From the NCBI RefSeq assembly GCF_000507245.1, contig NC_023035.1, positions 2,709,570 through 2,773,569 of the forward strand: a DNA stretch of 64,000 bases, given 5' to 3'. Source of the DNA: Salinispira pacifica (lineage in GTDB: Bacteria; Spirochaetota; Spirochaetia; DSM-27196; Salinispiraceae). Below the pieces are notes generated by a model. It did not search any database. It was not told where the DNA came from and saw only the letters and a program-made list of their open reading frames with translations. The position numbers were made by a program, and so were the translations under genes. How positions within the stretch are numbered: the stretch's first letter is position 1; each line of letters starts with the position of its first letter. Below, piece after piece: positions 1 to 64,000 of the stretch.

Positions 1-2454
1 CAGCACGTAGCGGCCCGTTTCGGTCTGCACCAGCTCAGAGGATCGGGGATTGTGAAACTCAATAATGTCGGTGAGTGGAAGAGAAAACAGAGAGTCCTGA
101 ACGGTGAACACAATGCCGTCGATAATGGCCAGAGTGAGGGGGATTTTTAAAATGAACTCTGTCCCTTCTCCTTCCACCGAGCTGATACTCACCTTCCCTC
201 TGAGTTTCTCGATATTTTTTTTCACCACATCCATTCCCACGCCTCTGCCGGAAATTTCCGACAGCTGAGCGGCAGTGGAGAACCCGGGCTCGAATATGAG
301 ATTGAACACCTCTTCATCGCCGAGATCATCGCCCTGATCGGCAATAATCCCCTTCTCCAGGCCTTTGTCCAGGATTTTCCGGCGATTCAATCCCTTACCG
401 TCATCGATAATTGAGATCCAGATCTCATTGCCTTCATAGCGGGCCGATAGAGTAAGGTTTCCTGCTCCATTCTTTCCACTGCTGCGGCGATCGGCGGCGG
501 TTTCAATGCCATGGTCAATTGCATTGCGGATAATATGAACCAGGGGATCGGATATTTCATCGATCACATTTCTGTCCATCTCCGTATCTTCACCGCTGAT
601 ATGCAGATGGATATCTTTGGAAAATTTCCGGCTGAGGTCCCTCACCAGTCTGCGCATTTTATTGAAAAGCCCATCCAGGGGAATCATCCTGATGGACATG
701 GTTAATTCCTGTATTTCCCGGGTGATTTTATTCAGGGATCCCGCAGCCCGGTTGAAATTTTCCAGGTTAAGCCCTTCCAGATCTTCGTTATGCAGAACCA
801 TGGACTCGGCGGTGATCAGTTCACCCACCAGGTTGAACAATCTGTCAAGTCTGCCGGTGTCCACCCGGATATCCTGCCGGGCATGTTTCTTTCCCTTTGC
901 AAGCTGCTTTTCAGCGGGAACCTGTTTTCCCTGACGCTCCAGGGCTGCGGCTATGTCCGACTCTTTCACAAGCCCCTTCTGAACAAGTATCTCCCCAACT
1001 TTCATATCCTGCTGCTGAAGGGCTTCATCCACCTGCTCCTGCTCCACCAGCTTCATATCGATCAGGATTTGACCCAGTTCGATATTCTCCTGCTGAAATC
1101 GGCTATCTCCGGGGGAGGCCCCGGTTGCTGCAGACGTCGGCTCCCGTTCTCCGGGGCTTCCGTCAGAGCGCTCAGCTGATGTTCCAGGGCCGGCCGAACC
1201 GTAGGCAGTCGGGATTTCAGCAGCAGCAGCAGTTGATTCCCGGGGAAGAACCAGACCGCTGCGGATGGCATCCACGGTTTTCAGAACAATAGAGATGTCG
1301 TCCTGCTCCAGAGTCTTCCCGGAACCCCGGAAGGTGTCCAGGAAGCTTTCCAGATCCATGCAGAGGGTTTCCGCATCGGCATACTGGAAGAATCCGGCAT
1401 TGCCCTTCACCGTATGGATGGCCCGGAACGCCTCATCGATGGATTCCGAGGCATCCTCTCCAGGCTCCAGATTCAGCAGACCGTTTTCCACCCGATCAAG
1501 AAGATCGCTGCTCTCGGAGATAAACCCTCCAAGCATCTGTTCGTCAAAAAGCTCCCCATATCCTTCGGGAATGACCGGCGGCGACGGTGTGAAAATATGA
1601 AACGGAGCATCCGCCGGTGCAGTACCGCTCGTTTTCCCTCCGGATGTACTTCCGGCCGTATGACCGGCATCTTCCGGATCACCCGGGGCCCGGGCCCTCC
1701 GGGACTCAAGCCTTGCGATAATACCGTCCACAGGCAATGTGCTGCCGGGTATGGTTTTCGCAGGCTTTCCGTTTTGTGCATCATACCATTCCTGGATTTC
1801 ATCCAACTGAGCAGCAAGAAGATCGGTTCCCTCAAGGAGAAGATCCGCCAGATCCGCATCCATGGATATCTGGCCCAGGCGTAAATCCTCCAGAAGATAT
1901 TCCATGCTGTGGGAAAGGCTCTGAATCCGCGGAAGATCCAGAAAGGAGGAAACCCCTTTGATGGTGTGCATTGCCCGGAAGATCTCCTCAACAATGGCAC
2001 GGTCTCCGCTGTTTTCAAAGCTGAGAATTCGCTCTTCTATATCATCCAGATGATTTCTGCCCTCAGCCAGAAAAGACGCGAGTACGTCCATATCAACAGA
2101 CGATTCTCCGGCGTCTTCGCCGTCTTTGGTTTCTTCGGTTTCTTCGGAAATTCCGGGCTCATCATCGGAAGCCCGGGAAGGAGGGGACGCCCCTTCTTCG
2201 GGGGATGTGGCGGGTTCACGGTACGCAGCGCTTTCAGATCCCTCCAGCTGGCGGATGATCCGGTCTTTCAGTTCACGGGGATCATTCGCTCTGCCGGTGG
2301 CAAGGAGAATGATCTGATCCCTGAGCATACTTATCTCATTGCTCCCGGGACTGTCCGGGTCGAGACTGTTCACGACATCTACAATCTCCGCTCCCGCAAG
2401 AAGATCACCGGGTTCAAAATCTTTTATGTGTGCAAGCAGCTCGTTCGGACTCAT
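1..2454 (-). CDS. cheA: Chemotaxis histidine kinase CheA, C-terminus beyond window
   Basis: Cytoplasmic kinase that phosphorylates CheY in response to receptors. The frame is open from the ATG at 2454 (preceded by GGAGAG) to base 1, 818 residues, and continues outside. Two HPt domains are visible, with phospho-acceptor His in AMHTIKG (about residue 163) and in AIHTVKG (about 347). At about 456-505 lie two tandem repeats (ELGQILIDMKLVEQEQVDEAL and KVGEILVQKGLVKESDIAAAL), separated by five residues, that resemble MshEN-type modules. The dimerisation and ATPase regions follow, with an N-box HIIRNAIDHGIE and G-box motifs GKGL and GRGVGMDVV. Last gene seen of a minus-strand operon, 99 bp after cheY. 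The second HPt and the inserted module are unusual; identity as CheA is secure. Confidence 0.95.
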   Translation of the reverse strand, partial: MSPNELLAHIKDFEPGDLLAGAEIVDVVNSLDPDSPGSNEISMLRDQIILLATGRANDPRELKDRIIRQLEGSESAAYREPATSPEEGASPPSRASDDEPGISEETEETKDGEDAGESSVDMDVLASFLAEGRNHLDDIEERILSFENSGDRAIVEEIFRAMHTIKGVSSFLDLPRIQSLSHSMEYLLEDLRLGQISMDADLADLLLEGTDLLAAQLDEIQEWYDAQNGKPAKTIPGSTLPVDGIIARLESRRARAPGDPEDAGHTAGSTSGGKTSGTAPADAPFHIFTPSPPVIPEGYGELFDEQMLGGFISESSDLLDRVENGLLNLEPGEDASESIDEAFRAIHTVKGNAGFFQYADAETLCMDLESFLDTFRGSGKTLEQDDISIVLKTVDAIRSGLVLPRESTAAAAEIPTAYGSAGPGTSAERSDGSPGEREPTSAATGASPGDSRFQQENIELGQILIDMKLVEQEQVDEALQQQDMKVGEILVQKGLVKESDIAAALERQGKQVPAEKQLAKGKKHARQDIRVDTGRLDRLFNLVGELITAESMVLHNEDLEGLNLENFNRAAGSLNKITREIQELTMSIRMIPLDGLFNKMRRLVRDLSRKFSKDIHLHISGEDTEMDRNVIDEISDPLVHIIRNAIDHGIETAADRRSSGKNGAGNLTLSARYEGNEIWISIIDDGKGLNRRKILDKGLEKGIIADQGDDLGDEEVFNLIFEPGFSTAAQLSEISGRGVGMDVVKKNIEKLRGKVSISSVEGEGTEFILKIPLTLAIIDGIVFTVQDSLFSLPLTDIIEFHNPRSSELVQTETGRYVL

Positions 2455-2553
2455 GTTTTCCAACTCTCTCCAGCTTCAACAATATATTTCCGCAGTATTC
2501 CGCTCACCGTCACTGCCGGTTATTCCGGCCCGGGCGCGGTGAACCTCCGACAA

Positions 2554-2919
2554 TCAGGATGACGTGAACATATTAATAATCTTCAGCAGCGATTGCTCTT
2601 CAAAGGGTTTCACCATCCAACCATTCACCCCCAGTTCTTTCCCGGCCTGTTTTTTGTCAGCTCCCGCCTCGGTGGTGAGAAAAATGACAGGTTTGGAGGA
2701 GAAACGGTCGTCTTTCTTGATCTCCCGGACGAAGGAAAACCCGTCCATATTGGGCATATTCACATCCACAATAAAAAGGTCTGCATCGGGATCTTCATTG
2801 AGCTTGTTCAGGGCATCCTGTCCGTCCTGGGCATCTCTCACCAGAAACCCGTTCTTCTCAAGAGATTTTTTCACCAGCATCCTGATGGTGGCCGAATCAT
2901 CAACACATACAACTGTCAT
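2554..2919 (-). CDS. cheY: Single-domain response regulator CheY
   Basis: Receiver protein of 121 residues that, when phosphorylated by CheA, acts on the flagellar switch. The acidic pair Asp7-Asp8, the phospho-acceptor Asp52 (VDVNMPNMDG), the Thr in FLTTEAG and Lys104 (VKPF) are all present, so it should be active. It covers one full receiver domain with no output domain. It sits between the chemoreceptor gene (31 bp gap) and cheA (99 bp gap) on the same strand. CheY is the simplest reading given its neighbours. Confidence 0.93.
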   Translation of the reverse strand: MTVVCVDDSATIRMLVKKSLEKNGFLVRDAQDGQDALNKLNEDPDADLFIVDVNMPNMDGFSFVREIKKDDRFSSKPVIFLTTEAGADKKQAGKELGVNGWMVKPFEEQSLLKIINMFTSS

Positions 2920-2950
2920 AGTAGCTACTCCTGTTTTTTATGAATTCCTG

Positions 2951-4345
2951 TCAGAACAGCGTTACATCGCCGCTGAGCTCAGGATCTTTACCGCTTGCTT
3001 CATCTTCCTTGAATTCAAGCCCCAGCACCGAGTATTCTTCTTTCACAGTGAGAAGGGATGCAATCATCGAGTGAAAGTTCCGAACCCTCTCCTCATGCTG
3101 CAGATCACCCTCGTCAGCCTCATTTTTCCGGATCTTGGATGTACTCAGTTCAAGCTCATCCCTGAATAACTCCACGATGGACACAATATGGCTGAGAATC
3201 TGGGAACCCGCATCCTGATATTGCAGATCCCGGATAATGGAATCCAGGGACGAGGTGACCGTGTCCGATAAGCCCTGGATCAGCCCCACACCCTCCTGAA
3301 CACCCTGGTTCTGACTGTTCAGAATTTGAATCATTTTGTGGAGCTCCTGCTGGTTGTTCTCCATTCGTTCGATTGAACTCTGAATTACCTCGTTCTGACG
3401 GTCCAGCCGGGCGCCGGATTCCTTCACCGAGTTGATCATCACCGTATTCAGCTTCCCTACGAATTCCTGGCTGGTTCCCGCAAGCTTCTGAATTTCCGAG
3501 GCGATCACCGCAAAGCCCCTTCCCGCTTCTCCGGCCCGGGCGGCTTCTATGGCGGTGTTAATGGCCAGAATATTGGTCTGCTCGGCAATCTCATTCATTT
3601 CACTGGCGAAGCCGTTTACAGTCTTCCGGGTTTCTTGCATATCCCGGACAATTTCCTGGAGGTTCTTCTGTATGAGATGGAATTCGCTGCTCAGCTGATC
3701 GTTCAGGGCCAGTTCCTCGGTTAATCCCTGAATATTTTTTTCAAGGCTTTGGTCGCCGCTGTTGATGTTCATAAGAAGTTCGCTGATATTTCTGCTCACA
3801 TCGTGGCTTTGATCGGCTATGGTAAATACCTGCTCAATGGCCGAGGCGGTTGAACCCTCCGAAGAATTATCCATGAGTCCTGCAAGACTTCTGGTTGAAC
3901 CCGAAGTAATCTCCAGCAGACGGGAGAGAACGGTGAATTCCTCCAGGGCCTTCCGCCATGCCTCCCCGGACTGCTCCCCCGGAGAATCTTCCGGGCCCGG
4001 GGTATCTTTTATGACAGACAGAGCGGCAGATGTGTCAGACAGAGCGGCAGATGACGCTGAACCGTTCACTCCGGTATTGTCAGAAGGGTCCCATCGCCGG
4101 GAATGCCCGGGACCGTACTCCGGCGGCAGCTCATGAGCATCCCCGTGAGCCTTCATATCCATATGACCTTCCGGAGAACTGTGTGCCCTCTCTCCCGCCT
4201 GATGTCTACGGCGGTATTCTCTTAGGGCAAGAAATATCAGAATAGCGCTTGCTGCAGAAGGAATGAGCTGAAAGAAGGTTCCTCCGAAGAACAGAAGGAG
4301 CAGATTCGAGAGAAGCAAAACTGAGCCGAGTGCGATTATCACCAT
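2951..4345 (-). CDS. Methyl-accepting chemotaxis protein with CheZ-like motif
   Basis: Chemoreceptor of 464 residues. The N-terminus has two closely spaced hydrophobic helices (about 2-20 and 25-42) with no room for a periplasmic sensor domain, then a variable polar stretch rich in His, Ser and Pro (about 45-125) and a cytoplasmic coiled-coil signalling domain. The hairpin tip is canonical ([18 protein letters not shown]). Near the C-terminus, [11 protein letters not shown] places Asp378 and Gln382 in the D-x-x-x-Q spacing of the CheZ phosphatase active site (QDLTGQ). Encoded between the ParA-type gene and cheY in the che operon. The receptor assignment is firm; the phosphatase idea is inference. 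Confidence 0.9.
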
Positions 4346-4455
4346 TCAATTATTCCTGTAAACATATGTACCAATATAATCTCTGTTTTCACGTGTATTT
4401 AAAGTATCAGGGATGGAACATGAAATTTCAAACCGAATGTCTATTCAGATTAGGT

Positions 4456-5436
4456 TCAAGGTCCGGCTGCTATCTGTTCAAGTTCATCTTTCAGACCGTC
4501 CAGATCTTCATCCGCATCATACAGGCCTGGCTGGGCGAGATCATTGCCTTTAATGATTCTTCCTGCAATGTGACCCAGGCTCACCGAGGCGGGGCATTCA
4601 GGGTCGAATGCGCTTAAGGGTTTTTTTGATAGAATGGATTTATAACTATCCTCATACCGGGGAACATACCCGATGTACTCCAGGCTGATCCCCACATTTT
4701 TCCGGGTAACCTGACGCAGACGGGCTCCGAGATCAATATCATCACCTGATCGCCCCATATTGATAATCACCCTGTACCCCAGTCCTTCCATGAGTTCCCG
4801 TGCATGGTTTTCCGATTCAGTGGATATGCTGCCCAGCTCCCTGAGCAAACCGTTGAAGCTCAGCTGCGATCCTTCAATTCGGGAACTGAGATACTCATGA
4901 ACCCGTTGCCGCTCGGGGCTTTTCCGGGGGAATGCCCGGAGTATCAGCCGGTAGCAGGCCGCTTTCACAAAACCGTAGGCGTTGAGAATGGCGGTGGGTT
5001 CCGCACTGGTGACCACAATCCCCCGGGGAGACGACAAAAAAAAGTCCACGGTATTATAGGAAGCGCCGGCGCCCAGATCCAGAATGACATAATCGGCAAC
5101 CAGTCTGCCCAAATCCCTGATAATTCCCACCTTCCGGTAATAGGGAAGATTGGCAGCGCCGGGTATCATCTGATCTCCGGGAATAAAATAGAGCCGGGAA
5201 TACCGGGTGTCCACAATCAGATCTTCCAGATTGGATACACTGCCATTGATGTAGTTTCCTATTCCCGGGTTATTGTTGGGAACACCCACACAGCTGTGAA
5301 GATTGGCCCCGCCCAGGTCAAGATCAACCAGAACAACGGTGTGGCCCCTGCTGGCAATGAGATGTCCCAGGGAAGCGGAGATCAGCGTTTTACCAACTCC
5401 GCCCTTGCCGCTTGCGATGGGAATTATCCGGGTCAT
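4456..5436 (-). CDS. ParA/MinD-family ATPase of the chemotaxis operon
   Basis: P-loop ATPase of 326 residues. The deviant Walker A KGGVGKT lies near the N-terminus and VVLVDLDLGGANLH follows. This is the MinD/FlhG/ParA family, whose members position large complexes using ATP-dependent dimerisation on membrane or nucleoid. The C-terminal tail is acidic (DADEDLDGLKDELEQ); no obvious amphipathic membrane-targeting helix was seen. Its start overlaps the J-domain gene by four bases (ATGA), indicating translational coupling. Chemotaxis-linked ParA proteins (ParC in Vibrio, PpfA in Rhodobacter) place receptor arrays; the location here suggests the same role. FlhG is the alternative, but no flagellar genes are adjacent. 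Confidence 0.85.
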   Translation of the reverse strand: MTRIIPIASGKGGVGKTLISASLGHLIASRGHTVVLVDLDLGGANLHSCVGVPNNNPGIGNYINGSVSNLEDLIVDTRYSRLYFIPGDQMIPGAANLPYYRKVGIIRDLGRLVADYVILDLGAGASYNTVDFFLSSPRGIVVTSAEPTAILNAYGFVKAACYRLILRAFPRKSPERQRVHEYLSSRIEGSQLSFNGLLRELGSISTESENHARELMEGLGYRVIINMGRSGDDIDLGARLRQVTRKNVGISLEYIGYVPRYEDSYKSILSKKPLSAFDPECPASVSLGHIAGRIIKGNDLAQPGLYDADEDLDGLKDELEQIAAGP

Positions 5437-5945
5437 ATCCTGCCACCGCCCTTGCTGTATTTCCGGTTATGCCGATATTGCCTCAGGAGAAGGTCGTTCA
5501 GTTCCCGGGGAGTCATGAGCCCCTCCTTCAGAAAATATCTGCCGATGGGACCTTTAGATGTACGCCGCCAGCAGAGGGCTTCCACCAGCTGTTTCCACTG
5601 GATCCGGCCGCTGTAGAGAAGAAACTGGCCTAAAGGCAGGTGCACCCCCGGAATATCTCCGGGAGGTGGTGCAGGCGGTGAACCTGCTTCTTCAAGGCGG
5701 GTATCTGTACCATTATCCAGATAATCCAGAAGGCGCTCATACGAGTTACGAAGAATGATAAAAGATTCACTGCTCCCGACGGAGGAATCGGGATGCCGAT
5801 CCTTCACCCGTCTGCGATAGGCCGCTTTCAGCCTGGAGGAATTGAGAGTAGTCAAAAACGAACTGTCCACCTTCACGCTGCTGCCGAAAACCTCTCTTAC
5901 GTCTCTGAGCAGCTCAAGCGTCGATATTTTCGTACTGCTCGGCAT
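5433..5945 (-). CDS. J-domain protein with MshEN-like C-terminal module
   Basis: Small protein of 170 residues from ATG 5945 (GAGG nine bases upstream; a TTG one codon earlier is also possible). The N-terminal half resembles a J domain, with the HPD motif at about 51-53 (KDRHPDSS) and helix III after it, so it could recruit an Hsp70. A Pro-rich linker follows (about 90-100). The C-terminal part has two repeats (PLGQFLLYSGRIQWKQLVEAL and PIGRYFLKEGLMTPRELNDLL) like those in the CheA of this operon. It overlaps the end of cheW by 32 bp and the ParA-type gene by 4 bp. Function is not established. Confidence 0.75.
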   Translation of the reverse strand: MPSSTKISTLELLRDVREVFGSSVKVDSSFLTTLNSSRLKAAYRRRVKDRHPDSSVGSSESFIILRNSYERLLDYLDNGTDTRLEEAGSPPAPPPGDIPGVHLPLGQFLLYSGRIQWKQLVEALCWRRTSKGPIGRYFLKEGLMTPRELNDLLLRQYRHNRKYSKGGGRI

Positions 5946-6453
5946 CAAGAAGTTCCTCGTTTCCTACTACTTTTTCCACATCAAGAAGAATTTTCACCTG
6001 ATCCTGAACTTTTCCCAGTCCCTGAATGTAACGTTCCCGAACGCTCCCCGACTTGAAAGAAGGGGGCGGATCAATGTCCTTGGGGAGGATGTCCTGCACT
6101 TCATTCACGGTATCCACGATAAACCCGATGGATCCCTGATCCAGCCCCACAATAATAATGCAGGTCCTGTCATCATACTCTCTCTCAGGCATGTTGAACC
6201 GGATCCGTAAATCCATTACCGGAATAATTCTTCCCCGGAGGTTTATGATTCCCCGGATGAAATCCGGCAGATCGGGAACTTTGGTGATTTTCTGCAGTTC
6301 GATGATATCCGTCACGGTCATTATATTGAGACCGTAGGCTTCCTCACCCAGTTGAAACAGAAGATATTTATTCTGTTGGGTAGAATCATCGTCGTCATCC
6401 ACCAGAAACATTTCATCATCATTTTCACGTTTGGTCTGTTTGATATCCGACAT
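5914..6453 (-). CDS. cheW: Chemotaxis coupling protein CheW
   Basis: Scaffold protein of 179 residues that links receptors to CheA. The CheW fold is evident from KYLLFQLGEEAYGLNI, the segment IRGIINLRGRIIPVMDLR, and GFIVDTVNEVQDI. An acidic N-terminal extension of about 25 residues (FLVDDDDDSTQQ) precedes the domain. The start at 6453 follows GAGGAG at good spacing. First gene of the che operon, after a 126 bp gap from the upstream chemoreceptor gene. Its 3' end overlaps the J-domain gene. Confidence 0.93.
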   Translation of the reverse strand: MSDIKQTKRENDDEMFLVDDDDDSTQQNKYLLFQLGEEAYGLNIMTVTDIIELQKITKVPDLPDFIRGIINLRGRIIPVMDLRIRFNMPEREYDDRTCIIIVGLDQGSIGFIVDTVNEVQDILPKDIDPPPSFKSGSVRERYIQGLGKVQDQVKILLDVEKVVGNEELLDAEQYENIDA

Positions 6454-6510
6454 GACACTCTCCTCAAATTGCCGGAACCCGGGTGATTCGGAATGATTTC
6501 ACCACGGCAT

Positions 6511-6527
6511 ACCGGCGGGGATCCTGT
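6511..6527. repeat. 17-bp intergenic sequence shared with 56961-56977
   Basis: ACCGGCGGGGATCCTGT occurs here, upstream of cheW, and again at 56961-56977, both intergenic. At the second site it is half of a hairpin. Two copies could arise by chance in 64 kb, so significance is uncertain. Confidence 0.35.
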
Positions 6528-6579
6528 TGTATAGTATTACTCATGAAACTGCATAATGCAAAATCGCCGGGAAAGGACC

Positions 6580-8295
6580 TTATTCATCTCCGTCATTATC
6601 CAGCTCCTCCAGCTCCCATTCTCTCGGCTTCATTGCAGAGTTCAGCAGGGATTGGAGATAGGTGATGTGTCCCGGGGGATTTTTCGCATCCTGCAGCTCC
6701 TGCTTGATTTTCCGGTGGGCGTCAAACAGGTAGCGGCGGATATCTGCAATGGTTCCCTGGTTAAGTGTCCCCGATTCTCTAAGCTTCGTAATCTGCTCCT
6801 CCACTGATTCGGTCTGTTGGATTACTTCTGCAATATCCTCATCGATTTTCCCGCTCAGCCCGGTGATTTCCCGGGTTTTTTCCACCTCCGAGGAAATTGC
6901 CCTTTCCATTTCCTCCAGAGATGAATCCACCAGCCTGGAACGTTCCAGGATCAGGGAAAAATCCTCCTCCATATCAGCTGCGGAAGAACTCACGCCGGTA
7001 AGGGTTGCCACCCCTTCTTCCAGGGTTCGGCGCACCTGGAGAATGGTTTGAACAATTTCCGAAAGAGTGGTTTGGGCCTTCGTGTTGTTTTCTATATTTT
7101 TCTGAATGGTTTGCATGTTTTCATTCACCGTCTCACGAATTCTCACGGTATTCTGCCGGGCCTCCTGGGCCAGCTGACGGATCTCCCCTGCCAGAACCGC
7201 AAACCCTGCCCCGGCCTCGCCGGCTCCGGCAGCCTCAATTGCAGAGTTGATTGCCAGAAGATGGGTCCGGTCTGCAATGTCATCAATGATGGATATCATA
7301 TCAAACATTTTACCTGAGCTTTCTTCAAAGCGCTGATTTGATTCCTGCACTTCCCTGAACACAAGCTCGCCTTCCGCACCTTTTTCTTCAAGCAGAGCCA
7401 GCTCACGCCGTTTCCCTTCGAAATCCCCGGTAACGGAACTGATCTCGGAGTTCAGCCTGCTGATGATATCAGCTGAGTTGCGGATATTACCGTTCTGCTC
7501 AACAATCGTTTCATTCAGTGCATCCCTCTTTTTCTCCAGCTGCTCCTGAATTTCTCCGCTCTCCACGGTGTAGAGATTCAGCATGCTCAGCAGATCTATC
7601 ATCCCTTCCAGCTTGCTGTAGGTATTCTTAGTAACCCGGAAAACATCTGCCGTTTCGTCTTCGATGGCTCGCCCGAGAAGAGCATGGCTTTTCAGTTTTG
7701 CATGAATATGAATAATATCCCGGTTTGCAAGACTGGCCAAAATGGCCGTTTTCCGGTACTTCACCATGTGGCGTCGGAAAAAATGGTAATGAAGGAAAAA
7801 AATAAGGGAATACAGCAGCATGCCTGCCCCACTGCCGACATAGAGCAGAGGTTCAGTCATCAGCTCTGAAGAGGTAACGTATGTTGCTGCCAAGGCTGCG
7901 CAGGAAAAAAGCGTAAAAAATACACTGTATCTCCCGGGGTAATCGGCAAAATATACCAGAGGAATCACCAGCATATTCAGAAGCAGTAGGGAAATGAGTC
8001 CTTCAATGCCGCCGGCCCCTGCCTGGACGAAAAACCAGGATATAAGCAGTCCTGCGGTTCCCAGTACGAAACTGATTCTGTGACGGCGGCGAACCGATAC
8101 AGATTGGCGGCGAATAATACCGACAGTCAGGAGATCCCCGATGATCAATGGGAGCAAAATTCCCGCCGGTACAACTGCTGCCCGGAAAAGAAGCAGCACC
8201 CCGGAGGCCGCCTGAACAACGATTATCAGCCCCCAGTAAAGGGTTGAGAATATATTGCGTATTTTGAGATATTTTCCCTTTGGAACTTCCCGCAT
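6580..8295 (-). CDS. Multi-span methyl-accepting chemotaxis protein
   Basis: Chemoreceptor of 571 residues. Residues about 13-190 form roughly six hydrophobic segments with short loops, so the sensing unit is membrane-embedded rather than periplasmic. Cytoplasmic coiled coils follow. The hairpin tip reads [20 protein letters not shown], in which the two conserved arginines of the usual EAARAGExGRGFAV are glycines. The gene starts 38 bp after the sensor-kinase gene on the same strand, so the two are probably co-transcribed. The altered tip suggests unusual trimer or CheA/CheW contacts. Confidence 0.88.
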
Positions 8296-8333
8296 ACTTT
8301 AATTCTATGCATTCCCAGGGACAGTGCAACAGC

Positions 8334-10610
8334 TCACACCCGGGTTTCGTAGCTGTTGATGGGAAATTCGATGCTGACCCCGAAGCCTTCAGAGCTCTCA
8401 TACGCAATGGTTCCTCCAAGCTGGCCCTCCCCGATGCTCTGCACCAGGGCCAGCCCCAGCCCGGCGTTACCTAGGAGTGAAAATCCCGATTCTACACCGG
8501 CGCCATTATCCTTCACCCGGATCAGAACCGTTCTTTCATCCAGATGCTGCAGCTTCACCTGTACTATTCCTTGCCCGGCAGCCGCAGCAGCTTTTCCCTC
8601 GGGAAGAGGGAAGGCGTACTTGCAGGCATTGGTGAGAAGCTCATTGATGATCAGTCCCAGAGGGATCAGCTCGTCGAACAGGAAACGGACGTCTTCAAGC
8701 TCCAGCTCCAGAGTGATCCGCGCTGCCTGTTCGCTGTAGCTTCTGAGTACGGTCTTGCAGAGCTCGGGGATGTATTCCCGTGCCGACACATGGGATAAAT
8801 CGCCGCTGGAATAGAGCATCTGCTGAACCAGGGCTATGCTCTGAATCCGGGTCTCGGTCTCCTTCACCATGGATTTCAGATCGTCATTGTCAGGATAGGT
8901 CTCCGCCTGAAGGGTAATGAGGGAACGGATCTGCTGCAGGGTGTTTTTCGTGCGATGATACAGCTCCCGGATGAGAACATTCTTCTCTTCAAGAGAACGG
9001 CTGAGGGCCTCTTCTGTCTGTTTCCGCTGGGTAATGATAAACTCCAGCCCGTCCCAGCGGATGCGTCCGTCGGTAAGCCGGGTGGGAGTACTTACCAGAG
9101 CCGACCATCGGTAGCTTCCGTCGGGGTTTCGTATCCGGATCTCGCAGGTCATCACCTTCATGTCCCGGGCTGCAGCTTTTTCGGCCTGAAGAAGTCCCGG
9201 CAGATCATCCGGATGGATATTTTCATACATCAACTCGGGTCTTTCCCGCAATTCTTTCAGACCGAAATTATATAGCTCATGAACTGAATCCGAAACAAAT
9301 GTAACCTGCATATGGCCGCTCTCATCTGATATCAGCTGAAACACCATCCCCCCTGTGAGGCTTTTGCTGATGGATTTTAACTGGGAAAGGGCTGCCTCCA
9401 GAGAGTCCTTGGTAATCTGGAGTCTTCGCCTGTTGAAAAACAAGCCCATGGCGGAAACAAGGAGGATGATGAACACCCCTGAGGCACCCAGAACCTCATA
9501 GCGGTAATCCCTGAGGATATTATCTTCCCGGTACATTATGAGGGCATCAGATGGAATCCTGTGCCGGGGTATGGACCAGCGCCTGAGCTGACGCTGGTCA
9601 AGAACTATTCCTGAAAGGTATCCATTTCTGATATGTGCATCGGGCGGAGGCTGATCGGCGTGGTCACTGCCCATATCAAGCACCGCATCCAGGAGTTTTG
9701 CAGCGGTCAAATCGGCACTCACCATCTGTCCACCCACGATTCCCCTGCCGAACACTCCGTCGTAATAGGAAAAAACCGGAAACGGGGAAAATTCGGAGAT
9801 CCTGTTGATCAAATGAAAATTAATGTAACGGTTGCCGTATGAATCGCTGATCATGCTGTTATAGAAGAGAACCGTCCCCCTGGGCTGACGGGTAATTCTG
9901 CCGTACATTTCATTCTCGCTGAGACCCACCCAGTTTTCCGAAGCAATCTGAGGATACCTGTTGCGGAATATCATCATAATATCATCTGCTATTCGCCGGG
10001 AACTATCTTCGGCGCCGCTGATTACCACAATCTTTCCGGTTTCGGGGAGAAGCTGAAAAATAACATCGAAGGTTTCCCGGATCGCCTGGGGCCGGGCTGC
10101 GGGAAACACCTTCGCATTGGGCATGTTTTCAAGCCTGGGAATCAGCTGCCGGTCAGGTCCCAGGAAGAGTATTGATGGACTGCCGGGTTGCTCGCCGGGT
10201 ATTTCCGCCGGGCTGGCTCCGGAAAATATCCCCGCATGGTCATTGACAAATTCCGACATGCTGCTGAAAACCGGTATAATCACATCCGGAGGACTCTTTT
10301 CAAACTGCCAGCGGATATATGAAAGAATGGGTTCAGGATCCTCGTCACCCAAAGGCAGATCAAGGTGCATCTGTATTACCCTGATCCGGTAATCCGCCAC
10401 ATCCAGGGAAGCGCTGAGGAACTCATGGGTAAAGCGTTCCGTCCAGGCTGCCGAGGCAGTGCTGTTCAGGAGAATATACACCTGAATCACCGGAAGATCT
10501 TCATCCGTTTGAGCATATACCGCCGGAGCCGCACCGGAACCTGTGACCAGAATGAGAAACACAGATACAAGGATGCGTAACTGCCGTCGGCGCACCGGGC
10601 CGTGGATCAT
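8334..10610 (-). CDS. Sensor histidine kinase with periplasmic binding-protein-like domain and PAS
   Basis: Membrane kinase of 758 residues. The ATG at 10610 has GGAG six bases upstream and is preferred over an upstream TTG. A signal peptide ends near YAQ (about 35). A periplasmic domain of about 330 residues looks like the ABC substrate-binding fold (PF04392-like). One transmembrane segment (about 378-400), a PAS domain (WDGLEFIITQRK at its end), a HisKA_2-type dimerisation helix with His in ELYHRTKNTLQ, and a HATPase with NELLTNACKYAF and DNGAG follow. No response regulator is adjacent; the downstream partner is a chemoreceptor. The ligand is unknown. Confidence 0.88.
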   Translation of the reverse strand: MIHGPVRRRQLRILVSVFLILVTGSGAAPAVYAQTDEDLPVIQVYILLNSTASAAWTERFTHEFLSASLDVADYRIRVIQMHLDLPLGDEDPEPILSYIRWQFEKSPPDVIIPVFSSMSEFVNDHAGIFSGASPAEIPGEQPGSPSILFLGPDRQLIPRLENMPNAKVFPAARPQAIRETFDVIFQLLPETGKIVVISGAEDSSRRIADDIMMIFRNRYPQIASENWVGLSENEMYGRITRQPRGTVLFYNSMISDSYGNRYINFHLINRISEFSPFPVFSYYDGVFGRGIVGGQMVSADLTAAKLLDAVLDMGSDHADQPPPDAHIRNGYLSGIVLDQRQLRRWSIPRHRIPSDALIMYREDNILRDYRYEVLGASGVFIILLVSAMGLFFNRRRLQITKDSLEAALSQLKSISKSLTGGMVFQLISDESGHMQVTFVSDSVHELYNFGLKELRERPELMYENIHPDDLPGLLQAEKAAARDMKVMTCEIRIRNPDGSYRWSALVSTPTRLTDGRIRWDGLEFIITQRKQTEEALSRSLEEKNVLIRELYHRTKNTLQQIRSLITLQAETYPDNDDLKSMVKETETRIQSIALVQQMLYSSGDLSHVSAREYIPELCKTVLRSYSEQAARITLELELEDVRFLFDELIPLGLIINELLTNACKYAFPLPEGKAAAAAGQGIVQVKLQHLDERTVLIRVKDNGAGVESGFSLLGNAGLGLALVQSIGEGQLGGTIAYESSEGFGVSIEFPINSYETRV

Positions 10611-10704
10611 TGCATACTCCAATAGTCAGTTCTCAGCGTTAAGGCCTGATCTCAGCTATTAGTATAGTCCACAACCCGGCATCCGGCGGTTTTTTTCTTT
10701 TCTT

Positions 10705-13251
10705 TCAGCTTACGGTGGGCTGGGAATCCCGAAGCAATATGTGATCAGGAGTGCTTCTTTCAGAACCTCCATTCTCCTGTCCTCCGGTGATTCCCCGGAC
10801 AAATTCCCGATTAACCCTTCCCACGATAATATCTCCGATCTCCTCTTTCACCTCAGTAAACAGTCCCATGGCCATCATTTTTTCCGTCTGTATGCGGTTC
10901 ATATCGTTGGGTGTCACATAGTGAAGCGTATGGCTTTCATACCGGGTAATAAGGTAAAGCTGAACCAGCGTCATCAGCCGCTTTTTCCTGAGAGAAGGCT
11001 CGTGGCTGTTCTGATCCCTGACAACCAGAATATTCCTTCCCCTGCGGTCCTGCATGGTTGTGAATACCACATCCGCAATAAGCTGCAAGTTTTGATCCTC
11101 CACCCTCAGCTGCAGGATCTCGCTTCCCGAGCGGATGGGTCTGAGCCTGCACCTCAACCGGGCATCCTTGCGATGTATTGCCGCCCACTCTGCCAGCCAG
11201 CTGTCAAGTACACTGAGGGGGAGCTCCGTATGCTTCAGATGCTGAAACTGGGTGGAGCCTTTACCCATGGCTTTGGTGGTTGCAGTTCTGCCGCTGGAAG
11301 CAGCAAGGGCAGCATCCAGTCTGGGCCCGCCCACCAGGGTCTGGGGGGTGGTATAGGGCGAGTTGAGAAGGCGGAACTTCCGCTGAAGTCTGGCCAGTCC
11401 CAGCATTCCATCCTCCACCAGGGCGGTGGAAAAATCCTCTGCTGCAAGACCGTCTATCTGATGACCTCCGTAGGTGATGAAATTAAACACAAAACCCAGC
11501 TTGCCGATTTCCAGGGGGAAATCCCGCATTTCGTCGTCACTCATGCCGGTGGTATCCCAGTTAAATGAAGGAGAAAGATTATACGCCAGCATTTTCCCGG
11601 GGTATCGTTCATGAACTGCCCGGGCAAATTTCCGGGCATCTGCAAGGTCGGCGGTTTTCGTTTCCATCCAGAGGATATCTGCGAAGGGAGCCACAGCCAG
11701 GGACTTGCGGATGGCATATTCGATACCGCCTCTCACCTGATAGTAGCCTTCGGTGGTCCGGGATTTTTCCCAGTCCCAGGGACAGTCAACACCCATTTCC
11801 CGAGCTTTGGCCCGGGCCTGCGGGAAAGAAACAGACCCCGCATACCTCATCCAGTCCTCTTCGCTCATACTTCCATCATCCATCTCCGCATTCCGTGAAC
11901 GGATGCGGTCCCGCACTGCCTCCGGATAGGTTTTCAGTACCGCATCTTTTTCCCAGCTTTCCACAAACATATCCAGAATGCCGTCGAAAACGTCGTCACT
12001 GTTTGTGATGATCTCTTCCTCTTCCTGAGAGGACCGCTGTGCCCCGCTGGAGGAGATGGTTGAGGCCGCAATGGCTTCCTCGGCCCGTGAAAGTACACCG
12101 GACCCGTCCAGCCAGGCCCGGGCCTGAGCTTCTTCTTCATCGCTGAGCATATACAGCCGGTGTCCCAGTACATCCCGGAGCCCCAGACAGTGCAGCTCCC
12201 TCATGAGTGCCACATAGCAGTTCGAATACGGGGGAATTTCCATGTTTAACGCCCCCAGAATAAACGGATGGTCCCGGCCGTCCTTGTTGTTATCCAGCAG
12301 GGTGGCAGCTTCCGCATCGCTTCGGGCCACGATAATTCCCGGCACCCCCATTATATCCAGCTGAAACCTGGCAGCATTCAGTCTCTTAATCTGTTCATCC
12401 ACTGATACCAGCACTTTTCCGCCCTGGTGACCGCATTTTTTGGTTCCGGGACGCTGGTCTTCAATATGATATCCGGGCACTCCAGCCTCAACAAAGCGGC
12501 GGATCAGATTTCTCACATGAGCGTCCCCTCCGTGTCCGGTATCCGCATCCGCGATTATAAAGGGGCTGAAATCAACATGCCGGGCCTCCGCCGCAGCATG
12601 GCCTGGTTCCACACCCCTTTTTTGCATGTTCACCGAGAGGGCATAGCGCTGGTTTTTATCGGCACTGAGGAGCGCCCGCACAACGGCCGCCGCCTCCCGG
12701 GGTACCCGGCTTAAGGGATATGCGGCAAGGTCGGCTCCAGGGTCCTCGCTCTCCGATCCCTTGGCGGAGGTCGCCCAGCCGCCGAGATATATGGCTTCAA
12801 TTCCTTTCCGCTTCATGGCAACCGCCTGCCCGGGGGAGTACGGTCCGAAGGTGGTTATTGACTCACCCTTGCGGAATTTGTCACGGAGCAAAGTAAAAAA
12901 ACCTGTGGCGGCATTCCGGGCAACAGGATAGTCGGTTGCTATACTGCCCCTCTGCTGCCACACCTGGAAAGGAGAATAGAGCCTGGTAATTTCCTGAAAC
13001 CGGGGAACCTCCATAAAATCCCGAATCTCCTGAATTTCCGCCTCAGGGGTTTCCAGGTTGCCGCTCCGTCCCTCACCCGGGGCTCCGGAAACCATATTGG
13101 AAGGATGGGCAGTGCTCCTGTGTTGAGGAATGGTTTTTTCATTGCCGGGTTCTTGCTCCCGCTCTGTTGTTTGTGCTTCTGCCCGTTTTTCTGTTTCTTT
13201 TTCTGTGCGTTTTTCTGTTTCTTTTTCGGGGTGTTTGCTTTGAATATTCAT
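10705..13251 (-). CDS. aceA: Isocitrate lyase, long form
   Basis: Cleaves isocitrate to glyoxylate and succinate in the glyoxylate shunt. The 848-residue product has the catalytic KKCGH motif (about residue 271), metal-binding and barrel motifs ([19 protein letters not shown]) and the substrate loop [10 protein letters not shown]. It belongs to the large ICL class (about 760 residues). The first 80 residues are extra: a charged, repetitive stretch of Glu/Lys/Thr ([14 protein letters not shown]) unlikely to be structured. The start at 13251 follows GAGGAG. It lies 10 bp after the malate synthase gene, forming one operon. Confidence 0.95.
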
Positions 13252-13261
13252 TCGTATCTCC

Positions 13262-15196
13262 TCACGAAATTTCTGCTTCTTCCGCCATGTCCCCGGTTTC
13301 CAGTTCCGGATTGGCGGTATAGCGCCGGTTGTTCTCCAATTCTTTCAGGTAGAGATCCAGCCGTTTCTCAGCCGCTTCAGGTTCGGTTACATGCAGGCAG
13401 AGATTCAACAGATCTATATACCAGGGAATTTTCCGTTCCGATTCCAGGTAGCGGCGGATGATCCTGCGCACCACCGGCAATGTTGTGTGCTTGGATTTCT
13501 CATGTACATTTCTGGGATCGGCCTTCTGCAGGCGCTCAAACTCGGTCTGGATAATCCGGTTCACCAACCGGGCGTCAATGAGATCCCCGCTTTTGACTCC
13601 CCCCTGCTCATCGTCATGGGTGAAGCGGGCGTTTTTATGAATCCACTCCCACAGGATGCTCATTCGGATTTCTCCGGTTGCCGCATCTTCCATGAGATAG
13701 AGCACCGACTGGTCCTGGAAATCCTCTCCGGGTTTTAACGCCGCAGCCTGAAACCCCTGGGCGAAGGCATTTCCATACTGCATGGCCACACTCACAAGGT
13801 TCCGCACTCCTCTGAGGGTTCGGGGTGCCTCCTCAAGCCGGAGTAATTCTTCCGCCGAAGCATCATCATAGCTGAGGGGCGGAAACTGTCTGCCCAGCTG
13901 ATTATCTTCTCCGGCCTCCTGCCATACCGGCCTGATTACATGAACCATCTTCCAGTGGGCCACCCATTTTCCGCTTGCACCTGCCTGCTGCTCCCGCCGG
14001 GCCCCTGCAAGGGCTTTTTCCATTCCCCTTGTTACGGCCTGGGGGTTTCCCACCGGAATATTGGGCTCCATGCCTCCCTGCCAAAGGGCGAAGTTTCCGT
14101 TTCTGTCTGATGTGTTCACAGCCCGGCGCACCCTGTCCTCATACGCCGCCATGTAGGGATAGGTCATGGTTACCGACTCAATGTCGGGATTAAGAAAGTC
14201 GCGGTTACCTGCCAAAGCATCGGATACTGAATTGATGTAATCCCAGCGTCCGGTGTTGAATCCCACAAAATGGCTGCCCAGGACTGCACGGATCTCCATG
14301 AGCTGAAATGCAGCTTCCAGCTGCTCCACCAGCACATACACCTTCACCGTTCCCCGGGGCAGTTCCAGCTCATCCTCCAGGGCATCCAGAATATCATTCC
14401 AGAGCAGGGCTTCCTCTGCGGTCTGTATTTTCGGAAGATAGAGAACCAAACTGCGGTTTTCCCTGAGAAGGGTCCGGTGGTTGTTTACCAGATACAGCAC
14501 CGCATCGCAGATACCGGCGGAAAGTTCCCCTTCCTGGGTGCCCACATGTCTGTCCGCAAGGTGGAGTCCCCGGACCCGGAATATTCTTGTGGTGAAATTC
14601 ATCGCTGTGTGCCAGTTCTGAATAATATCCCTGCCGAAGAAGTCCCGGGACCATCGGTTCATCTCCAAAGATACCTGTTCGGCGGTTTCAAGAAACCGGG
14701 GATCCCGTTGAATTGCCAGCTTCAGGTTCCGCTGATTATCAAGAGACATAAATCCCCGCTGCCCCAGGGCATCTTCTCCGTCAAACATCCAGCCGTCGGC
14801 GCCGGACAGCAGGGCGTAGGCAACATTCCGCAGGCCCTGGAGTTCATCTTCCCGGGGCCGGGCGGCAGGTCCGGTTCCCTGTATCCACTGGCGGCGCAGA
14901 TCATGGGGTATCTCCGATCCCGCGAAATTTCCTTCCCGGGCATCTCCCACCCGGAGGCCGCTGCTGCCGATCTGTTCCTCCGGGTCCCTGAACGCCGGGG
15001 AGGATTCAGCGCCTCCCAGCCGGTGGCGCTTGAGCCTTCTTTCCATTCGCAGGTTCATCAATTCCCGGCGCCGCGGTTCGAACCCCGACAATGCGGCGAG
15101 CACCTTTCTGGTCTGTGCCGTAAAAATATCCGGATACCCTTCCAGGGCGGCCCGACGGAACACCGGGGTCGCACCCCGTACCATGGACGTAAACAT
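13262..15196 (-). CDS. aceB: Malate synthase
   Basis: Condenses glyoxylate with acetyl-CoA to malate. The start is ATG 15196, with GAGGAGG four bases upstream; an in-frame ATG 13 codons earlier lacks such a site. The 644-residue protein carries malate synthase A motifs in order: the substrate-binding [33 protein letters not shown] and [10 protein letters not shown]. The family is usually about 530 residues, so there is an N-terminal extension of about 100. First gene of the aceB-aceA operon; a near-consensus promoter and a palindrome lie upstream, facing a divergent regulator. Confidence 0.94.
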
Positions 15197-15273
15197 ATGA
15201 CCTCCTCGTTCACCTGCACTCCCGGGTTTCGCCAAGCTGCCTTCACACGGAGTACCATGAGTATTTTACTCAT

Positions 15274-15301
15274 ATTATAAACTGCGAAATATACTTTTCA
15301 A
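15274..15301 (-). promoter_or_regulatory. Promoter of aceB-aceA
   Basis: On the minus strand TTGAAA (15301-15296) and TATAAT (15279-15274) are separated by 16 bp. The predicted transcript begins near 15267, giving a leader of about 70 nt to the aceB start. The first T of the -35 box is the last base of the adjacent palindrome. Confidence 0.75.
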
Positions 15302-15314
15302 GCGAAATTTCGCT
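15284..15314. promoter_or_regulatory. Candidate ScfR/RamB-type operator
   Basis: A perfect 14-bp palindrome AGCGAAATTTCGCT (15301-15314) abuts the aceBA -35 box. A second copy of its half-site, GCGAAAT (15284-15290), lies in the promoter spacer. The spacing between half-site copies is 18 bp. It stands between aceB and the divergent regulator gene, so it could serve both. Assignment to that regulator is inference. Confidence 0.65.
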
Positions 15315-15357
15315 TATAGTGGATTTTATTTGATATTCCTTATGAAAATGGTGTACT

Positions 15358-16905
15358 ATGGAGTTCATGGATCAATTTATAAGCGGTGATAACCTGAAAC
15401 TCATTCTGGGTCTGAAAATCAAGCATTACCGTCAGCAGCAGGGATTATCCCTGCAGAGGCTGGCCAGGCGCTCCGGTTTGGCGCTGTCTTATATCAGTGA
15501 AATTGAATCGGGAAAGAAATACCCCAAGCCCGAGAAACTCATTCAACTGGCCCGGGCGCTGAATATATCCTATGATGAACTGGTTTCCGCCCGTGTTCAG
15601 GAGGACCTGGACCCTCTGGCAAACCTGATGAACTCGCCCTTAATCAGGGAGTTTCCATTCGAATTGTTCGGGGTTTCCACCCGGGACATTCTTCAGCTGT
15701 TCGGCAATAAGCCGGAGAACGCCCAGGCATTCCTCAGTACATTCATTCAGATCGGCCAGGCGTATGATATGAGCCTGGAAAATTTCCTCTTTGCCGCCCT
15801 GAGAACCTATCAGACCAGGCAGAACAACTATTTTCCGGAACAGGAAGCCCAGGCGGAAATTTACCGGGACTCCCTGAAAGAGGCATCTGAGGAACTGGGG
15901 GGAGAAGGGAGGGAAGCACCGGGATCGCAGGTGCTTGTGAAACTTCTTCAAGGCATGCACGGCTATGAACTGGACACCCACACACTGAGCAGAAATCCGG
16001 AGCTGGAAAAATTCCGGTCAGTATACCGGGAGGGTCCGGTGCCCAGACTCTATCTGAACGCCAGGCTTCTGGAGTCCCAGAAGCGGTTCATTCTCCTGAG
16101 GGAGCTGGCCTTTTTGAATTTGGAGCTGAAAATCAGACCCTTCACCTCAAGCTGGATTCAGGTTGCGTCCTTTGACCAGCTGGTCAACAACTTTATTGCA
16201 TCATACTTTGCCGGTGCAGTGCTGCTGCCCCGCTCTCGTATGTCCGAATATATCCGCAGCATGCAAAACCGCAGCAGCTGGAGTCCGGAACTGCTGCTGG
16301 AACCCCTGGAACGGGAAGATGTAACCCCCGAGATGTTTCTTTACCGCATGAGTCAGATTCTTCCGGGGCTGCATGATCTATCCAAAATATTCTACCTGCG
16401 GTTCACCGGAAAACGGGACGGGGATCGGGTCCATCTTACCAAAGAATTGAACATGACCGATGACATGATTCCCTACGGGCTCCACCTGCATGAGCATTTT
16501 TGCCGGAGATGGCTGCCGTTACGGCTGATGAATCAAATCCGGGAGGAAGGCCCGGGTGAACCCGGTGAACTGCCCCGGGCGGGAGCCCAGAGAGTTCGTT
16601 TCCTGGATGGAGACCGGGAATACCTGCTGCTCAGCGTGGCCAGGCCTCTCTCACTTGAAGATGGGAAACTCTCTGTAATGACCCTGGGAATACAGCTTGA
16701 TGGTGAACAGAGAGATTTCTTCCCTTTCGCCCTGGACCCCTCCATCCCAGATGAACTGGTTCATGAAACCTGCGAGAGATGCCCGTTAAGCAGCGGTGAG
16801 TGCAGTCTCAGGGCTGCCCCCCCGGGCATCCGTCACCTGCAGGATGCCCTCCAAAGAAAGGAGAAGGCAATCAGCGGCCTTCTCCGCCGGGATCAGCCCC
16901 GCTAA
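15358..16905 (+). CDS. ScfR/RamB-family regulator of acetate or short-chain fatty-acid metabolism
   Basis: DNA-binding protein of 515 residues. The N-terminal XRE-type helix-turn-helix (about 16-75) is clear: [19 protein letters not shown]. The middle resembles the IrrE/ImmA-like region found in this family ([20 protein letters not shown]), and the C-terminal part ends with a Cys cluster ([11 protein letters not shown]), as in short-chain fatty-acyl regulators (RamB of Corynebacterium). It is divergent from aceB-aceA, with a shared operator candidate between them, which supports control of the glyoxylate shunt. The acyl-CoA effector is inferred from the family. Its 3' end overlaps the convergent chemoreceptor gene by 35 bp. 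Confidence 0.85.
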
Positions 16906-19150
16906 TCGGATTTTCCACGGGCTGAATCTCCTCTTCTGCAGACTGCGCACCTTCTCCTGCACCATCGCCGGTCTCTGTCTTGAACCTGCTGAAGTTTTCA
17001 GTGAGCTGATCCACAATAGTGCTCAGCTCATGGGAAAGCTTCACCATCATCTGCATGGACTCTACAATCTCTCCGGCTCCGGAGCTGGATTCATTCATTC
17101 CCGTACTCACCCTGCCGGAAATATCCCGGATTTTGCCCGCTGAGGCAAGCATCGCCTCAGTGCCGGAGGTGATCTCGGTGGAACCGTTTTTAATATTGAC
17201 GGTAACCTCATTGATCTGCTGGGAAGACTCAAGAATTTGCTGGCCGCCGATGTTCAGCTCCGCCACAGAGTGCTCAATCTCGGTGAAGGCCTCAACGGTC
17301 TGGTTTACCTCGCCGCTGATCCGTTCAAAGGCGACTGTGGTGCGCTCCACATGCTCATCCGTATCCTGAACGGACTGGGTAATGTCCGCGATGAGCTGAC
17401 TGATGGTCTGGGATGACTGCCCCGCAGATTCGGCCAGCTTTCTGATCTCTTCCGCAACCACGGCGAAACCTCGGCCGGATTCCCCGGCGTGGGCTGCTTC
17501 GATGGCGGCATTCATGGAAAGCAGATTGGTCTGGGAAGCAATATCATTGATTGCCGAGGCCATCTCCTGGATCTGATCGATCTGCTGAACCACCATTTTG
17601 AAGTTCGCCGAGGTCTCTTCAATGATATCCTTCCCCTCTGAAGCCACTGCAGCCAGTTCCTGGGTGGTCTTCCGCTTGGTCTGGGCGACATTGTTCACAT
17701 TGTTCAGCGAGGCCATCATCTGGGTGATGGCTGAAGTGGATTCCTCAACCATTGCCGACTGGTTGATGATCTGCTCATCCATGGAGGAAATATTCTGGGT
17801 GATCTGTTCAATTGCCGTGGCATTGTCACTGATCTCCTGATCCAGCAATGCAAGCTGTTCGTCGATGGATTTCAGGTTTGCATTGATCTGTTCGATGGCC
17901 GATGTGGTTTCCTCGGTATTTGAGGCGATGTTTGAACGGATATCCGAAGTACGCTCAATCACCGTTTTCACTTCCACCATCAAATACCTGAGTTTTTCAA
18001 CGAAGGTGTTGAAGTTCAAAGCCACCTTCCCGATCTCGTCATTGCTTCCCTGTTGAATTTTCAGAGTCAGATCCGCATCCGCCCGGGAAAGAACCTCAAG
18101 TCGCCGGCCCAGCCGCAGCATGGGATTTACCATCAGCCGCATATAGAGCAGAAATACCACCATCTGGGCTCCGATGAAAATCAGCACAAATACGGCAATG
18201 GGTGTAACAAGCGATCCCAGCACCTCTCCCACCACTTTGGAACGGGCCTGGATTACCGCAAGAGACCATCGGGTATCCCCCACAGATACGGTTTGGATCA
18301 GAGAAGATCCCAGAAAGGTCTCACCCTCAAGGTAAAACTCATTGCTGTTGGCAACGGCGACGGTGGTTGTATCTATCTCATCAACACCCAAACCTTCCAC
18401 CCATTCCTTCAGGCTTATCACGTTATCCGGATCGAAAAAGTAGGTGCCATCCTCTGTTCTGTTCCAGAGCAGGCTTCTGGATTGACTGTCGAAGAAGGTG
18501 ATGCTCACACCGTATTCTTCCATGTTTTCCCTGATAATTTCGATAATGCCGTTCAGACGGTAATTCACCGCAACGATCCCCACTGTTCTTCCCTGTTCAT
18601 TTTCTACGCTTCTGGCAGCGGTAATGACGATAATGGGTTCGGCACTTTCCTCTGCAGATATTCTGGGACTGGAAATTACCGTGGTTCCGGGGTTCCCCAT
18701 CGCCGCCTGGTAATAGTCCCGGCCCCGTACATCAAAACCTTCACCGATCTGTACATTTGAACCCAGAATTATTCCTCCCGAACCCCGGGAGGCAATATAT
18801 GCCAGGTCCGTACGGGTACCCTCCACGCTGAGTCCCAGCAGCTCCTGTATGGTGCTGAACTCATCCAGGACCTGAAAATCATCGTTGTCCAGTCCCTCAG
18901 GGATCTGATTCATCCGTTCCATTACCCTGGCCGTAAGAGGATTCAGGGCGATATTTCTGAGTATTTCAAAGCTCTCGGAAATTTCCAGACGGATCTCGCT
19001 CTGGATGTTCCGTGCCCCGGCCAGAATACTCTGCCGTTCCTTGTTCATATCCGCCTGAAACTGCACCCACAGCAGCACGCCGGAAAGAATGAGAATAAGA
19101 AAAACCGGCGCCACAACAGATAAAAGAATGCTCTTGATTTTAATGCTCAT
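16871..19150 (-). CDS. Methyl-accepting chemotaxis protein with periplasmic Cache domain
   Basis: Classical transmembrane chemoreceptor of 759 residues from ATG 19150 (GAAGG upstream; a TTG ten codons earlier is possible). First transmembrane helix at about 8-28, then a periplasmic double-Cache region (about 35-290; note [10 protein letters not shown] and [11 protein letters not shown]), second helix (about 300-325), HAMP, and a long coiled-coil signalling domain with tip [18 protein letters not shown]. Cache receptors of this type often bind amino or organic acids, but the ligand is not evident. It converges on the ScfR-type gene with overlapping stops. Confidence 0.92.
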
Positions 19151-19264
19151 GGTGTAACTGCCTTCATAGGTATTTTTCAACCCATCTCTATGCTGAAATA
19201 AAATGCTGGCAACTGTGAACTCACGCTGCAGTATTTCCCAGAATCCCCGTATAAGTATAAGATA

Positions 19265-20512
19265 TTATTGATTCACCCGCAGGGCTTCCACGGGATGAAT
19301 TTTGCTTACTTTCCGTGCCGGCAGATAGCTTGAAAGGGATGCCACCACAGATGCTGAAAAGAAGGTGACGATGGCAGTGTACGGGGTAACCTTCACAAAC
19401 ATCCGCCCCGACAGCTCCCGCACTCCCGCATCCTGAAGGATGGAGTCATACATGGGAATTCCCGCCTGCTCCAGGGGTATTCCCATGAGGAATCCAAGCA
19501 GGACACCGCCGGCGGCGCCGATCACCCCCAGAAAGCTGGCTTCCAGAAAGAACAGGCGGACAATCTGACCGGGCTCCATTCCCAGTGCACCCAGCATGCC
19601 GATCTCCCGGGAGCGCTCATGAATGGTCATGATGGTGGTATTGATAATCACCGTACTTCCCAGAAGAAAAAGGATCAGGGCCAGCACAGCGTAGCTGATC
19701 TCCGCCATCCGCATAATCGACCACAGCTGGGATATTTCCTGCCAGGGCATAATGCTGAACTGATCCGTGCTGAAACCTGTTTCCTCCAGCCTCCGGGATA
19801 TCCGTTCAGCCAGAGCAGAGCTTTTCACATCCCCGTCTGACTGTATGAGTATTTCCATCAGCTCATTGCTGCTTCGCAGAATTCTCTGCATTAGGGGCAG
19901 AGAGGCAAAAAAGCTCATGGCATTTGCCGAGGCATCGCTGAAATCCGCGATGGCGTGGACCTTCAGGGTGACTGCATTGCTGGCTCCCCGCTTGGTTCTC
20001 AGCAGAAGGGTAATGGAATCGTGTAACTCCAGATCCAGTTTCTCCGCAAGACTCCGGGAAAAGAGTGCGTTTTTACTTCCCGGTTCGGGCATTCCTCCCT
20101 GAATTATATGGTCGCTGAGAGCCTGGAAAGACTCTTCAAGCCGGAAATTCACCGCCGTTCCCCGTGCGGGTATGGTTTTGCCGTCCCGGTACACCACACT
20201 GCCCAGATGAATCCGGGGGCTTACCGCTTTTACACCCGGAACCCGAAGAACCTCCTCAACCAGTTCATCACCCGGTGAAAGACTGTAACGCAGGGGATGA
20301 ATGCTCTCATCGTCCTGAAATTCAATATGCCGGATTCTCACGTCCCCGGAGATGTAGGTGGTGATATTTTCCCGGATGTCGGATTTCATCCATTCGGTAA
20401 TCCCCAATACCAGCAGGAAGGCAATCGCCGTAACCCCGATGGATATTGCAGACAGAAGGGACCGGCGCCGGTTCCTTCCCAGGTTTCGTAATGCCATAAC
20501 TGTAAGTTTCAT
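19265..20512 (-). CDS. FtsX-type ABC transporter permease (second of pair)
   Basis: Membrane protein of 415 residues from ATG 20512. An N-terminal helix follows NLGRNRRRSLLSAISIGVTA, then a periplasmic MacB-PCD-like domain (about 45-270) and three C-terminal helices with REIGMLGALGMEPGQI, typical of FtsX/LolC/LolE/MacB permeases. These need an ATPase such as LolD, but none is encoded beside it. The partner permease is 83 bp upstream. Likely substrates for the family are lipoproteins or lipids; this is inference. Confidence 0.88.
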   Translation of the reverse strand: MKLTVMALRNLGRNRRRSLLSAISIGVTAIAFLLVLGITEWMKSDIRENITTYISGDVRIRHIEFQDDESIHPLRYSLSPGDELVEEVLRVPGVKAVSPRIHLGSVVYRDGKTIPARGTAVNFRLEESFQALSDHIIQGGMPEPGSKNALFSRSLAEKLDLELHDSITLLLRTKRGASNAVTLKVHAIADFSDASANAMSFFASLPLMQRILRSSNELMEILIQSDGDVKSSALAERISRRLEETGFSTDQFSIMPWQEISQLWSIMRMAEISYAVLALILFLLGSTVIINTTIMTIHERSREIGMLGALGMEPGQIVRLFFLEASFLGVIGAAGGVLLGFLMGIPLEQAGIPMYDSILQDAGVRELSGRMFVKVTPYTAIVTFFSASVVASLSSYLPARKVSKIHPVEALRVNQ

Positions 20513-20559
20513 AGCTGCAATGCCCCTCCGCATTTTCCGGCTTTCTGCGTATCTGATAT

Positions 20560-20592
20560 CATTACACTGATATCTGTCATTACACTGATATC
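20560..20592. repeat. Two 15-bp direct repeats with GATATC palindromes
   Basis: CATTACACTGATATC occurs at 20560-20574 and 20578-20592, an 18-bp period, with a third GATATC at 20555-20560. The array fills the gap between the two permease genes, just upstream of the second one. It may be a protein-binding site or a slippage product. Confidence 0.55.
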
Positions 20593-20595
20593 ACC

Positions 20596-21855
20596 CTATT
20601 CCATCCGCAGACAATCCACCACCGGTTTTTTCACCGCTCTGCGTCCGGGTATGAGGGCCACCAGGGCGGATACGGCAATGCCAAAAGCAGCCGCCCGAAG
20701 CATGGTGGCGAAGTTCCACATCCCCATAAAATGCATGTCGGTTCTGAAACCGAAATTCAAATCCGAAGGCATGAACGCAGAAAAATCCAGTCCCCAGGTC
20801 ACCAGATGCCACACAATGGGGATGCTGAACAATACCCCTGCAATGGCTCCCAGCAGTCCGATTCCCCCGGCTTCCAGGGTGAGCAGCAGAAGGATGGATC
20901 TGTCTTCCATGCCCATGGCCCTGAGCATGCCGATCTCCCGAAAACGGTCGTACACTGCATTCAGCATGGTATTGGAAATTCCCACCAGGGCAACAATGAA
21001 AATAAAAAAGGTAAAGGCTTTGGTTTCATTCCTGGCAATTGTATCGAACTCGCTCACCGCCGGCTCCATCTCCTGCCAGGTTCTGGCCAGGATCCCTCCG
21101 GGCAGCAGCTCTTCCAGCTGCCGCTTCAGCTCTCCGGGGTCACTGGTCGGTGGATGGTAGAGGTTCAGATCGGTCACTGCCCCGTTCATGTTCAGGGCGC
21201 TGTCCGCAAGAGAAAGGGGAATGTACACCGCCGAAAGATCCACAACCGGATTCGGAGTATCCGCAATTCCGCTGATGATCACCTCTATGGTCTGGTAAGC
21301 GCCGTCACGTGTACGGGTGCGGATCAGGAGGGGATAGCCCACCCGGGCGCCGGTTTTTCGGGCAATTCCTGCGCCGATTACCGCAGAGGGCGTTTCACTT
21401 TCCAGCCATTGCCCCTGGCTTACAGAAGAGTCTATGCGGAACACATCTCCGTCCTTTTCCGGATCAACCCCGTTCACAATAATCCGGCGGCTGCCGCTGT
21501 CAGGATACGGATCCTGATAATAGAGCATTTCCCCGGAAAAGCGGGTTCGCGGAACGGGATTGAATCCGGCAGCCTCCAACTCGCCCATAATGGTCCGGGG
21601 TGAATCAATTGCGTGTTTTAACGGATAGAACTCCCGATCTTCCCAGAATTCTGGGGTAACCATGCGGACACTTGCTGTCTCGTACAATATGAGGTTGTTG
21701 CTGTTATCGTGAACCATGCCCAGCACCATGGAATCCATGTACACATATGCCATAATTCCCGCAGCTATGGAGATGGAGGTAATGACCGTGCGGCGTTTAT
21801 GCCGAAGCAGGTTCAGCCAGGCAAGTTTGAGGTAGAAGTTAATGTTGATTTTCAT
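20596..21855 (-). CDS. FtsX-type ABC transporter permease (first of pair)
   Basis: Membrane protein of 419 residues. ATG 21855 follows a GGAGGGGAGGG tract, so it is preferred over the ATG seven codons earlier. The layout matches its neighbour: helix near residues 15-35 (NLLRHKRRTVITSISIAAG), a periplasmic domain (about 45-270), and three terminal helices with REIGMLRAMGMEDRS. The two permeases are diverged and probably form a heterodimer like LolC-LolE. It follows the acyltransferase gene by 55 bp on the same strand. No ATP-binding subunit is nearby. Confidence 0.88.
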   Translation of the reverse strand: MKININFYLKLAWLNLLRHKRRTVITSISIAAGIMAYVYMDSMVLGMVHDNSNNLILYETASVRMVTPEFWEDREFYPLKHAIDSPRTIMGELEAAGFNPVPRTRFSGEMLYYQDPYPDSGSRRIIVNGVDPEKDGDVFRIDSSVSQGQWLESETPSAVIGAGIARKTGARVGYPLLIRTRTRDGAYQTIEVIISGIADTPNPVVDLSAVYIPLSLADSALNMNGAVTDLNLYHPPTSDPGELKRQLEELLPGGILARTWQEMEPAVSEFDTIARNETKAFTFFIFIVALVGISNTMLNAVYDRFREIGMLRAMGMEDRSILLLLTLEAGGIGLLGAIAGVLFSIPIVWHLVTWGLDFSAFMPSDLNFGFRTDMHFMGMWNFATMLRAAAFGIAVSALVALIPGRRAVKKPVVDCLRME

Positions 21856-21910
21856 TCCGCCCTCCCCTCCATCCATTCTAAGAATAGTCAGGGATATTTG
21901 CCACGGATTA

Positions 21911-22783
21911 TCAGCCCGGAATAGGTGCTTTTTCCCGCAAAACCTCTCGTTTTTCCAGGGGGGCCCTGCAGCTGAAGCTTTCAGAAAGTCCAGCCTGAAC
22001 CCTCAGCCGAACTCCCGCCTCCATCCTCCGGGGATACACAATGGAGAGAAAGGCGGCCCTGGAGAGGGCATCATCCATTGTCGGGGCGCTGAGAACAAAA
22101 GGGTGGCGAAAGTACCTGCGGTGGTACACCGAAGATACCCTGCAGCAGCGAACGGACAGCTCTTGTCCGTTTCGGGAAAAGTCCCGGAGCAGCATCCGGG
22201 GAAATCTGCTCCAGACCCTCAACTCAGGAAATTCCCAGTGACCGGGTTTTGCCGGGAACACCAGGGGGTCAAGGTCGGGATCAGGCTCAATTTCTCCCGC
22301 AGGATACATAAGAAGGCTGCCGCCGTCCCGCAGATGATTCCGCGCCCGGCGCATTTGGGGAATCCGCTGGCGGCTGCTGGGACTCAGCAGAATGAGATAT
22401 TTTTTCAGCTCAGGCATCATATGGAAAAACCGCCGGCTTTTCACAAGAATTTTCAGATTTTCCGTTGGAATTTGACTCAAAAGAGCAAGGGAGTCGCCTA
22501 TTCCCGGATGATTGGACACATACAGACAGGGTTGTGCCGGACGTTCAAGCAGCGTACGGTGGTCGGGAGGCAGATCAAGTTCCCGGTAGAATCTGTTATA
22601 CAGCCAGCCTGCGGCCTTCTGAAGACCCCCGTGGCGGATTTTCCGGTCAAAGCGGTACAGATCCAGGGTGATGCGGAAAATCCCCGGCAAAGCGTATATC
22701 ACCATAAACATCCGGTGGAAGACCGAAGAAACGGGCAGGGATGATGACAGGTCCCCCAAGAGAGAAAGAGCCAGTCCGATCAT
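21911..22783 (-). CDS. PlsC-like lysophospholipid acyltransferase
   Basis: Predicted acyltransferase of 290 residues. Motif I of the family (H-x4-D) appears as SNHPGIGDSL and motif III as MYPAGEIE. The N-terminus is hydrophobic and may anchor it at the inner membrane. It would transfer an acyl chain to a lysophospholipid or related acceptor; the exact acceptor cannot be read. It overlaps the upstream methyltransferase gene by four bases and precedes the FtsX-type permease pair, suggesting a joint role in lipid or lipoprotein modification. Confidence 0.78.
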   Translation of the reverse strand: MIGLALSLLGDLSSSLPVSSVFHRMFMVIYALPGIFRITLDLYRFDRKIRHGGLQKAAGWLYNRFYRELDLPPDHRTLLERPAQPCLYVSNHPGIGDSLALLSQIPTENLKILVKSRRFFHMMPELKKYLILLSPSSRQRIPQMRRARNHLRDGGSLLMYPAGEIEPDPDLDPLVFPAKPGHWEFPELRVWSRFPRMLLRDFSRNGQELSVRCCRVSSVYHRRYFRHPFVLSAPTMDDALSRAAFLSIVYPRRMEAGVRLRVQAGLSESFSCRAPLEKREVLREKAPIPG

Positions 22784-23589
22784 ATGCGCTTCACCAGCAG
22801 ATCCACCTGACTGTTGGCAAAGCCCAGCTCATGGGTCTCCATCTGCTCCGTCCGGGTGGAAAGCCAGGCCTGGAATTGACCGGCAGAAGGGGCGGCCGGT
22901 TTCACCTCGGATGAAAGAACCTGGCGAAAGAAATGAAGAAGACTTGAGAGAACATGCTGCTCCCCGTCGGCGTATCCGTCTTTCCGGGGAACGATCATCC
23001 AGTCGGACGCAGCGGCATCCAGAACTTTCAGGCCGGTGTCGGCACTGCAGTAGTGAAGCAGCTCACGTCCCGCGCGGCTGCCGTCCCGCCGGGAATCCTT
23101 CATGGATCCGTTGTACAGTTCCAGAACATGTGCATCCATGGGATGGGGCGGAAAAAAACGGCTGTTCCCGTCATACACCATGCTGAAATACCCCCAGCCG
23201 CCATTCTTCAGGTTCCGGCGTATCTGCTGCATCATGGAGGGAATATTCACAAGATCCATGAACATATGGGAGATAATAACATCATATGCTTCATCCCCGC
23301 TGCCCGCCAGAAAATCCTGAGCGTCCCCTGCAACGGTTTTCAGCGTCACCCCCTCCGGCAGGGGATCCGATTCAATTTCCGATAAAAGCTCGGAATCCAG
23401 ATCCAGAGCATGGTACTCACAATCCCGAAGCTGTTCATTCAGCCTGCGCAGCATTGCGCCGTTCCCGGCCCCCAGATCCAGCAGCCTCATGCCTGGCCGG
23501 ATATATTCTTTGAGCCTGTTCAACAGCCGGGGATGAAGGCTTTTTGAATCGAGTTTCCACTTTGACTGCAGGTATTTGCTGAAATCCAT
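22780..23589 (-). CDS. SAM-dependent methyltransferase
   Basis: Class I methyltransferase of 269 residues. The SAM-binding motif I is LLDLGAGNGAMLRRL (about 36-50), followed by an acidic strand end YHALDLDSE and motif IV-like DVIISHMFMDL. The acceptor substrate is unknown. It overlaps the acyltransferase gene by 4 bp, so the pair is translationally coupled. With the permeases downstream it heads a likely four-gene operon. Confidence 0.82.
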   Translation of the reverse strand: MDFSKYLQSKWKLDSKSLHPRLLNRLKEYIRPGMRLLDLGAGNGAMLRRLNEQLRDCEYHALDLDSELLSEIESDPLPEGVTLKTVAGDAQDFLAGSGDEAYDVIISHMFMDLVNIPSMMQQIRRNLKNGGWGYFSMVYDGNSRFFPPHPMDAHVLELYNGSMKDSRRDGSRAGRELLHYCSADTGLKVLDAAASDWMIVPRKDGYADGEQHVLSSLLHFFRQVLSSEVKPAAPSAGQFQAWLSTRTEQMETHELGFANSQVDLLVKRI

Positions 23590-23667
23590 TATTGATGTTT
23601 CATCCTCCGGTGCAGGTTTTCCCGTTTTACAGATGTATCACGTCAGTGACCGGCGATTTCCCGGGTC

Positions 23668-25539
23668 CTACAGTTCAATGACCGGTGCCGGCACGGCAAA
23701 GTAAAAGCCCTGGGCAATATCGCAGTCGGTATCCAGCAGGCGGGTCAGCTGGGCCTCACTCTCCACGCCTTCTGCAACAACCGTATAGCCCAGCAGATGG
23801 CCAATGGTGCATATTGAGCTGAATATACCGAATTTTTTTTCGTTCGTGTGTATATCATCAATAAATGACTTGTCCACCTTCAGTTCATCCAGCTGGAGAT
23901 TGCTGATATAGGAGAGGGAAGAGAACCCCGTGCCGAAGTCATCCAGGGAGATTCTCAAAGACTCGGCTTTCAGCTTCTCCACGATCTGCCTCAGCTTGGA
24001 AATATCCTCTATAAACACATCTTCGGTAATTTCCAGAATGATCCGGCGGGGATCAACCCCCTTGTTTCGCACCGCGGCAATCAGAAATTCGGGAAATCCC
24101 GGATCCAGAAACAGGCTGGGGGAAATATTTATTGCAATGTGTAAATCCGCACCGAAGCGTGCGTCAATCTCAGGAACATCCTTCAGCACTTTTTCCAGAA
24201 TCAGGTAACCGAAGCGGTTCATCAGATGATACTTGTTCAGAATGGGAATAAACTGCATGGGAGAGACAAACTGACTCGCAGTATCCTGCCAACGGGTCAG
24301 GGCTTCAAGACCTATTACCCTGGAATCTTTCAGACTGATTTTTTTCTGGTAGTATACAAGAAACTCATCCTGTTCGATGGCCTCTTCAAGAGCACTTCTG
24401 AGAATCATCTCTTCGGAACTGTAATCCTTCATGGCCGGGTCGTAGAGCACCACAGCTGCGGCGGATATTCCTTCGCTGCGGTACAGGGCAATCCCGGCAT
24501 TTTTATAGCATTCTTCAATGCTCTCCCCGTCCCGGGGGTAGGCTGAGGCGGCAGCACGGATATCCAGTGTGATTTCCGGAAACTGCTCCCTGACTATCTG
24601 CTTCATACGGTTGCTGAAGAGGGCCACACGTTCATACAGATCGGATTCACTCCAGCCGCCGGCCCATCCCACAAACTCCACCCCGTTATACCGTGCAATG
24701 AAATTGTTTTCGCTGCTGTAGGATTTCAACAGACGTCCCACATGTTCCAGAAGGAGATCGGCCTTGGCCGGCCCGATGAGAGAATTCACGATACGGAAAT
24801 TATAGATTTCCAGTACAATAATATACCCCTCTCCCAGAGTCCCCGCATGTGAGCGGCTGTGAAGCTCTTTTTCAAATGCCATCTTATTGGGTAATCCGGT
24901 GACAGGATCGGTGTATGCCAGTGCTTTCAGTTCATCTTCCCGCTGTTGTAACCGGGTATTGGTCTTTTGCTGAACACGGAGCAGTCCAAGCAAACGCCGT
25001 TTCAGAAGAATAATGGCAAATGCGGCAAATCCTGAGGTAAAGGCCAGAGCAATCCCGCGGGTCAGCCATTGCTGGGGACTGTTCATCCTGTTCAGATGGG
25101 AAATTCCATACTCCACATAGGCCTGCCCTACAATCAGGGAAAAAAGAAGAAAAAGAAGGACGGTGAATCCCATAAATCCGAGGGCCCTTCCCGGACTGGA
25201 AACAGTGAGGTACAGAATATGAAGGGCGAAAATAGTAAGGAATGCAGTTCCGATAAGTCCGCTGAATATCAGCGAGTACGCAATGCTCATGAGCCCCAGC
25301 AGGGTTGCAATGGTGATTTTCAGAGTGAGAGAAGTATAGCGGGGAAATGCCCCCATGAGAAACGATACCCCTGCGGTAATCAAATTCAGCTGGGGGAATA
25401 TACCGTGATTCATTGAGTTGAGACTCTGATATACCCCGGACACCAGGGTTGCCGTTGCGAAAAGAAAGAGGGCTGCCTGTAGCACCGGTTCAGTCAGCTG
25501 TTGGTACTGCTTCCAGTTTTCGTGTCTGTCGGGACTCAC
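23668..25539 (-). CDS. Membrane protein with degenerate GGDEF and intact EAL domain
   Basis: Cyclic-di-GMP protein of 623 residues, GTG start. About six hydrophobic segments fill residues 15-185. The GGDEF domain (about 205-360) has NGVEF in place of GGDEF, so it should not synthesise c-di-GMP. The EAL domain (about 370-620) keeps its catalytic signatures: EALTRW, NISPSLF, EITED, DDFGTGFSSL, KVDKSF, AEGVES and QGF. It is therefore probably a phosphodiesterase, with the degenerate domain as regulator. Monocistronic on the minus strand between the methyltransferase and the amylase genes. Confidence 0.9.
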   Translation of the reverse strand: MSPDRHENWKQYQQLTEPVLQAALFLFATATLVSGVYQSLNSMNHGIFPQLNLITAGVSFLMGAFPRYTSLTLKITIATLLGLMSIAYSLIFSGLIGTAFLTIFALHILYLTVSSPGRALGFMGFTVLLFLLFSLIVGQAYVEYGISHLNRMNSPQQWLTRGIALAFTSGFAAFAIILLKRRLLGLLRVQQKTNTRLQQREDELKALAYTDPVTGLPNKMAFEKELHSRSHAGTLGEGYIIVLEIYNFRIVNSLIGPAKADLLLEHVGRLLKSYSSENNFIARYNGVEFVGWAGGWSESDLYERVALFSNRMKQIVREQFPEITLDIRAAASAYPRDGESIEECYKNAGIALYRSEGISAAAVVLYDPAMKDYSSEEMILRSALEEAIEQDEFLVYYQKKISLKDSRVIGLEALTRWQDTASQFVSPMQFIPILNKYHLMNRFGYLILEKVLKDVPEIDARFGADLHIAINISPSLFLDPGFPEFLIAAVRNKGVDPRRIILEITEDVFIEDISKLRQIVEKLKAESLRISLDDFGTGFSSLSYISNLQLDELKVDKSFIDDIHTNEKKFGIFSSICTIGHLLGYTVVAEGVESEAQLTRLLDTDCDIAQGFYFAVPAPVIEL

Positions 25540-25576
25540 AGCTTAATTGTGCTACAAGCAGCATCACTTATTCAAG

Positions 25577-25598
25577 AAAAAACGCCCGTGAAGGGCAT
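25577..25598 (-). terminator. Rho-independent terminator of the amylase gene
   Basis: On the minus strand GCCC-TTCAC-GGGC forms a short stem, extended by a G-U and an A-U pair and followed by six T. It lies about 110 bp after the amylase stop codon and before the GGDEF-EAL gene. Confidence 0.6.
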
Positions 25599-25710
25599 TG
25601 AAGGCAATTGAAGGGCCTTTACATGCAAAAGGGCCGCCGGGTGAACCCCCGGACAGCCCCAATTCAGCTGAAATATGCAGGACGACACCCTGCACTGCAG
25701 GTTCTCCGGC

Positions 25711-27528
25711 TCAGCGGGCTTCCTCAATCAGCAGAGGTGCGGAAGGTTCAGCATCAAATGTCACCCGTCCGTTCTCGACTGCAGCAACCGAGCCGCTGTA
25801 CGCATCCCGGAGTTCAAGGCCGTCCTCCCAGAACCCCTCAACGGGGATCTCGAGACTTCCTTCTCCTCCCAGGACCACCAGCACCTTGTCCAGATCATGA
25901 TAGTTCCGGGCAAACGCGTAATCTGCATCCTTCACTTCCACCCGGCTGTGCACACCTGCACCCACTGAGATGTGGCTGGCTCTGAACCGGCCGAGCTTCT
26001 GCCAGTGCCGGTGAACGTCGGAGTTCAAGTTCTCCCAGGGCTGGGGGGTGCGGGTGCCCTGTCCGGGGTCACCAACACGGTAAGGCTGGTACTCCCGGGC
26101 GAGCTCATCACCATAGAATACCTGGACGGCACCGGGTACCAGCATCAGAGCGGTTCCCGCAGCTTTCTGCCGTTCCGGCCCCGCATTTCCTCCGTTCACC
26201 CGGTAGCCGTTATTGGACAGACGGGTGTTGTAAAAGAGTACGGTATCGTGACTGCTGATATACGACAGCATATTAAAGCCGGGGTCGGAATTGATGGTCC
26301 GGGCATAACGGGAATAGATTCCTTCCAGGGCTTCTGCATCCACCGTGCCGTCGGCATGTATCGCACGGTCGGCATTCATCTGGAACTCGAAGTTAATGAG
26401 TGAATCAAAACCGTTGTCGAAGTATGCGTTTCTGCCCACACCCTGTCCGAACACCTCGCCGGTCATCCAGAAGGGAAGATCATCCAGAGCTTTTTCCGGA
26501 TTCTCGGCCTTCCATTCCGCCAGAGCTTCGTCGGCTGCAACTGCAAGTTCCTGCCAGGCATCAAGGCCCACATGCTTGGCGGTATCTATCCGGAAACCGT
26601 CTATTCCGTAATCCCGGACCCAGTCGGTCAGCCAGGTAATGAGATAATCCCGTACTGTTGCGTTTTCCAGAGGCTCCACATCCGAGTTACCTGCCGCGGC
26701 TTTTTCCATGAGGAAGACCGGGGGATCCACGGGCTGGCTGCTCTCAGTGCGGAAGTCCGGGAGGAACCCCACGCTTGATGTCAGATCATCGTCACCGGGA
26801 GCTGGATATCCGGGAATGCCGCCCCGAACCCAGTCCGGTCCCCACCAGCGGGCCCATGCGTCCTCCTGTCCGGAATAATCGATGTAATCGTGGTGGCTGT
26901 GCCAGTTGTTATTTTCAGGAACCCAATCCTCGGGGAGGGGTTCGCCCTTCCATCCGCCGAAATCGAATTTCCGCATATCTTTTACGCTGTTGTACCCCGC
27001 ATGATTCATCACCACATCCATTACCACACGGATACCGTTTTCATGAGCCGCATCCATAAAACGGGCGAACTCTTCCTCGGTTCCCATATTGGCATCGATC
27101 CGGGTGAAGTCCATGGGGTAATACCCGTGATAGGCAAAATGGGCAAAGGATCCGTCTCCTCCGCCGACCCATCCGTGAATCTGCTCCAATGGACTGGAAA
27201 TCCACAGGGCGTTTACCCCCAGATCGGCGAAATACCCTTCTTCGATTTTCGCAGTGAGCCCTGCAAGGTCTCCGCCGTGAAAGGTTCCCACCTCATCGCC
27301 GCCGTCCCGGAATCGTCCGTAGCTTGTATCGTTGGCGGGATTACCGTTGGCGAACCGGTCGATGATCACAAAATACACTGTGGCATTCTCCCAGCTGAAT
27401 TCCGGAAGCTGTGAAGGAGCTACTCCCTCCCCCGCATAGCTGCCGGGAACATCCAGGCTGGTGGTGGCACAGGCCGTCAACAAGAGCGGAATAAGCACCG
27501 CAATAAACAAAAATTTGATGTTTTTCAT
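25711..27528 (-). CDS. Alpha-amylase family (GH13) lipoprotein
   Basis: Starch- or maltodextrin-cleaving enzyme of 605 residues. A lipoprotein signal with lipobox LTAC puts it on the outer face of a membrane. The four GH13 regions are present: DVVMNH (region I), GFRIDTAKH with the nucleophile Asp (II), GEVFG with the acid Glu (III) and SSHDT (IV). A C-terminal beta domain completes it. AAAGGGG four bases before ATG 27528 is a strong ribosome site. Upstream lies an IS4-type element, 108 bp from the start codon, which may have displaced distal regulatory sequence. Confidence 0.92.
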   Translation of the reverse strand: MKNIKFLFIAVLIPLLLTACATTSLDVPGSYAGEGVAPSQLPEFSWENATVYFVIIDRFANGNPANDTSYGRFRDGGDEVGTFHGGDLAGLTAKIEEGYFADLGVNALWISSPLEQIHGWVGGGDGSFAHFAYHGYYPMDFTRIDANMGTEEEFARFMDAAHENGIRVVMDVVMNHAGYNSVKDMRKFDFGGWKGEPLPEDWVPENNNWHSHHDYIDYSGQEDAWARWWGPDWVRGGIPGYPAPGDDDLTSSVGFLPDFRTESSQPVDPPVFLMEKAAAGNSDVEPLENATVRDYLITWLTDWVRDYGIDGFRIDTAKHVGLDAWQELAVAADEALAEWKAENPEKALDDLPFWMTGEVFGQGVGRNAYFDNGFDSLINFEFQMNADRAIHADGTVDAEALEGIYSRYARTINSDPGFNMLSYISSHDTVLFYNTRLSNNGYRVNGGNAGPERQKAAGTALMLVPGAVQVFYGDELAREYQPYRVGDPGQGTRTPQPWENLNSDVHRHWQKLGRFRASHISVGAGVHSRVEVKDADYAFARNYHDLDKVLVVLGGEGSLEIPVEGFWEDGLELRDAYSGSVAAVENGRVTFDAEPSAPLLIEEAR

Positions 27529-27644
27529 ACTACCCCTTTATGTTGCCACCCAGACTACCCAGTCTCACAGGGAATTGACAAGGGCTCAAAGCTCGGAATT
27601 CCGGAACATTTTCACAGACAAAGTCTGGTATATTCATGTAGAAT

Positions 27645-28911
27645 CACTGCTGTCCGGTTAAATAAAAAAAGCTAGTAATTTGCCTTTTATCTGTGCATAA
27701 TGTGTTTACCACTAAACCATTACACAAAAGGAAATTACTAGCATGAAAAAGTATAGCACGGTGCTTGGCACATTGAATAGCGTCATTTCACGATATGATT
27801 TCAAGAAAATTGTCGATTTGCACGATGGAGATAAAGGAATACGGACCCTCTCCACAGATCTTCTTCTTAAAACAATGACCTATGCACAAGTTTCACAGGC
27901 ATTCAGTCTGAATGAAGTCATAGCAACCATGCACTCCCAGCATGCTAAACTCTATCATGCCGGCATGGCGCCGGTAAAAAAATCCACTGTCGCTGATGCC
28001 CTGGCAAAACGCAGCAGTGATATCTTTAAGGATTTATTTTATCAGCTCCTTGGTCAGGCAGGTACAATGCATACGCCGAACCACCGTTTTCGCAATCCCT
28101 TGCAAATCATTGATGCCACGACAATCGACCTCTGCCTCTCGCGCTATGACTGGGCTCAGTTTCGTACAACAAAGGGGGCAATAAAACTGCACGCCAGCTA
28201 TAACAGTGACAGCGCACTACCAAATTATGTACAGCTGAGTACCGGTAAACTCCATGAGACGAATACGCTTTTAGATTTTCCCCGCAAGAAGGGAGATATT
28301 ATGGTTTTTGATCGGGGGTATAATAACTATAAGTCATTTCACAAATTGCAATTAGATGACGTTACATTCGTAACCAGATTAAAGAAGAATGCCAAGGTGA
28401 GAACAACTCTTGTATACCATAAGAATCCCGATGGGCCGGTACTTGAAGATGCTTGGATGAAGTTTACCCAAGATAGTGCCGAAGCAAACTATCCCGACCT
28501 GATCCGAGTGGTTACGTATAAAGATCCGGAGCATGGGAAGGTATACCGTTTTCTCACAAACAACTTCGACTTGCCAGCACATGAGATCGCGGATATTTAT
28601 AAGGAACGCTGGCAGGTTGAGCTATTCTTTAAATGGATCAAGCAAAATCTGAAAATTAAAACTTTCTTCGGAACGAGTAAGAATGCAGTATGGAGTCAAA
28701 TCTGGATAGCATTAATTGTGTATGTTCTCATTTGGATGATGAAGGTACTACATGGAATTGAATCGACGTTTCAAAAAATAATGCAGGTCCTCAAGTTAAC
28801 CATTCTGGATCGCCGGGATATCTCCGAATTATTTCATCCGCCTCCACCTTCCCCTATTTCATCAAATCTTTGGCTTTTTGAGGGGGCTGGAAATTAAACC
28901 GGACAGCAGTG
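27645..28911 (+). mobile_element. Complete IS4-family insertion sequence
   Basis: Element of 1267 bp with 15-bp perfect terminal inverted repeats (CACTGCTGTCCGGTT at 27645-27659, its complement ending at 28911). A 9-bp target duplication ATGTAGAAT flanks it (27636-27644 and 28912-28920). One intact transposase fills it. Perfect ends, intact frame and exact duplication indicate a recent insertion between the amylase and SulP genes. Confidence 0.96.
27743..28897 (+). CDS. IS4-family DDE transposase
   Basis: Transposase of 384 residues, apparently full length. The DDE residues can be placed in IDATTIDL (first Asp), VFDRGYNNY (second Asp) and YKERWQVELFFKWIKQNLKI, the Y-(2)-R-(3)-E-(6)-K signature of IS4. 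Its codon use is more AT-rich than flanking genes, consistent with acquisition. The stop codon lies 14 bp inside the right end of the element. Confidence 0.95.
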   Translation: MKKYSTVLGTLNSVISRYDFKKIVDLHDGDKGIRTLSTDLLLKTMTYAQVSQAFSLNEVIATMHSQHAKLYHAGMAPVKKSTVADALAKRSSDIFKDLFYQLLGQAGTMHTPNHRFRNPLQIIDATTIDLCLSRYDWAQFRTTKGAIKLHASYNSDSALPNYVQLSTGKLHETNTLLDFPRKKGDIMVFDRGYNNYKSFHKLQLDDVTFVTRLKKNAKVRTTLVYHKNPDGPVLEDAWMKFTQDSAEANYPDLIRVVTYKDPEHGKVYRFLTNNFDLPAHEIADIYKERWQVELFFKWIKQNLKIKTFFGTSKNAVWSQIWIALIVYVLIWMMKVLHGIESTFQKIMQVLKLTILDRRDISELFHPPPPSPISSNLWLFEGAGN

Positions 28912-28971
28912 ATGTAGAATACGGAAATATGCGGATGAATATTCGCATTGAGCTTGATTAATGGGATAATT

Positions 28972-28995
28972 ATGAGAAAAATAGTAGCATTATGA
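28972..28995 (+). other. Seven-codon upstream ORF overlapping the SulP start
   Basis: ATG at 28972 encodes M-R-K-I-V-A-L and stops with a TGA that overlaps the SulP start (ATGA). It could couple translation of SulP, which has no clear ribosome site of its own. It may also be chance. Confidence 0.3.
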
Positions 28996-30668
28996 ACGGA
29001 CTATTATCCGGAAGACTGAAAAGTCCCAATCCTTCAAAAGAGATTTTTGCCGGGGTTACCACTGCGGTGGTCTCCCTTCCCATGGCAGTGGCCTTCGGGG
29101 TGGCATCGGGAGCCGGCGCTCAGGCGGGGATATACGGCGCAGTTCTAGTGGGTTTTTTTGCTGCCATTTTCGGCGGCACCAACACGCTGATATCCGAACC
29201 CACCGGACCGATGACAGTGCTCATCGCCGCAGTGGTTGTGAGGATGACTTCCAGATATCCGGAATACGGACTTGCCATGGTGTTCACCGTGGTGATGGTG
29301 GCAGGTATCGTACAGATCCTCTTCGGGGTGTTTAAGCTGGGAAAGTATTTCACCATGATGCCGTATTCGGTGATCTCAGGATTTATGTCCGGCATCGGTC
29401 TGCTTTTGGTGTTCAACCAGCTGCCGGTACTGCTGGGTGCGGACAGCTCCGCCTCTACGGTATATGATGCCCTTTCCAGCATTCCCGGCCTGATTGCCGC
29501 CCCTTCTCCCGCCGAATGGCTTATCGGGTTTTTCGCCCTGGCGATTCTTTTTCTCACTCCCCGTCGGCTGGCCAGAAAAATCCCGCCCCAGCTGGTGGCG
29601 CTGGTTCTGGGCAGCCTGGGAGCCATCATTCTTTTTCCCGCCGGGGATGTACGGAGCATCGGTGAAATCGGCATAGGCCTGCCGAAGCTTGTGGTGCCCC
29701 ACATCCGTCCCTCCGAACTTGTTCAGATTCTCATTGACGGAACCATACTGGGAGTACTGGGAGCCATAGACTCCAGTCTTACCGCAATGATTGCCGACAG
29801 TCTCACCCGTGAGCATCATGACAGCAACAGGGAACTTATCGGACAGGGTGTGGGCAACATTGCTTCCGGTCTGTTCGGAGGACTTCCCGGCGCAGGGGCA
29901 ACCATGGGTACGGTTGTGAATATCCAAAGCGGCGCCAGAAGCCCCATGGCGGCCATAATCAGATCATTGGTGCTGGTGCTTTTCGTCTTTGTGCTTGCTC
30001 CGGTGATCGGTCATGTTCCCAGAGTTGTGCTGGCTGCCATAGCAGTTCGGGTGGGATTCAACATTCTCGACTGGAGTTTCCTGGGAAGGGCGCACAAAAT
30101 CTCCCGTACCGCAACTCTGATCATGTATGCGGTAATGATTCTCACCGTTTTTGTGGACCTCTTGGTTGCGGTGGCCGTGGGGGTGTTCATTGCCAATATT
30201 ATCACCATAGAACGTCTATCCGGTCATCCCGCCACCCGGGTACGAACCATCGACCCCAGCGGAGATCCGGTTGTTGTAAGCGCGGACGAACAGCGGATTC
30301 TTGAGCAGGCAGAGGGCGGTATTATCCTCTTCCACCTCAGCGGCCCCATGATATTCGGGGTGGCCCAGGCCATCGCCCGGGAAGCTTCCGCCATGGATGA
30401 GAATGCGGACGTCCTTCTGGTGGATCTGACCGAAGTATCATTTTTAAGTACCACTGTGGCACTGGGCCTGGAGAATCTCATCAACGAAACACTGGCCGAA
30501 GGCAAAACGGTAATAATCAGCGGTGCATCACCGGAGGTCAGGGAAAAACTGAAGCGCACCGGACTGAAACATGCCAACCTGGATTTTTATCAATCAAGAA
30601 TGGATGCCCTGAACCGGGGTCTTGAAGCGTCGGGAAAAATGAGCCAGGCTGGTAATTCATGTACATGA
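28992..30668 (+). CDS. SulP-family anion transporter with STAS domain
   Basis: Inner-membrane permease of 558 residues. The SulP core (about 15-420) has many hydrophobic helices, the signature region SEPTGPMTVLIAAVV and the segment GSGARSPMAA-like SGARSPMAAII. A cytoplasmic STAS domain follows (about 440-550; LVDLTEVSFLSTTV). Substrates in the family include sulfate, bicarbonate and dicarboxylates and cannot be told apart here. It starts 71 bp after the target duplication of the IS4 element, so its promoter may be altered. Its stop overlaps the nitrilase-like gene. Confidence 0.9.
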   Translation: MNGLLSGRLKSPNPSKEIFAGVTTAVVSLPMAVAFGVASGAGAQAGIYGAVLVGFFAAIFGGTNTLISEPTGPMTVLIAAVVVRMTSRYPEYGLAMVFTVVMVAGIVQILFGVFKLGKYFTMMPYSVISGFMSGIGLLLVFNQLPVLLGADSSASTVYDALSSIPGLIAAPSPAEWLIGFFALAILFLTPRRLARKIPPQLVALVLGSLGAIILFPAGDVRSIGEIGIGLPKLVVPHIRPSELVQILIDGTILGVLGAIDSSLTAMIADSLTREHHDSNRELIGQGVGNIASGLFGGLPGAGATMGTVVNIQSGARSPMAAIIRSLVLVLFVFVLAPVIGHVPRVVLAAIAVRVGFNILDWSFLGRAHKISRTATLIMYAVMILTVFVDLLVAVAVGVFIANIITIERLSGHPATRVRTIDPSGDPVVVSADEQRILEQAEGGIILFHLSGPMIFGVAQAIAREASAMDENADVLLVDLTEVSFLSTTVALGLENLINETLAEGKTVIISGASPEVREKLKRTGLKHANLDFYQSRMDALNRGLEASGKMSQAGNSCT

Positions 30669-31684
30669 ACTGCCCCGAAGAACCTGCGAAAGGAATTCGT
30701 CCCCCCTCTGGAGCCGGGAGTTTCATACTCGCTGCACTTGTTCTTTTCATCCTCGCCGGTCCCGCACTGCCGATGTTTGCAGATGAAACAGCCTCAGGCG
30801 GGGAAGGCAGTACCGCATTCAACATTGCCGGCATCCAGCTGGAAATATCTCCCGAACTATATGCCAGCGAAGCACACTTTATCAGCGAGATGGATCAGCA
30901 GATATCCGGACTGCTGGAAAAGGAAGCTGCGGATCTCATCGTGTTTCCGGAATACACCTCGGCATTTTTTCCCGCTTTCATGCTGCCGAACCGGATTCTC
31001 ACATCTGAACAGGCAACACTGGATCAAATTGCAGCCCATATCCGAAACCGCTTCCCCGCTGAAAGCATCCGGGATTTTCTTGTATCCCAATCCAGCCGGG
31101 ATACCATGGACCGAATCTGGGGAGGATTGGCACGGAAACATTCGGTGGCCATACTGGCGGGCAGCTACTTCGCCGCCCATCCCGGAAGCCGGGGCACTGA
31201 GCTGCGCAACCGAAGCATTCTGTATAATCACCACGGGAACGCCGTGTACAGTCAGGACAAGGTGTATCTTACGGAGTTTGAGCGCAGCATTCTGGGGCTT
31301 ACGCCGGGCCGGCTTTGGGAAGCCCGGCCCATAGAGTACCGGGGGCATACCCTGGCAGTGACCATCTGCCGGGACAGCTTTTTCCCCGCATGGGAGGAGA
31401 GGCTTGGAAAGGTGGATTTCTGGATCGATATTAAGGCAAACGGCACCGAATATGATGCCGAACAGGCTGAAGTCTTTGCCGAAGCCCTTCCCCGGAGAAT
31501 ACTCGACGGGCCGGCTGAAGAGGGCATGACCGTATGCTTAACCGGAAACTTCCTGGAGCTGTTCTGGGAGGGGTACTCTTCGGTGATCCGGGAATCGGAC
31601 AGCGGGAATATCATATACCTGAGCAGAAGCGATACTCCCCGGGATCAGGATATTATCCGCTATACCCTGGAACAGGGGCCATAA
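30659..31684 (+). CDS. Exported carbon-nitrogen hydrolase (nitrilase superfamily)
   Basis: Predicted amidohydrolase of 341 residues. An N-terminal hydrophobic segment (about 21-40) ending near MFADE suggests export or a membrane anchor, unusual since most nitrilases are cytoplasmic. The catalytic triad is visible as Glu in VFPEYTS, Lys in YSQDKVYL and Cys in VTICRDSFFP. The gene overlaps the SulP stop by 10 bases (a second ATG at 30665 gives a 4-base overlap), so the two are co-translated. The substrate is unknown; a link to the transported anion is not evident. Confidence 0.82.
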   Translation: MYMNCPEEPAKGIRPPSGAGSFILAALVLFILAGPALPMFADETASGGEGSTAFNIAGIQLEISPELYASEAHFISEMDQQISGLLEKEAADLIVFPEYTSAFFPAFMLPNRILTSEQATLDQIAAHIRNRFPAESIRDFLVSQSSRDTMDRIWGGLARKHSVAILAGSYFAAHPGSRGTELRNRSILYNHHGNAVYSQDKVYLTEFERSILGLTPGRLWEARPIEYRGHTLAVTICRDSFFPAWEERLGKVDFWIDIKANGTEYDAEQAEVFAEALPRRILDGPAEEGMTVCLTGNFLELFWEGYSSVIRESDSGNIIYLSRSDTPRDQDIIRYTLEQGP

Positions 31685-31753
31685 GTATAGCCCGGAGAAA
31701 GGACCATGCCCCGCCGATGGTTGTTCGTCAGGTGTTTATTCATCACGTGTTTT

Positions 31754-34700
31754 TCATCCCGGTTCATCACCCGGCAGCTGAAAATCCACCTCTGCAACCG
31801 ATCCGCCATCGTTGTATTGGCGAAATTCGCCCCTCAGTTGGGAAGCAAGACTCTTCACCAGATCCATCCCGATCCCGCTGTATGTTGATTCAAGGATATC
31901 ATCCGGATAGCCGGATCCGTTATCCCGGTAGCTGTAGCGAAGTTTCCCGTCATCAAGATGCTTTACGGCGATGCGGATGGTCGGCGAAGGCATACCCTCC
32001 TTGAAGGCATATTTCAGGCTGTTGGTAATCAGTTCGACGGTCATGAGTCCCAGGGATATGGCGCTGTTGATGGGAACCGTCGTTTTCTCCACATCCTCAT
32101 AAAACAGAATATTGGAGCTTCCGGTATCCGCAAAACGGAGCACCGCATCCGCCAGCCGGGGAAGGTAAAACTCAAGCTCAATACTGGTGAGATCCTCATG
32201 CTCGTATAACTCCCGGTGAATCAACGCCATTGAGCGAATCCTGGACTGAATATCCCGGAGCATGCTTCGCTGACTGCTGTCGGCCACACGGTTGAGCTGA
32301 AGTTCAATTAATCCGGTTACCATGTTGAAATTGTTCTTCACCCGGTGATGAATTTCTTTGACCAGCATGTCCCGTTCCCGTATTTGGCGTTCCAGGGAAA
32401 GTTCAGCCTGTTTGCGGTCGTTCACGTTGATTACCAGGCCCACAAGACGTGAGGCTGCGCCTTCATCATCATATTCAACGATCCGGCCCCTGTCCCAGTA
32501 CCATACATAATTTCCGTCTTTGGTGCGGATTCTGTACTCGGAATCGTATGCCGGGATCTTCCCTTCAAGATGATGGCGCATTGACTGAAGATTTGCCTCT
32601 GAATCCTCGGGATGAACCAGCTCAAGAAACGCTTCAAGGGTACGGGGGAAGGAGTCCGGGTCATAGCCAAGCATGGTGACCTTGGCATCGGAGAAATTCA
32701 CTTCTCCAGTGTCCTTCCGCCACTCCCACCAGGCAAGTTTTCCCCCGTAGAGGGCAGTCTCCATCCGGGCATTGGCCAGCTCAAGCTCCCGATCCTTTTC
32801 TGCCATCTGCACATTAATGCTTTTAATCTCCGCATATGCAACCTGCAGTTCCTCGTTGCTGGCCTGCAGCTCTTCGTTGGATGTTTCCAGCTCCTCGTTG
32901 GTGGACTGGAGCTCTTCATTGGTGGACTGGAGCTCTTCGTTCAGACTCTGGAGTTCTTCATTGGAGGTTTCCAGTTCTTCGATGTAATTTTGGAGATTCT
33001 GCCGGTTGGTTGATAGCTCCAGCTCCAGTTCGTTAATGCGCTCATTATCTGAATTCCCGCCGCTGCCGTGCTGGGTAAGGCCCTGCACGCCGCCCTGAAT
33101 GTTCAAACGCTCAAACTCGATCAGATAATAGCTTTTCATCTGGGCGCTGTAGACCAGGGGCCGTATGCGGATGCGCAGGAAGTGATCGACTTCCTCAGGG
33201 AAAAAGCGTTTAAACGGGGTCTCAGCCTTCACATGATTACGGATTGCCTGGGTCATAAGATGCTGCAGCTCTGCCTTCAATTCCGGCCTGAGCATATTCA
33301 TGAACTGATTGGAAAACATCCCCTCCTGCAGTCCAATGTAGGTTTCAAGATTTCCTGACAGCTGAATCAGCTCCATCTTCCCGTTCACCACCACAAAGGG
33401 ATGCCCCAAATCGGCATATAGGGTTTCCTGTATATTACTTTTCAAATCCACCGGTTCGTCACCACCACCTGCGCCCGGGGAGCTTTTACCGAATCCGGAG
33501 TGGGATCTGTATAAACTGGATGGGATCACCGTATCGAAGACTCTTTGAAACACCCGGTGTTTGGAATCCAGGACGGTGAACAGATCATTGAACTGCCCGA
33601 TTGTCTCACTCTTGCCTAAAAACAGGATACCTTTGGGAAGCAGGGAATAATGAAGGATGGGCATGAGCTGGCGCTGTGTTTTCTGGGAAAAATAAATCAG
33701 CAGATTCCTGCAGCTGATCATATTCAGCCGCAGAAACGGCGGGTTTTCCACCAGATCATGGCGGCTGAACAGAATATTTTGCCGGATATGTTTGCTGATC
33801 TGTACCCCGTCATGTGTTTTGGAAAAGTACTTTTCCCGGTACTCTTCGGGGACATTTACCAGACTCTCCGCCGGAAACACTCCTTTTCGTGCCGTTTCAA
33901 TGGCGGATTCATCAATATCCGTGGCGAAAATCTGGACTTTCATGGTCAGATCCAGTTCTTCCAGTATTTCATTGATAAGTATGGCCAACGAGTACGGTTC
34001 CTCACCGCTGGAACAGCCCGGGACCCACAACCTGAAACTGTCCCCCCCGGACATCTGCAGAAACGCATCTTTCAGATGCTTACTCAGTACCTGAAATGTC
34101 TCCGGATCCCGGAAAAACTGGGTTACACCGATCAGAAGCATCTGAAAGAGGTTTTGAAGCTCTGCGGGGTTTTCCTTGATATAGTCCAGGTATTCCCCCA
34201 CATCTGTTTTTTTCAGAGCAAGAATCCGCTTGATAATTCTACGGCGGATGGTGGTATCCTTGTATCCCCGGAAATCAACCCCGCTGTGCCGGGAAAGGCG
34301 GTTGATCACCTGCTTGAATTGCTCATCGTTTAATTCCTGAGGACTCAGTTTGGAATCATCAAGGGAAAGGAGGGAAGCCAGTTCCTTTCCCATCTGTTCG
34401 GGACTCAGGATCAGGTCGGCCTTTCCAAGCTGGATTGCAGCATGGGGCATCCCGTCATACCGGGCTGTGCCGGGATCCTGGGCCATGCAGTATCCCCCGG
34501 CATCCCGAATTTCCCGGAGGCCGATCCCCCCGTCCTGGCCCGTGCCTGAGAGAACAATTCCCACTGCACGCTCGGGAACATCAACTGCCAGAGAATGAAA
34601 TAAAATGTTCACAGACGGCTTGGGACCGATGGTATTTACCGGCTTGTGAAGATGCAGCACCCCCTGGCGGACAAGCGCATCGTTATCCGGTGGTGTAATG

Positions 34701-34930
34701 TAAATGGTGTTCGCCTGCAGCTCTTCACCATCTGAAATTTCACGCACTTCTCTGCTGGTTACCCTGGAGAGGAGATCCCGCAACCGGCTTTTGTAACTGG
34801 GAGAAAGATGCTGGGCAATAATAAAGGCCGAATGGGATAAATCTTCCGGAATATTCGATAATAGTTCCTGAAGTGCTTCCAACCCGCCTGCTGATGCACC
34901 GATCCCGATTATGTACTCTGGCTTCTGCAT
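31754..34930 (-). CDS. CheB-CheR-PAS-histidine kinase fusion
   Basis: Multidomain protein of 1058 residues. Order: CheB methylesterase (about 5-185; catalytic GIGASAGGLEAL and LSGTGQDGG), CheR methyltransferase (about 200-470; VTQFFRDPE, WVPGCSSGEEPYSLAI), a linker domain (485-610), a coiled coil of repeated SNEELQ/TNEELQ units (about 640-700), PAS (715-830), HisKA_2 with EIHHRVKNNFN, and HATPase with ELITNSLKYAF. No receiver domain precedes CheB and no response regulator lies adjacent. Family members act in stress or light signalling rather than in receptor adaptation. It converges on the nitrilase-like gene. Confidence 0.93.
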   Translation of the reverse strand: MQKPEYIIGIGASAGGLEALQELLSNIPEDLSHSAFIIAQHLSPSYKSRLRDLLSRVTSREVREISDGEELQANTIYITPPDNDALVRQGVLHLHKPVNTIGPKPSVNILFHSLAVDVPERAVGIVLSGTGQDGGIGLREIRDAGGYCMAQDPGTARYDGMPHAAIQLGKADLILSPEQMGKELASLLSLDDSKLSPQELNDEQFKQVINRLSRHSGVDFRGYKDTTIRRRIIKRILALKKTDVGEYLDYIKENPAELQNLFQMLLIGVTQFFRDPETFQVLSKHLKDAFLQMSGGDSFRLWVPGCSSGEEPYSLAILINEILEELDLTMKVQIFATDIDESAIETARKGVFPAESLVNVPEEYREKYFSKTHDGVQISKHIRQNILFSRHDLVENPPFLRLNMISCRNLLIYFSQKTQRQLMPILHYSLLPKGILFLGKSETIGQFNDLFTVLDSKHRVFQRVFDTVIPSSLYRSHSGFGKSSPGAGGGDEPVDLKSNIQETLYADLGHPFVVVNGKMELIQLSGNLETYIGLQEGMFSNQFMNMLRPELKAELQHLMTQAIRNHVKAETPFKRFFPEEVDHFLRIRIRPLVYSAQMKSYYLIEFERLNIQGGVQGLTQHGSGGNSDNERINELELELSTNRQNLQNYIEELETSNEELQSLNEELQSTNEELQSTNEELETSNEELQASNEELQVAYAEIKSINVQMAEKDRELELANARMETALYGGKLAWWEWRKDTGEVNFSDAKVTMLGYDPDSFPRTLEAFLELVHPEDSEANLQSMRHHLEGKIPAYDSEYRIRTKDGNYVWYWDRGRIVEYDDEGAASRLVGLVINVNDRKQAELSLERQIRERDMLVKEIHHRVKNNFNMVTGLIELQLNRVADSSQRSMLRDIQSRIRSMALIHRELYEHEDLTSIELEFYLPRLADAVLRFADTGSSNILFYEDVEKTTVPINSAISLGLMTVELITNSLKYAFKEGMPSPTIRIAVKHLDDGKLRYSYRDNGSGYPDDILESTYSGIGMDLVKSLASQLRGEFRQYNDGGSVAEVDFQLPGDEPG

Positions 34931-35015
34931 ATATCACATTATAATCGGCATCCATTGTTGCGTGAACCATAGGCAGAAAAAAACAGGCGGCAACCGGATC
35001 CCGTGTACCCGCCCT

Positions 35016-36011
35016 TCAGAAATCATAGTCCTCTTTGAATATGGTGTCATAATATTCCGGCCGGTAGGCCTTTAAAACATATAACACCCGATACGTGTTC
35101 ATCCGGCTGGGTTTCCCGGCTTCCTCCATATGGAAAAAAACCTTTCCCGGGTATCTGCCCTGATTGTTCCAGCGTCCGTCCGCTCTTTGTTTATCCACTA
35201 AGACATTCAGCGCTTCCTCCATCCTTGGATCGTAGGGGCGTCCATGCCGGGCAAAGTACTCAAGGGCCCGCAGAATATCGTATTTCCAGCGTACCGGAAA
35301 GGAAAGCAGCAGCATTGCCGGATCAATCACCTCCCCGCTGGTCTGAGAACGGAACAGCCTCTTTTTCAGGATAAACTCCTCTCCGGAAGCGATTGCAGAT
35401 GCGATCTCCTCTTTCCGGTAGCCGCTTTCAAGAGACTGATACATCTGAAACGCTTCCAGCACCGAAAGAGTGGAATGGAGAGAGCTGTGGGAATCTCCCC
35501 GGTCCCAGTTGCAGTTAAACCCGCCGTCAGAATAGCGTGTGTGAAGAATGTAATCGATAATGGCCCGGGAGGCGGGTGAGTCCTTTCCGCTGTATGCCTG
35601 TACATCCAGCATCATGGCTGCAACGCAGAGATCCAGCGGGCGGCTCTTTCTTCCGCCGGGCCGGGAATGGTCGGGACTGACATTCTTTCGCTCTGCGGGC
35701 TGGTTTTCCCACTGGGTCTCTATTAAATCAGCCACGGCTTTTCTGAACACAGGATGTTCGGGGGGGATGCACAGATCCTTGAGACTTCGCAAGCTGTAAT
35801 GGGTGCTGATCCATTTGGGCGAATACCATCCGCCGCCCCACATGCCGGTTTTTTCATCATAGTGTTCAAGGAGCCGTGCAGCCCACCCCTCCAATCCCAG
35901 CCTTCTTTGCAGAAGGCGGATTTGCACCTGGGGTGCATGTACCAGAAGATCCCGGTGCACCATATATCTGATGGACACATCGCCCTCAAGCAGCCAGTCG
36001 AATAACAGCAT
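35016..36011 (-). CDS. Alpha-toroid protein of unknown function (terpenoid cyclase/prenyltransferase-like fold)
   Basis: Soluble protein of 331 residues. Repeated helical segments ending in G-G/W motifs (GMWGGGWYSPKWIS, YSDGGFNCNW, RADGRWNN) resemble the alpha/alpha toroid of squalene-hopene cyclases and prenyltransferases. The DxDD motif of cyclases is not visible, and the length is half that of a cyclase. A good ribosome site GAGGTG precedes ATG 36011. Enzyme activity cannot be assigned. Flanked by the CheB-CheR fusion and the metal exporter on the same strand. Confidence 0.6.
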   Translation of the reverse strand: MLLFDWLLEGDVSIRYMVHRDLLVHAPQVQIRLLQRRLGLEGWAARLLEHYDEKTGMWGGGWYSPKWISTHYSLRSLKDLCIPPEHPVFRKAVADLIETQWENQPAERKNVSPDHSRPGGRKSRPLDLCVAAMMLDVQAYSGKDSPASRAIIDYILHTRYSDGGFNCNWDRGDSHSSLHSTLSVLEAFQMYQSLESGYRKEEIASAIASGEEFILKKRLFRSQTSGEVIDPAMLLLSFPVRWKYDILRALEYFARHGRPYDPRMEEALNVLVDKQRADGRWNNQGRYPGKVFFHMEEAGKPSRMNTYRVLYVLKAYRPEYYDTIFKEDYDF

Positions 36012-36078
36012 ATATCACCTCAAATATTGAGTAGTCTTATCAGAATAACACGGAAGAGGGGCGGAGTGGAGGAAACAA

Positions 36079-37164
36079 TCATCCTCCAAGCAGCGGCAGA
36101 AGCAGCAACAACGCCACAGTTGCAATACCCGCCATGGAAACCGTCTCAAGAATCATGGAAAGCCTTTCTCCCCAGCCTGTTGATAATGTATCTACCGCTG
36201 CATCCCTGCCTTTGATAAGTGCAACGGTCAATATCGCCATGCTGATGAACCCTCCCAGGGAGACTCCTGCAACGAGAAAGATGGAATGCAAAATCATATC
36301 GTTCACCAGACCAAACAGGAGTATCACCGTACTCACCGGACAGGGGATCAAGCCGATAGTAAGGGCGAGAACCCAGGGAGCTCGCCTATCCCGGGGATCC
36401 CGGCGCTGTGAATGCATTTCAGAGGGCGATTCTGACGGGCCATTATCATCTTGATGATCATGTTCATGTGAATGACTATGATGTGAATGTCCGTGATGTG
36501 AATGTCCGTGATGTGAATGACGATGATGAAAAAGGTGTGAAAGCAGATGCCAGAGACTGAAAATAATAATAATGCTGTAGCTGATAATCTGAATGACTTC
36601 ACTTACTCGTCCCTGCAGATGGGAAAAGCTCACCGACAAAATCCCGTATCCGCCGAATACCAGCAATGCGGCGGAGAGACTGTCGACGATATTTATTCCG
36701 CCGGCGAGTATCAATCCTTGTGTTATGGAAGCTCTCCGGCTGCCGATGTAGCTGAAGGTAAACAACTTGCCGTGACCCGGTCCCAGAACGTGAAGCATCC
36801 CGAAAAGCACAGCCAATACGATGCTGATAAAGATTGCCCGCCCTCCGCCTTCATTCTGTATGGCCATACTGTATTCGGAAATGCCCCGGTTGAGCTCACG
36901 TGACCAATTCAGAAAAAAATCCGGGAGATTTCCTGAGTAGATCTGTACCTGTGTCGATTCCTCCGATCCCTGGGAACGAAACGGATCCTGGGCAAAAAGG
37001 GGGCTTTGGGCAAAGCCGATCCCGATGAACAAAGCAAATATGAAGAGTATCAGTGGTTTTTTCAAAATTCCCGCCATTCTGGTATTCGTATTCAGTGCAC
37101 CGAAGCTTGTGAAAGGCCCGTGGGCAGCTCCCGGCAGCATGTAATATGGAGCATAGAGATCCAT
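36079..37164 (-). CDS. NicO/RcnA-type nickel-cobalt exporter
   Basis: Membrane protein of 361 residues. A signal-like hydrophobic start follows MAGILKKPLILF, which could itself be the true start at 37077; AGGAA nine bases before 37164 favours the longer form. About six further helices include LHVLGPGHGKLFTF and IGLIPCPVSTVILLF, as in NicO-family metal exporters. A cytoplasmic loop is rich in His (HHGHSHHGHSHHSHSHEHDH) and likely binds metal. It is divergent from the ZnuA-type gene. Metal specificity is unknown; zinc is possible from context. Confidence 0.8.
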   Translation of the reverse strand: MDLYAPYYMLPGAAHGPFTSFGALNTNTRMAGILKKPLILFIFALFIGIGFAQSPLFAQDPFRSQGSEESTQVQIYSGNLPDFFLNWSRELNRGISEYSMAIQNEGGGRAIFISIVLAVLFGMLHVLGPGHGKLFTFSYIGSRRASITQGLILAGGINIVDSLSAALLVFGGYGILSVSFSHLQGRVSEVIQIISYSIIIIFSLWHLLSHLFHHRHSHHGHSHHGHSHHSHSHEHDHQDDNGPSESPSEMHSQRRDPRDRRAPWVLALTIGLIPCPVSTVILLFGLVNDMILHSIFLVAGVSLGGFISMAILTVALIKGRDAAVDTLSTGWGERLSMILETVSMAGIATVALLLLLPLLGG

Positions 37165-37292
37165 GCCACAATATTCCTGCCATCATATTCCTGCCCCCAA
37201 ATATATAGCCACGCCGGGGCCTCGAAGACACAATAATTGTATTTTACAATCTTTGCTGCACTGTTTCAGCAATATGCAGAATAAAACAGGCC

Positions 37293-37326
37293 TTGACAAC
37301 ACGTATTACAAAGTAATATTCTCATA
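37293..37326 (+). promoter_or_regulatory. Probable znuA promoter
   Basis: TTGACA at 37293-37298 is followed 18 bp on by TATTCT; an alternative -10 TAATAT lies at 15 bp. The first of two metalloregulator-like dyads lies inside the promoter. Confidence 0.6.
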
Positions 37327-37346
37327 AAAGTATTATTTAGTAATAC
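37303..37346. promoter_or_regulatory. Two tandem dyad operators upstream of znuA
   Basis: GTATTACAAAGTAATAT (37303-37319) and GTATTATTTAGTAATAC (37330-37346) share the form GTATTA-N5-TAATAC, perfect in the second copy. Their centres are 27 bp apart. Position over and just after the promoter suggests a metal-dependent repressor (Zur-, MntR- or TroR-like). The regulator is not encoded in this window. Confidence 0.7.
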
Positions 37347-37421
37347 CATTCCCGGCACAGTTCCAAGTCCTGGGACTGTGCACAGTCCATCGGGAAAAAC
37401 CAATCTGAAGGAAGGTTAGCA

Positions 37422-38588
37422 GTGAAAACCCATCTGTATGTATTTCTGATTATCAGTTTTCTGGTGTTTCCAATAGTCAGTCTCTCAGCCGCAGGCGGCG
37501 GCGAACAGGCCGAAGAAAACTCCGGAATGGCCGGATACCTGGATATTGAAGGTCTTCCGGAATTTCAGCCTGTTGAACTGGCTGAAGGCGAAAAGCTGAA
37601 GGTTACCGCAACCACGAGCATTATCGGAGATGTTGTAAAAAACATTGCCGGGGATAACGTGGATCTGGAAATTCTCATGGAGCGCGGCGCCAACCCCCAC
37701 AGCTATGAACCCACCCCCGAAAATGTGGTTCGCCTGGACGAATCCCATATCGTATTTGTAAACGGTCTGTTTCTCGAGGAAGCGGTGATGGAAACCCTGG
37801 AAGCCGTGAATCCCCGCTATGTGGTAGCCGTCTCCGCAGGTATCGATGTTGATCATGACGAGCACGACGAACATGACGATCATGACGATCATGACGACCA
37901 CGACGAACATGACGAACATGACGAACATGACGAACATGACGAACATGACGAACATGACGAACATGACGAACATGACGAACATGACGAACATGACGATCAT
38001 GACGACGATCATGACCATCACGATCATGATCATGCCGGCGGAGATCCCCATTTCTGGATGAATCCCGAGTTTGTTATCCGATGGACCGAAAATATCGAGG
38101 CCGCTCTTTCTGCAGTTGATCCTGCCAACGGCGATGAGTACTCACGCCGCGGAGGTGAATATCGGGACAGTCTTCATCGGGTGAGTGAGGAAATCCGGGA
38201 AGGGGTAGACCGGATACCCGCAGAAAGTCGGAAGTTTGTGAGTGACCACGTGGTCCTCGGCCATTTTGCAGATGAATACGGCCTTGAGGTGGCCGGCACT
38301 GTCATTCCGTCAACATCGGATCAGTCCGAACCTTCCGCCCGGGAGATCAGCAGCCTGGTTGAGGAGATCCGCAGTGAAGGCATCAGTCTGATTGTGCTGG
38401 GAGAAACCGCCGGGAGAGGTCTGGTGGACTTGACGCGGAGCGTTGCCCAGGAGGCCGGCACCCAGGTGAATGTGGTCAGGGTGCTGAGCGGTTCGCTGGC
38501 TGCCCCCGGTGAAGAGGGCGATACGTATCTTGAGTTCATTGAATTGAATGCCCGGCGCATCATAGAAGGGCTGAGTACCGTGGAATAA
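37422..38588 (+). CDS. znuA: ZnuA/TroA-type metal-binding protein with long His/Asp-rich loop
   Basis: Periplasmic binding protein of 388 residues for an ABC importer of zinc or manganese. A signal peptide is present (about 1-24). Family elements are clear: VTATTSIIGDVVKNIAG, the metal-ligand region NPHSYEPTPENV, HFWMNPEF and VSDHVVLGHFADEYGLEV. A metal-binding loop of about 65 residues made of DEH/DDH triplets sits between the first His ligand and GGDPHFW, as in zinc-specific ZnuA proteins but longer than usual. No permease or ATPase gene accompanies it, so the importer must be elsewhere. Controlled by the two upstream dyads, by inference. Confidence 0.88.
   Translation: MKTHLYVFLIISFLVFPIVSLSAAGGGEQAEENSGMAGYLDIEGLPEFQPVELAEGEKLKVTATTSIIGDVVKNIAGDNVDLEILMERGANPHSYEPTPENVVRLDESHIVFVNGLFLEEAVMETLEAVNPRYVVAVSAGIDVDHDEHDEHDDHDDHDDHDEHDEHDEHDEHDEHDEHDEHDEHDEHDEHDDHDDDHDHHDHDHAGGDPHFWMNPEFVIRWTENIEAALSAVDPANGDEYSRRGGEYRDSLHRVSEEIREGVDRIPAESRKFVSDHVVLGHFADEYGLEVAGTVIPSTSDQSEPSAREISSLVEEIRSEGISLIVLGETAGRGLVDLTRSVAQEAGTQVNVVRVLSGSLAAPGEEGDTYLEFIELNARRIIEGLSTVE
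37902..37991 (+). repeat. Ten perfect 9-bp tandem repeats in znuA
   Basis: GACGAACAT is repeated ten times without a mismatch, coding Asp-Glu-His. The flanks carry diverged copies. The lack of silent variation suggests recent slippage expansion; copy changes keep the frame. Confidence 0.95.
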
Positions 38589-38625
38589 TTACGCCGATTT
38601 CCCGGAAGTATTCCGGCGATACATC

Positions 38626-38663
38626 AAAGCCCGCCCACGGATAATACCAGGGGCGGGCTTTTT
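38626..38663. terminator. Bidirectional rho-independent terminator
   Basis: AAAGCCCGCC and GGCGGGCTTT form a 10-bp stem around a loop of about 17 nt, with T-runs on both strands. It serves znuA on the plus strand and the ABC/GntR operon on the minus strand. Confidence 0.88.
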
Positions 38664-38754
38664 GAATTTTGCGGTTGTGCCAGGTTGTGCGGGCCATGAT
38701 TTTGACTTGTGCACAACCATATCGGTTTTCCTCCGGGACCGATCTGCACCCAGC

Positions 38755-38871
38755 CTATATGGAGGCCAGAATGGCATCCAGCCTGAAACGGGCAACGATC
38801 ATGAGAATCAGCGATGCAAGCAGGAAGCTGCCCCCGATCACCGCAAGAATCTTGTTGGTTAATTTATTCAT
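38755..38871 (-). CDS. Small membrane peptide, 38 residues
   Basis: A short frame with AGGAG eight bases before its ATG encodes a peptide with a charged start (MNKLTNK), one hydrophobic span (ILAVIGGSFLLASLILMIVA) and a basic patch (RFRLDA). It lies 52 bp after the GntR gene on the same strand and before the shared terminator, so it may be the last gene of that operon. No family recognised. Confidence 0.5.
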   Translation of the reverse strand: MNKLTNKILAVIGGSFLLASLILMIVARFRLDAILASI

Positions 38872-38923
38872 TTCTTTCACTCCTGTTTTGACTGTTTGGG
38901 TTCGGCTCTTCCGGAACAGATGT

Positions 38924-39295
38924 TCAGGAAGCTCCGTCTGTCAGTTCCCTGCGCAACATGCCGGTAAACTCTTCAGGTTCAATCTCCAGCAGTTTGAGCC
39001 GGGAGGAAATCCAGGGCAGGGCTTCCCTGGTAAACTCTTCCCGGAGGCGTTGTTTGGCCGCCCCTTCTGCACCGGCATGTATGAAATAGCCTACGCCCCG
39101 GCGGTTCTCAAGTATTTCCATCTCCTGGAGCATGGCATAGGCCCGCTGCACGGTGTTGGGATTCACCCCCAGTTTCACAGCCATTTCCCTGACTGAGGAT
39201 ATGCGGTCCTCAGCCGACCAGGACCCGGAAACCACCTGCTCAAGGATGTGTTCCACGATTTGTTCATATATTGATGCGCCTTTGGTAAAGTTCAT
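38924..39295 (-). CDS. GntR-family (YtrA-type) transcriptional regulator
   Basis: Short repressor of 123 residues. The winged helix-turn-helix fills the N-terminal part (SSVREMAVKLGVNPNTVQRAYAML, in two halves: SSVREMAVKLG and VNPNTVQRAYAM), and RGVGYFI marks the wing. The C-terminal tail is short and helical, as in the YtrA subfamily, which controls linked ABC transporters. It lies 13 bp after the permease gene in the same operon. A perfect 8-bp inverted repeat upstream of the operon is its likely operator. Confidence 0.88.
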   Translation of the reverse strand: MNFTKGASIYEQIVEHILEQVVSGSWSAEDRISSVREMAVKLGVNPNTVQRAYAMLQEMEILENRRGVGYFIHAGAEGAAKQRLREEFTREALPWISSRLKLLEIEPEEFTGMLRRELTDGAS

Positions 39296-39308
39296 CTATG
39301 CCCTCCTC

Positions 39309-40106
39309 TCAGGCTTCGGTTTCCCTCAATCGCAGCCAGCTGAGTGTCCAGAGACCGATAATCCACAGTGCGGTCAGCAGATGTCTGAGGGTGAATATGA
39401 GAACCGGACTGAATCCGAACAGTGCAATAAAGAACTGTTCCGGGTCGTCTCCTGATTGCCGGGCGATTTCATTTTGGACTTGATTGAAGATATCAGGGTT
39501 TTGAAAATATTGAGCAAAGATCACCCTGCCTGCCAGTCCCGAGACAACCACCAGAGCAATTGCGAATACCGCCAGTGAAAGCAGTACTTTTCCGATGCTG
39601 TTTTTCTCGAAGTAAACGCTTCCGAAGAGAAACAGGGCATTCACCGGCAGATACAAATACAATGTGTCCAGAAGCAATTTGCCGAATTGGGACGGGAAGT
39701 GGGTTCCTTCAACCCCGATTATGAGAGCGGCGAAGTAGAGAATTACCAGTGAAGCTATGTAGAGCAGGCTCATGAGAAGCCAGTAGCCCAGGGCGGTGAC
39801 CGCAATTTTGGAAAGCATCTTCTCAAAGCTGAATGCCGGTCTCAGCAGGTATTCCATGTGGGATGCGGATCCCCGCTGACGGGTGAAGCTGCTTCCGGTG
39901 AGCACCAGCCCGAATATCAAAGTAAAAAGCGTGTATTCCGCCCCGTCAACCTGACGACCGTTATCCACCAGCCAGGAAACCATGGAGAGGGCAATGAAGA
40001 TTCCGAATATTCCCAGGGCCGATATCAGGGCTTTTTTTCCGTTTTCGCCGATTTCAAGGCCAATGAGCCGGGCAATCCGCTGCAGACTTTGTCGTACCAT
40101 GTTCAT
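39309..40106 (-). CDS. ABC transporter permease of the YtrA-type operon
   Basis: Integral membrane protein of 265 residues with about six hydrophobic segments and no recognised catalytic motif, consistent with an ABC-2-like exporter subunit. It overlaps the ATPase gene by one base and is followed by the GntR gene. Family members export antimicrobial peptides or respond to envelope stress; the substrate here is unknown. Confidence 0.8.
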   Translation of the reverse strand: MNMVRQSLQRIARLIGLEIGENGKKALISALGIFGIFIALSMVSWLVDNGRQVDGAEYTLFTLIFGLVLTGSSFTRQRGSASHMEYLLRPAFSFEKMLSKIAVTALGYWLLMSLLYIASLVILYFAALIIGVEGTHFPSQFGKLLLDTLYLYLPVNALFLFGSVYFEKNSIGKVLLSLAVFAIALVVVSGLAGRVIFAQYFQNPDIFNQVQNEIARQSGDDPEQFFIALFGFSPVLIFTLRHLLTALWIIGLWTLSWLRLRETEA

Positions 40107-40954
40107 CAGGACCTCCCTTCAATGTTGCTGCGCACGAGACCAGCATTGGCCGTAACCGCCTGAAAAAAGAGTTCAAGATCAATATCATCCGAACCATCCG
40201 GTGCAATGTCTCTTGGAACCAGGGCGGTAACCCCTCCCACTGCGGGCTGCCAGGAGAGAGCTTGTTCTGGAAGGTGCTTCTCTTCATACCATGCCATGGC
40301 CAGACCTTCCGAAATAGTGCCCATATCGCCCTGAAACACAACTTCGCCGTTATCCAGAATGATCACCGGATCTATGATGTTTTGCACATCCCGCACCTGA
40401 TGGGTGGAGATAATGAAACTTCGATGGGCGTCGGCCTGCTCGGCCAGAAGCTGACGGAATTTCTGTTTGGACGGAATGTCCAGTCCGTTGGTGGGCTCAT
40501 CCATAATCACCGCCTCAGTGTTGCTTGCCAGGGCCACCGCCAGGAGGCATTTTTTCTTCTGCCCCAGAGACATCCGCCGCATGGACTCTCCCCGTTCAAT
40601 TTCAAGTTCCTCTGCAAATCGCTTCAGATCCTGAAAACTGAAATCCGGATAAAATCCGCCCACAATGGCGCTGTAGGCATCCAGACTTAAGCCGGGAACG
40701 GCAATCTCTTCCGGAATAAACGAGAGCTTGTTCAGCGCCTCGGGATGACGAATGGCAGCCTGTCTGCCGAATAAGCTGATATTACCGCCATGGGGAAAAA
40801 GCAGACCTGCGGCAAGCTTCAGCATGGTTGTTTTTCCGGCACCGTTTTTTCCCAGGAGTCCGTAGATCCCCGGTTCGCCGATGTCGAAATCCAGGTTGGA
40901 AAACAACTGAGCATTCTTTTTATATCCGAATGCCACTTTGTTCATGTGAATCAT
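40106..40954 (-). CDS. ABC transporter ATP-binding protein
   Basis: ATPase of 282 residues. ATG 40954 has GGAGG five bases upstream and is chosen over an ATG four codons earlier. Walker A is GKNGAGKTTM, the signature is MSLGQKKK (a variant of LSGGQ) and Walker B is VIMDEPTNGLD, followed by the switch His in STHQ. The C-terminal tail of about 60 residues is of unknown role. First gene of the ATPase-permease-GntR operon. Confidence 0.92.
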   Translation of the reverse strand: MIHMNKVAFGYKKNAQLFSNLDFDIGEPGIYGLLGKNGAGKTTMLKLAAGLLFPHGGNISLFGRQAAIRHPEALNKLSFIPEEIAVPGLSLDAYSAIVGGFYPDFSFQDLKRFAEELEIERGESMRRMSLGQKKKCLLAVALASNTEAVIMDEPTNGLDIPSKQKFRQLLAEQADAHRSFIISTHQVRDVQNIIDPVIILDNGEVVFQGDMGTISEGLAMAWYEEKHLPEQALSWQPAVGGVTALVPRDIAPDGSDDIDLELFFQAVTANAGLVRSNIEGRS

Positions 40955-40988
40955 TAGATCCTCCATACATTGTATTCGATTTCCGTAT

Positions 40989-41014
40989 TAGTGTACCACT
41001 TATGTAGTACACTA
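40989..41014. promoter_or_regulatory. Inverted-repeat operator of the ABC/GntR operon
   Basis: TAGTGTAC and GTACACTA form a perfect 8-bp inverted repeat around 10 bp, 35 bp before the ATPase start. The form suits a dimeric GntR/YtrA repressor, so autoregulation is likely. Confidence 0.7.
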
Positions 41015-41136
41015 CAACACTAAGTATATATACCCGGGTTGTCAAGCTGTTTTTCTGTTTTTTTTCATTTTCATCCCCGGGAGGCGCAGTCGGCCCGGCC
41101 GGTGATTTTTCCTCTCCCATGTGATATAACCGGGGA

Positions 41137-41748
41137 ATGCTTCAGATATATTTATCCGCATTTGCGGGCTATTTTGTGATTGTTGATCCCATCGGGGTTT
41201 CGCTGGTGTTCCATGCTCTCACCGACGGCAGGGAGCGTAAATATACCAGAACCATGGCGGTAAAAGCCGTGGGCATTTCTCTGGTCCTGGTGAGCGTATT
41301 CGGTCTGTTCGGCAAGTCCTTTCTTGAGGGATTGGGTATCGGCATGGATGCTTTCCGGATTGCCGGAGGTTTGCTCCTGTTCTACACCGCATTCGGAATG
41401 ATTGTTCATCCCGGGGAGGAAGAATCCCGGGAAATCACCGGAAGCAGCCCCAGAGATATTTCAGTCTATCCCCTGAGCATCCCCATGATCGCCGGTCCCG
41501 GGGCTTTGACCTATACGGTTCTGGAGTTTTCCCGGAACGCAGGAACCCTTGAGAGCCTGCTGCCCCTCTTTCTTGCAATCTTTACCGTCTACGCCATTGC
41601 TTTGGTGATGTTTCTGGCATCAGGAAGGATCGTGAAAGTCGCCGGGCGCACCGCCAACAATGTATTTAAGCGGCTGCTGGGCATCCTTCTGGCGTCCCTG
41701 GCCATCCAGTTTATTATTGACGGCATTGCGGGTGCATTCAGGGCCTAA
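41137..41748 (+). CDS. MarC-family membrane protein
   Basis: Inner-membrane protein of 203 residues with six hydrophobic segments. FVIVDPIGVSLVFHAL near the N-terminus and PLSIPMIAGPGALT in the middle are the two MarC/YchE repeats. Function of the family is not settled (transport has been proposed). Its last 11 bases overlap the end of the convergent permease-ATPase gene. Confidence 0.88.
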   Translation: MLQIYLSAFAGYFVIVDPIGVSLVFHALTDGRERKYTRTMAVKAVGISLVLVSVFGLFGKSFLEGLGIGMDAFRIAGGLLLFYTAFGMIVHPGEEESREITGSSPRDISVYPLSIPMIAGPGALTYTVLEFSRNAGTLESLLPLFLAIFTVYAIALVMFLASGRIVKVAGRTANNVFKRLLGILLASLAIQFIIDGIAGAFRA

Positions 41749-43174
41749 GAAGTTCGCTCCAGGAACAGGAGTCTACCGCCCTGCCCGCAAGCTCCTCCGG
41801 ATAGTGGGTGATGATAATGGTTGGTACCGGTCTGCGGGAATGAAGCAGAAAGAATCGGTCCCATATATCATCCCGGGCGCTTTTATCCAGGTTATTGAAG
41901 GGTTCATCCATGAGCAGGGCTCTGGGCCTGAGATACCATGCCCGAGCCATGGAAAGACGTTTCCGCATTCCCCCGGACAGCTGGCTGGGAAAATGATGGT
42001 AAAATCCTTCCAGTCCCCAAAGGTCCAGCATGTGTGCCGCACGATTGATATTTTCAGCAGAGGGCGAAGGGAGCACGGGAAGCAGAGTGTTGCCCAGGGC
42101 ATCCCGATGTTCCAGCAGCAGGTCATCCTGGAACAGCATTGCCAGCTCATGGGGCCGCTGAACAGTTCCCTCATCGGGGGTGTACAGCCCCCCTATTGTC
42201 TTCAGAAGTGTTGTTTTGCCGCAGCCTGAAGGACCGTGAATTACCAGCGGCCGTTCCGGTGAAACGGAAAAATTCATCCCGCTGAATATTTTGTGCCTGC
42301 CGAAGCTGACTCTGAGCTGTCTTACCTGAATGCCCAGCTGTGTGCCGGTTTGAACAGCCATTGCTGCCGCCTCATCAGACTGAACAGGCTGGAACGTGCC
42401 GGTCTGCTGCATGGGAGCAGCTGTGGATGTCCGCTCCGGAAAGCTGTAGCGGAGAATCAGACGAATGCAGAGAGACAGAACGGCCATGCTCAGAAGAAAC
42501 AGCAGAGCCCAGGCAAAGAACCGGTCAACTTCGAAAAACTGATAAAATGAGTTGATGCGTCTGCCGAAACCGTCCTGGGCGGCAAACCATTCTGCGACCA
42601 TTGCGCTTTTCACTGCTGTCATCATGCCAAGATGTGCGTTGGTCTTTAACGCAGGCAGGAGACGGGGGATGTAGAGTTCGGTCCAGAGGGTCCGGGGCCT
42701 GTTGTTATATATCCTGAAAAGCTGGTATTCGTAATCCCTGATCTGACGGCGGGCTTCCACGATGTGACTGAGGAGCAATGGAGTGGTTACCAGAAACGCC
42801 ACAGCGGGGGCGGCGGCCCCTTTGGTACCCAGCCACAGCACCAGAGGAGTAATCCAGAGCAGAGGGGGCGCTCCTTGAAGAAGAAAAACCGGGAAAAACG
42901 CAACCCTTCTACTGAAGCCGCTGCCGCCGATGAGCAGCCCAAGGGGAATGCTGATAATCCATGCGGCGGCAAACCCCAGCAGGGCACGGGACAGGGTCCT
43001 GGACAGCTCAACCAGAAAATCAGCAATGAGCCCCGGAGACGCAATAAGATCCAGAACCCTGCCGGGCCCCGGTAATACTCCCGGCCCGGCAAGCACGCTC
43101 CCTCCCCACCAGAGCAGGAAAAAGAGTATCAGTCCGGCGGAATATTCGGCCATTCTCACCGCAATCTGATACAT
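41738..43174 (-). CDS. ABC transporter permease-ATPase fusion (nitrate/sulfonate/taurine type)
   Basis: Single protein of 478 residues joining two importer subunits usually encoded apart. ATG 43174 with GGGAAG upstream is chosen over an ATG 13 codons earlier that overlaps the previous gene. Residues 1-235 form an SsuC/TauC-like permease with six helices. A linker rich in Gln, Thr and Ala (about 245-270) leads to an SsuB-like ATPase with Walker A GPSGCGKTTLL, signature LSGGMRKR and Walker B LLMDEPFNNLD. The binding protein is encoded 16 bp upstream. Substrate unknown. Confidence 0.87.
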   Translation of the reverse strand: MYQIAVRMAEYSAGLILFFLLWWGGSVLAGPGVLPGPGRVLDLIASPGLIADFLVELSRTLSRALLGFAAAWIISIPLGLLIGGSGFSRRVAFFPVFLLQGAPPLLWITPLVLWLGTKGAAAPAVAFLVTTPLLLSHIVEARRQIRDYEYQLFRIYNNRPRTLWTELYIPRLLPALKTNAHLGMMTAVKSAMVAEWFAAQDGFGRRINSFYQFFEVDRFFAWALLFLLSMAVLSLCIRLILRYSFPERTSTAAPMQQTGTFQPVQSDEAAAMAVQTGTQLGIQVRQLRVSFGRHKIFSGMNFSVSPERPLVIHGPSGCGKTTLLKTIGGLYTPDEGTVQRPHELAMLFQDDLLLEHRDALGNTLLPVLPSPSAENINRAAHMLDLWGLEGFYHHFPSQLSGGMRKRLSMARAWYLRPRALLMDEPFNNLDKSARDDIWDRFFLLHSRRPVPTIIITHYPEELAGRAVDSCSWSELLRP

Positions 43175-43190
43175 CCCCTTCCCGGCAGCA

Positions 43191-44102
43191 TCAATATGTG
43201 TGGAATTCCGCACCCGGATCCTCGATGTTCATAATGCGGGAATAGAGTTGAATGAGTTCGACCTCTTCCTCTTCACCGGGGAAATCAAAAAGGGCCTGCT
43301 GAAGGCCTCTCTGAATCACCGGAGCGGGAAGTTCGAAATACTCAGCGTATTTGTTGCCATAATATGCGGGATCTTCAACAATCTCTGCGGTAATTCGGGA
43401 AAGACGGTCCTGCAGCTGCTCCAGTTCATCGGATACTCGGGCTGCAGTTGCTTCCAGGGCAAACACGCTCACCTGGGGACTGCGCATCTCCCCTCCGGAA
43501 AGCAGTGCATAACTGTCCTGGATGGTTTGAAAGCGAAAAGCATTGCCCGAAGCTTCCAGCTTGCTGGCGATGGGTTCCACCAGAACGGCGGCATCCGCCT
43601 TACCCTGAACCAGCAGTCCTGCTGCCTGGGGAAAGGGTGCATATGACAGCTCAATCTCATCTGCCAGCCCCAGCTCTTCCAGAAGTGCGGAAATCTGTAC
43701 TTCAATGGGACTGCCTTCAAAGGGCACATAGATGCTGCCGCCACTCAATTCCTCCAGGCCGGAAATTTCTGAAGATGTCATGATAGAAGATATTCCCCAG
43801 ACATGACCAAAAAGATAGCGGATATCCCCTGCAGCCTGATACCGAGTGTAGCCCACAGTAAAACCTGAAGCCAGCAAATCGATCTCGCCATTCAGCAGCT
43901 GTCCCAGTGCCTGGGGATGATCGGTAAAATCCCTGCCTTCATAATCCCCGGGGTGACGCTCTGCCAGCTCCAGAAACGGAATTGAACTGATGGTTTTGGG
44001 ATATGCCATGGAGATTTGACCATCAGTCTCCGGTGACGGTGATGCAAAAAGCACTGCAGAGAAAACTGCAGCCAGCATGAAAGACGCAATATTTTTGTTC
44101 AT
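43191..44102 (-). CDS. Substrate-binding protein of the fused ABC importer
   Basis: Periplasmic protein of 303 residues with a signal peptide (about 1-20) and the fold of the NMT1/SsuA group: two lobes with YPKTISSIPFLELAE and VQGKADAAVLVEPIASKL. Bound compounds in this group include sulfonates, nitrate and pyrimidine precursors of thiamine. It precedes the permease-ATPase fusion by 16 bp, so the two genes make a complete importer. Confidence 0.82.
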   Translation of the reverse strand: MNKNIASFMLAAVFSAVLFASPSPETDGQISMAYPKTISSIPFLELAERHPGDYEGRDFTDHPQALGQLLNGEIDLLASGFTVGYTRYQAAGDIRYLFGHVWGISSIMTSSEISGLEELSGGSIYVPFEGSPIEVQISALLEELGLADEIELSYAPFPQAAGLLVQGKADAAVLVEPIASKLEASGNAFRFQTIQDSYALLSGGEMRSPQVSVFALEATAARVSDELEQLQDRLSRITAEIVEDPAYYGNKYAEYFELPAPVIQRGLQQALFDFPGEEEEVELIQLYSRIMNIEDPGAEFHTY

Positions 44103-44239
44103 TCGAAACTCCTTATGATAGCCGACGAGGCATTTTGCATTTACCTCGCCGCTGTTCTATCTTATTCTTAGGTACATACGGGGCAATTCCCCGGCGCTGA
44201 AAGATCCACGGATCCGGAAGCACAGAGGATATACTACAC

Positions 44240-44971
44240 ATGCACAGCAAAATGAAAAAGCCCCATCTACTGCTCCTCCACAATGGTTTTCAAAATGCCG
44301 GAACATGGGATGCGCTGCTGCCCCGGCTCTCCGATCTCTTTCACCCCCATGCACCCAACCGGCACGGCTATGATCCCCACAACGAACTGGTGTTCCCCGA
44401 CAGCGGCGCAGGTGAAACCCTGGACAGCATAGAGTCGGGTCGGCTCGAATTGGAGCAGTGGATCAAAAACAACATCCCTGAAGATGAAGAGTATTTCATC
44501 TGGGGGCATTGCCTGGGCGGCGCAATCGCATCGGCCTATGCGTCCACCGCTCCCCGGGGATTGCGTGGGATGCTGTGTGAAGCCTGCGGATTCTTTTCCA
44601 ATGAAACTCTGGCCCATAAGGCTGAACTGCTTGTCCCGCCGTTTGAAGAACTGCCGCCGGAAATTCAATCATCGTTCCGTGAACAGCACGGGCATTCACG
44701 GGCTGAACGTTTGTGGAAGATTATCAGCACCCACAGGGACAGCTATATTATGAATCCCGATTACAGCATTCTGAATATTCTTGAAAAGATTGAAGTTCCC
44801 GTTATTCTTTGGCAGGGCGACAGGGATCCCTATTTCACTCCCCAGCACAGCAGGAGAGCCCTCACCCATCTGCAGCGGGGGCGGCTGCAGATTGAGCCCG
44901 GAGGGAAGCATGACATGCACAATCAATTTCCCCTGAAGGGCATCGACCTGGTGAGAGACCTTCCGGACTGA
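44240..44971 (+). CDS. Alpha/beta hydrolase with Cys nucleophile
   Basis: Cytoplasmic hydrolase of 243 residues. The oxyanion region is LLLHNGFQNAGTWD, and the nucleophile elbow reads GHCLGG, with Cys91 where Ser is usual. Asp196 (GDRDPYF) and His224 (GGKHD) complete the triad. A Cys nucleophile is known in dienelactone hydrolases but is rare in this lipase-like branch. Two starts are possible (44240, 44252). Substrate unknown. Its stop is directly adjacent to that of the convergent NifX-like gene. Confidence 0.82.
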   Translation: MHSKMKKPHLLLLHNGFQNAGTWDALLPRLSDLFHPHAPNRHGYDPHNELVFPDSGAGETLDSIESGRLELEQWIKNNIPEDEEYFIWGHCLGGAIASAYASTAPRGLRGMLCEACGFFSNETLAHKAELLVPPFEELPPEIQSSFREQHGHSRAERLWKIISTHRDSYIMNPDYSILNILEKIEVPVILWQGDRDPYFTPQHSRRALTHLQRGRLQIEPGGKHDMHNQFPLKGIDLVRDLPD

Positions 44972-45373
44972 TCAGTGGCGGCAATGGCCTGCATGCCCCT
45001 GATGATCGCCGTCATGGTCTCCATGTTCCGTACACACCCCGCTGTCGGTGCTGAGATTGAGAGAACCTGAGGCATAGGCGGACATGAGGGCGTCCAGACG
45101 ACCGGGAGCCTGCAGGGGAAACCGGCAGGTAATTCCCGCTGCTTCAAGTTTCCGGATAGCCCCCCGGCCCATACCCAGACAGACCACAGTGCTGACATTC
45201 ATGGCAATCAGCTCCTCCACCGGCGCACAACCCTGGCTTCGCCGGTTGGCGCAGTCGAAAAACTCGGGCTCGGTGGACGACTGGTCAAAAATGGCGAAGA
45301 AGGGGGCGGAACCGAAATGCCCTGAAAGAGGGCTGTCTGCTTTGTTTTGTAAAACTGGTACGGCGGTTTTCAT
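44972..45373 (-). CDS. NifX/NafY-like dinitrogenase cofactor-domain protein
   Basis: Small protein of 133 residues from ATG 45373 (AAGGAG seven bases upstream). The domain PF02579 is evident: an N-terminal strand KTAVPVLQ, the loop PLSGHFGSAPFFAIFD, and GCAPVEELIAMNVSTVVCLGMGRGA. Family members bind iron-molybdenum cofactor precursors or unknown metal clusters; no nif genes are here, so nitrogen fixation is not implied. The C-terminus has a His/Cys tail (CTEHGDHDGDHQGH) that could bind metal. Preceded by a DUF134 gene, a common pairing. Confidence 0.87.
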   Translation of the reverse strand: MKTAVPVLQNKADSPLSGHFGSAPFFAIFDQSSTEPEFFDCANRRSQGCAPVEELIAMNVSTVVCLGMGRGAIRKLEAAGITCRFPLQAPGRLDALMSAYASGSLNLSTDSGVCTEHGDHDGDHQGHAGHCRH

Positions 45374-45428
45374 ATGAAATCTCCTTGTGGTAATGGGCTG
45401 GTTTTCTCCAGGGCCTTCCCGGTTGGTA

Positions 45429-45761
45429 TTAGGGATCAGAAACTGATACAGCCGCCTCAACGGCTTCAATTTCCGCACAATACTCAGATGCATTGATTGC
45501 CAGAGCATCTCCTGCGGCTAAAGCAACGGCCACCTTTTTCCGGGCGGATTTGATAATCAGCCCGAATGACTGGCGTGAGATGCCCATTTTTTCGGCTGCA
45601 TCTGCATGATACAGCCCCTGGGCGTCCGCAAGTCTGAGGGCTTCAAATTCATCCAGTTCAAGTGTCTGTACCTTCAGTTCCCGCATCGGCACCCCCCGGG
45701 GTTTAAAAAACCGGGAGCCGGGATTTCCTGATATTTTTCTACAGCCCTTTATTCTTGGCAT
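45429..45761 (-). CDS. DUF134 DNA-binding protein
   Basis: Predicted regulator of 110 residues. It starts MPRIKGCRKI and has FKPRGVPMRELK, LDEFEALRLAD and a helix-turn-helix AAEKMGISRQSFGLIIKSARKK, all typical of the UPF0251/DUF134 family. These proteins often accompany NifX/NifB-domain proteins, as here (55 bp gap). A near-consensus promoter ends six bases before the start codon, implying a leaderless mRNA. Confidence 0.87.
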   Translation of the reverse strand: MPRIKGCRKISGNPGSRFFKPRGVPMRELKVQTLELDEFEALRLADAQGLYHADAAEKMGISRQSFGLIIKSARKKVAVALAAGDALAINASEYCAEIEAVEAAVSVSDP

Positions 45762-45767
45762 ATGCTA

Positions 45768-45801
45768 ATTATAGTATCAAAAAAAGGACCTGTCCATATA
45801 C
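45768..45801 (-). promoter_or_regulatory. Strong promoter of the DUF134/NifX-like operon
   Basis: On the minus strand TGGACA and TATAAT are separated by 17 bp. Only six bases lie between the -10 box and the DUF134 ATG. The spacer holds the T-tract of the preceding terminator. Confidence 0.75.
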
Positions 45802-45810
45802 GGCAGGTCC
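45779..45810 (-). terminator. Terminator of the DUF1295 gene
   Basis: GGACCTG and CAGGTCC form a perfect 7-bp stem around an 11-nt loop, followed on the minus strand by seven T. It ends the DUF1295 transcript and overlaps the next promoter. Confidence 0.85.
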
Positions 45811-45843
45811 ATTTTCCCTGTTCTGAAAAATGCAGGTTCTGAA

Positions 45844-46881
45844 TCAGGAATCTTCCCGGGCGGCAGAACTGCCGCCTTTCAAATTCAGGGGGATGAGCGC
45901 AGGAGTTGAAGCCTGAAACCGCTCATACTCCGGATATTTAGAGGCGGTTATCCCTTCGGTAAATGCGGTGGAACCGACGAAAAGAACACTGAGCAGCACG
46001 GCACCGCTGATGCTCCAGTGAAAGAGGGTGGCCTGCACGGCTGCGGAAAACAGATACAGACTCCACCACACCCCCAGTTCACCCAGATAGTTCGGATGCC
46101 GGATTATGGAGAAAAGCCCGGAGGAGAGAAAGCCCTGGGAAATATCATCTTTCCATGGGTATGCTGCCAACCATTGAGCATCTTCCTCCCGGGGCTTCCC
46201 GGCCCCGGTAGTCTTCCCGGCTACTGGAGTCTTCGCTGCCTTACTCAATGCCTTCGCTTTGTGGAAATCCCACTGCTGCTGATCTGCAACGGTCTCCAGA
46301 CCAATGAAAAACAGCATGGCTGCCAGAGCGGCGTACCCCGCCGGAGGAATGGCGGTAAACAGATCGGAAACAGATCCGGATACTGCCGCGCTCATGCGGC
46401 TCAGGGGTGCAAGGGGTGAAGTAAAAAGAATAAACAGCCCGATTTGGAAGCCGCAGATAAACAGCAGATTAAACAGCTGCCACAGCCATTCGTTTCCGAT
46501 TCTTTTTCTGAGGATGGGCCATCGGTAATCCTCCATACCGCTGTACCCCCCGCGGCGGGCAAAATTAAACGTGAGCCGTGCACCCCAGAGGCTGACAACT
46601 ATCACCGGAAGAAGCACTATGGGTGAAAAATCCGCCTTGAGAGCATAAATCCAGGCAAACAGCACGGGAGCCGTACTCCACAGGCGGTCCACCCATGAAT
46701 AATCGGAAGTTATCATTCCGAAGAGAAAACTCATTATTCCCAGAGAAAGGGAAATGAGTATTACCAGTTCCAGAGCGGAAGCCTTTTCCGGGATCTGAAC
46801 AACAGACCCCGAATATGCCAGGGCTCCCATTGCGGCGAAGAGTACTGCTGCAGCTGCAAGCATCAATATACATCGTTTCAT
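45844..46881 (-). CDS. DUF1295 membrane protein (steroid 5-alpha-reductase-like fold)
   Basis: Integral membrane protein of 345 residues with several hydrophobic segments. The family signatures are SDYSWVDRLWS, WGARLTFNFARRGGY and the C-terminal FSIIRHPNYLGELGVWW, the last resembling the NADPH/SAM-binding end of steroid reductases and isoprenylcysteine methyltransferases. Substrate unknown. A polar insertion with repeated AGK units (about 220-240) is unusual. An IS1182-type element ends 10 bp before the start codon and separates it from its native promoter. Confidence 0.85.
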   Translation of the reverse strand: MKRCILMLAAAAVLFAAMGALAYSGSVVQIPEKASALELVILISLSLGIMSFLFGMITSDYSWVDRLWSTAPVLFAWIYALKADFSPIVLLPVIVVSLWGARLTFNFARRGGYSGMEDYRWPILRKRIGNEWLWQLFNLLFICGFQIGLFILFTSPLAPLSRMSAAVSGSVSDLFTAIPPAGYAALAAMLFFIGLETVADQQQWDFHKAKALSKAAKTPVAGKTTGAGKPREEDAQWLAAYPWKDDISQGFLSSGLFSIIRHPNYLGELGVWWSLYLFSAAVQATLFHWSISGAVLLSVLFVGSTAFTEGITASKYPEYERFQASTPALIPLNLKGGSSAAREDS

Positions 46882-46890
46882 AAGAAGGTA

Positions 46891-48771
46891 TGACTCCCCT
46901 GAAAAAAGCTTGATGGTAAATTCAAAAAAACCCGGAAAAATTGGTCGGGGAATCCAGCCCCATAGGGGGAGATAACCCTATGGGAGGGCCCCCGCCACTT
47001 TCTTTACCGGCTATTTATCTGTACCCCCACCCCGAAGGGCTTTCCCTTTCCCCTTTTCGCTTCTAACAGAGTGCATATCCATCCGGAATTGGTTTTGACC
47101 CATCTTCGGGAAACAGGTATCCCCTGATTCTGCGAATGTTAACCATCATGGCACTCAAGACCATCATGGTGGTAACCCGATGCCTGCCCCGCACTGGTAG
47201 TTTACAGAGATGGCCACCAAAGGGGTGAATAACACTTCGAACGGTACTCTCTATTGATGCCCGCTTATTGGTAATCTCTTTTCCTGTTTCTGCTACCTGC
47301 TTCCTGGTGGCGGCAACCCGCAAATCGGTCGCAGTAAAATGAAGAACATAACTTGGTCGCTTTTTCAGCCGCTTTGCCGGGCACTGGTTGACAAAGGGGC
47401 AAGCCTGACAGCCGTCGGCAGAAAACCCGGCGGTATAGCGGTCTGCTGCTTTTTTACTTTCCCGCAGCTCCCCGCCCTGGCCATTTGGACAGATGATAGC
47501 AGTCACCTTTCCTTCACTGGTTCGAGTGACGGTGAAATCTTCCAGGCCCACTCTCGTCTTCTCTTTTTTCCTTCCCTTGATGGCACTCACGTGCTGGCTT
47601 ACCTGATATGTTGCTGTTGCCTTGGCTGCCGCCTCTCCCGTATACCCCGCATCGGTATACACTTCATCGATTCCCTCCCGCTCTTTCAGGTTCTCAATAT
47701 CTTCGGCCAGAAATTGCTGGTCATCGGTTATGTTTGGCGCCACACTTACCCTGCTGATGAGTTGGAGATTATTATCTTCATCGCAAGTTTCCGTGATATT
47801 TGCACCATACCCCCGGGAGCTTTCTCTGCTTTTCGTCCTGAAGGTGGCCTCTTCATCATCAGGAGACTGCAAGGTGCTACCACCGAGTTCTTTACTTTCT
47901 CGCACAACGATAGATTCCTGTTCAAAACGAAAGTGTTCACCAAAAACCCTGAAGGCCTGCTGGTACGCTTTTTCATCTCCGTGCACGTCTTCAAAACATT
48001 CCAGCATAGTCGATAGATCTTTTCCAAGCTGCTCAAGTCGCCCGTCCATCTCGTCCCGTTTCACCCGGCAGCAATAGTGCAGGGAGTCTTCTTTCACATA
48101 CCTGGCAAACAGCTGCTCATACGCTTTCTGTTCTTCTTCACTGAGCATACGGTAAAAGCGATGGATGATTTCTACCAACAGCTGCAGACGGCTCATCTTG
48201 CGGATGTTACTCTGCACCATGGTTGAATCCATCCGCTGTAGGCCGGTTTTTATCTGAAACTGTTTCAATTGCTCGTCGGTTATCTGTTCACTTGCCTTGT
48301 GAATCAGATTAACCCTGTGTTCCTCTTCATAGGCACTCACCGCTGAGCGGAAGTTGTAGATAGTACGCAGCTCAAAGTTTCCTTCGTCAAAGTCCTTCAA
48401 GCCCAGGGCGTAGCGGAACTTCAGATCAAACATGAAATGATCATAGAGTCGCTCGTCACTTAAGCCGAATCCGGATTTGAGGGTTTCAAAGCCTACCAGA
48501 ATATTGATAGGCGTGTTGGGCCGTGAATGCTTATCACTGTAGAGAACGGAGAAGACCTCCTCGTTAATCCTGCAGAAATATTCATGGTAGAAAACCTGTG
48601 CCCAGGACTGTTCAAGGTGTTTTCTTGCAGTCTCAGGAAGTTGGTCCACCGATGTAAACATTCTCTGCTGCTTATGTCCTTCGTTCTTTCGAAACATCCG
48701 CTCCCCCCGATGCGGAATTTTACCCTATCAACAAAATTTTGGGAATTCCCTACCTTTTTTCAGGGGAGTCA
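46891..48771 (-). mobile_element. Complete IS1182-family insertion sequence
   Basis: Element of 1881 bp with 18-bp inverted repeats (TGACTCCCCTGAAAAAAG at 46891-46908, complement at 48754-48771). A 4-bp direct repeat GGTA flanks it (46887-46890, 48772-48775). It carries one intact transposase and, downstream of it, a hairpin CCCATAGGG/CCCTATGGG (46959-46984). It interrupts the short region between two divergent genes. Confidence 0.93.
47063..48697 (-). CDS. IS1182-family DDE transposase
   Basis: Transposase of 544 residues, full length. The N-terminal domain (NEEVFSVLYSDKHSRPNTPINILVG) is typical of IS1182/IS5-like enzymes. Catalytic Asp residues can be placed in MDSTMVQSNI and VYTDAGYTGE, and the Glu in SIESTVRSV. 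A Cys cluster CQACPFVNQCPAK precedes it. Reads toward the DUF1295 gene, so read-through could express that gene. Confidence 0.94.
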   Translation of the reverse strand: MFRKNEGHKQQRMFTSVDQLPETARKHLEQSWAQVFYHEYFCRINEEVFSVLYSDKHSRPNTPINILVGFETLKSGFGLSDERLYDHFMFDLKFRYALGLKDFDEGNFELRTIYNFRSAVSAYEEEHRVNLIHKASEQITDEQLKQFQIKTGLQRMDSTMVQSNIRKMSRLQLLVEIIHRFYRMLSEEEQKAYEQLFARYVKEDSLHYCCRVKRDEMDGRLEQLGKDLSTMLECFEDVHGDEKAYQQAFRVFGEHFRFEQESIVVRESKELGGSTLQSPDDEEATFRTKSRESSRGYGANITETCDEDNNLQLISRVSVAPNITDDQQFLAEDIENLKEREGIDEVYTDAGYTGEAAAKATATYQVSQHVSAIKGRKKEKTRVGLEDFTVTRTSEGKVTAIICPNGQGGELRESKKAADRYTAGFSADGCQACPFVNQCPAKRLKKRPSYVLHFTATDLRVAATRKQVAETGKEITNKRASIESTVRSVIHPFGGHLCKLPVRGRHRVTTMMVLSAMMVNIRRIRGYLFPEDGSKPIPDGYALC

Positions 48772-48773
48772 GG

Positions 48774-48803
48774 TATATTACCCCCTGTCTATGCCAGCTG
48801 GCA
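48774..48803 (-). promoter_or_regulatory. Native promoter and 12-bp palindrome of the divergent DUF1295/phytol-kinase-like pair
   Basis: On the minus strand TTGCCA and TAATAT are 18 bp apart. The -35 box is part of the palindrome TGCCAGCTGGCA (48792-48803), a candidate operator. The IS1182 element inserted just beyond the -10 box, so the promoter now fires into the element. Confidence 0.5.
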
Positions 48804-48824
48804 AGATTCAGGTATGATGCAGGA

Positions 48825-49505
48825 ATGAATCAATTGCTGGGTCTCGTGTTTTCTTTCGGATTCGTGTTTATTGTCATGGCAATCTCCAGTATCCTTCTGT
48901 CTTCAGGCCGTCTCAGTCCTCCGGCAGCCAGAAAATTCATCCACATTGCGGTGGGTCATTGGTGGTTCATAGCCATGTTCACCATGCAGGATCCGGGCAT
49001 AGCCGTCATCGGCCCCATCTTCTTCATTGTCATCAACTATGTGATATACCGCACAAAGCTGCTGCCTGCCATGGGGGACGCCGGATCCAATCCCGGGACT
49101 GTGTACTATCCGGTGAGCCTGCTCATACTTGTGGTTCTCACCTGGTACACTCCCCTGCCGAAATGGACCGGAGGATTGGCAGTGATGATTCTCGCCTGGG
49201 GAGACGGGCTTGCGGCTGTTGCAGGCGAAAGAAATGGTAAATCGGGAAGAAAAATTCGTGTTCCCGGCGGGAGAAAAAGTCTGGCCGGCACCATGGCCAT
49301 GTTCGGCGCATCCCTTGCTGCCGCATTGATCATGCAGCTTCTGTTTTCGGGTGCCGCCGGTCTGCCGGAAATCATGGCAACAGGATTGCTCCTGGCAGCA
49401 GTCGCCACCCTGGTGGAACTCTATACTCCTTTCGGGTTGGATAATCTGACGGTTCCGCTGAGTTCGATTCTGGTGTTCCGGCTCTTGACCGGACTGTTTA
49501 GTTAG
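48825..49505 (+). CDS. Phytol/dolichol kinase-like membrane protein
   Basis: Membrane protein of 226 residues with six or seven hydrophobic segments. ARKFIHIAVGHWW, GTVYYPVSLL, AWGDGLAAVAGERNGK, RKSLAGT and VELYTPFGLDNLTVPL match the CTP-dependent polyprenol/phytol kinase family (SEC59, VTE5, also CDP-diacylglycerol synthase-like). It would phosphorylate an isoprenoid alcohol at the membrane. The next gene encodes a DUF92 protein, the family of the VTE6 phytyl-phosphate kinase, so the pair may turn a prenol into a prenyl diphosphate. Confidence 0.8.
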   Translation: MNQLLGLVFSFGFVFIVMAISSILLSSGRLSPPAARKFIHIAVGHWWFIAMFTMQDPGIAVIGPIFFIVINYVIYRTKLLPAMGDAGSNPGTVYYPVSLLILVVLTWYTPLPKWTGGLAVMILAWGDGLAAVAGERNGKSGRKIRVPGGRKSLAGTMAMFGASLAAALIMQLLFSGAAGLPEIMATGLLLAAVATLVELYTPFGLDNLTVPLSSILVFRLLTGLFS

Positions 49506-49513
49506 GAGTGGAG

Positions 49514-50398
49514 ATGAGGGATTTTCTCATACTTGGTCCGCTGGAAAATCTGAATGCGGCCTTTCTTTTTATACGAATCAGCGCAGCTGTTGCGGCAAAT
49601 CTTTTGCTGGCCTACACCGCTTACCGCAAAGGGAGCGTGGATGGGTCCGGGGCGGCGGCGGGGTTCGGTCTGGGATTCGCGATATATCTTGGGGGCGGTA
49701 TCAGCGCATGGTTTGTTCTGGGGCTGTTTTTCGTGAGTTCTTCACTGCTGAGCCGGCTGGGAAAAGTTCAGAAAACCCTGCTTGAAAAGATTCATGACAA
49801 AGGAAGCATCAGGGATGCCTGGCAGGCGGGTGCAAACGCCGCCCCGGCAGCGGCATGCATGCTGGGCTTTGCGGCCACCGGATCGCCCATGTTTGCAGCG
49901 GGATTTCTCGGTTCCATGGCCTGTGCGGCTTCGGACACCTGGGCAAGCGAACTGGGCGTCCTTTCCGGCGCCCGCCCCAGATCCATTATCAGCTGGAAGC
50001 CGCTGCAGAAGGGACAAAGCGGCGCAGTTTCCATTCCGGGAACCCTGGCTTCCGCAGCGGGTGCGGGAACCATCGCTCTGGGATCGGTGCCTCTGCTTTA
50101 CCTGCTTCCCGGAGGATTTCTCTGGAAGGCTATCGCCCTGCCCGCTGCCGTCAGCGGATTTGCGGGCAGCCTCATAGATTCCGTACTGGGTGCCACGGTC
50201 CAGGCACTCTATGAAGATTCCCATGGAAATTACACGGAAAAACGCTATGAAACCCTCTACTCCGAGAACCGCGGCGACATCAGAATTGCCACCCGGCTTG
50301 TGAAGGGCTACAGCTGGATAACCAACGACATGGTAAACATTATCTCCAACGCTGCTTCAAGCCTTCTGGCAATCACCGGTTACCTCATCCTGAGCTGA
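49514..50398 (+). CDS. DUF92/VTE6-like membrane protein
   Basis: Membrane protein of 294 residues from ATG 49514 (TAGGAG five bases upstream; a GTG six bases earlier is possible). The family features are KGSVDGSGAAAGFGLG, SDTWASELGVLS, PGTLASAAGAG and SLIDSVLGATVQ. Plant VTE6 of this family phosphorylates phytyl phosphate. The gene follows the kinase-like gene by 8 bp, so the two are one unit. The prenol substrate in this organism is not known. Confidence 0.82.
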   Translation: MRDFLILGPLENLNAAFLFIRISAAVAANLLLAYTAYRKGSVDGSGAAAGFGLGFAIYLGGGISAWFVLGLFFVSSSLLSRLGKVQKTLLEKIHDKGSIRDAWQAGANAAPAAACMLGFAATGSPMFAAGFLGSMACAASDTWASELGVLSGARPRSIISWKPLQKGQSGAVSIPGTLASAAGAGTIALGSVPLLYLLPGGFLWKAIALPAAVSGFAGSLIDSVLGATVQALYEDSHGNYTEKRYETLYSENRGDIRIATRLVKGYSWITNDMVNIISNAASSLLAITGYLILS

Positions 50399-50420
50399 CT
50401 CCCACGGAAAGAGGCGGGAG

Positions 50421-51869
50421 TTAAAACGGTCCGAATCCGATCTGAACCGCAATAAACATAAACAGCAGGGAGAATGCCGCCATAATAATCTGAAGGGGAA
50501 TGGTCCATTTCAGCCATTTGGTGTAGGAAACCACCGTGAAACTCAATGCAATGAGAAGCAGGGGATTGGTGGGAAATATCATATTGCTGAAACCATCACC
50601 GTAGCCGAAGGCCAGAACAGTGGTCTGACGGGTAATTCCCACCAGGTCCGCCAGGGGTACCAGTATTGGCATCATTAAAAAAGCCTTTGCCGAGGCCGAG
50701 CCGATGAAAAAGTTCATAACCAGAGTGATACCGTAAATCAGAAGCACCGACTGGAAGGGACTGGCCTGCTCTATGGCATCCGCTGCCATGAACAGAAGGG
50801 TATCGGTAACCATCCCCGAATCGATGATGTATTTCACGCTGTAGGCAAGCATAATCAGGAATGCCCCGGGAATAATGTTCAACCCGCCTTTCAAAAATAT
50901 GTGTGCCACCCTGGCAAGTCGGTGTCCGCTGAACACCCCGGCCCCGAACCCGCCGACGAGAAACATCAACCCCATGAGGGGAAAGGCCAGAAACCCCAGA
51001 TCCGGAAAAAACGCAACTCCCAGAACCACGACCAGGGCTATCCCGATCCAGACACTGAACCATATCAGCCCCCGGCGCACCAGATGGATGTGTGTGTCGG
51101 AAAAATCGTGGACCTCCACCTCTCCGAGCTCGGCATCCGCCGTGTGACAGGGACTGGATTCAGGTTTCCGTTCAACTTTCCGGGCATGGCGGTACACAAA
51201 GAGAAAGAGGGCGATGTAGACCAGAACAAAAAAGATGATTCTCAGCCAGGAACCGCTGAACAACGGAAGATCGGCAATGGTCTGGGCAACTGCGATGGTG
51301 AAGGGATTGGAGATGGCGGCGGCCAGACCGAAGGCCATTGGAAGAAGGCTCATCCCCAGCCCGGTAAGGCTGTCCCAGCCCAGCCGCCGGGCCATGGGAA
51401 CTACAAAAATGATTACCGGCACCAGCCCTTCGTAGATCCCCAGCAAAGACGGCAGGGCCATGAAAATGAAAATGGTAACCGCCATCAGAACATACTTATT
51501 CCGCTGAAATTTATCGATGAGCATCTGCACCAGCAGGTCCATTACATGGATCTGTTCCAGAATGGTGATGGAACCTCCCACGGCAAAAAGAAAGAGAATG
51601 AGGGTTATGAGGGTCACATTGCCCGGAGTAAACAGAATCTCCACCGGGGCGGTGAACCAGCGCCATACCGGGTAATCGGGCTTTTCAACTTCTTCATAGG
51701 ACCCCGGGGTGATCAGGCTGCGATCCTCCAGCTGAACCCGTTCATACTCGCCGGAGGGCAGAAATACGGTGAGAAGCCCGCTGACGATCATCAGTCCCAG
51801 CAGGATCAGAACTGCAGTTGCAAAGGCTCGGGCTCCGATTTTCACGGAGCTGTTCATGGTTTCAGGCAT
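50421..51869 (-). CDS. YfcC-family transporter
   Basis: Membrane protein of 482 residues with about twelve hydrophobic helices. The N-terminal loop with VFLPSGEYERV, the motif LFAVGGSITILEQ, ALPSLLGIYEGLVP and FGYGDGFSNMIFPTNP match YfcC/C4-dicarboxylate anaerobic carrier-like proteins. Family members move amino acids, peptides or C4 acids; the substrate is not fixed. GGAAGG precedes ATG 51869. It follows the M20 peptidase gene by 58 bp, suggesting uptake linked to peptide or N-acyl amino-acid breakdown. Confidence 0.83.
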   Translation of the reverse strand: MPETMNSSVKIGARAFATAVLILLGLMIVSGLLTVFLPSGEYERVQLEDRSLITPGSYEEVEKPDYPVWRWFTAPVEILFTPGNVTLITLILFLFAVGGSITILEQIHVMDLLVQMLIDKFQRNKYVLMAVTIFIFMALPSLLGIYEGLVPVIIFVVPMARRLGWDSLTGLGMSLLPMAFGLAAAISNPFTIAVAQTIADLPLFSGSWLRIIFFVLVYIALFLFVYRHARKVERKPESSPCHTADAELGEVEVHDFSDTHIHLVRRGLIWFSVWIGIALVVVLGVAFFPDLGFLAFPLMGLMFLVGGFGAGVFSGHRLARVAHIFLKGGLNIIPGAFLIMLAYSVKYIIDSGMVTDTLLFMAADAIEQASPFQSVLLIYGITLVMNFFIGSASAKAFLMMPILVPLADLVGITRQTTVLAFGYGDGFSNMIFPTNPLLLIALSFTVVSYTKWLKWTIPLQIIMAAFSLLFMFIAVQIGFGPF

Positions 51870-51927
51870 GGGTTCTTCCTTCCCGGCTCATCTGGGGCTC
51901 TCCGGTTATGTATGCTGATACGGCGGT

Positions 51928-53463
51928 TTATTGGAACACGCGTTCATGGTACTTCAGATTATACCGGTAAAATGCCAGCATGCCCCGGAAATTTTCCAGG
52001 GATATGCGTTCGTCCGGATTGTGAATGCGGGAGAGTTCCCGGGAATCCAGCTCCATGGGCACGAAACGGAACACATGATCGCTGATATGGGCATAATGCT
52101 TGCTGTCGGTGGCTCCGGTCATGAGATAGGGCAATGCGGTGGTGAACCCCTCCCGGAAACTCAGGGCGTCGGCACAAAAAGCAAGAAACCGGTCAACGCC
52201 TGCCGTGCCGGGGGAGCCGGTGTCTTCTTTTGCCGGCGGGGAGGAACTGATGGGATCATTGGCCTCTGCGCTGTTGGCGATGCTCACCTCCACCCGGGGG
52301 TCCCGAATTATTCTGATGCATCTTCGTCTCACCTGGTCGATGGTTTCTCCGGGCAGGATGCGGACGTTGATGTTTGCCCAGGCAGCGGCGGGAAGGACAT
52401 TCTCCTTGCTGCTGCCTCCGGCCATTGTGGGGGCAAGGGTGCTCTGAATCATCGCCCGGCTGTCATCCCCCCCTGCAAGCACCTGTTTTACCACGGGGGC
52501 GAAGAGCCAGAGATTGGCCATGACAATTTTCAGAGGCAAACTCTGGTACGGCACCGTTCGCCGGAAAAATTTCCTGAGGCTGGGTATGAGTTTTCGGGGC
52601 TGCCGGGCGGCCTCAAGCCGGGCCACCGCCCTGCTTACCAGACCCAGAGCAGTGCTTGGTGGTGGTGTAGAAGCGTGTCCACCGGAAGACTCTGCGCTGA
52701 GCCGGAAGTTCACAAAACCTTTTTCCTCCACTCCCACCAGCGCAGCGCTGCCCTGCACGCCGGGAATCATATTCCGGGCGATAATGCCCCCTTCATCGAA
52801 GGTCCATGCAAAGCGGATTCCCTGCTCCTGAAACCACCGGGAGATGGTGATTGCACCCCGGCTGCTTTCAGTTTCCTCATCCCCGCCGAATGCGAACCAT
52901 ATATCCCGGCGGGGGGTAAAGCCATCTGCGTGGAGGGAAGCGGCTGCTTCCATCAGGGCGATGAGGGAATTCTTGGTATCCAGAGTCCCCCTGCCCCAGA
53001 TGTACCCCTCTTTCTGCTCCGCAGAAAAGGGATCAACGGACCAGTCCTGTCCGTCCACAGGAACCACATCGTAATGAGCGGTATACAGCAGGGGCAGTCC
53101 CCGGGAAAGGCCTTCAGTACCCGGCCATCGGATGGCAATACCGTACACTCCGAAGCGGGTCACTCCGCAGTCCTCCAGAAAGTCCGCATATCTGCGGGTG
53201 AGGAAGTCCTGGAATTCCTGAAAAACCGACTCATCGTTTTGTGCGTAGTCGCTGTGACTGACGCTGGCTATGTTCAATGCCAGAGCAAAGGAATCCAGTG
53301 CACGGGAAAAATCCGCTTCAGGTTCATTCCGGGGATCGGGCATGTGAGAGTCCCCTCCCCGTGGCTGACTGCTTTCCCGGGAGAAACGCAGAGTATTCAC
53401 CATGAGTATTGTGGAAAGAACAAGTAAGGCACAAGCTGCCGAGAGAAGTATGATCATGTACAT
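51928..53463 (-). CDS. M20-family metallopeptidase (PM20D1-like)
   Basis: Zinc-dependent hydrolase of 511 residues. An N-terminal hydrophobic segment (about 2-22) anchors or exports it. Metal ligands and catalytic residues are present: His in TAHYDVVPV, Asp in GRGTLDTK, Glu pair in GGDEETESS, and His in ATDSKHYAH. The dimerisation domain lies in the middle (VEEKGFVNFRLSAES). PM20D1-like enzymes hydrolyse or form N-acyl amino acids, others act on dipeptides. Operonic with the transporter downstream. Confidence 0.9.
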   Translation of the reverse strand: MYMIILLSAACALLVLSTILMVNTLRFSRESSQPRGGDSHMPDPRNEPEADFSRALDSFALALNIASVSHSDYAQNDESVFQEFQDFLTRRYADFLEDCGVTRFGVYGIAIRWPGTEGLSRGLPLLYTAHYDVVPVDGQDWSVDPFSAEQKEGYIWGRGTLDTKNSLIALMEAAASLHADGFTPRRDIWFAFGGDEETESSRGAITISRWFQEQGIRFAWTFDEGGIIARNMIPGVQGSAALVGVEEKGFVNFRLSAESSGGHASTPPPSTALGLVSRAVARLEAARQPRKLIPSLRKFFRRTVPYQSLPLKIVMANLWLFAPVVKQVLAGGDDSRAMIQSTLAPTMAGGSSKENVLPAAAWANINVRILPGETIDQVRRRCIRIIRDPRVEVSIANSAEANDPISSSPPAKEDTGSPGTAGVDRFLAFCADALSFREGFTTALPYLMTGATDSKHYAHISDHVFRFVPMELDSRELSRIHNPDERISLENFRGMLAFYRYNLKYHERVFQ

Positions 53464-53484
53464 ATGATATGCCGGAAACCGGGT

Positions 53485-54233
53485 TTAGGTAAACCGCGGT
53501 TCAGGAATAACCGTGTAGCCGTTCTCTCCGTCGCTGAACACCATGGATGACCCGTACTCGCCATGATACAGAGCGGCCACGGCACAGAGGACGGCATCCA
53601 GGGAATCCTCGAAGCGTTTGTACCTCTCCCTCCGAGATCCTTGACCCGAAATCATATCCGGAGGTGCGGGGAGGTCTCCCTGAATGCCCGACTGTCTGAG
53701 CAGAGAGAGAATTCTCCGGGAGGCGGCGACGGCGGAGTCCATACCTGCGACGGTTCGGATTTTGTGGGCCGACGGAGGCGTTCCGGGAAACATATTCGCG
53801 ATTATCCCGGCGGGGTAGGTTTCGCTGAGAGTACGGGGATACACGGCAATTCCCCTCCGGCGGAACGTTTCTGCCAGCTCCTCCCCTCTGACAATTCCGT
53901 AACGTCTGAGCATAAACTCCCGGGAGGTGGCAAACATCTTCAGATGGGTGCCGTGAAAGCTGTGGCCCATGAGCATAGAGTCCACCGCCCTTCCCCCCGC
54001 CGGTTGGCCACCACCAGGGGGCTGTCCACACAGGTATGATCAGGATCAAACTCTTCCAGAAGATGGGCCAGCTCCTCATCGCTCCATCTCCCTGAGCCGG
54101 AAAACATCACCCTGCCATCCCGGGAGAGCACCGCCAGCCCGCTGCTTCCCCCGGCGGTCCATGCCAGGTCAATACCTGCGTAGCAGCGCAGGGAAGATGA
54201 TTCAACGGCTGTATTTCCTGATCCGCCCCACAT
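53485..54233 (-). pseudogene. DUF429-family gene with a single-base frameshift
   Basis: Two overlapping frames make one protein. The N-terminal frame (54233-53940) has CYAGIDLAW and CVDSPLVVANRRGEGR; the C-terminal frame (to 53485) continues AVDSMLMGHSFHGTHL and ends with DSLDAVLCAVAAL. This is the RNase H-like DUF429 family. Adding one base to the six-C run at 53993-53998 (six G in the coding strand) joins them. Either the gene is broken or the run is miscounted. It lies between the ABC permease and M20 genes. Confidence 0.78.
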
Positions 54234-54239
54234 TACCGA

Positions 54240-55070
54240 TTACTGAACGATGATCTTTCGCAGCCGCCTGATGGCAAGACTTCCCATCAGCAGAGTAAAA
54301 AGCAGAACGTAGGCGTAATCAAACAACAGCCACAAATCATAGTCGTTAAATACAAATGAACGTACAATCCGGGCGGAATGGGTCAAAGGAAAAATCTGAG
54401 CCACCCCCTGAAGCCAACCGGGAAGCTGATCAAGGGGAAACACGATTCCCGAGAAAAAGAACATGGGGGTGAGCAGTCCCGTGAAGTAAAAATTGAAATG
54501 ATTGATGGTCTTCACGAATGACGTGATAAAAAGCGAAAGGGCGGCAAACATCAGCCCGGTGAGAAAACCGCCGATGGGGGCGAACACCGCCGTCCAGGAT
54601 GAAATAAATCCGAGAATTGTGATCACAATGAGCACCGCCGCACTGAAAAACAGGCTCTTGGTACCGGCAAACAGCATCTCACCCAGAAACAGGTCCCGGA
54701 CATTTATGGATGAGGAGATCATCCCGTCATAGACCTTATCGAATTCCATCCGGATAAAGGTACCGAAACTGCATTCAAAGGCGGCGGTGAACATTGCCGG
54801 CGGCACCACAATTCCCGAAGCGAGAAATACCACATAGGGAACATCACCGATGAGCCCCACATAGCCTCCCAGTCCCAGACCGATGCCCGCTAGAAAAATC
54901 AGGGGCTCCAGAAACGGCGGAATGCCGTTGCTGATGAGATTATTGGTATACACCTTATAATGGCGGTACCATACCGAATAAATTCGCCGGAAAAAGCCCG
55001 GAACCGCTGCCGCAGCTTCGATATGTGACGAAGCACCCGTGGATGAATTGCTTATTGCTGTATCACTCAT
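54240..55070 (-). CDS. ABC-2 type exporter permease (NodJ-like)
   Basis: Membrane protein of 276 residues with six hydrophobic segments. RHYKVYTNNLISNGIPPFLEPL at the N-terminus (in pieces RHYKVYTNNLI and PPFLEPLIFLA) and FFFSGIVFPLDQLPGWLQ near the C-terminus are typical of the NodJ/DrrB branch. It overlaps the ATPase gene by 8 bp. The pair would export a lipid-linked or hydrophobic compound, not identifiable here. Confidence 0.88.
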   Translation of the reverse strand: MSDTAISNSSTGASSHIEAAAAVPGFFRRIYSVWYRHYKVYTNNLISNGIPPFLEPLIFLAGIGLGLGGYVGLIGDVPYVVFLASGIVVPPAMFTAAFECSFGTFIRMEFDKVYDGMISSSINVRDLFLGEMLFAGTKSLFFSAAVLIVITILGFISSWTAVFAPIGGFLTGLMFAALSLFITSFVKTINHFNFYFTGLLTPMFFFSGIVFPLDQLPGWLQGVAQIFPLTHSARIVRSFVFNDYDLWLLFDYAYVLLFTLLMGSLAIRRLRKIIVQ

Positions 55071-56043
55071 GTAATGCCCTCCCGGTACTCTTTAAAAACA
55101 GATCCTCAAGATTTGACTGCCGGAGATAATAATCCCCGGGATTCAGGGTTTCGCTGATCTTCTCAAGTTCCCTGTGGGAGTTTGAATAGAACAGCAGACG
55201 GATATTGTCCTGCTCTTTACGCACCGAATCATTCTCCTGTATGTCACCCACATTTTCCATATTATGAATTTCCAGAACATAGCGCTCAATGTTTTCATCG
55301 ATGAGGCTTCGGGGATTTCCCTGGAGGATTTTTTCACCCTTGTGCATGATGGCAAGCTCATCGCAGAGCTGGAAAGCCTCCTCCATGTAATGGGTGGTAA
55401 TCAGTATGGTAACCCCCCGGTTCAGAAGCTGTCGCAGTTTATCCCAGATATGGTGACGCACCTGGGGATCCAGGCCGGTGGTTGGCTCATCAAGAATCAG
55501 AAGCCGGGGATTATTGATCAGAGCCCGGGCAATAATCAGCCTCCGCTTCATCCCCCCGGAGAGCTCCCGGATTTTTGCGCCTTTTTTCTCCCCCAGCTCC
55601 ATGAACTCCAGCAGCTCGTCAATCCTGCTCCGGGCCTGACTGCGGTTCATTCCGTAAAAGCGGCTGTAAATCAGCAGATTATCCAGCACGGTAAGCTCCA
55701 CGTCCAGATTGTCCTCCTGGGGTACAATGCCCGTCAGATATTTGATCTCCAGCTCATGATTATCAGGATCATAGCCCATCACCTCCACCGTATTCTCACC
55801 GGAGTGACTGCGCTGATTTTTTCCGTAGAGAATTTTCATCATGGAGGTTTTCCCCGCCCCGTTGGGACCCAGCAGACCGAAGCATCTGCCGGTACCCACC
55901 TGAAAATTCAGGTTCTTCACTGCGTGAAAACTTCCGTAATACTTGTTTACATTCTCTACACGAACCGCCGGAGAGTCAGGATACCCTGTGCTTCCCCCGT
56001 TTGCCGATTCCTGAATCCGTTCTTCAGATGTTTCAGACTTCAT
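55063..56043 (-). CDS. ABC exporter ATP-binding protein (NodI/DrrA-like)
   Basis: ATPase of 326 residues from ATG 56043; AAGGAAG upstream supports this over an ATG 20 codons earlier. Walker A is LLGPNGAGKTSM, the signature LSGGMKRRLIIARAL, Walker B LILDEPTTGLD and the switch TTHYMEEA. The C-terminal extension (LRQSNLEDLFLKSTGR) is typical of NodI/DrrA exporters. First gene of the operon that continues with the permease, DUF429, peptidase and transporter genes. Confidence 0.92.
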   Translation of the reverse strand: MKSETSEERIQESANGGSTGYPDSPAVRVENVNKYYGSFHAVKNLNFQVGTGRCFGLLGPNGAGKTSMMKILYGKNQRSHSGENTVEVMGYDPDNHELEIKYLTGIVPQEDNLDVELTVLDNLLIYSRFYGMNRSQARSRIDELLEFMELGEKKGAKIRELSGGMKRRLIIARALINNPRLLILDEPTTGLDPQVRHHIWDKLRQLLNRGVTILITTHYMEEAFQLCDELAIMHKGEKILQGNPRSLIDENIERYVLEIHNMENVGDIQENDSVRKEQDNIRLLFYSNSHRELEKISETLNPGDYYLRQSNLEDLFLKSTGRALHE

Positions 56044-56293
56044 GCATGTGCTTCCTTTTCCCTGTATTTCACAACTTCCCTGTATTTCCCAACCGAATTT
56101 CAAAGCTCAGACCTGCAGGAGGTTCTGCCCGGATACATCAGCCGGAAAACGACCATCCGGATGCTTTATTCAGAATTATACCCGGTTTTTAAAATGCTGA
56201 TAATGCACTGATTTTTGTTATTCATGACTGTTTTACTCATTATTGTACGTTATAATACTAACTGTAAAACACCGAAGCAATATGGAGGTATGT

Positions 56294-56896
56294 ATGAAAT
56301 TCAACACCAGACTGATCGGGCTGCTCTTTTTGCTGCCCCTTCTGTTCTCCTGCCGTCTGCCCCAGGGGCCCGACGACGGCACGCTCCCCTCACCCGGGCA
56401 GGTAACCGGCGAATTCTGGCTCTATAACAGCGTCGGTCTGGGTTTTGGAGAAACCTGGATCGTGGTCATAGACGATAATGACAATTATGCAGACGGTGTG
56501 GTGGACATGGACAGCGGAATTATCCTGAAAAGCAGTCAGGAATATGAATACTCATTCTCTTCCATTCCTGAAGGGAACTATTTCGTCTACGGCTTCATTG
56601 AGAGCACCGACTCCATTAACGGCCAACCGGATCTGGGCGGCAGCATCAGCGATGATAACAGCAATCTCTTCGATGACAGGCTGGAAGATATGAACGGCGA
56701 TCCGGGCATTGTGTACAATGATATTACATTTGAACACATGGGCTTCTACGGGGGACTGACCAAAGCACAGCTGGATGCTGAACCATCGCTATCTGCGAAA
56801 ATTGCGCCGCCTTCGGCCAACGCCCAGATCGGTCCTGACCAGACATACATCACCCTGGACGCAGAAGAGTTTAATATTTTTCTCGGGCCCAACTAA
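56294..56896 (+). CDS. Lipoprotein of unknown function
   Basis: Predicted lipoprotein of 200 residues; ATG 56294 has GGAGG five bases upstream. The lipobox is LLFSC. The mature part has Asp/Asn-rich loops that could bind calcium (VIDDNDNYADGVVDMDSG, LGGSISDDNSNLFDD) and a beta-rich middle (YEYSFSSIPEGNYFVYGF). No family recognised. A hairpin follows the stop. Confidence 0.75.
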   Translation: MKFNTRLIGLLFLLPLLFSCRLPQGPDDGTLPSPGQVTGEFWLYNSVGLGFGETWIVVIDDNDNYADGVVDMDSGIILKSSQEYEYSFSSIPEGNYFVYGFIESTDSINGQPDLGGSISDDNSNLFDDRLEDMNGDPGIVYNDITFEHMGFYGGLTKAQLDAEPSLSAKIAPPSANAQIGPDQTYITLDAEEFNIFLGPN

Positions 56897-56949
56897 GCCA
56901 GGCATTCCCCCGGGATGACAATTTCCAATTCTCCGGGATATACTGGGAT

Positions 56950-56984
56950 ATCCCCCGCTAACCGGCGGGGATCCTGTATATTTT
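56950..56984 (+). terminator. Possible terminator after the lipoprotein gene
   Basis: ATCCCCCGC and GCGGGGAT pair around TAACCG with one bulge. A perfect T-run is lacking; TATATTTT follows six bases later. Contains the second copy of the 17-bp repeat (56961-56977). Confidence 0.45.
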
Positions 56985-56989
56985 GGACG

Positions 56990-57128
56990 GTGCACAGAAG
57001 CTTGTGAAAAAACGTGGAATTGTATAGAGAGGTAAAAACCTCCTCTCCAGGCAGTGGGACGGAAAATTGACTACACCACATCTGGACACGTTTTCCCGGA
57101 ATTTTCAGTTTCACAAGCTTCTGTGCAC
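56990..57128. repeat. 139-bp unit bounded by 20-bp perfect inverted repeats
   Basis: GTGCACAGAAGCTTGTGAAA (56990-57009) is repeated inverted at 57109-57128. A small hairpin GAGGT/ACCTC lies inside. TATATTTT flanks both sides at 56977-56984 and 57133-57140 but not directly. It could be a miniature transposable element or a regulatory cruciform; no target duplication abuts it. Confidence 0.65.
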
Positions 57129-57160
57129 TGCATATATTTTACAATTCCTGAGAATTCAGC

Positions 57161-57933
57161 ATGGAAAAAACCGAACAATTCACTCCCCGGTCCCAGCATG
57201 TGGATTTCAATTCGCGTCTTAGAATCAATGAGCTGATGAACTATCTGGCCGACTTCGCCAGACGACATGCGGAAGAGCAAAATTTCGGCTTTCATGCCAT
57301 GGCCGACCAGGGGCTGTACTGGGTACTCCACGGCATGCAGCTGGAGATCAGCCGGCTTCCGCTTCTCGATCAACCCTTGTCATCAACTACCAGGGCCTGG
57401 TTCACCAGGGGCCTCAAGGCACAGCGGCAGTTTTCCCTGAGCCCCGCCGACCCCCGTAGTGAAGAGAACGCCCCCGCACCGGAAGTGAGCTGATCCGGGC
57501 CCACAGCCACTGGCTCCTCATTCACGGCCAACGGAAACGCCCGGTGCCCATCCACAGCCAATTTGAACCCCAGGGCGGGCAGATGTTCGATCCCCGGGAA
57601 ATCCCTGCAATTCATGACATCCCGGACACACCGGATTCCGCAGCACCTGCCGAACCGGATGAACAGTTCAGCAGGACAGTGGCATACTCGGATGTGGACG
57701 TCCATCAGCATATAAACAATTCCCGCTATGTGGCCCTTGGACTGGACGCTCTGCCGGTTGAAGTCTGGAAAAGCCCGGAACCTTTACGGGTGGATATCAG
57801 TTTTCTCAAAGAGTGTTTTTTTGGTGATGAGATATCTGTACAACGCTTCAGTAATTCTGCGGGACATCTTGTACTCTGCCTCCGGGATAATGAGCCGGTG
57901 TTCCGCATGAAGATTGTGCACCACAGCTTGTGA
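57161..57933 (+). pseudogene. Acyl-ACP thioesterase with a single-base frameshift
   Basis: Two frames together make a fatty acyl-ACP thioesterase (FatA/PF01643) of about 257 residues. The first frame (57161-57493) has the N-terminal hot-dog fold with VDFNSRLRINELMNYLAD; the second continues from about 57485 as ELIRAHSHWLLIHG and carries the catalytic region DVDVHQHINNSRYV (to 57933). Adding one base, for instance in the five-C run 57471-57475, restores a single frame. Such enzymes free fatty acids from ACP. The gene is either inactivated or affected by a sequence error. Confidence 0.78.
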
Positions 57934-58066
57934 AACTTCATTTTCGCCATCATTCCTCCCCGTATATGGTGGCGGCAAGAGGAAGCAGCGCTGCCGGTAG
58001 ACTGGCCTTTCCTTCTCATGCAGAAATCCATGCATTGTTACAATGCTTCTGTTCACTGCCCGGGAC

Positions 58067-59695
58067 TTACCAGGATGCAATAAACCCGTCACACCTCTTT
58101 TCTGTTGCGCCGATGAAGCCGCCACCCTCTTCCCGGAGAATCATCTGGCCCCGTCCGAAATGCCCGGAATCGGATTCCAGCACCGCATCATGCCCCAGGC
58201 GCTTCAGGGCATTACAGCCCTCCTGCCCGAACCCGGGCTCAAGCATCACCCTTCTCCCCTGCATCCACTGCCACCGGGGGGCGTCCAGAGCCGCCTGGGG
58301 GTTCAAGCCGTAATCTATGAGATTCTGCACCACCTGCAGATGTCCCTGGGGCTGCATGAAGCCCCCCATTACCCCGAAGGGCCCCAGGGCACGCCCCTCC
58401 CGGGTAAGGAAACCGGGAATGATGGTGTGAAATGGGCGCTTCCGGCCTTCCAGTCGGTTGGGATGTCCCTCTTCAAGGGTAAAATTATGCCCCCGGTTCT
58501 GAAGTGCAATACCTAGGCCCGGCACCACCAGGCCGCTTCCGAACCCCATGTAATTGCTTTGAATAAAACTCACCATCATTCCCGAACTGTCCGCCGCCGA
58601 AAGATAGACGGTTCCCCCCCGGGGGGGCGTGCCCGGAGCAGGATCCCCCGCCGACTCTCCAATCATGGACCGGCGGCCGGCAAGATACTCGGGATCCAGC
58701 AGGTTTCCGGCGGTGTGGGCCATATGGCCGGGATCGGTCACGTAGCGGGTGGTATCCGAAAAGGCAAGCTTAATGGCCTCTATGCCCCGGTGCATGTCGG
58801 AAGGTACCCCGTGGGCGGAAAAACGGTCATCCTTGAGCATCCCCAGGGCCATAAGGGCGGTGATCCCCTGTCCGTTGGGTGGAATTTCCCAGATATCATA
58901 GCCCTTGTAGCTCATGGAAATGGGGTCCACCCAGGTGGGTCGGTAATCCATGAGATCTTCCCTCTGTAAGTATCCTCCGCTTTCTCCGCTGAACTGCAGC
59001 AGTGCATCAGCCAGGCTGCCGTCGTAAAGGGAGCGGAACCCTTCTTTTCCAAGGATTTCCAGGGTCTTCAGCTGGTCCCGGCTGCTCCAGGCTTCTCCGG
59101 CGGAAGGTGCTTTTCCCCGGGGAGCGAAGTGTTCAAACCAGTGACGGAAGGCAGGATCATCGGGGAGATGTTTCGAGTAGGCGTTCAGGGCCCGTTCCCA
59201 GTTTGCCGCAACCGTAGGGGGCACGGCAACGCCGCCCTCTCCGTCCGTTCCCGGGGAAAACCTGGATACAAGGGGCTGAAGCAGCTCAGCCGGGCTGAGG
59301 CTTCCGAATTTTTCAGTGAGTTCGTGCCAGCCGGCCATGGCACCGGGAACGGTAACCGCATCCCAGCCGAAGGGAGAAATTTCTTTCCGCCCCGCATTCA
59401 GCAGTACGTCCGCGCTCAGAGCCGCGGGGCTCCAGCCGCTGGCATTCAGACCATGCAGCCTGCTGCCGTCGTGTATAATGGCAAAGCAGTCCGACCCCAG
59501 ACCGTTGGATGTGGGTTCGAGCACCGCCAGGGCCGCCGCCGCGGCAACCGCGGCATCCACGGCATTACCGCCCTGTTTGAGAATATCCAGCCCGATATCC
59601 GCCGCAGCGGGATGGGAAGTTGCAACCATGCCCCGGCGGGCATATACGGGGTTCCGTTTTGAGAAAAATGGGTTATAGTGGGGATCATAATTCAT
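58067..59695 (-). CDS. Gamma-glutamyltransferase-like Ntn hydrolase
   Basis: Protein of 542 residues from ATG 59695 (a TTG four codons earlier is less likely). SHPAAADIGLDILKQGGNAVDAA opens the family (in pieces SHPAAADIGLDIL and GGNAVDAA), and the autocatalytic cleavage site is at the Thr of RGGTVYLSAAD, which becomes the N-terminal nucleophile of the small subunit. GPFGVMGGFMQPQGH and QNRGHNF are conserved. No signal peptide is visible, suggesting a cytoplasmic YwrD-like enzyme acting on glutathione or gamma-glutamyl compounds. Confidence 0.9.
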   Translation of the reverse strand: MNYDPHYNPFFSKRNPVYARRGMVATSHPAAADIGLDILKQGGNAVDAAVAAAAALAVLEPTSNGLGSDCFAIIHDGSRLHGLNASGWSPAALSADVLLNAGRKEISPFGWDAVTVPGAMAGWHELTEKFGSLSPAELLQPLVSRFSPGTDGEGGVAVPPTVAANWERALNAYSKHLPDDPAFRHWFEHFAPRGKAPSAGEAWSSRDQLKTLEILGKEGFRSLYDGSLADALLQFSGESGGYLQREDLMDYRPTWVDPISMSYKGYDIWEIPPNGQGITALMALGMLKDDRFSAHGVPSDMHRGIEAIKLAFSDTTRYVTDPGHMAHTAGNLLDPEYLAGRRSMIGESAGDPAPGTPPRGGTVYLSAADSSGMMVSFIQSNYMGFGSGLVVPGLGIALQNRGHNFTLEEGHPNRLEGRKRPFHTIIPGFLTREGRALGPFGVMGGFMQPQGHLQVVQNLIDYGLNPQAALDAPRWQWMQGRRVMLEPGFGQEGCNALKRLGHDAVLESDSGHFGRGQMILREEGGGFIGATEKRCDGFIASW

Positions 59696-59832
59696 AATAG
59701 AATCCAATATACAGAAGGTCGGGGATTATGGATAGCAGTCCGGCTCCGCCACTCATGCTGATAGGGCCCTTATGCTGACCGGGTATATTGAGAGCAGATA
59801 CAGTTGGATAAAATTCACATGGAGAATTAAAG

Positions 59833-60582
59833 ATGGAAGTGAGTCTTGTATCGATCATCGTAATCATTGCCGCGGGAACCGCTGCGGGTTTTATTAATGT
59901 GGTTGCCGGAGGCGGAAGCCTGATCACCGTGCCGACCCTGATTTTCCTGGGCATACCCCCGGTGATGGCCAACGGCACCAATCGCATCGCCATCCTCAGT
60001 CAGAACGCCCTGGCGGTGGGACGCTTCCGGCAGAAGGGATATTTTCCATGGAAGGCCGGACTGACCCTGGGTATCACCGCCGCCGCAGGTGCCCTGGCCG
60101 GAAGCATGATCGCCGTTGAAATTTCCGGCGAACTGTTCAGCAAAATTCTCTCGGGAGTAATGATCATGGTGCTCATCCTCACCCTGCTGGGAAACAAGAG
60201 AAAACAGGCGGGCGATGAGATTATCCGGCGATGGTGGCTGCTCGTACCGGTGTTTTTTCTGGTGGGGATATACGGCGGTTTTATCCAGGCCGGGGTAGGC
60301 TTCATTATTATCGCCGCATTTTCCCTGATCAGCGGAACCAATCTGGTAATGACCAATGCCATCAAGGTGATGGTGGTGTTTCTCTACACCATCCCTTCTC
60401 TCATTATTTTCATTATCAACGGAGAAGTGGCATGGATTGCAGGGATCGCCCTGGCCGTCGGAAATGCAACAGGGGGATGGCTGGGAGCACATTTCTCGGT
60501 TCAGAAAGGAGATAAGTGGATCAAGGTAATTCTCACCGTAACAGTGCTGGCCATGGCCGTCAGGCTGTTCTTTTTCAGCTGA
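59833..60582 (+). CDS. TSUP-family (TauE/SafE) transporter
   Basis: Membrane protein of 249 residues with seven or eight hydrophobic segments. GFINVVAGGGSLITVPTL at the start and GGFIQAGVGFIII in the second half are the two family repeats. Members export sulfite, sulfoacetate or other organosulfur anions; the substrate is unknown. GGAGA precedes ATG 59833. It is followed by the peptidase gene after 61 bp. Confidence 0.88.
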   Translation: MEVSLVSIIVIIAAGTAAGFINVVAGGGSLITVPTLIFLGIPPVMANGTNRIAILSQNALAVGRFRQKGYFPWKAGLTLGITAAAGALAGSMIAVEISGELFSKILSGVMIMVLILTLLGNKRKQAGDEIIRRWWLLVPVFFLVGIYGGFIQAGVGFIIIAAFSLISGTNLVMTNAIKVMVVFLYTIPSLIIFIINGEVAWIAGIALAVGNATGGWLGAHFSVQKGDKWIKVILTVTVLAMAVRLFFFS

Positions 60583-60643
60583 TAAGGAACAGATCGGCCC
60601 ACGGCATATATCCGCACTCAAATCTTAAATAGGAAGGTACTGC

Positions 60644-62512
60644 ATGCTTACATCAATACGGGAATTTTTCGACACATTGAACGCTGACTACATGAAGGTT
60701 CACAGAACCAAGGAAGATCTGTTCTGGACCACCTACATGGGAACCGGAGAAGACCGCCAGGCGTTCGCCCGGGCCGAAAGTGCCTGGAATGATTTTATTT
60801 CAGACCCCCGGAAACTTGAGGAAGTACGGGAAAAGCTGAAACAGCTGGAAAGTATTTCTCCGGCTTCGGAGGAAGAACGGCGGGTAAAAGAGGAGCTTTT
60901 CACCGGCCTCAACGGCTGGCTTGAGCTGTTCCAGGCCAATGTGATTGAGGGGGATGAAGCATCTGCTCTCATGAAACAGGTGATAGATGATGCCGCCGAA
61001 CTGTTCCAGCGCCGTGGCTCCCACAAGCTTCTGTACACCGATGCACAGGGCCGTGAACAGGAAGGCAGTCTTCCCAGCCTGATGACCAACATCCGGACCA
61101 GCGACAGTGAGCAGGAGCGGATAAGTTCCCACCGGGCGTTGCTGGACCTTGAGCAATGGGTTCTGGAAAACGGATTTCTGGAGCTGGTGAAGCTGCGAAA
61201 CCGCCTGGCCCGGAGTCTGGGCTACGCCAACTATTTCGAGGCGTCGGTTCGCAAAACCGAGCATATGAGCGTGGATGAGCTGTTCGCCGTTCTGGAGGAC
61301 TTCGAGAGCCGTACCCGTAAGAGAAACCTGAGTTCCATTGAAGAGCTGAAAAACCGGAAGGGGGAACAGGCTCTGGAAGGTCATAATTTCAGCTTCAGCA
61401 TTGCGGGGGATGTAATGCGGCAGATGGATCCCTATTTTCCGTTCTCCCGATCACTGGAACGGTGGATCACCTCCTTCAGCAGGCTGAATATCGGCTATTC
61501 CGGTGCGGAGCTCACCCTGGACCTTCTGGACCGGAAAGGAAAGTATCAGAACGGATTCTGCCACGGTCCAATTCCCGCATATTACGATAACGGAACATGG
61601 ATCCCGGGGAAAATCAATTTTACCAGCAATGCCAGCCCCTCCCAGGTGGGAAGCGGCTACCGTGGTATCAATACCTTCTTTCATGAAGGAGGACATGCTG
61701 CCCACTTTGCAAATGTGAAAATGAATGCACCCTGTTTTTCCCAGGAGTTTGCTCCCACATCCATGGCATATGCGGAAACCCAGTCCATGTTCTGCGACAG
61801 CATTCTCAACGACGGTGACTGGCTGAAACTCTATGCCCGGGACAATGAAGACAGGGTTATTCCCGATGAGCTGATCCGCAGCTATGTGGAATCACAGCAG
61901 CCGTTCCGGGCCTTCAGCGAACGAAGCATTCTGGTGGTGCCATTCTTCGAGCGGGCACTCTACGAGTTGAAAGATGAGGAGCTGACCCCTGAGCGGGTGA
62001 CAGCCCTGGCCCGTTCCACGGAAAAGAACATTCTGGGACTGGAGGTAAGTCCCCGCCCTCTTCTGGCAATCCCCCATCTTCTGGCCAATGAATCAGCATG
62101 TTCCTACCAGGGATATCTGCTGGCCCACATGGCGGTATACCAGACCAGGGCGTATTTCCTGAACAAGTACGGATACCTGGCAGACAACCCCGAAATCGGC
62201 CCCCTCCTAGCGGAATATTACTGGAAGCCGGGCAACAGCCTCACCCACGATGAAACCATCCGCTCACTCACAGGAGAAGGATTCAACGCCAAGTATCTTG
62301 CGGATGTCTGCAATATGGATTCCGCACAGGCCTGGGCCGGTGAAGAAGAAAAAATCCGCAGCCTCAGTACCCGCCCCGCTCCGAAGGAGGCCGGTCTGGA
62401 TGCCAGGATTTCTGTGGTGGACGGTGAACGGGTGCTGGCAGATAACCGGGAATCCGATGAAAAAATGTGCCAAGACTTCCGCAGCATTATCGAAACGGAA
62501 TTCATGGGTTAA
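60644..62512 (+). CDS. M3-family metallopeptidase (oligoendopeptidase-like)
   Basis: Zinc peptidase of 622 residues, cytoplasmic (no signal). The active site is FFHEGGHAAHF, with the third ligand Glu in APTSMAYAETQSMF. Other M3 features are GFCHGPIPAYY and the C-terminal helical bundle. Family members cut peptides of about 5-20 residues. AGGAAGG lies six bases before the ATG. Close to the thimet-oligopeptidase and PepF groups; the exact subgroup is not clear. Confidence 0.9.
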   Translation: MLTSIREFFDTLNADYMKVHRTKEDLFWTTYMGTGEDRQAFARAESAWNDFISDPRKLEEVREKLKQLESISPASEEERRVKEELFTGLNGWLELFQANVIEGDEASALMKQVIDDAAELFQRRGSHKLLYTDAQGREQEGSLPSLMTNIRTSDSEQERISSHRALLDLEQWVLENGFLELVKLRNRLARSLGYANYFEASVRKTEHMSVDELFAVLEDFESRTRKRNLSSIEELKNRKGEQALEGHNFSFSIAGDVMRQMDPYFPFSRSLERWITSFSRLNIGYSGAELTLDLLDRKGKYQNGFCHGPIPAYYDNGTWIPGKINFTSNASPSQVGSGYRGINTFFHEGGHAAHFANVKMNAPCFSQEFAPTSMAYAETQSMFCDSILNDGDWLKLYARDNEDRVIPDELIRSYVESQQPFRAFSERSILVVPFFERALYELKDEELTPERVTALARSTEKNILGLEVSPRPLLAIPHLLANESACSYQGYLLAHMAVYQTRAYFLNKYGYLADNPEIGPLLAEYYWKPGNSLTHDETIRSLTGEGFNAKYLADVCNMDSAQAWAGEEEKIRSLSTRPAPKEAGLDARISVVDGERVLADNRESDEKMCQDFRSIIETEFMG

Positions 62513-62646
62513 GGCCAGAATACGGCCGGATATCCGGGCTGAGAAGGTGTCCCATGGCCGCAATCAGAAATCTACGGATTTCGGGTTGCGGCCGGACAGT
62601 TCAGCGCCACCGTGTGAATCGGTGATCCCTTTTGTGTTGGCCCCGA

Positions 62647-63267
62647 CTATTCGCAACACTTCCGGAACATATATGCATATGCATACCGGGAGAATTTCTC
62701 CCCGATCATCTTCTCCCGGACTTTTTCCAGGTTGAAAGCTGACCCGTTTTTTTTCGTAATATAGGGTTCAATTTCTTCGGTTTTGATTTGGAACCGTTGA
62801 TTGTTTCTCAATATGACTCCCAGGCATGTATAATCCGGATCTGAAAGCGCCAGGGTGGCATCGCCGTGACTGTTGTTGGCGATTAATACTCCCCGGTCCT
62901 TCAAAAACCTTTTACAATGCCGGGAAATAAATCCCGCATAGAACGAGAACATGATGTCACAGGAATATTCGTTCAGATCCCCAACCTCAGTGTAATCGCC
63001 CTGCCGCCAGATAACCTTTGGCTCGCCATTATAGATTTTCTGTTCATTGATATATTCCAGGGTGGTGGGATCGGAAAAGAACCTGTTTATTCGTCTGTCA
63101 TTATCAATAAATATCATTTCCCTTATGTAGAATGCAGGGGTGAGGTGAACAAAACTGCCAGGGTAAATTCCCGATTCCAGGTTGAACCGCTCAGAAAGAA
63201 TTTGAAACAGGTGGCGGCGTTCATCTTCTTTTTTGACAAAATACTGATCATACAATTTCGGAATCAC
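62647..63267 (-). CDS. Uncharacterised protein, possibly methyltransferase-like
   Basis: Protein of 206 residues, GTG start at 63267 with GGAGG four bases upstream. The layout ESGIYPGSFVHLTP ... MIFIDNDRRINRFF recalls the SAM-binding fold (strand, loop, acidic end IDND), followed by CDIMFSFYAGF and LKDRGVLIANNSHGD, but the glycine-rich motif is absent. Activity is not assignable. It is preceded by the DUF2087 gene on the same strand (40 bp). Confidence 0.55.
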   Translation of the reverse strand: MIPKLYDQYFVKKEDERRHLFQILSERFNLESGIYPGSFVHLTPAFYIREMIFIDNDRRINRFFSDPTTLEYINEQKIYNGEPKVIWRQGDYTEVGDLNEYSCDIMFSFYAGFISRHCKRFLKDRGVLIANNSHGDATLALSDPDYTCLGVILRNNQRFQIKTEEIEPYITKKNGSAFNLEKVREKMIGEKFSRYAYAYMFRKCCE

Positions 63268-63307
63268 ACATCCTCCCTTTGTTCAGACAGACGAGATAAA
63301 TCTTCTC

Positions 63308-64000
63308 CTAATCCACCGAATTGTTGCGGCGGTATTCCCGTCCGGCGGCATCCCTGAATATAAAATTATATTCAACAAGATAGCGCCGGATAGTTGCTAC
63401 GTCAGAGAAAACCGGCTTAAGAATCTCTGTGACCTCGCCATCGCTGTAGACCCGATCCTTTTCGAACAGCCCTGCCAGGACTTTCAGAATCACCAGTTTG
63501 GCTTTCTCCTTCCGGGGAAATTTAAGCAGTTTGATTCCCGAGCTGCGGTCCAGATGCTTCTCCTCGATCTCCCGGGCTTCAGCGGTGGTAATGAGCACCC
63601 GGTCGTCGGCCATGGGCATATCGTGGTGAATTTCCAGTAATTCCTCGGCTCCCTGTTCCGGCCGGTTCGACTCGTTCGTTGCGCTACGCTTCATATCTGC
63701 AAGCTCCATTATTGCCAGAAACATGCGGGCTTCTCGCCGCTTTTTCTGGAGATTAAAACGATGGTTCCGGACGGTTGATGCCGCCCGATTCCCTAACTCT
63801 CTGCCCAGCTCCCGGTCACTGATGCCATCGGCCATACCCCGGATCACCTGCTGCTGAATCCCGGACAATCCATGGGCGCTTTTCCCCATCTCCAGCAGCG
63901 CAGTCAGACGGTCTCCATGAGCAGACTCGCTATGCAGCTCTGCAGCCTTCTGCGCATCGCAGTAGCGCTGCTTTCCGCCATCTCCGGGACATGAATAGAG
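63308..64000 (-). CDS. DUF2087-type regulator, N-terminus beyond window
   Basis: The frame stays open to the window edge, so the ATG at 63889 is internal and the gene is longer than 193 residues. The visible N-terminal part has YSCPGDGGKQRYCDAQKAAE and HSESAHGD, a Cys/His-containing segment that may bind zinc. A LuxR-like helix-turn-helix follows (GISDRELGRELGNRAASTVRNH), then the DUF2087 domain (FPRKEKAKLVIL, RRYLVEYNFIFRD). Family members are regarded as transcriptional regulators; targets are unknown. Confidence 0.78.
   Translation of the reverse strand, partial: LYSCPGDGGKQRYCDAQKAAELHSESAHGDRLTALLEMGKSAHGLSGIQQQVIRGMADGISDRELGRELGNRAASTVRNHRFNLQKKRREARMFLAIMELADMKRSATNESNRPEQGAEELLEIHHDMPMADDRVLITTAEAREIEEKHLDRSSGIKLLKFPRKEKAKLVILKVLAGLFEKDRVYSDGEVTEILKPVFSDVATIRRYLVEYNFIFRDAAGREYRRNNSVD

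Follow-up and report, generated by a model that had tools for sequence, protein, structure and literature searches.

The closest described counterparts of the module considered here are the tandem c-di-GMP-binding motifs of MshE from Vibrio cholerae and PilF from Thermus thermophilus. The terminal Gln of both motifs touches the ligand in MshE and in PilF. At position 1 of a motif R, K and L are all allowed: the K167L variant of PilF binds at 2 nM, and PilF GSPII-C still binds with a Pro at position 1 of motif II, whilst changing both terminal Gln to Glu abolishes binding by PilF GSPII-B (PMC11731258). Non-binding members also exist, among them XpsE/GspE (PMC5013675) and PilF GSPII-A, in which a few changes abolish binding with the fold kept, although the N-subdomain by itself could be brought to bind (PMC12002112). 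CheA was already included among the MshEN fusion partners in the main text of a 2016 survey (PMC5013675).

The window analysed, a stretch of 64,000 nucleotides of the Salinispira pacifica genome, carries a cheA gene at its edge (Table 1). The domain order of the product, from the ORF and Pfam, is HPt–HPt–MshEN_N-like module–P3–P4 (HATPase)–P5 (CheW-like). Pfam matched Hpt (two stretches), H-kinase_dim, HATPase_c and CheW, all above cut-off, and the P1 (HPt), P3, P4 and P5 domains of a CheA histidine kinase are thus present. No Pfam match to P2 (PF07194) was found in this CheA, although the paralogue at L005:3907-6384 does match. P2, which binds response regulators, is not essential to the CheA family.

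Table 1. Features of the cheA gene and its surroundings (window coordinates unless stated)
Feature	CheA residues	Position	Strand	Remarks
cheA		1..2463	-	truncated at window edge; complete ORF of 920 aa in L004:6271-9033
First HPt	126-226	1786..2088	-	Pfam PF01627
Second HPt	~310-400	~1260-1535	-	position read from sequence
Motif I, ELGQILIDMKLVEQEQVDEALQQQ	462-485	1009..1080	-	
Spacer DM		1003..1008	-	2 residues
Motif II, KVGEILVQKGLVKESDIAAALERQ	488-511	931..1002	-	
Linker, module to P3	512-530	874..930	-	short, charged
P3 dimerization domain (H-kinase_dim)	530-591	691..876	-	Pfam PF02895
MCP-signalling-domain protein in che operon		2951-4345	-	orthologue L197:4686-6026
MinD/ParA-like ATPase in chemotaxis operon		4456-5436	-	
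J-domain protein		5433..5948	-	two LG repeats in C-terminal half, MshEN register 29
GGDEF domain in 624-aa ORF		24475-24918	-	genome 2734044-2734487

As an earlier note on this DNA had proposed, two tandem repeats follow the second HPt and precede the P3/kinase core. The whole segment, ELGQILIDMKLVEQEQVDEALQQQ-DM-KVGEILVQKGLVKESDIAAALERQ, covers residues 462-511 (window 931-1080, minus strand), so that the coordinates given earlier (residues 456-505, window 953-1110) were some 20-30 bases off. The ungapped BLOSUM62 score of the two 24-mers was 45. In 1000 shuffles of the whole CheA the mean maximum tandem-pair score was 22.5 ± 4.8 and a score of 45 was reached in 1/1000; the repeat therefore exceeds chance. 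With substitutions allowed, both halves follow the 24-residue pattern [RKL]LGxx[LVI][LVI]xxG[LVI][LVI]xxxxLxxxLxxQ. Motif II is close to the perfect extended consensus (K488, G490, G497, I504, L508, Q511), with K488 fitting the R/K/L of position 1. Motif I retains G464, V478, L482 and Q485, but E462 replaces R9 and K471 replaces G18 (MshE numbering), which confirms that it lacks both the basic residue and the central Gly. The Gly at position 3, associated with backbone hydrogen bonds to guanine, is found in both motifs (G464 and G490), whilst the turn Gly (G18 and G47 in MshE) survives only in motif II (G497). The Gln at position 24 is likewise found in both (Q485 and Q511), a pair that the earlier note did not mention. 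Between the full motifs stand two residues, giving a register of 26 rather than the 29 (24+5) of MshEN; the spacer of five reported earlier came from counting from the A-L pair instead of the terminal Gln. In the same pattern, two residues rather than three separate L-[IV] from [GK]. MshEN_C, the C-terminal α/β subdomain, is absent, and P3 begins 19 residues past the module.

Sequence comparison shows that the repeat and the c-di-GMP-binding N-terminal subdomain of MshEN/GSPII domains are homologous. A phmmer search of a 72-residue CheA segment against all PDB chains returned PilF (3.2e-10), PilB (~0.005-0.01) and MshE (5htl, 0.99), and up to E=10 only one non-GSPII match appeared (E=1.2). In the PilF and MshE alignments a three-residue gap falls exactly between the CheA motifs. 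A profile of 20 CheA segments found PilF at 1.9e-31, PilB at 1.9e-10 and MshE (5htl) at 7.9e-9, although it also picks up de novo helical repeat proteins. The Pfam MshEN model (PF05157) matched neither the CheA segment of the window nor any CheA in the genome or in 61 relatives. This negative carries no weight as an argument against kinship, since PF05157 also fails to match the motif region of PilF GSPII-B, whose nanomolar binding is proven. No tandem motif pair was found in the PF05157 matches of the relatives, and for that reason they did not serve to make a reference alignment. DUF4388 (PF14332) matched the CheA motif region weakly and partially, below the curated cut-off, and the same weak sub-threshold match was given by the PilF GSPII-B motif region.

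A first structure model, of the module with P3, was poor globally (pTM 0.34), with a low-confidence stretch at 64-82 that corresponds to the linker at residues 512-530, and the module was then folded alone. AlphaFold2, given the segment and 70 relatives (71-sequence alignment), predicted a bundle of four helices (5-11, 17-24, 31-37 and 43-55; pLDDT 85, pTM 0.68), as in MshEN/GSPII domains; MshEN structures may have been included in its training. In a Foldseek search of the PDB, ranks 1-11 were all c-di-GMP-bound PilF GSPII-B or MshE chains, and 5htl_B, c-di-GMP-bound MshE, superposed at 1.4 Å with TMq 0.79; the E-values were just 0.07-0.5 for a query of 60 residues. VIA-align gave Z 9.6 over 56 residues against 5htl, compared with at most 3.6 for unrelated rows, and Z 7.2-7.5 against the PilB N-domain in its PilZ complex, but Z values of this size can arise by chance between helical bundles; homology therefore rests on the sequence evidence, and the fold agrees with it. 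The alignment maps model residues 2-57 to MshE 7-65 with the offset shifting from 5 to 8, which places three missing residues in the helix 2-3 loop. A predicted fold unlike MshEN and a lack of conservation in CheA had been named beforehand as outcomes that would count against the proposal; the prediction was instead MshEN_N-like and the module proved to be conserved.

The tandem module was kept in the two-HPt-class CheA of relatives L007-L014 and was absent from the CheA at L015 and L016, which are similar from P3 onward only. It was also found, with a one-residue spacer, in a second, broader class of CheA of ~700-800 aa. In a contig scan it lay immediately ahead of P3 in CheA of Spirochaetota, Planctomycetota, Desulfobacterota, Nitrospirota, Magnetococcales, SAR324, Aquicultor and others. 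Orthologous and paralogous CheA proteins alike carry it at a fixed place. At least one match was present in 49/61 relatives, and the module occurs once in the S. pacifica genome. Among 80 loci read by eye, at least two motifs were seen in ~67 and a low-complexity linker alone in 12, a split which indicates that the module is either present or wholly missing, with the proviso that the scan query included the module segment and thereby favoured presence. Almost every CheA copy has a spacer of 1-2 residues, compared with five in MshEN. The MshEN arrangement described in the earlier note thus stands as kinship, by sequence, predicted fold and conservation in CheA, and falls in its five-residue spacing. 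A P2-like role in CheY docking was considered and rejected, as P2 is not the same domain and, in the second class, the module occurs alongside a separate stretch at the P2 position (read from sequence; L033 has no Pfam P2 match). CheA proteins of Scalindua/Brocadiaceae-type and Anammoxibacter genomes (L083, L091, L093, L095 and L102) have at least three LG repeats before P3, at spacings of 25-26. Stand-alone proteins of ~65-70 aa consisting solely of two MshEN-like motifs (ERIGEFLV..G..) were observed in relatives (L191:780-1025, plus strand; L193:780-1010, minus strand).

The ligand-contact residues were followed in two alignments, A1, whose rows were chosen on P3 alone with the motifs not looked at, and A3, whose 71 rows were selected with a pattern requiring Gly in both motifs. 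Because of that selection, Gly invariance is claimed from A1 only, where both motif Gly residues are among the invariant module columns, as is the motif II Gln. That Gln lay outside the A3 selection pattern, yet it was present in 71/71 A3 rows; the motif I Gln was present in 52/71 and missing in 19/71. Mean entropy in A3 was 0.31 bits for the four Gly/Gln contact columns (two of them, the Gly, preselected) versus 2.62 bits for the other columns. Register was 25 or 26 in the A3 relatives and 22-35 in a few other CheA. Position 1 was mostly K, R or P in A3; the extended (R/K/L) consensus with both Gln was found in 24/71 rows, or in 41/71 if Pro is allowed. S. pacifica CheA was alone among the 71 in having a Glu at motif I position 1 and a Lys in place of the motif I turn Gly, whereas almost all of its CheA relatives have a tolerated residue at these two consensus positions.

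Homology, conservation and placement of the module are matters of observation, and residues 462-511 of CheA are probably a minimal bundle of predicted MshEN_N fold, an accessory module conserved next to P3 in the family and with a degenerate motif I in this protein. By analogy, its most likely role in the CheA family is that of a cytoplasmic input for c-di-GMP. On the model of the MshE and PilF structures, one guanine would be held per half-motif; the motif Gly residues would give backbone hydrogen bonds and the terminal Gln would contact ribose and phosphate. The module sits in the linker directly N-terminal to P3, with the HPt substrate domains on one side and the P3 dimer on the other, where ligand may stiffen or reorient the tether of the HPt domains, and an altered tether could in turn change autophosphorylation and phosphotransfer. 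Binding of c-di-GMP by the module family is slightly favoured by these data. For the S. pacifica module itself it is doubtful: two consensus residues of motif I are lost, which makes binding uncertain, and a first half-site that is partly degenerate with both Gln, both motif Gly and the hydrophobic clusters kept suggests a module that binds more weakly or survives as a structural relic. Control of CheA by c-di-GMP is accordingly graded as plausible for the family and uncertain for the S. pacifica protein. Further points speak against binding: MshEN_C, which contributes one contact, is absent from the module, no solved binder with a spacer of 1-2 residues was found, part of the A3 rows lack the motif I Gln, and in PilF GSPII-A a few changes suffice to abolish binding. 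GGDEF proteins were encoded in 37/37 module-bearing genomes tested, weak support given that such proteins are common, and the S. pacifica genome has 25 GGDEF and seven PilZ matches.

Alternatively, the module may keep the MshEN_N fold without nucleotide binding and serve in docking, for example of a PilZ-type or array protein, or as a spacer, positioning P1 versus P3. This is an appreciable although unlikely possibility. It fits the degenerate motif I of S. pacifica CheA and part of the family, the short spacer, unlike that of any proven binder, and the existence of non-binding relatives (XpsE/GspE, PMC5013675; PilF GSPII-A, PMC12002112). Precedents are the PilB N-domain, to which PilZ docks, and degenerate GspE N-domains, which have a structural role; the model also matches the PilB N-domain in its PilZ complex at the Z given above. 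However, the motif II Gln is kept in every A3 row although it lies outside the core, and the motif Gly residues are invariant in the unfiltered A1; conservation of exactly the ligand-contact positions is not what one would expect of a pure spacer. It is improbable that the module binds another ligand, e.g. a different cyclic dinucleotide: the two-fold half-sites suit such molecules, MshE binds cGAMP weakly (PMC5013675) and the changed spacer and position 1 could shift specificity, but GGDEF enzymes occur in all module-bearing genomes tested and the guanine-contact Gly is retained. A chance or convergent amphipathic helical repeat is most improbable, for although helices with generic [LIV]G..L.. 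/ A-L patterns occur widely and the profile also scores de novo helical repeats, the single-sequence matches are almost purely GSPII, the fold match is well above unrelated rows and the module occupies a fixed place across phyla.

Repeats of related form were also seen in the che cluster, whose order is MCP–cheW–J-domain protein–MinD/ParA-like ATPase–MCP-like protein–cheY–cheA, followed by cheR–cheB–cheD–cheY–cheX-like–MCP, these last genes being named by sequence reading. In relative G036 (L197) cheR-cheA-cheY-MCP-like-MCP-cheW-J protein are kept together. The repeats of the J-domain protein (PLGQFLLYSGRIQWKQLVEALCWR-RTSKG-PIGRYFLKEGLMTPRELNDLLLRQ) lack the terminal Gln in motif I, and their profile matches PilF at 2.8e-4. 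Its orthologues (L147, L148, L151-L153 and L155) have four LG repeats and occur mostly in genomes carrying the two-HPt CheA class; the window copy seems to be an exact excision of the middle two repeats. A C-terminal tail, GDVTLF, possibly a docking peptide, is common to the MCP-signalling-domain protein of the window and its L197 orthologue.

Compared with MshE (5htl; Wang et al. 2016, PMC5013675), the CheA module has the same tandem 24-residue motifs, Gly, Leu clusters and both Gln, and its model is a predicted four-helix bundle close to the MshE structure. It differs in its spacer (two residues versus five), in E462 for R9 and K471 for G18, in having no MshEN_C and in its host protein, a CheA kinase rather than an ATPase. 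PilF GSPII-B (8pdk; PMC11731258) is the best single-sequence and structural neighbour. It shares with the module a Lys at one motif position 1 and, like many second-class CheA copies, lacks one residue of motif II; unlike the module, it has a five-residue spacer, an α/β C-subdomain and proven nanomolar binding (PMC11731258). The CheA module therefore differs from the canonical MshEN domain in its short spacer and missing C-terminal α/β subdomain. The MshEN-CheA fusions of the 2016 survey have the same domain pairing, and the available part of that paper (PMC5013675) gave no function, spacing or CheA-specific form for them. In the literature searched, no paper on the function of MshEN-CheA was found. 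What is new here is the CheA-specific form, with its short spacer, no C-subdomain, a fixed place at P3 and a wide spread, in a family that the Pfam MshEN model does not find. Tentatively, a large and as yet unnamed CheA class of many phyla may use this compact, C-subdomain-free MshEN_N pocket with its 1-2-residue spacer on P3 as a direct c-di-GMP receptor. If so, MshEN_N modules without a C-terminal subdomain are being overlooked when c-di-GMP receptors are counted with Pfam. In known systems c-di-GMP reaches chemotaxis via adaptors, such as MapZ on CheR1 and PilZ-bearing receptors, and via motor brakes; a receptor module inside CheA would be the most direct c-di-GMP route to chemotaxis, and would operate in many phyla.

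Follow-up and report, generated by a model that had tools for sequence, protein, structure and literature searches.

A J-domain protein with an MshEN-type module in a chemotaxis operon of Salinispira pacifica, and the repeat family to which it belongs

A minus-strand run of chemotaxis genes in Salinispira pacifica (positions 1-8295 of the window, i.e. of the whole 64,000-nucleotide stretch of contig NC_023035.1 that was analysed) holds a gene for a J-domain protein (Table 1), and the question is what a putative co-chaperone might be doing there and why its C-terminal half carries the same type of module as the CheA encoded in the same operon. Both neighbours of the J gene overlap with it, the ATPase gene by 4 bases and the CheW gene, whose 3' end covers the start of the J gene, by 35. 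A J domain with an HPD motif implies DnaK as the partner. The reading preferred here, which stands at about an even chance, is that the protein is a DnaK co-chaperone that is tuned by c-di-GMP, now or ancestrally, through an MshEN-type module, that its client belongs to the chemotaxis machinery, and that CheA senses the same messenger.

The MinD/ParA-type ATPase is situated within the che operon as well, and ATPases of this type position chemotaxis arrays in other bacteria. A partnership between the ATPase and the J protein was considered and rejected, the ATPase having matched no gene (E 1e-4) in the other loci of the J-protein family that were examined.

Table 1. Features of the che operon and of the two module-bearing proteins (window coordinates; residues refer to the respective protein)
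Feature	Position	Residues	Strand	Basis or remark
CheA	1..2463		-	truncated at the left edge of the window
MshEN-type module in CheA	931..1080	462-511 (2-residue spacer)	-	NF053729; directly before H-kinase_dim
CheY-type response regulator	2554..2919		-	PF00072
MCP signalling domain protein	2951..4345		-	PF00015
MinD/ParA-type ATPase	4456..5436		-	PF01656, PF13614
J-domain protein, 171 aa	5433..5948		-	ORF, TTG start; PF00226 (DnaJ) E 0.0022; AF2 model
MshEN-type motif II (repeat R4 of the J family)	5478..5549	134-157	-	NF053729, family alignment
MshEN-type motif I (repeat R1 of the J family)	5565..5636	105-128	-	NF053729, residue map
J domain	5700..5930	~7-83 (HPD: H52-P53-D54)	-	model helices; aligned to J domains of Tim14 and Sis1
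CheW	5914..6453		-	PF01584
Second protein, sequence-related to the MCP-domain protein of 2951-4345	6580-8295		-	

The C-terminal half of the J-domain protein

The Pfam DnaJ profile matched the protein with 18.5 bits, under its cut-off of 27.8, and the HPD motif between J-domain helices II and III is present. Among ten scanned relatives, the same profile was over its cut-off in five (L052, L060, L095, L096 and L098) and below it in the other five, three of which scored 26.7-27.5 bits and two, from the window's GTDB family, 18.2 and 20.2 bits.

The two matching repeats that the first-pass annotation had noticed in the C-terminal half are present as quoted, and they follow the canonical MshEN layout of two 24-residue motifs with a 29-residue period and a 5-residue spacer. 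The spacer, which had been described as longer, is indeed longer than that of CheA (5 versus 2 residues), but five residues is the canonical length. The NCBIfam profile NF053729 ('cyclic di-GMP-binding domain-containing protein, MshE-related'; curated cut-off 38 bits) aligned with residues 105-157 along its full length of 53 positions (E 1.4e-7), at 31.2 bits and hence below its cut-off. In a whole-genome scan the protein reached 33.6 bits, and it and CheA were the only clear places, a third following at E 2; the claim that both proteins carry the same module type holds. Of seven other family members, four scored above the cut-off (L052, L092, L093 and L098; 44.3-57.0 bits) and three below it (L079 with 35.9, L119 with 28.9 and the two-repeat L095 with 15.7 bits). 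The repeat match in the window protein is more than chance. Because Pfam MshEN (PF05157) had no match anywhere in the genome, the evidence for an MshEN-type module is that of NF053729 together with the family alignment and the predicted fold.

In the AlphaFold2 model of the protein (alignment of 38 sequences, mean pLDDT 88.4), the J-domain helices span residues 10-21, 29-34, 37-51 and 60-78, and four C-terminal helices span residues 106-112, 118-130, 135-141 and 147-165. Residues 103-160 superpose on residues 7-64 of c-di-GMP-bound MshE (5htl_B) with a Z of 8.9 and an rmsd of 1.5 A over 58 residues; the best seven structural matches are all c-di-GMP-bound MshE or PilF domains (PilF GSPII-B among them), and other folds first appear at Z 6.7. 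The numbering offset from MshE to the window protein is a constant 96, in the model and in the profile match alike. Middling Z-scores come easily for helical bundles and Foldseek gave E-values without significance for the predicted model, so that sequence and structure are needed jointly to assign the fold. Taken in this way, the C-terminal half is predicted to be a complete MshEN-type four-helix bundle made of the two 24-residue motifs, which would pair with each other.

A four-repeat family and its two-repeat form

An alignment of 60 distinct sequences defines a family with a common plan: a J domain, a variable linker, four MshEN-type repeats (R1-R4) and, in most members, an H-N tail. The HPD motif is found in all 60, and the 58-residue middle block (R2-R3) in 58, being absent only from the window protein, which retains R1 and R4, and from the protein of genome G373. 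The relatives come from other Spirochaetota and from named genomes that are mostly titled Deltaproteobacteria or Desulfobacterota groups, with a few titled Scalindua, Acidobacteria, Myxococcales, Nitrospirae and Luminiphilus. With the window protein alone as query no relative was found among the named genomes; with an alignment of relatives as query 43 loci were, from which L090 and L091 were dropped (J-domain match only). As the search patterns for these genomes derive from R3 and the first part of R4, this set would under-represent two-repeat forms. In a profile search of 392 Spirochaetota genomes, 389 matched at E 0.001 since ordinary J domains match too; the positives are the 20 genomes with a family sequence at their best places (including G044, whose contig-cut sequence lies outside the 60), and with at most six candidates scored per genome some 'negative' genomes may hold a member. 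The window's order has the family in 9 of 46 genomes (11 matched at E 1e-8, G396 and G419 being uncounted as J domain only).

The two other members in the window's GTDB family (G252 and G359) carry four repeats, as does a member in the same order (G397), whose J gene is divergent from the CheW of a matching che operon, and this suggests that the two-repeat form of the window arose by loss of repeats. The two-repeat forms of the window and G373 are sisters in the tree, which is unrooted and gives this grouping a support of 58/7 only. No description of the family was found in searches of one open literature library, where a mention in supplementary tables (e.g. those of PMC5013675) is possible. 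The family is widespread, and together with its two-repeat form in this organism it is a find worth keeping. We know of no experiment on any of its members.

Tandem arrangements of MshEN-type repeats also occur in proteins at L038 (genome G075) and L043 (G133), where several tandem copies are followed by what look like MORN repeats; G075 has 12 MshEN-type matches in its genome.

How the four repeats pair is partly indicated by a model. In the AlphaFold2 model of the four-repeat L052 (mean pLDDT 91.2), each of the seven MshEN-type chains among the listed matches falls on residues 153-210, i.e. on R2 and R3 (5htl_A: Z 10.8, rmsd 1.2 over 57). From this alignment and from the two-repeat forms it may be deduced that R1 and R4 probably pair around an inserted bundle, in a nested R1-[R2-R3]-R4 arrangement, which is offered as a lead. 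If so, the window form would be the remainder without the inner bundle, with R1 and R4 making up one bundle. Covariation between the repeats (effective number 45) gave no clear signal, although R2-R3 is its top pair. Against nesting, the spacing of R1-R2 and of R3-R4 is the canonical 29 residues and that of R2-R3 is 28, and it is R1 and R3 that retain the Gln at position 24; this spacing and Gln pattern looks like the duplication of a two-motif unit.

Whether the window copy could still bind c-di-GMP depends on its contact residues. Nine of the twelve contact positions of MshE are kept or conservatively changed (L10 as L106, G11 as G107, L25 as L121, L29 as L125, L39 as I135, G40 as G136, L54 as L150, L58 as L154 and Q61 as Q157), and the remaining three are replaced (R9 by P105, Q32 by R128 and R38 by P134), Q32 being retained in 58 of 60 family members. 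Binding by this copy is doubtful, because three of the four polar contact residues are lost. The G373 two-repeat form, with Arg-Leu-Gly and both Gln, is the better candidate despite its low NF053729 score. It could be that the window module is now only a protein-protein docking bundle, without nucleotide binding, and that the J protein works constitutively as an adaptor between DnaK and a client in chemotaxis. This has a substantial chance, though one short of even. Besides the three lost polar contacts, it agrees with what the missing R2-R3 contained, namely a repeat with the common K-F-G-E start and a Gln kept in 57 of 58 members, and with precedent, as the available parts of two papers describe MshEN-type folds without binding: XpsE, which lost it (PMC5013675), and PilF GSPII-A, which deviates at both Gln, at the second Arg (R38) and at further positions (PMC12002112). 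Against it, the window protein still has both Gly, the Leu clusters and Q157, and the lost positions are partly forgiving in PilF according to the available text of PMC11731258: the R9 position tolerates other residues (K167L even tightened binding to 2 nM), and with one Gln changed the Kd is still near 0.5-1 uM (Q190E bound 158-fold more weakly, at 950 nM).

The module that is now, or ancestrally was, a c-di-GMP sensor in the preferred reading would not want for its messenger. With 25 GGDEF matches (of which two are probably one domain) and 7 PilZ matches in the genome, c-di-GMP is likely to be made in this organism. The common ligand that had been suggested for the two module-bearing proteins thus has a concrete candidate, but it is not assured, as the window J protein is without several of the contact residues.

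Gene neighbourhoods and the module in CheA

In 9 of 21 spirochaete loci, cheA, cheB, cheR or cheW lies within 5 kb of the J gene (window, L077, L095, L098, L100, L101, L102, L103 and L119), and these nine are spread over several families. The 21 loci are the window, L077, L092-L109 and L119, some of them cut by contig ends and two (L077 and L099) being copies of one genome; che genes were called from phmmer matches (E 1e-4) to proteins taken from the window and from two relatives, which may have missed distant ones. An MCP gene only is found near the J gene in L104 and L106. The 34 non-spirochaete loci, many on short contigs, mostly have no che neighbours; the cases found are cheB and cheR in L081, an MCP gene in L079, and in L072 a kinase that matches weakly (E 2e-5) and is probably no CheA.

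The location in the che operon could be incidental, the J protein being a general co-chaperone that landed there, which we consider unlikely. It is what one would read from G252 and G359, whose J loci are not che-linked although they belong to the window's GTDB family, and from the 12 of 21 spirochaete loci (some short) without cheA, B, R or W within 5 kb. The nine linked loci from several families argue the other way, as do the overlaps of the window's J gene with both neighbours and the position of J after CheW: in the window, L095 and L077, CheW is the che gene that precedes J on the same strand, with the two genes overlapping, 57 bases apart or in a chain of overlapping genes. The che operon of G397 has CheA, CheY, the MCP-domain protein and CheW in the window's order, with an extra MCP gene in the place of the ATPase and the J gene.

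Among the immediate neighbours of J there is a slight excess of PilZ genes. When 100 immediate neighbours from 54 loci were compared with 100 genes 5-6 positions away, PilZ was counted 3 versus at most 2 times, response regulators 6 versus 3 times and CheW 4 versus 5 times. The PilZ genes directly adjoin J in 3 of 54 loci (L080, L081 and L109, over the Pfam cut-off); PilZ-like genes below the cut-off adjoin it in L092 (7605-8378) and lie two genes away in L093 (11151-11909). The last two loci hold the two other members from the window's GTDB family, have similar surroundings, and some of their neighbours look, by eye, like molybdenum hydroxylase genes.

The CheA of the window matches NF053729 over residues 463-511 with 42.1 bits, above the cut-off of 38. 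A complete CheA lies near a J gene in six loci (window, L095, L098, L100, L102 and L119), the matching operon of G397 among them, and each of the six proteins matches the module. Only the window's is above the curated cut-off, and a seventh, on the same contig as J in G170, matches with 55.1 bits (it is cut in the locus stretch). The spacer between the two motifs varies among CheA modules, some totalling ~49 residues (2-residue spacer, as in the window), others 53 residues, and those of L098, L100 and L102 being longer. Some genomes have more than one module-bearing CheA gene.

A profile of the module plus the dimerisation domain (E 1e-12) found such a CheA in 54 of 74 genomes, i.e. in 19 of the 20 with the J protein and in 35 of the 54 taken as without it (in one of the 35, G378, it matched from motif II onward only, the whole module being seen in a separate scan). 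The co-occurrence that the first-pass annotation had proposed to check is thus seen from the side of the J protein (19 of 20 genomes, and six of six che-linked loci with a complete CheA), but the 35 genomes without J also have the module, from which it follows that the CheA module does not depend on the J protein. Fisher's test for 19/20 versus 35/54 gives p 0.009, or 0.05 when the five of the 19 genomes that supplied the CheA profile are excluded, in both cases with kinship ignored; as the 54 J-negative Spirochaetota genomes were hand-picked and the genomes are related, this is not taken as evidence of dependence, and an association of the J protein with module-bearing CheA across genomes is not established. 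Nor is the module rare, as had been thought: it is widespread and known, and the fusion of CheA with MshEN was already named in 2016 (Wang et al., in the available part of PMC5013675). That CheA and J make a homotypic contact through their modules is very improbable, since the shared module type, the neighbouring genes and the lack of a third clear copy in the genome are set against module-bearing CheA in 35 of 54 genomes taken as without J, a J family that mostly lies away from che genes, and two J motifs that are predicted to pair mutually.

In the CheA module both Gln and both Gly are conserved and R38 is replaced by Lys (R9 by Glu), so that, judged from these residues, c-di-GMP is likely bound there, beside the dimerisation domain. 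Among CheA proteins with MshEN, that of the window is characterised by both kept Gln, by the Lys and Glu at these positions and by its 2-residue spacer.

A proposed role and its relation to known systems

In the preferred reading the MshEN-type module would be, or would once have been, a c-di-GMP sensor controlling when the J domain brings DnaK to its client. The client here would be a part of the chemotaxis machinery, be it CheA, CheW or the ParA-type ATPase, and CheA would read the messenger with the module beside its dimerisation domain. Stimulation of DnaK by the J protein would be part of this.

The module of the J protein has the two 24-residue motifs, the 5-residue spacer, the predicted four-helix bundle and the Gly/Leu contacts in common with the N-terminal domain of Vibrio cholerae MshE (5htl; NF053729), but it sits on a J domain and not on an ATPase, has both Arg and one Gln replaced, and is without the MshEN_C subdomain. 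CheA proteins with an MshEN module, an association named in the available part of PMC5013675, are alike in operon and module type. As far as the available text of PMC10313047 goes, the PilZ-DnaK chaperones CsdK1 and CsdK2 of Myxococcus xanthus likewise fuse a c-di-GMP-type domain to a component of the Hsp70 system; unlike here, that domain is PilZ and not MshEN, and it is on DnaK itself and not on a J-domain co-chaperone. AtcJ of Shewanella oneidensis resembles the window protein in being a dedicated J-domain protein of small size, with a C-terminal extension that binds a partner; this extension is given as 21 residues in the available part of PMC6715715, in contrast to the module of two 24-residue motifs in the window protein.

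A wider proposal, which is tentative and on the whole rather doubtful, is that the whole family, widespread as it is, consists of Hsp70 co-chaperones under c-di-GMP control, exerted by way of the MshEN-type repeats (probably nested), and that some spirochaetes have recruited it to the che operon, where one messenger would act on both CheA and chaperone delivery.

Transcription, motors, pili and polysaccharide synthesis are the main targets of the known c-di-GMP receptors. Through a c-di-GMP-type module on an Hsp70 co-chaperone, the messenger would be linked to protein folding or to the remodelling of complexes, and the J family offers a clear test set, with four-repeat proteins on the one hand and two-repeat forms without the inner pair on the other. 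In addition, the module shared with CheA makes direct c-di-GMP control of a spirochaete chemotaxis kinase testable.
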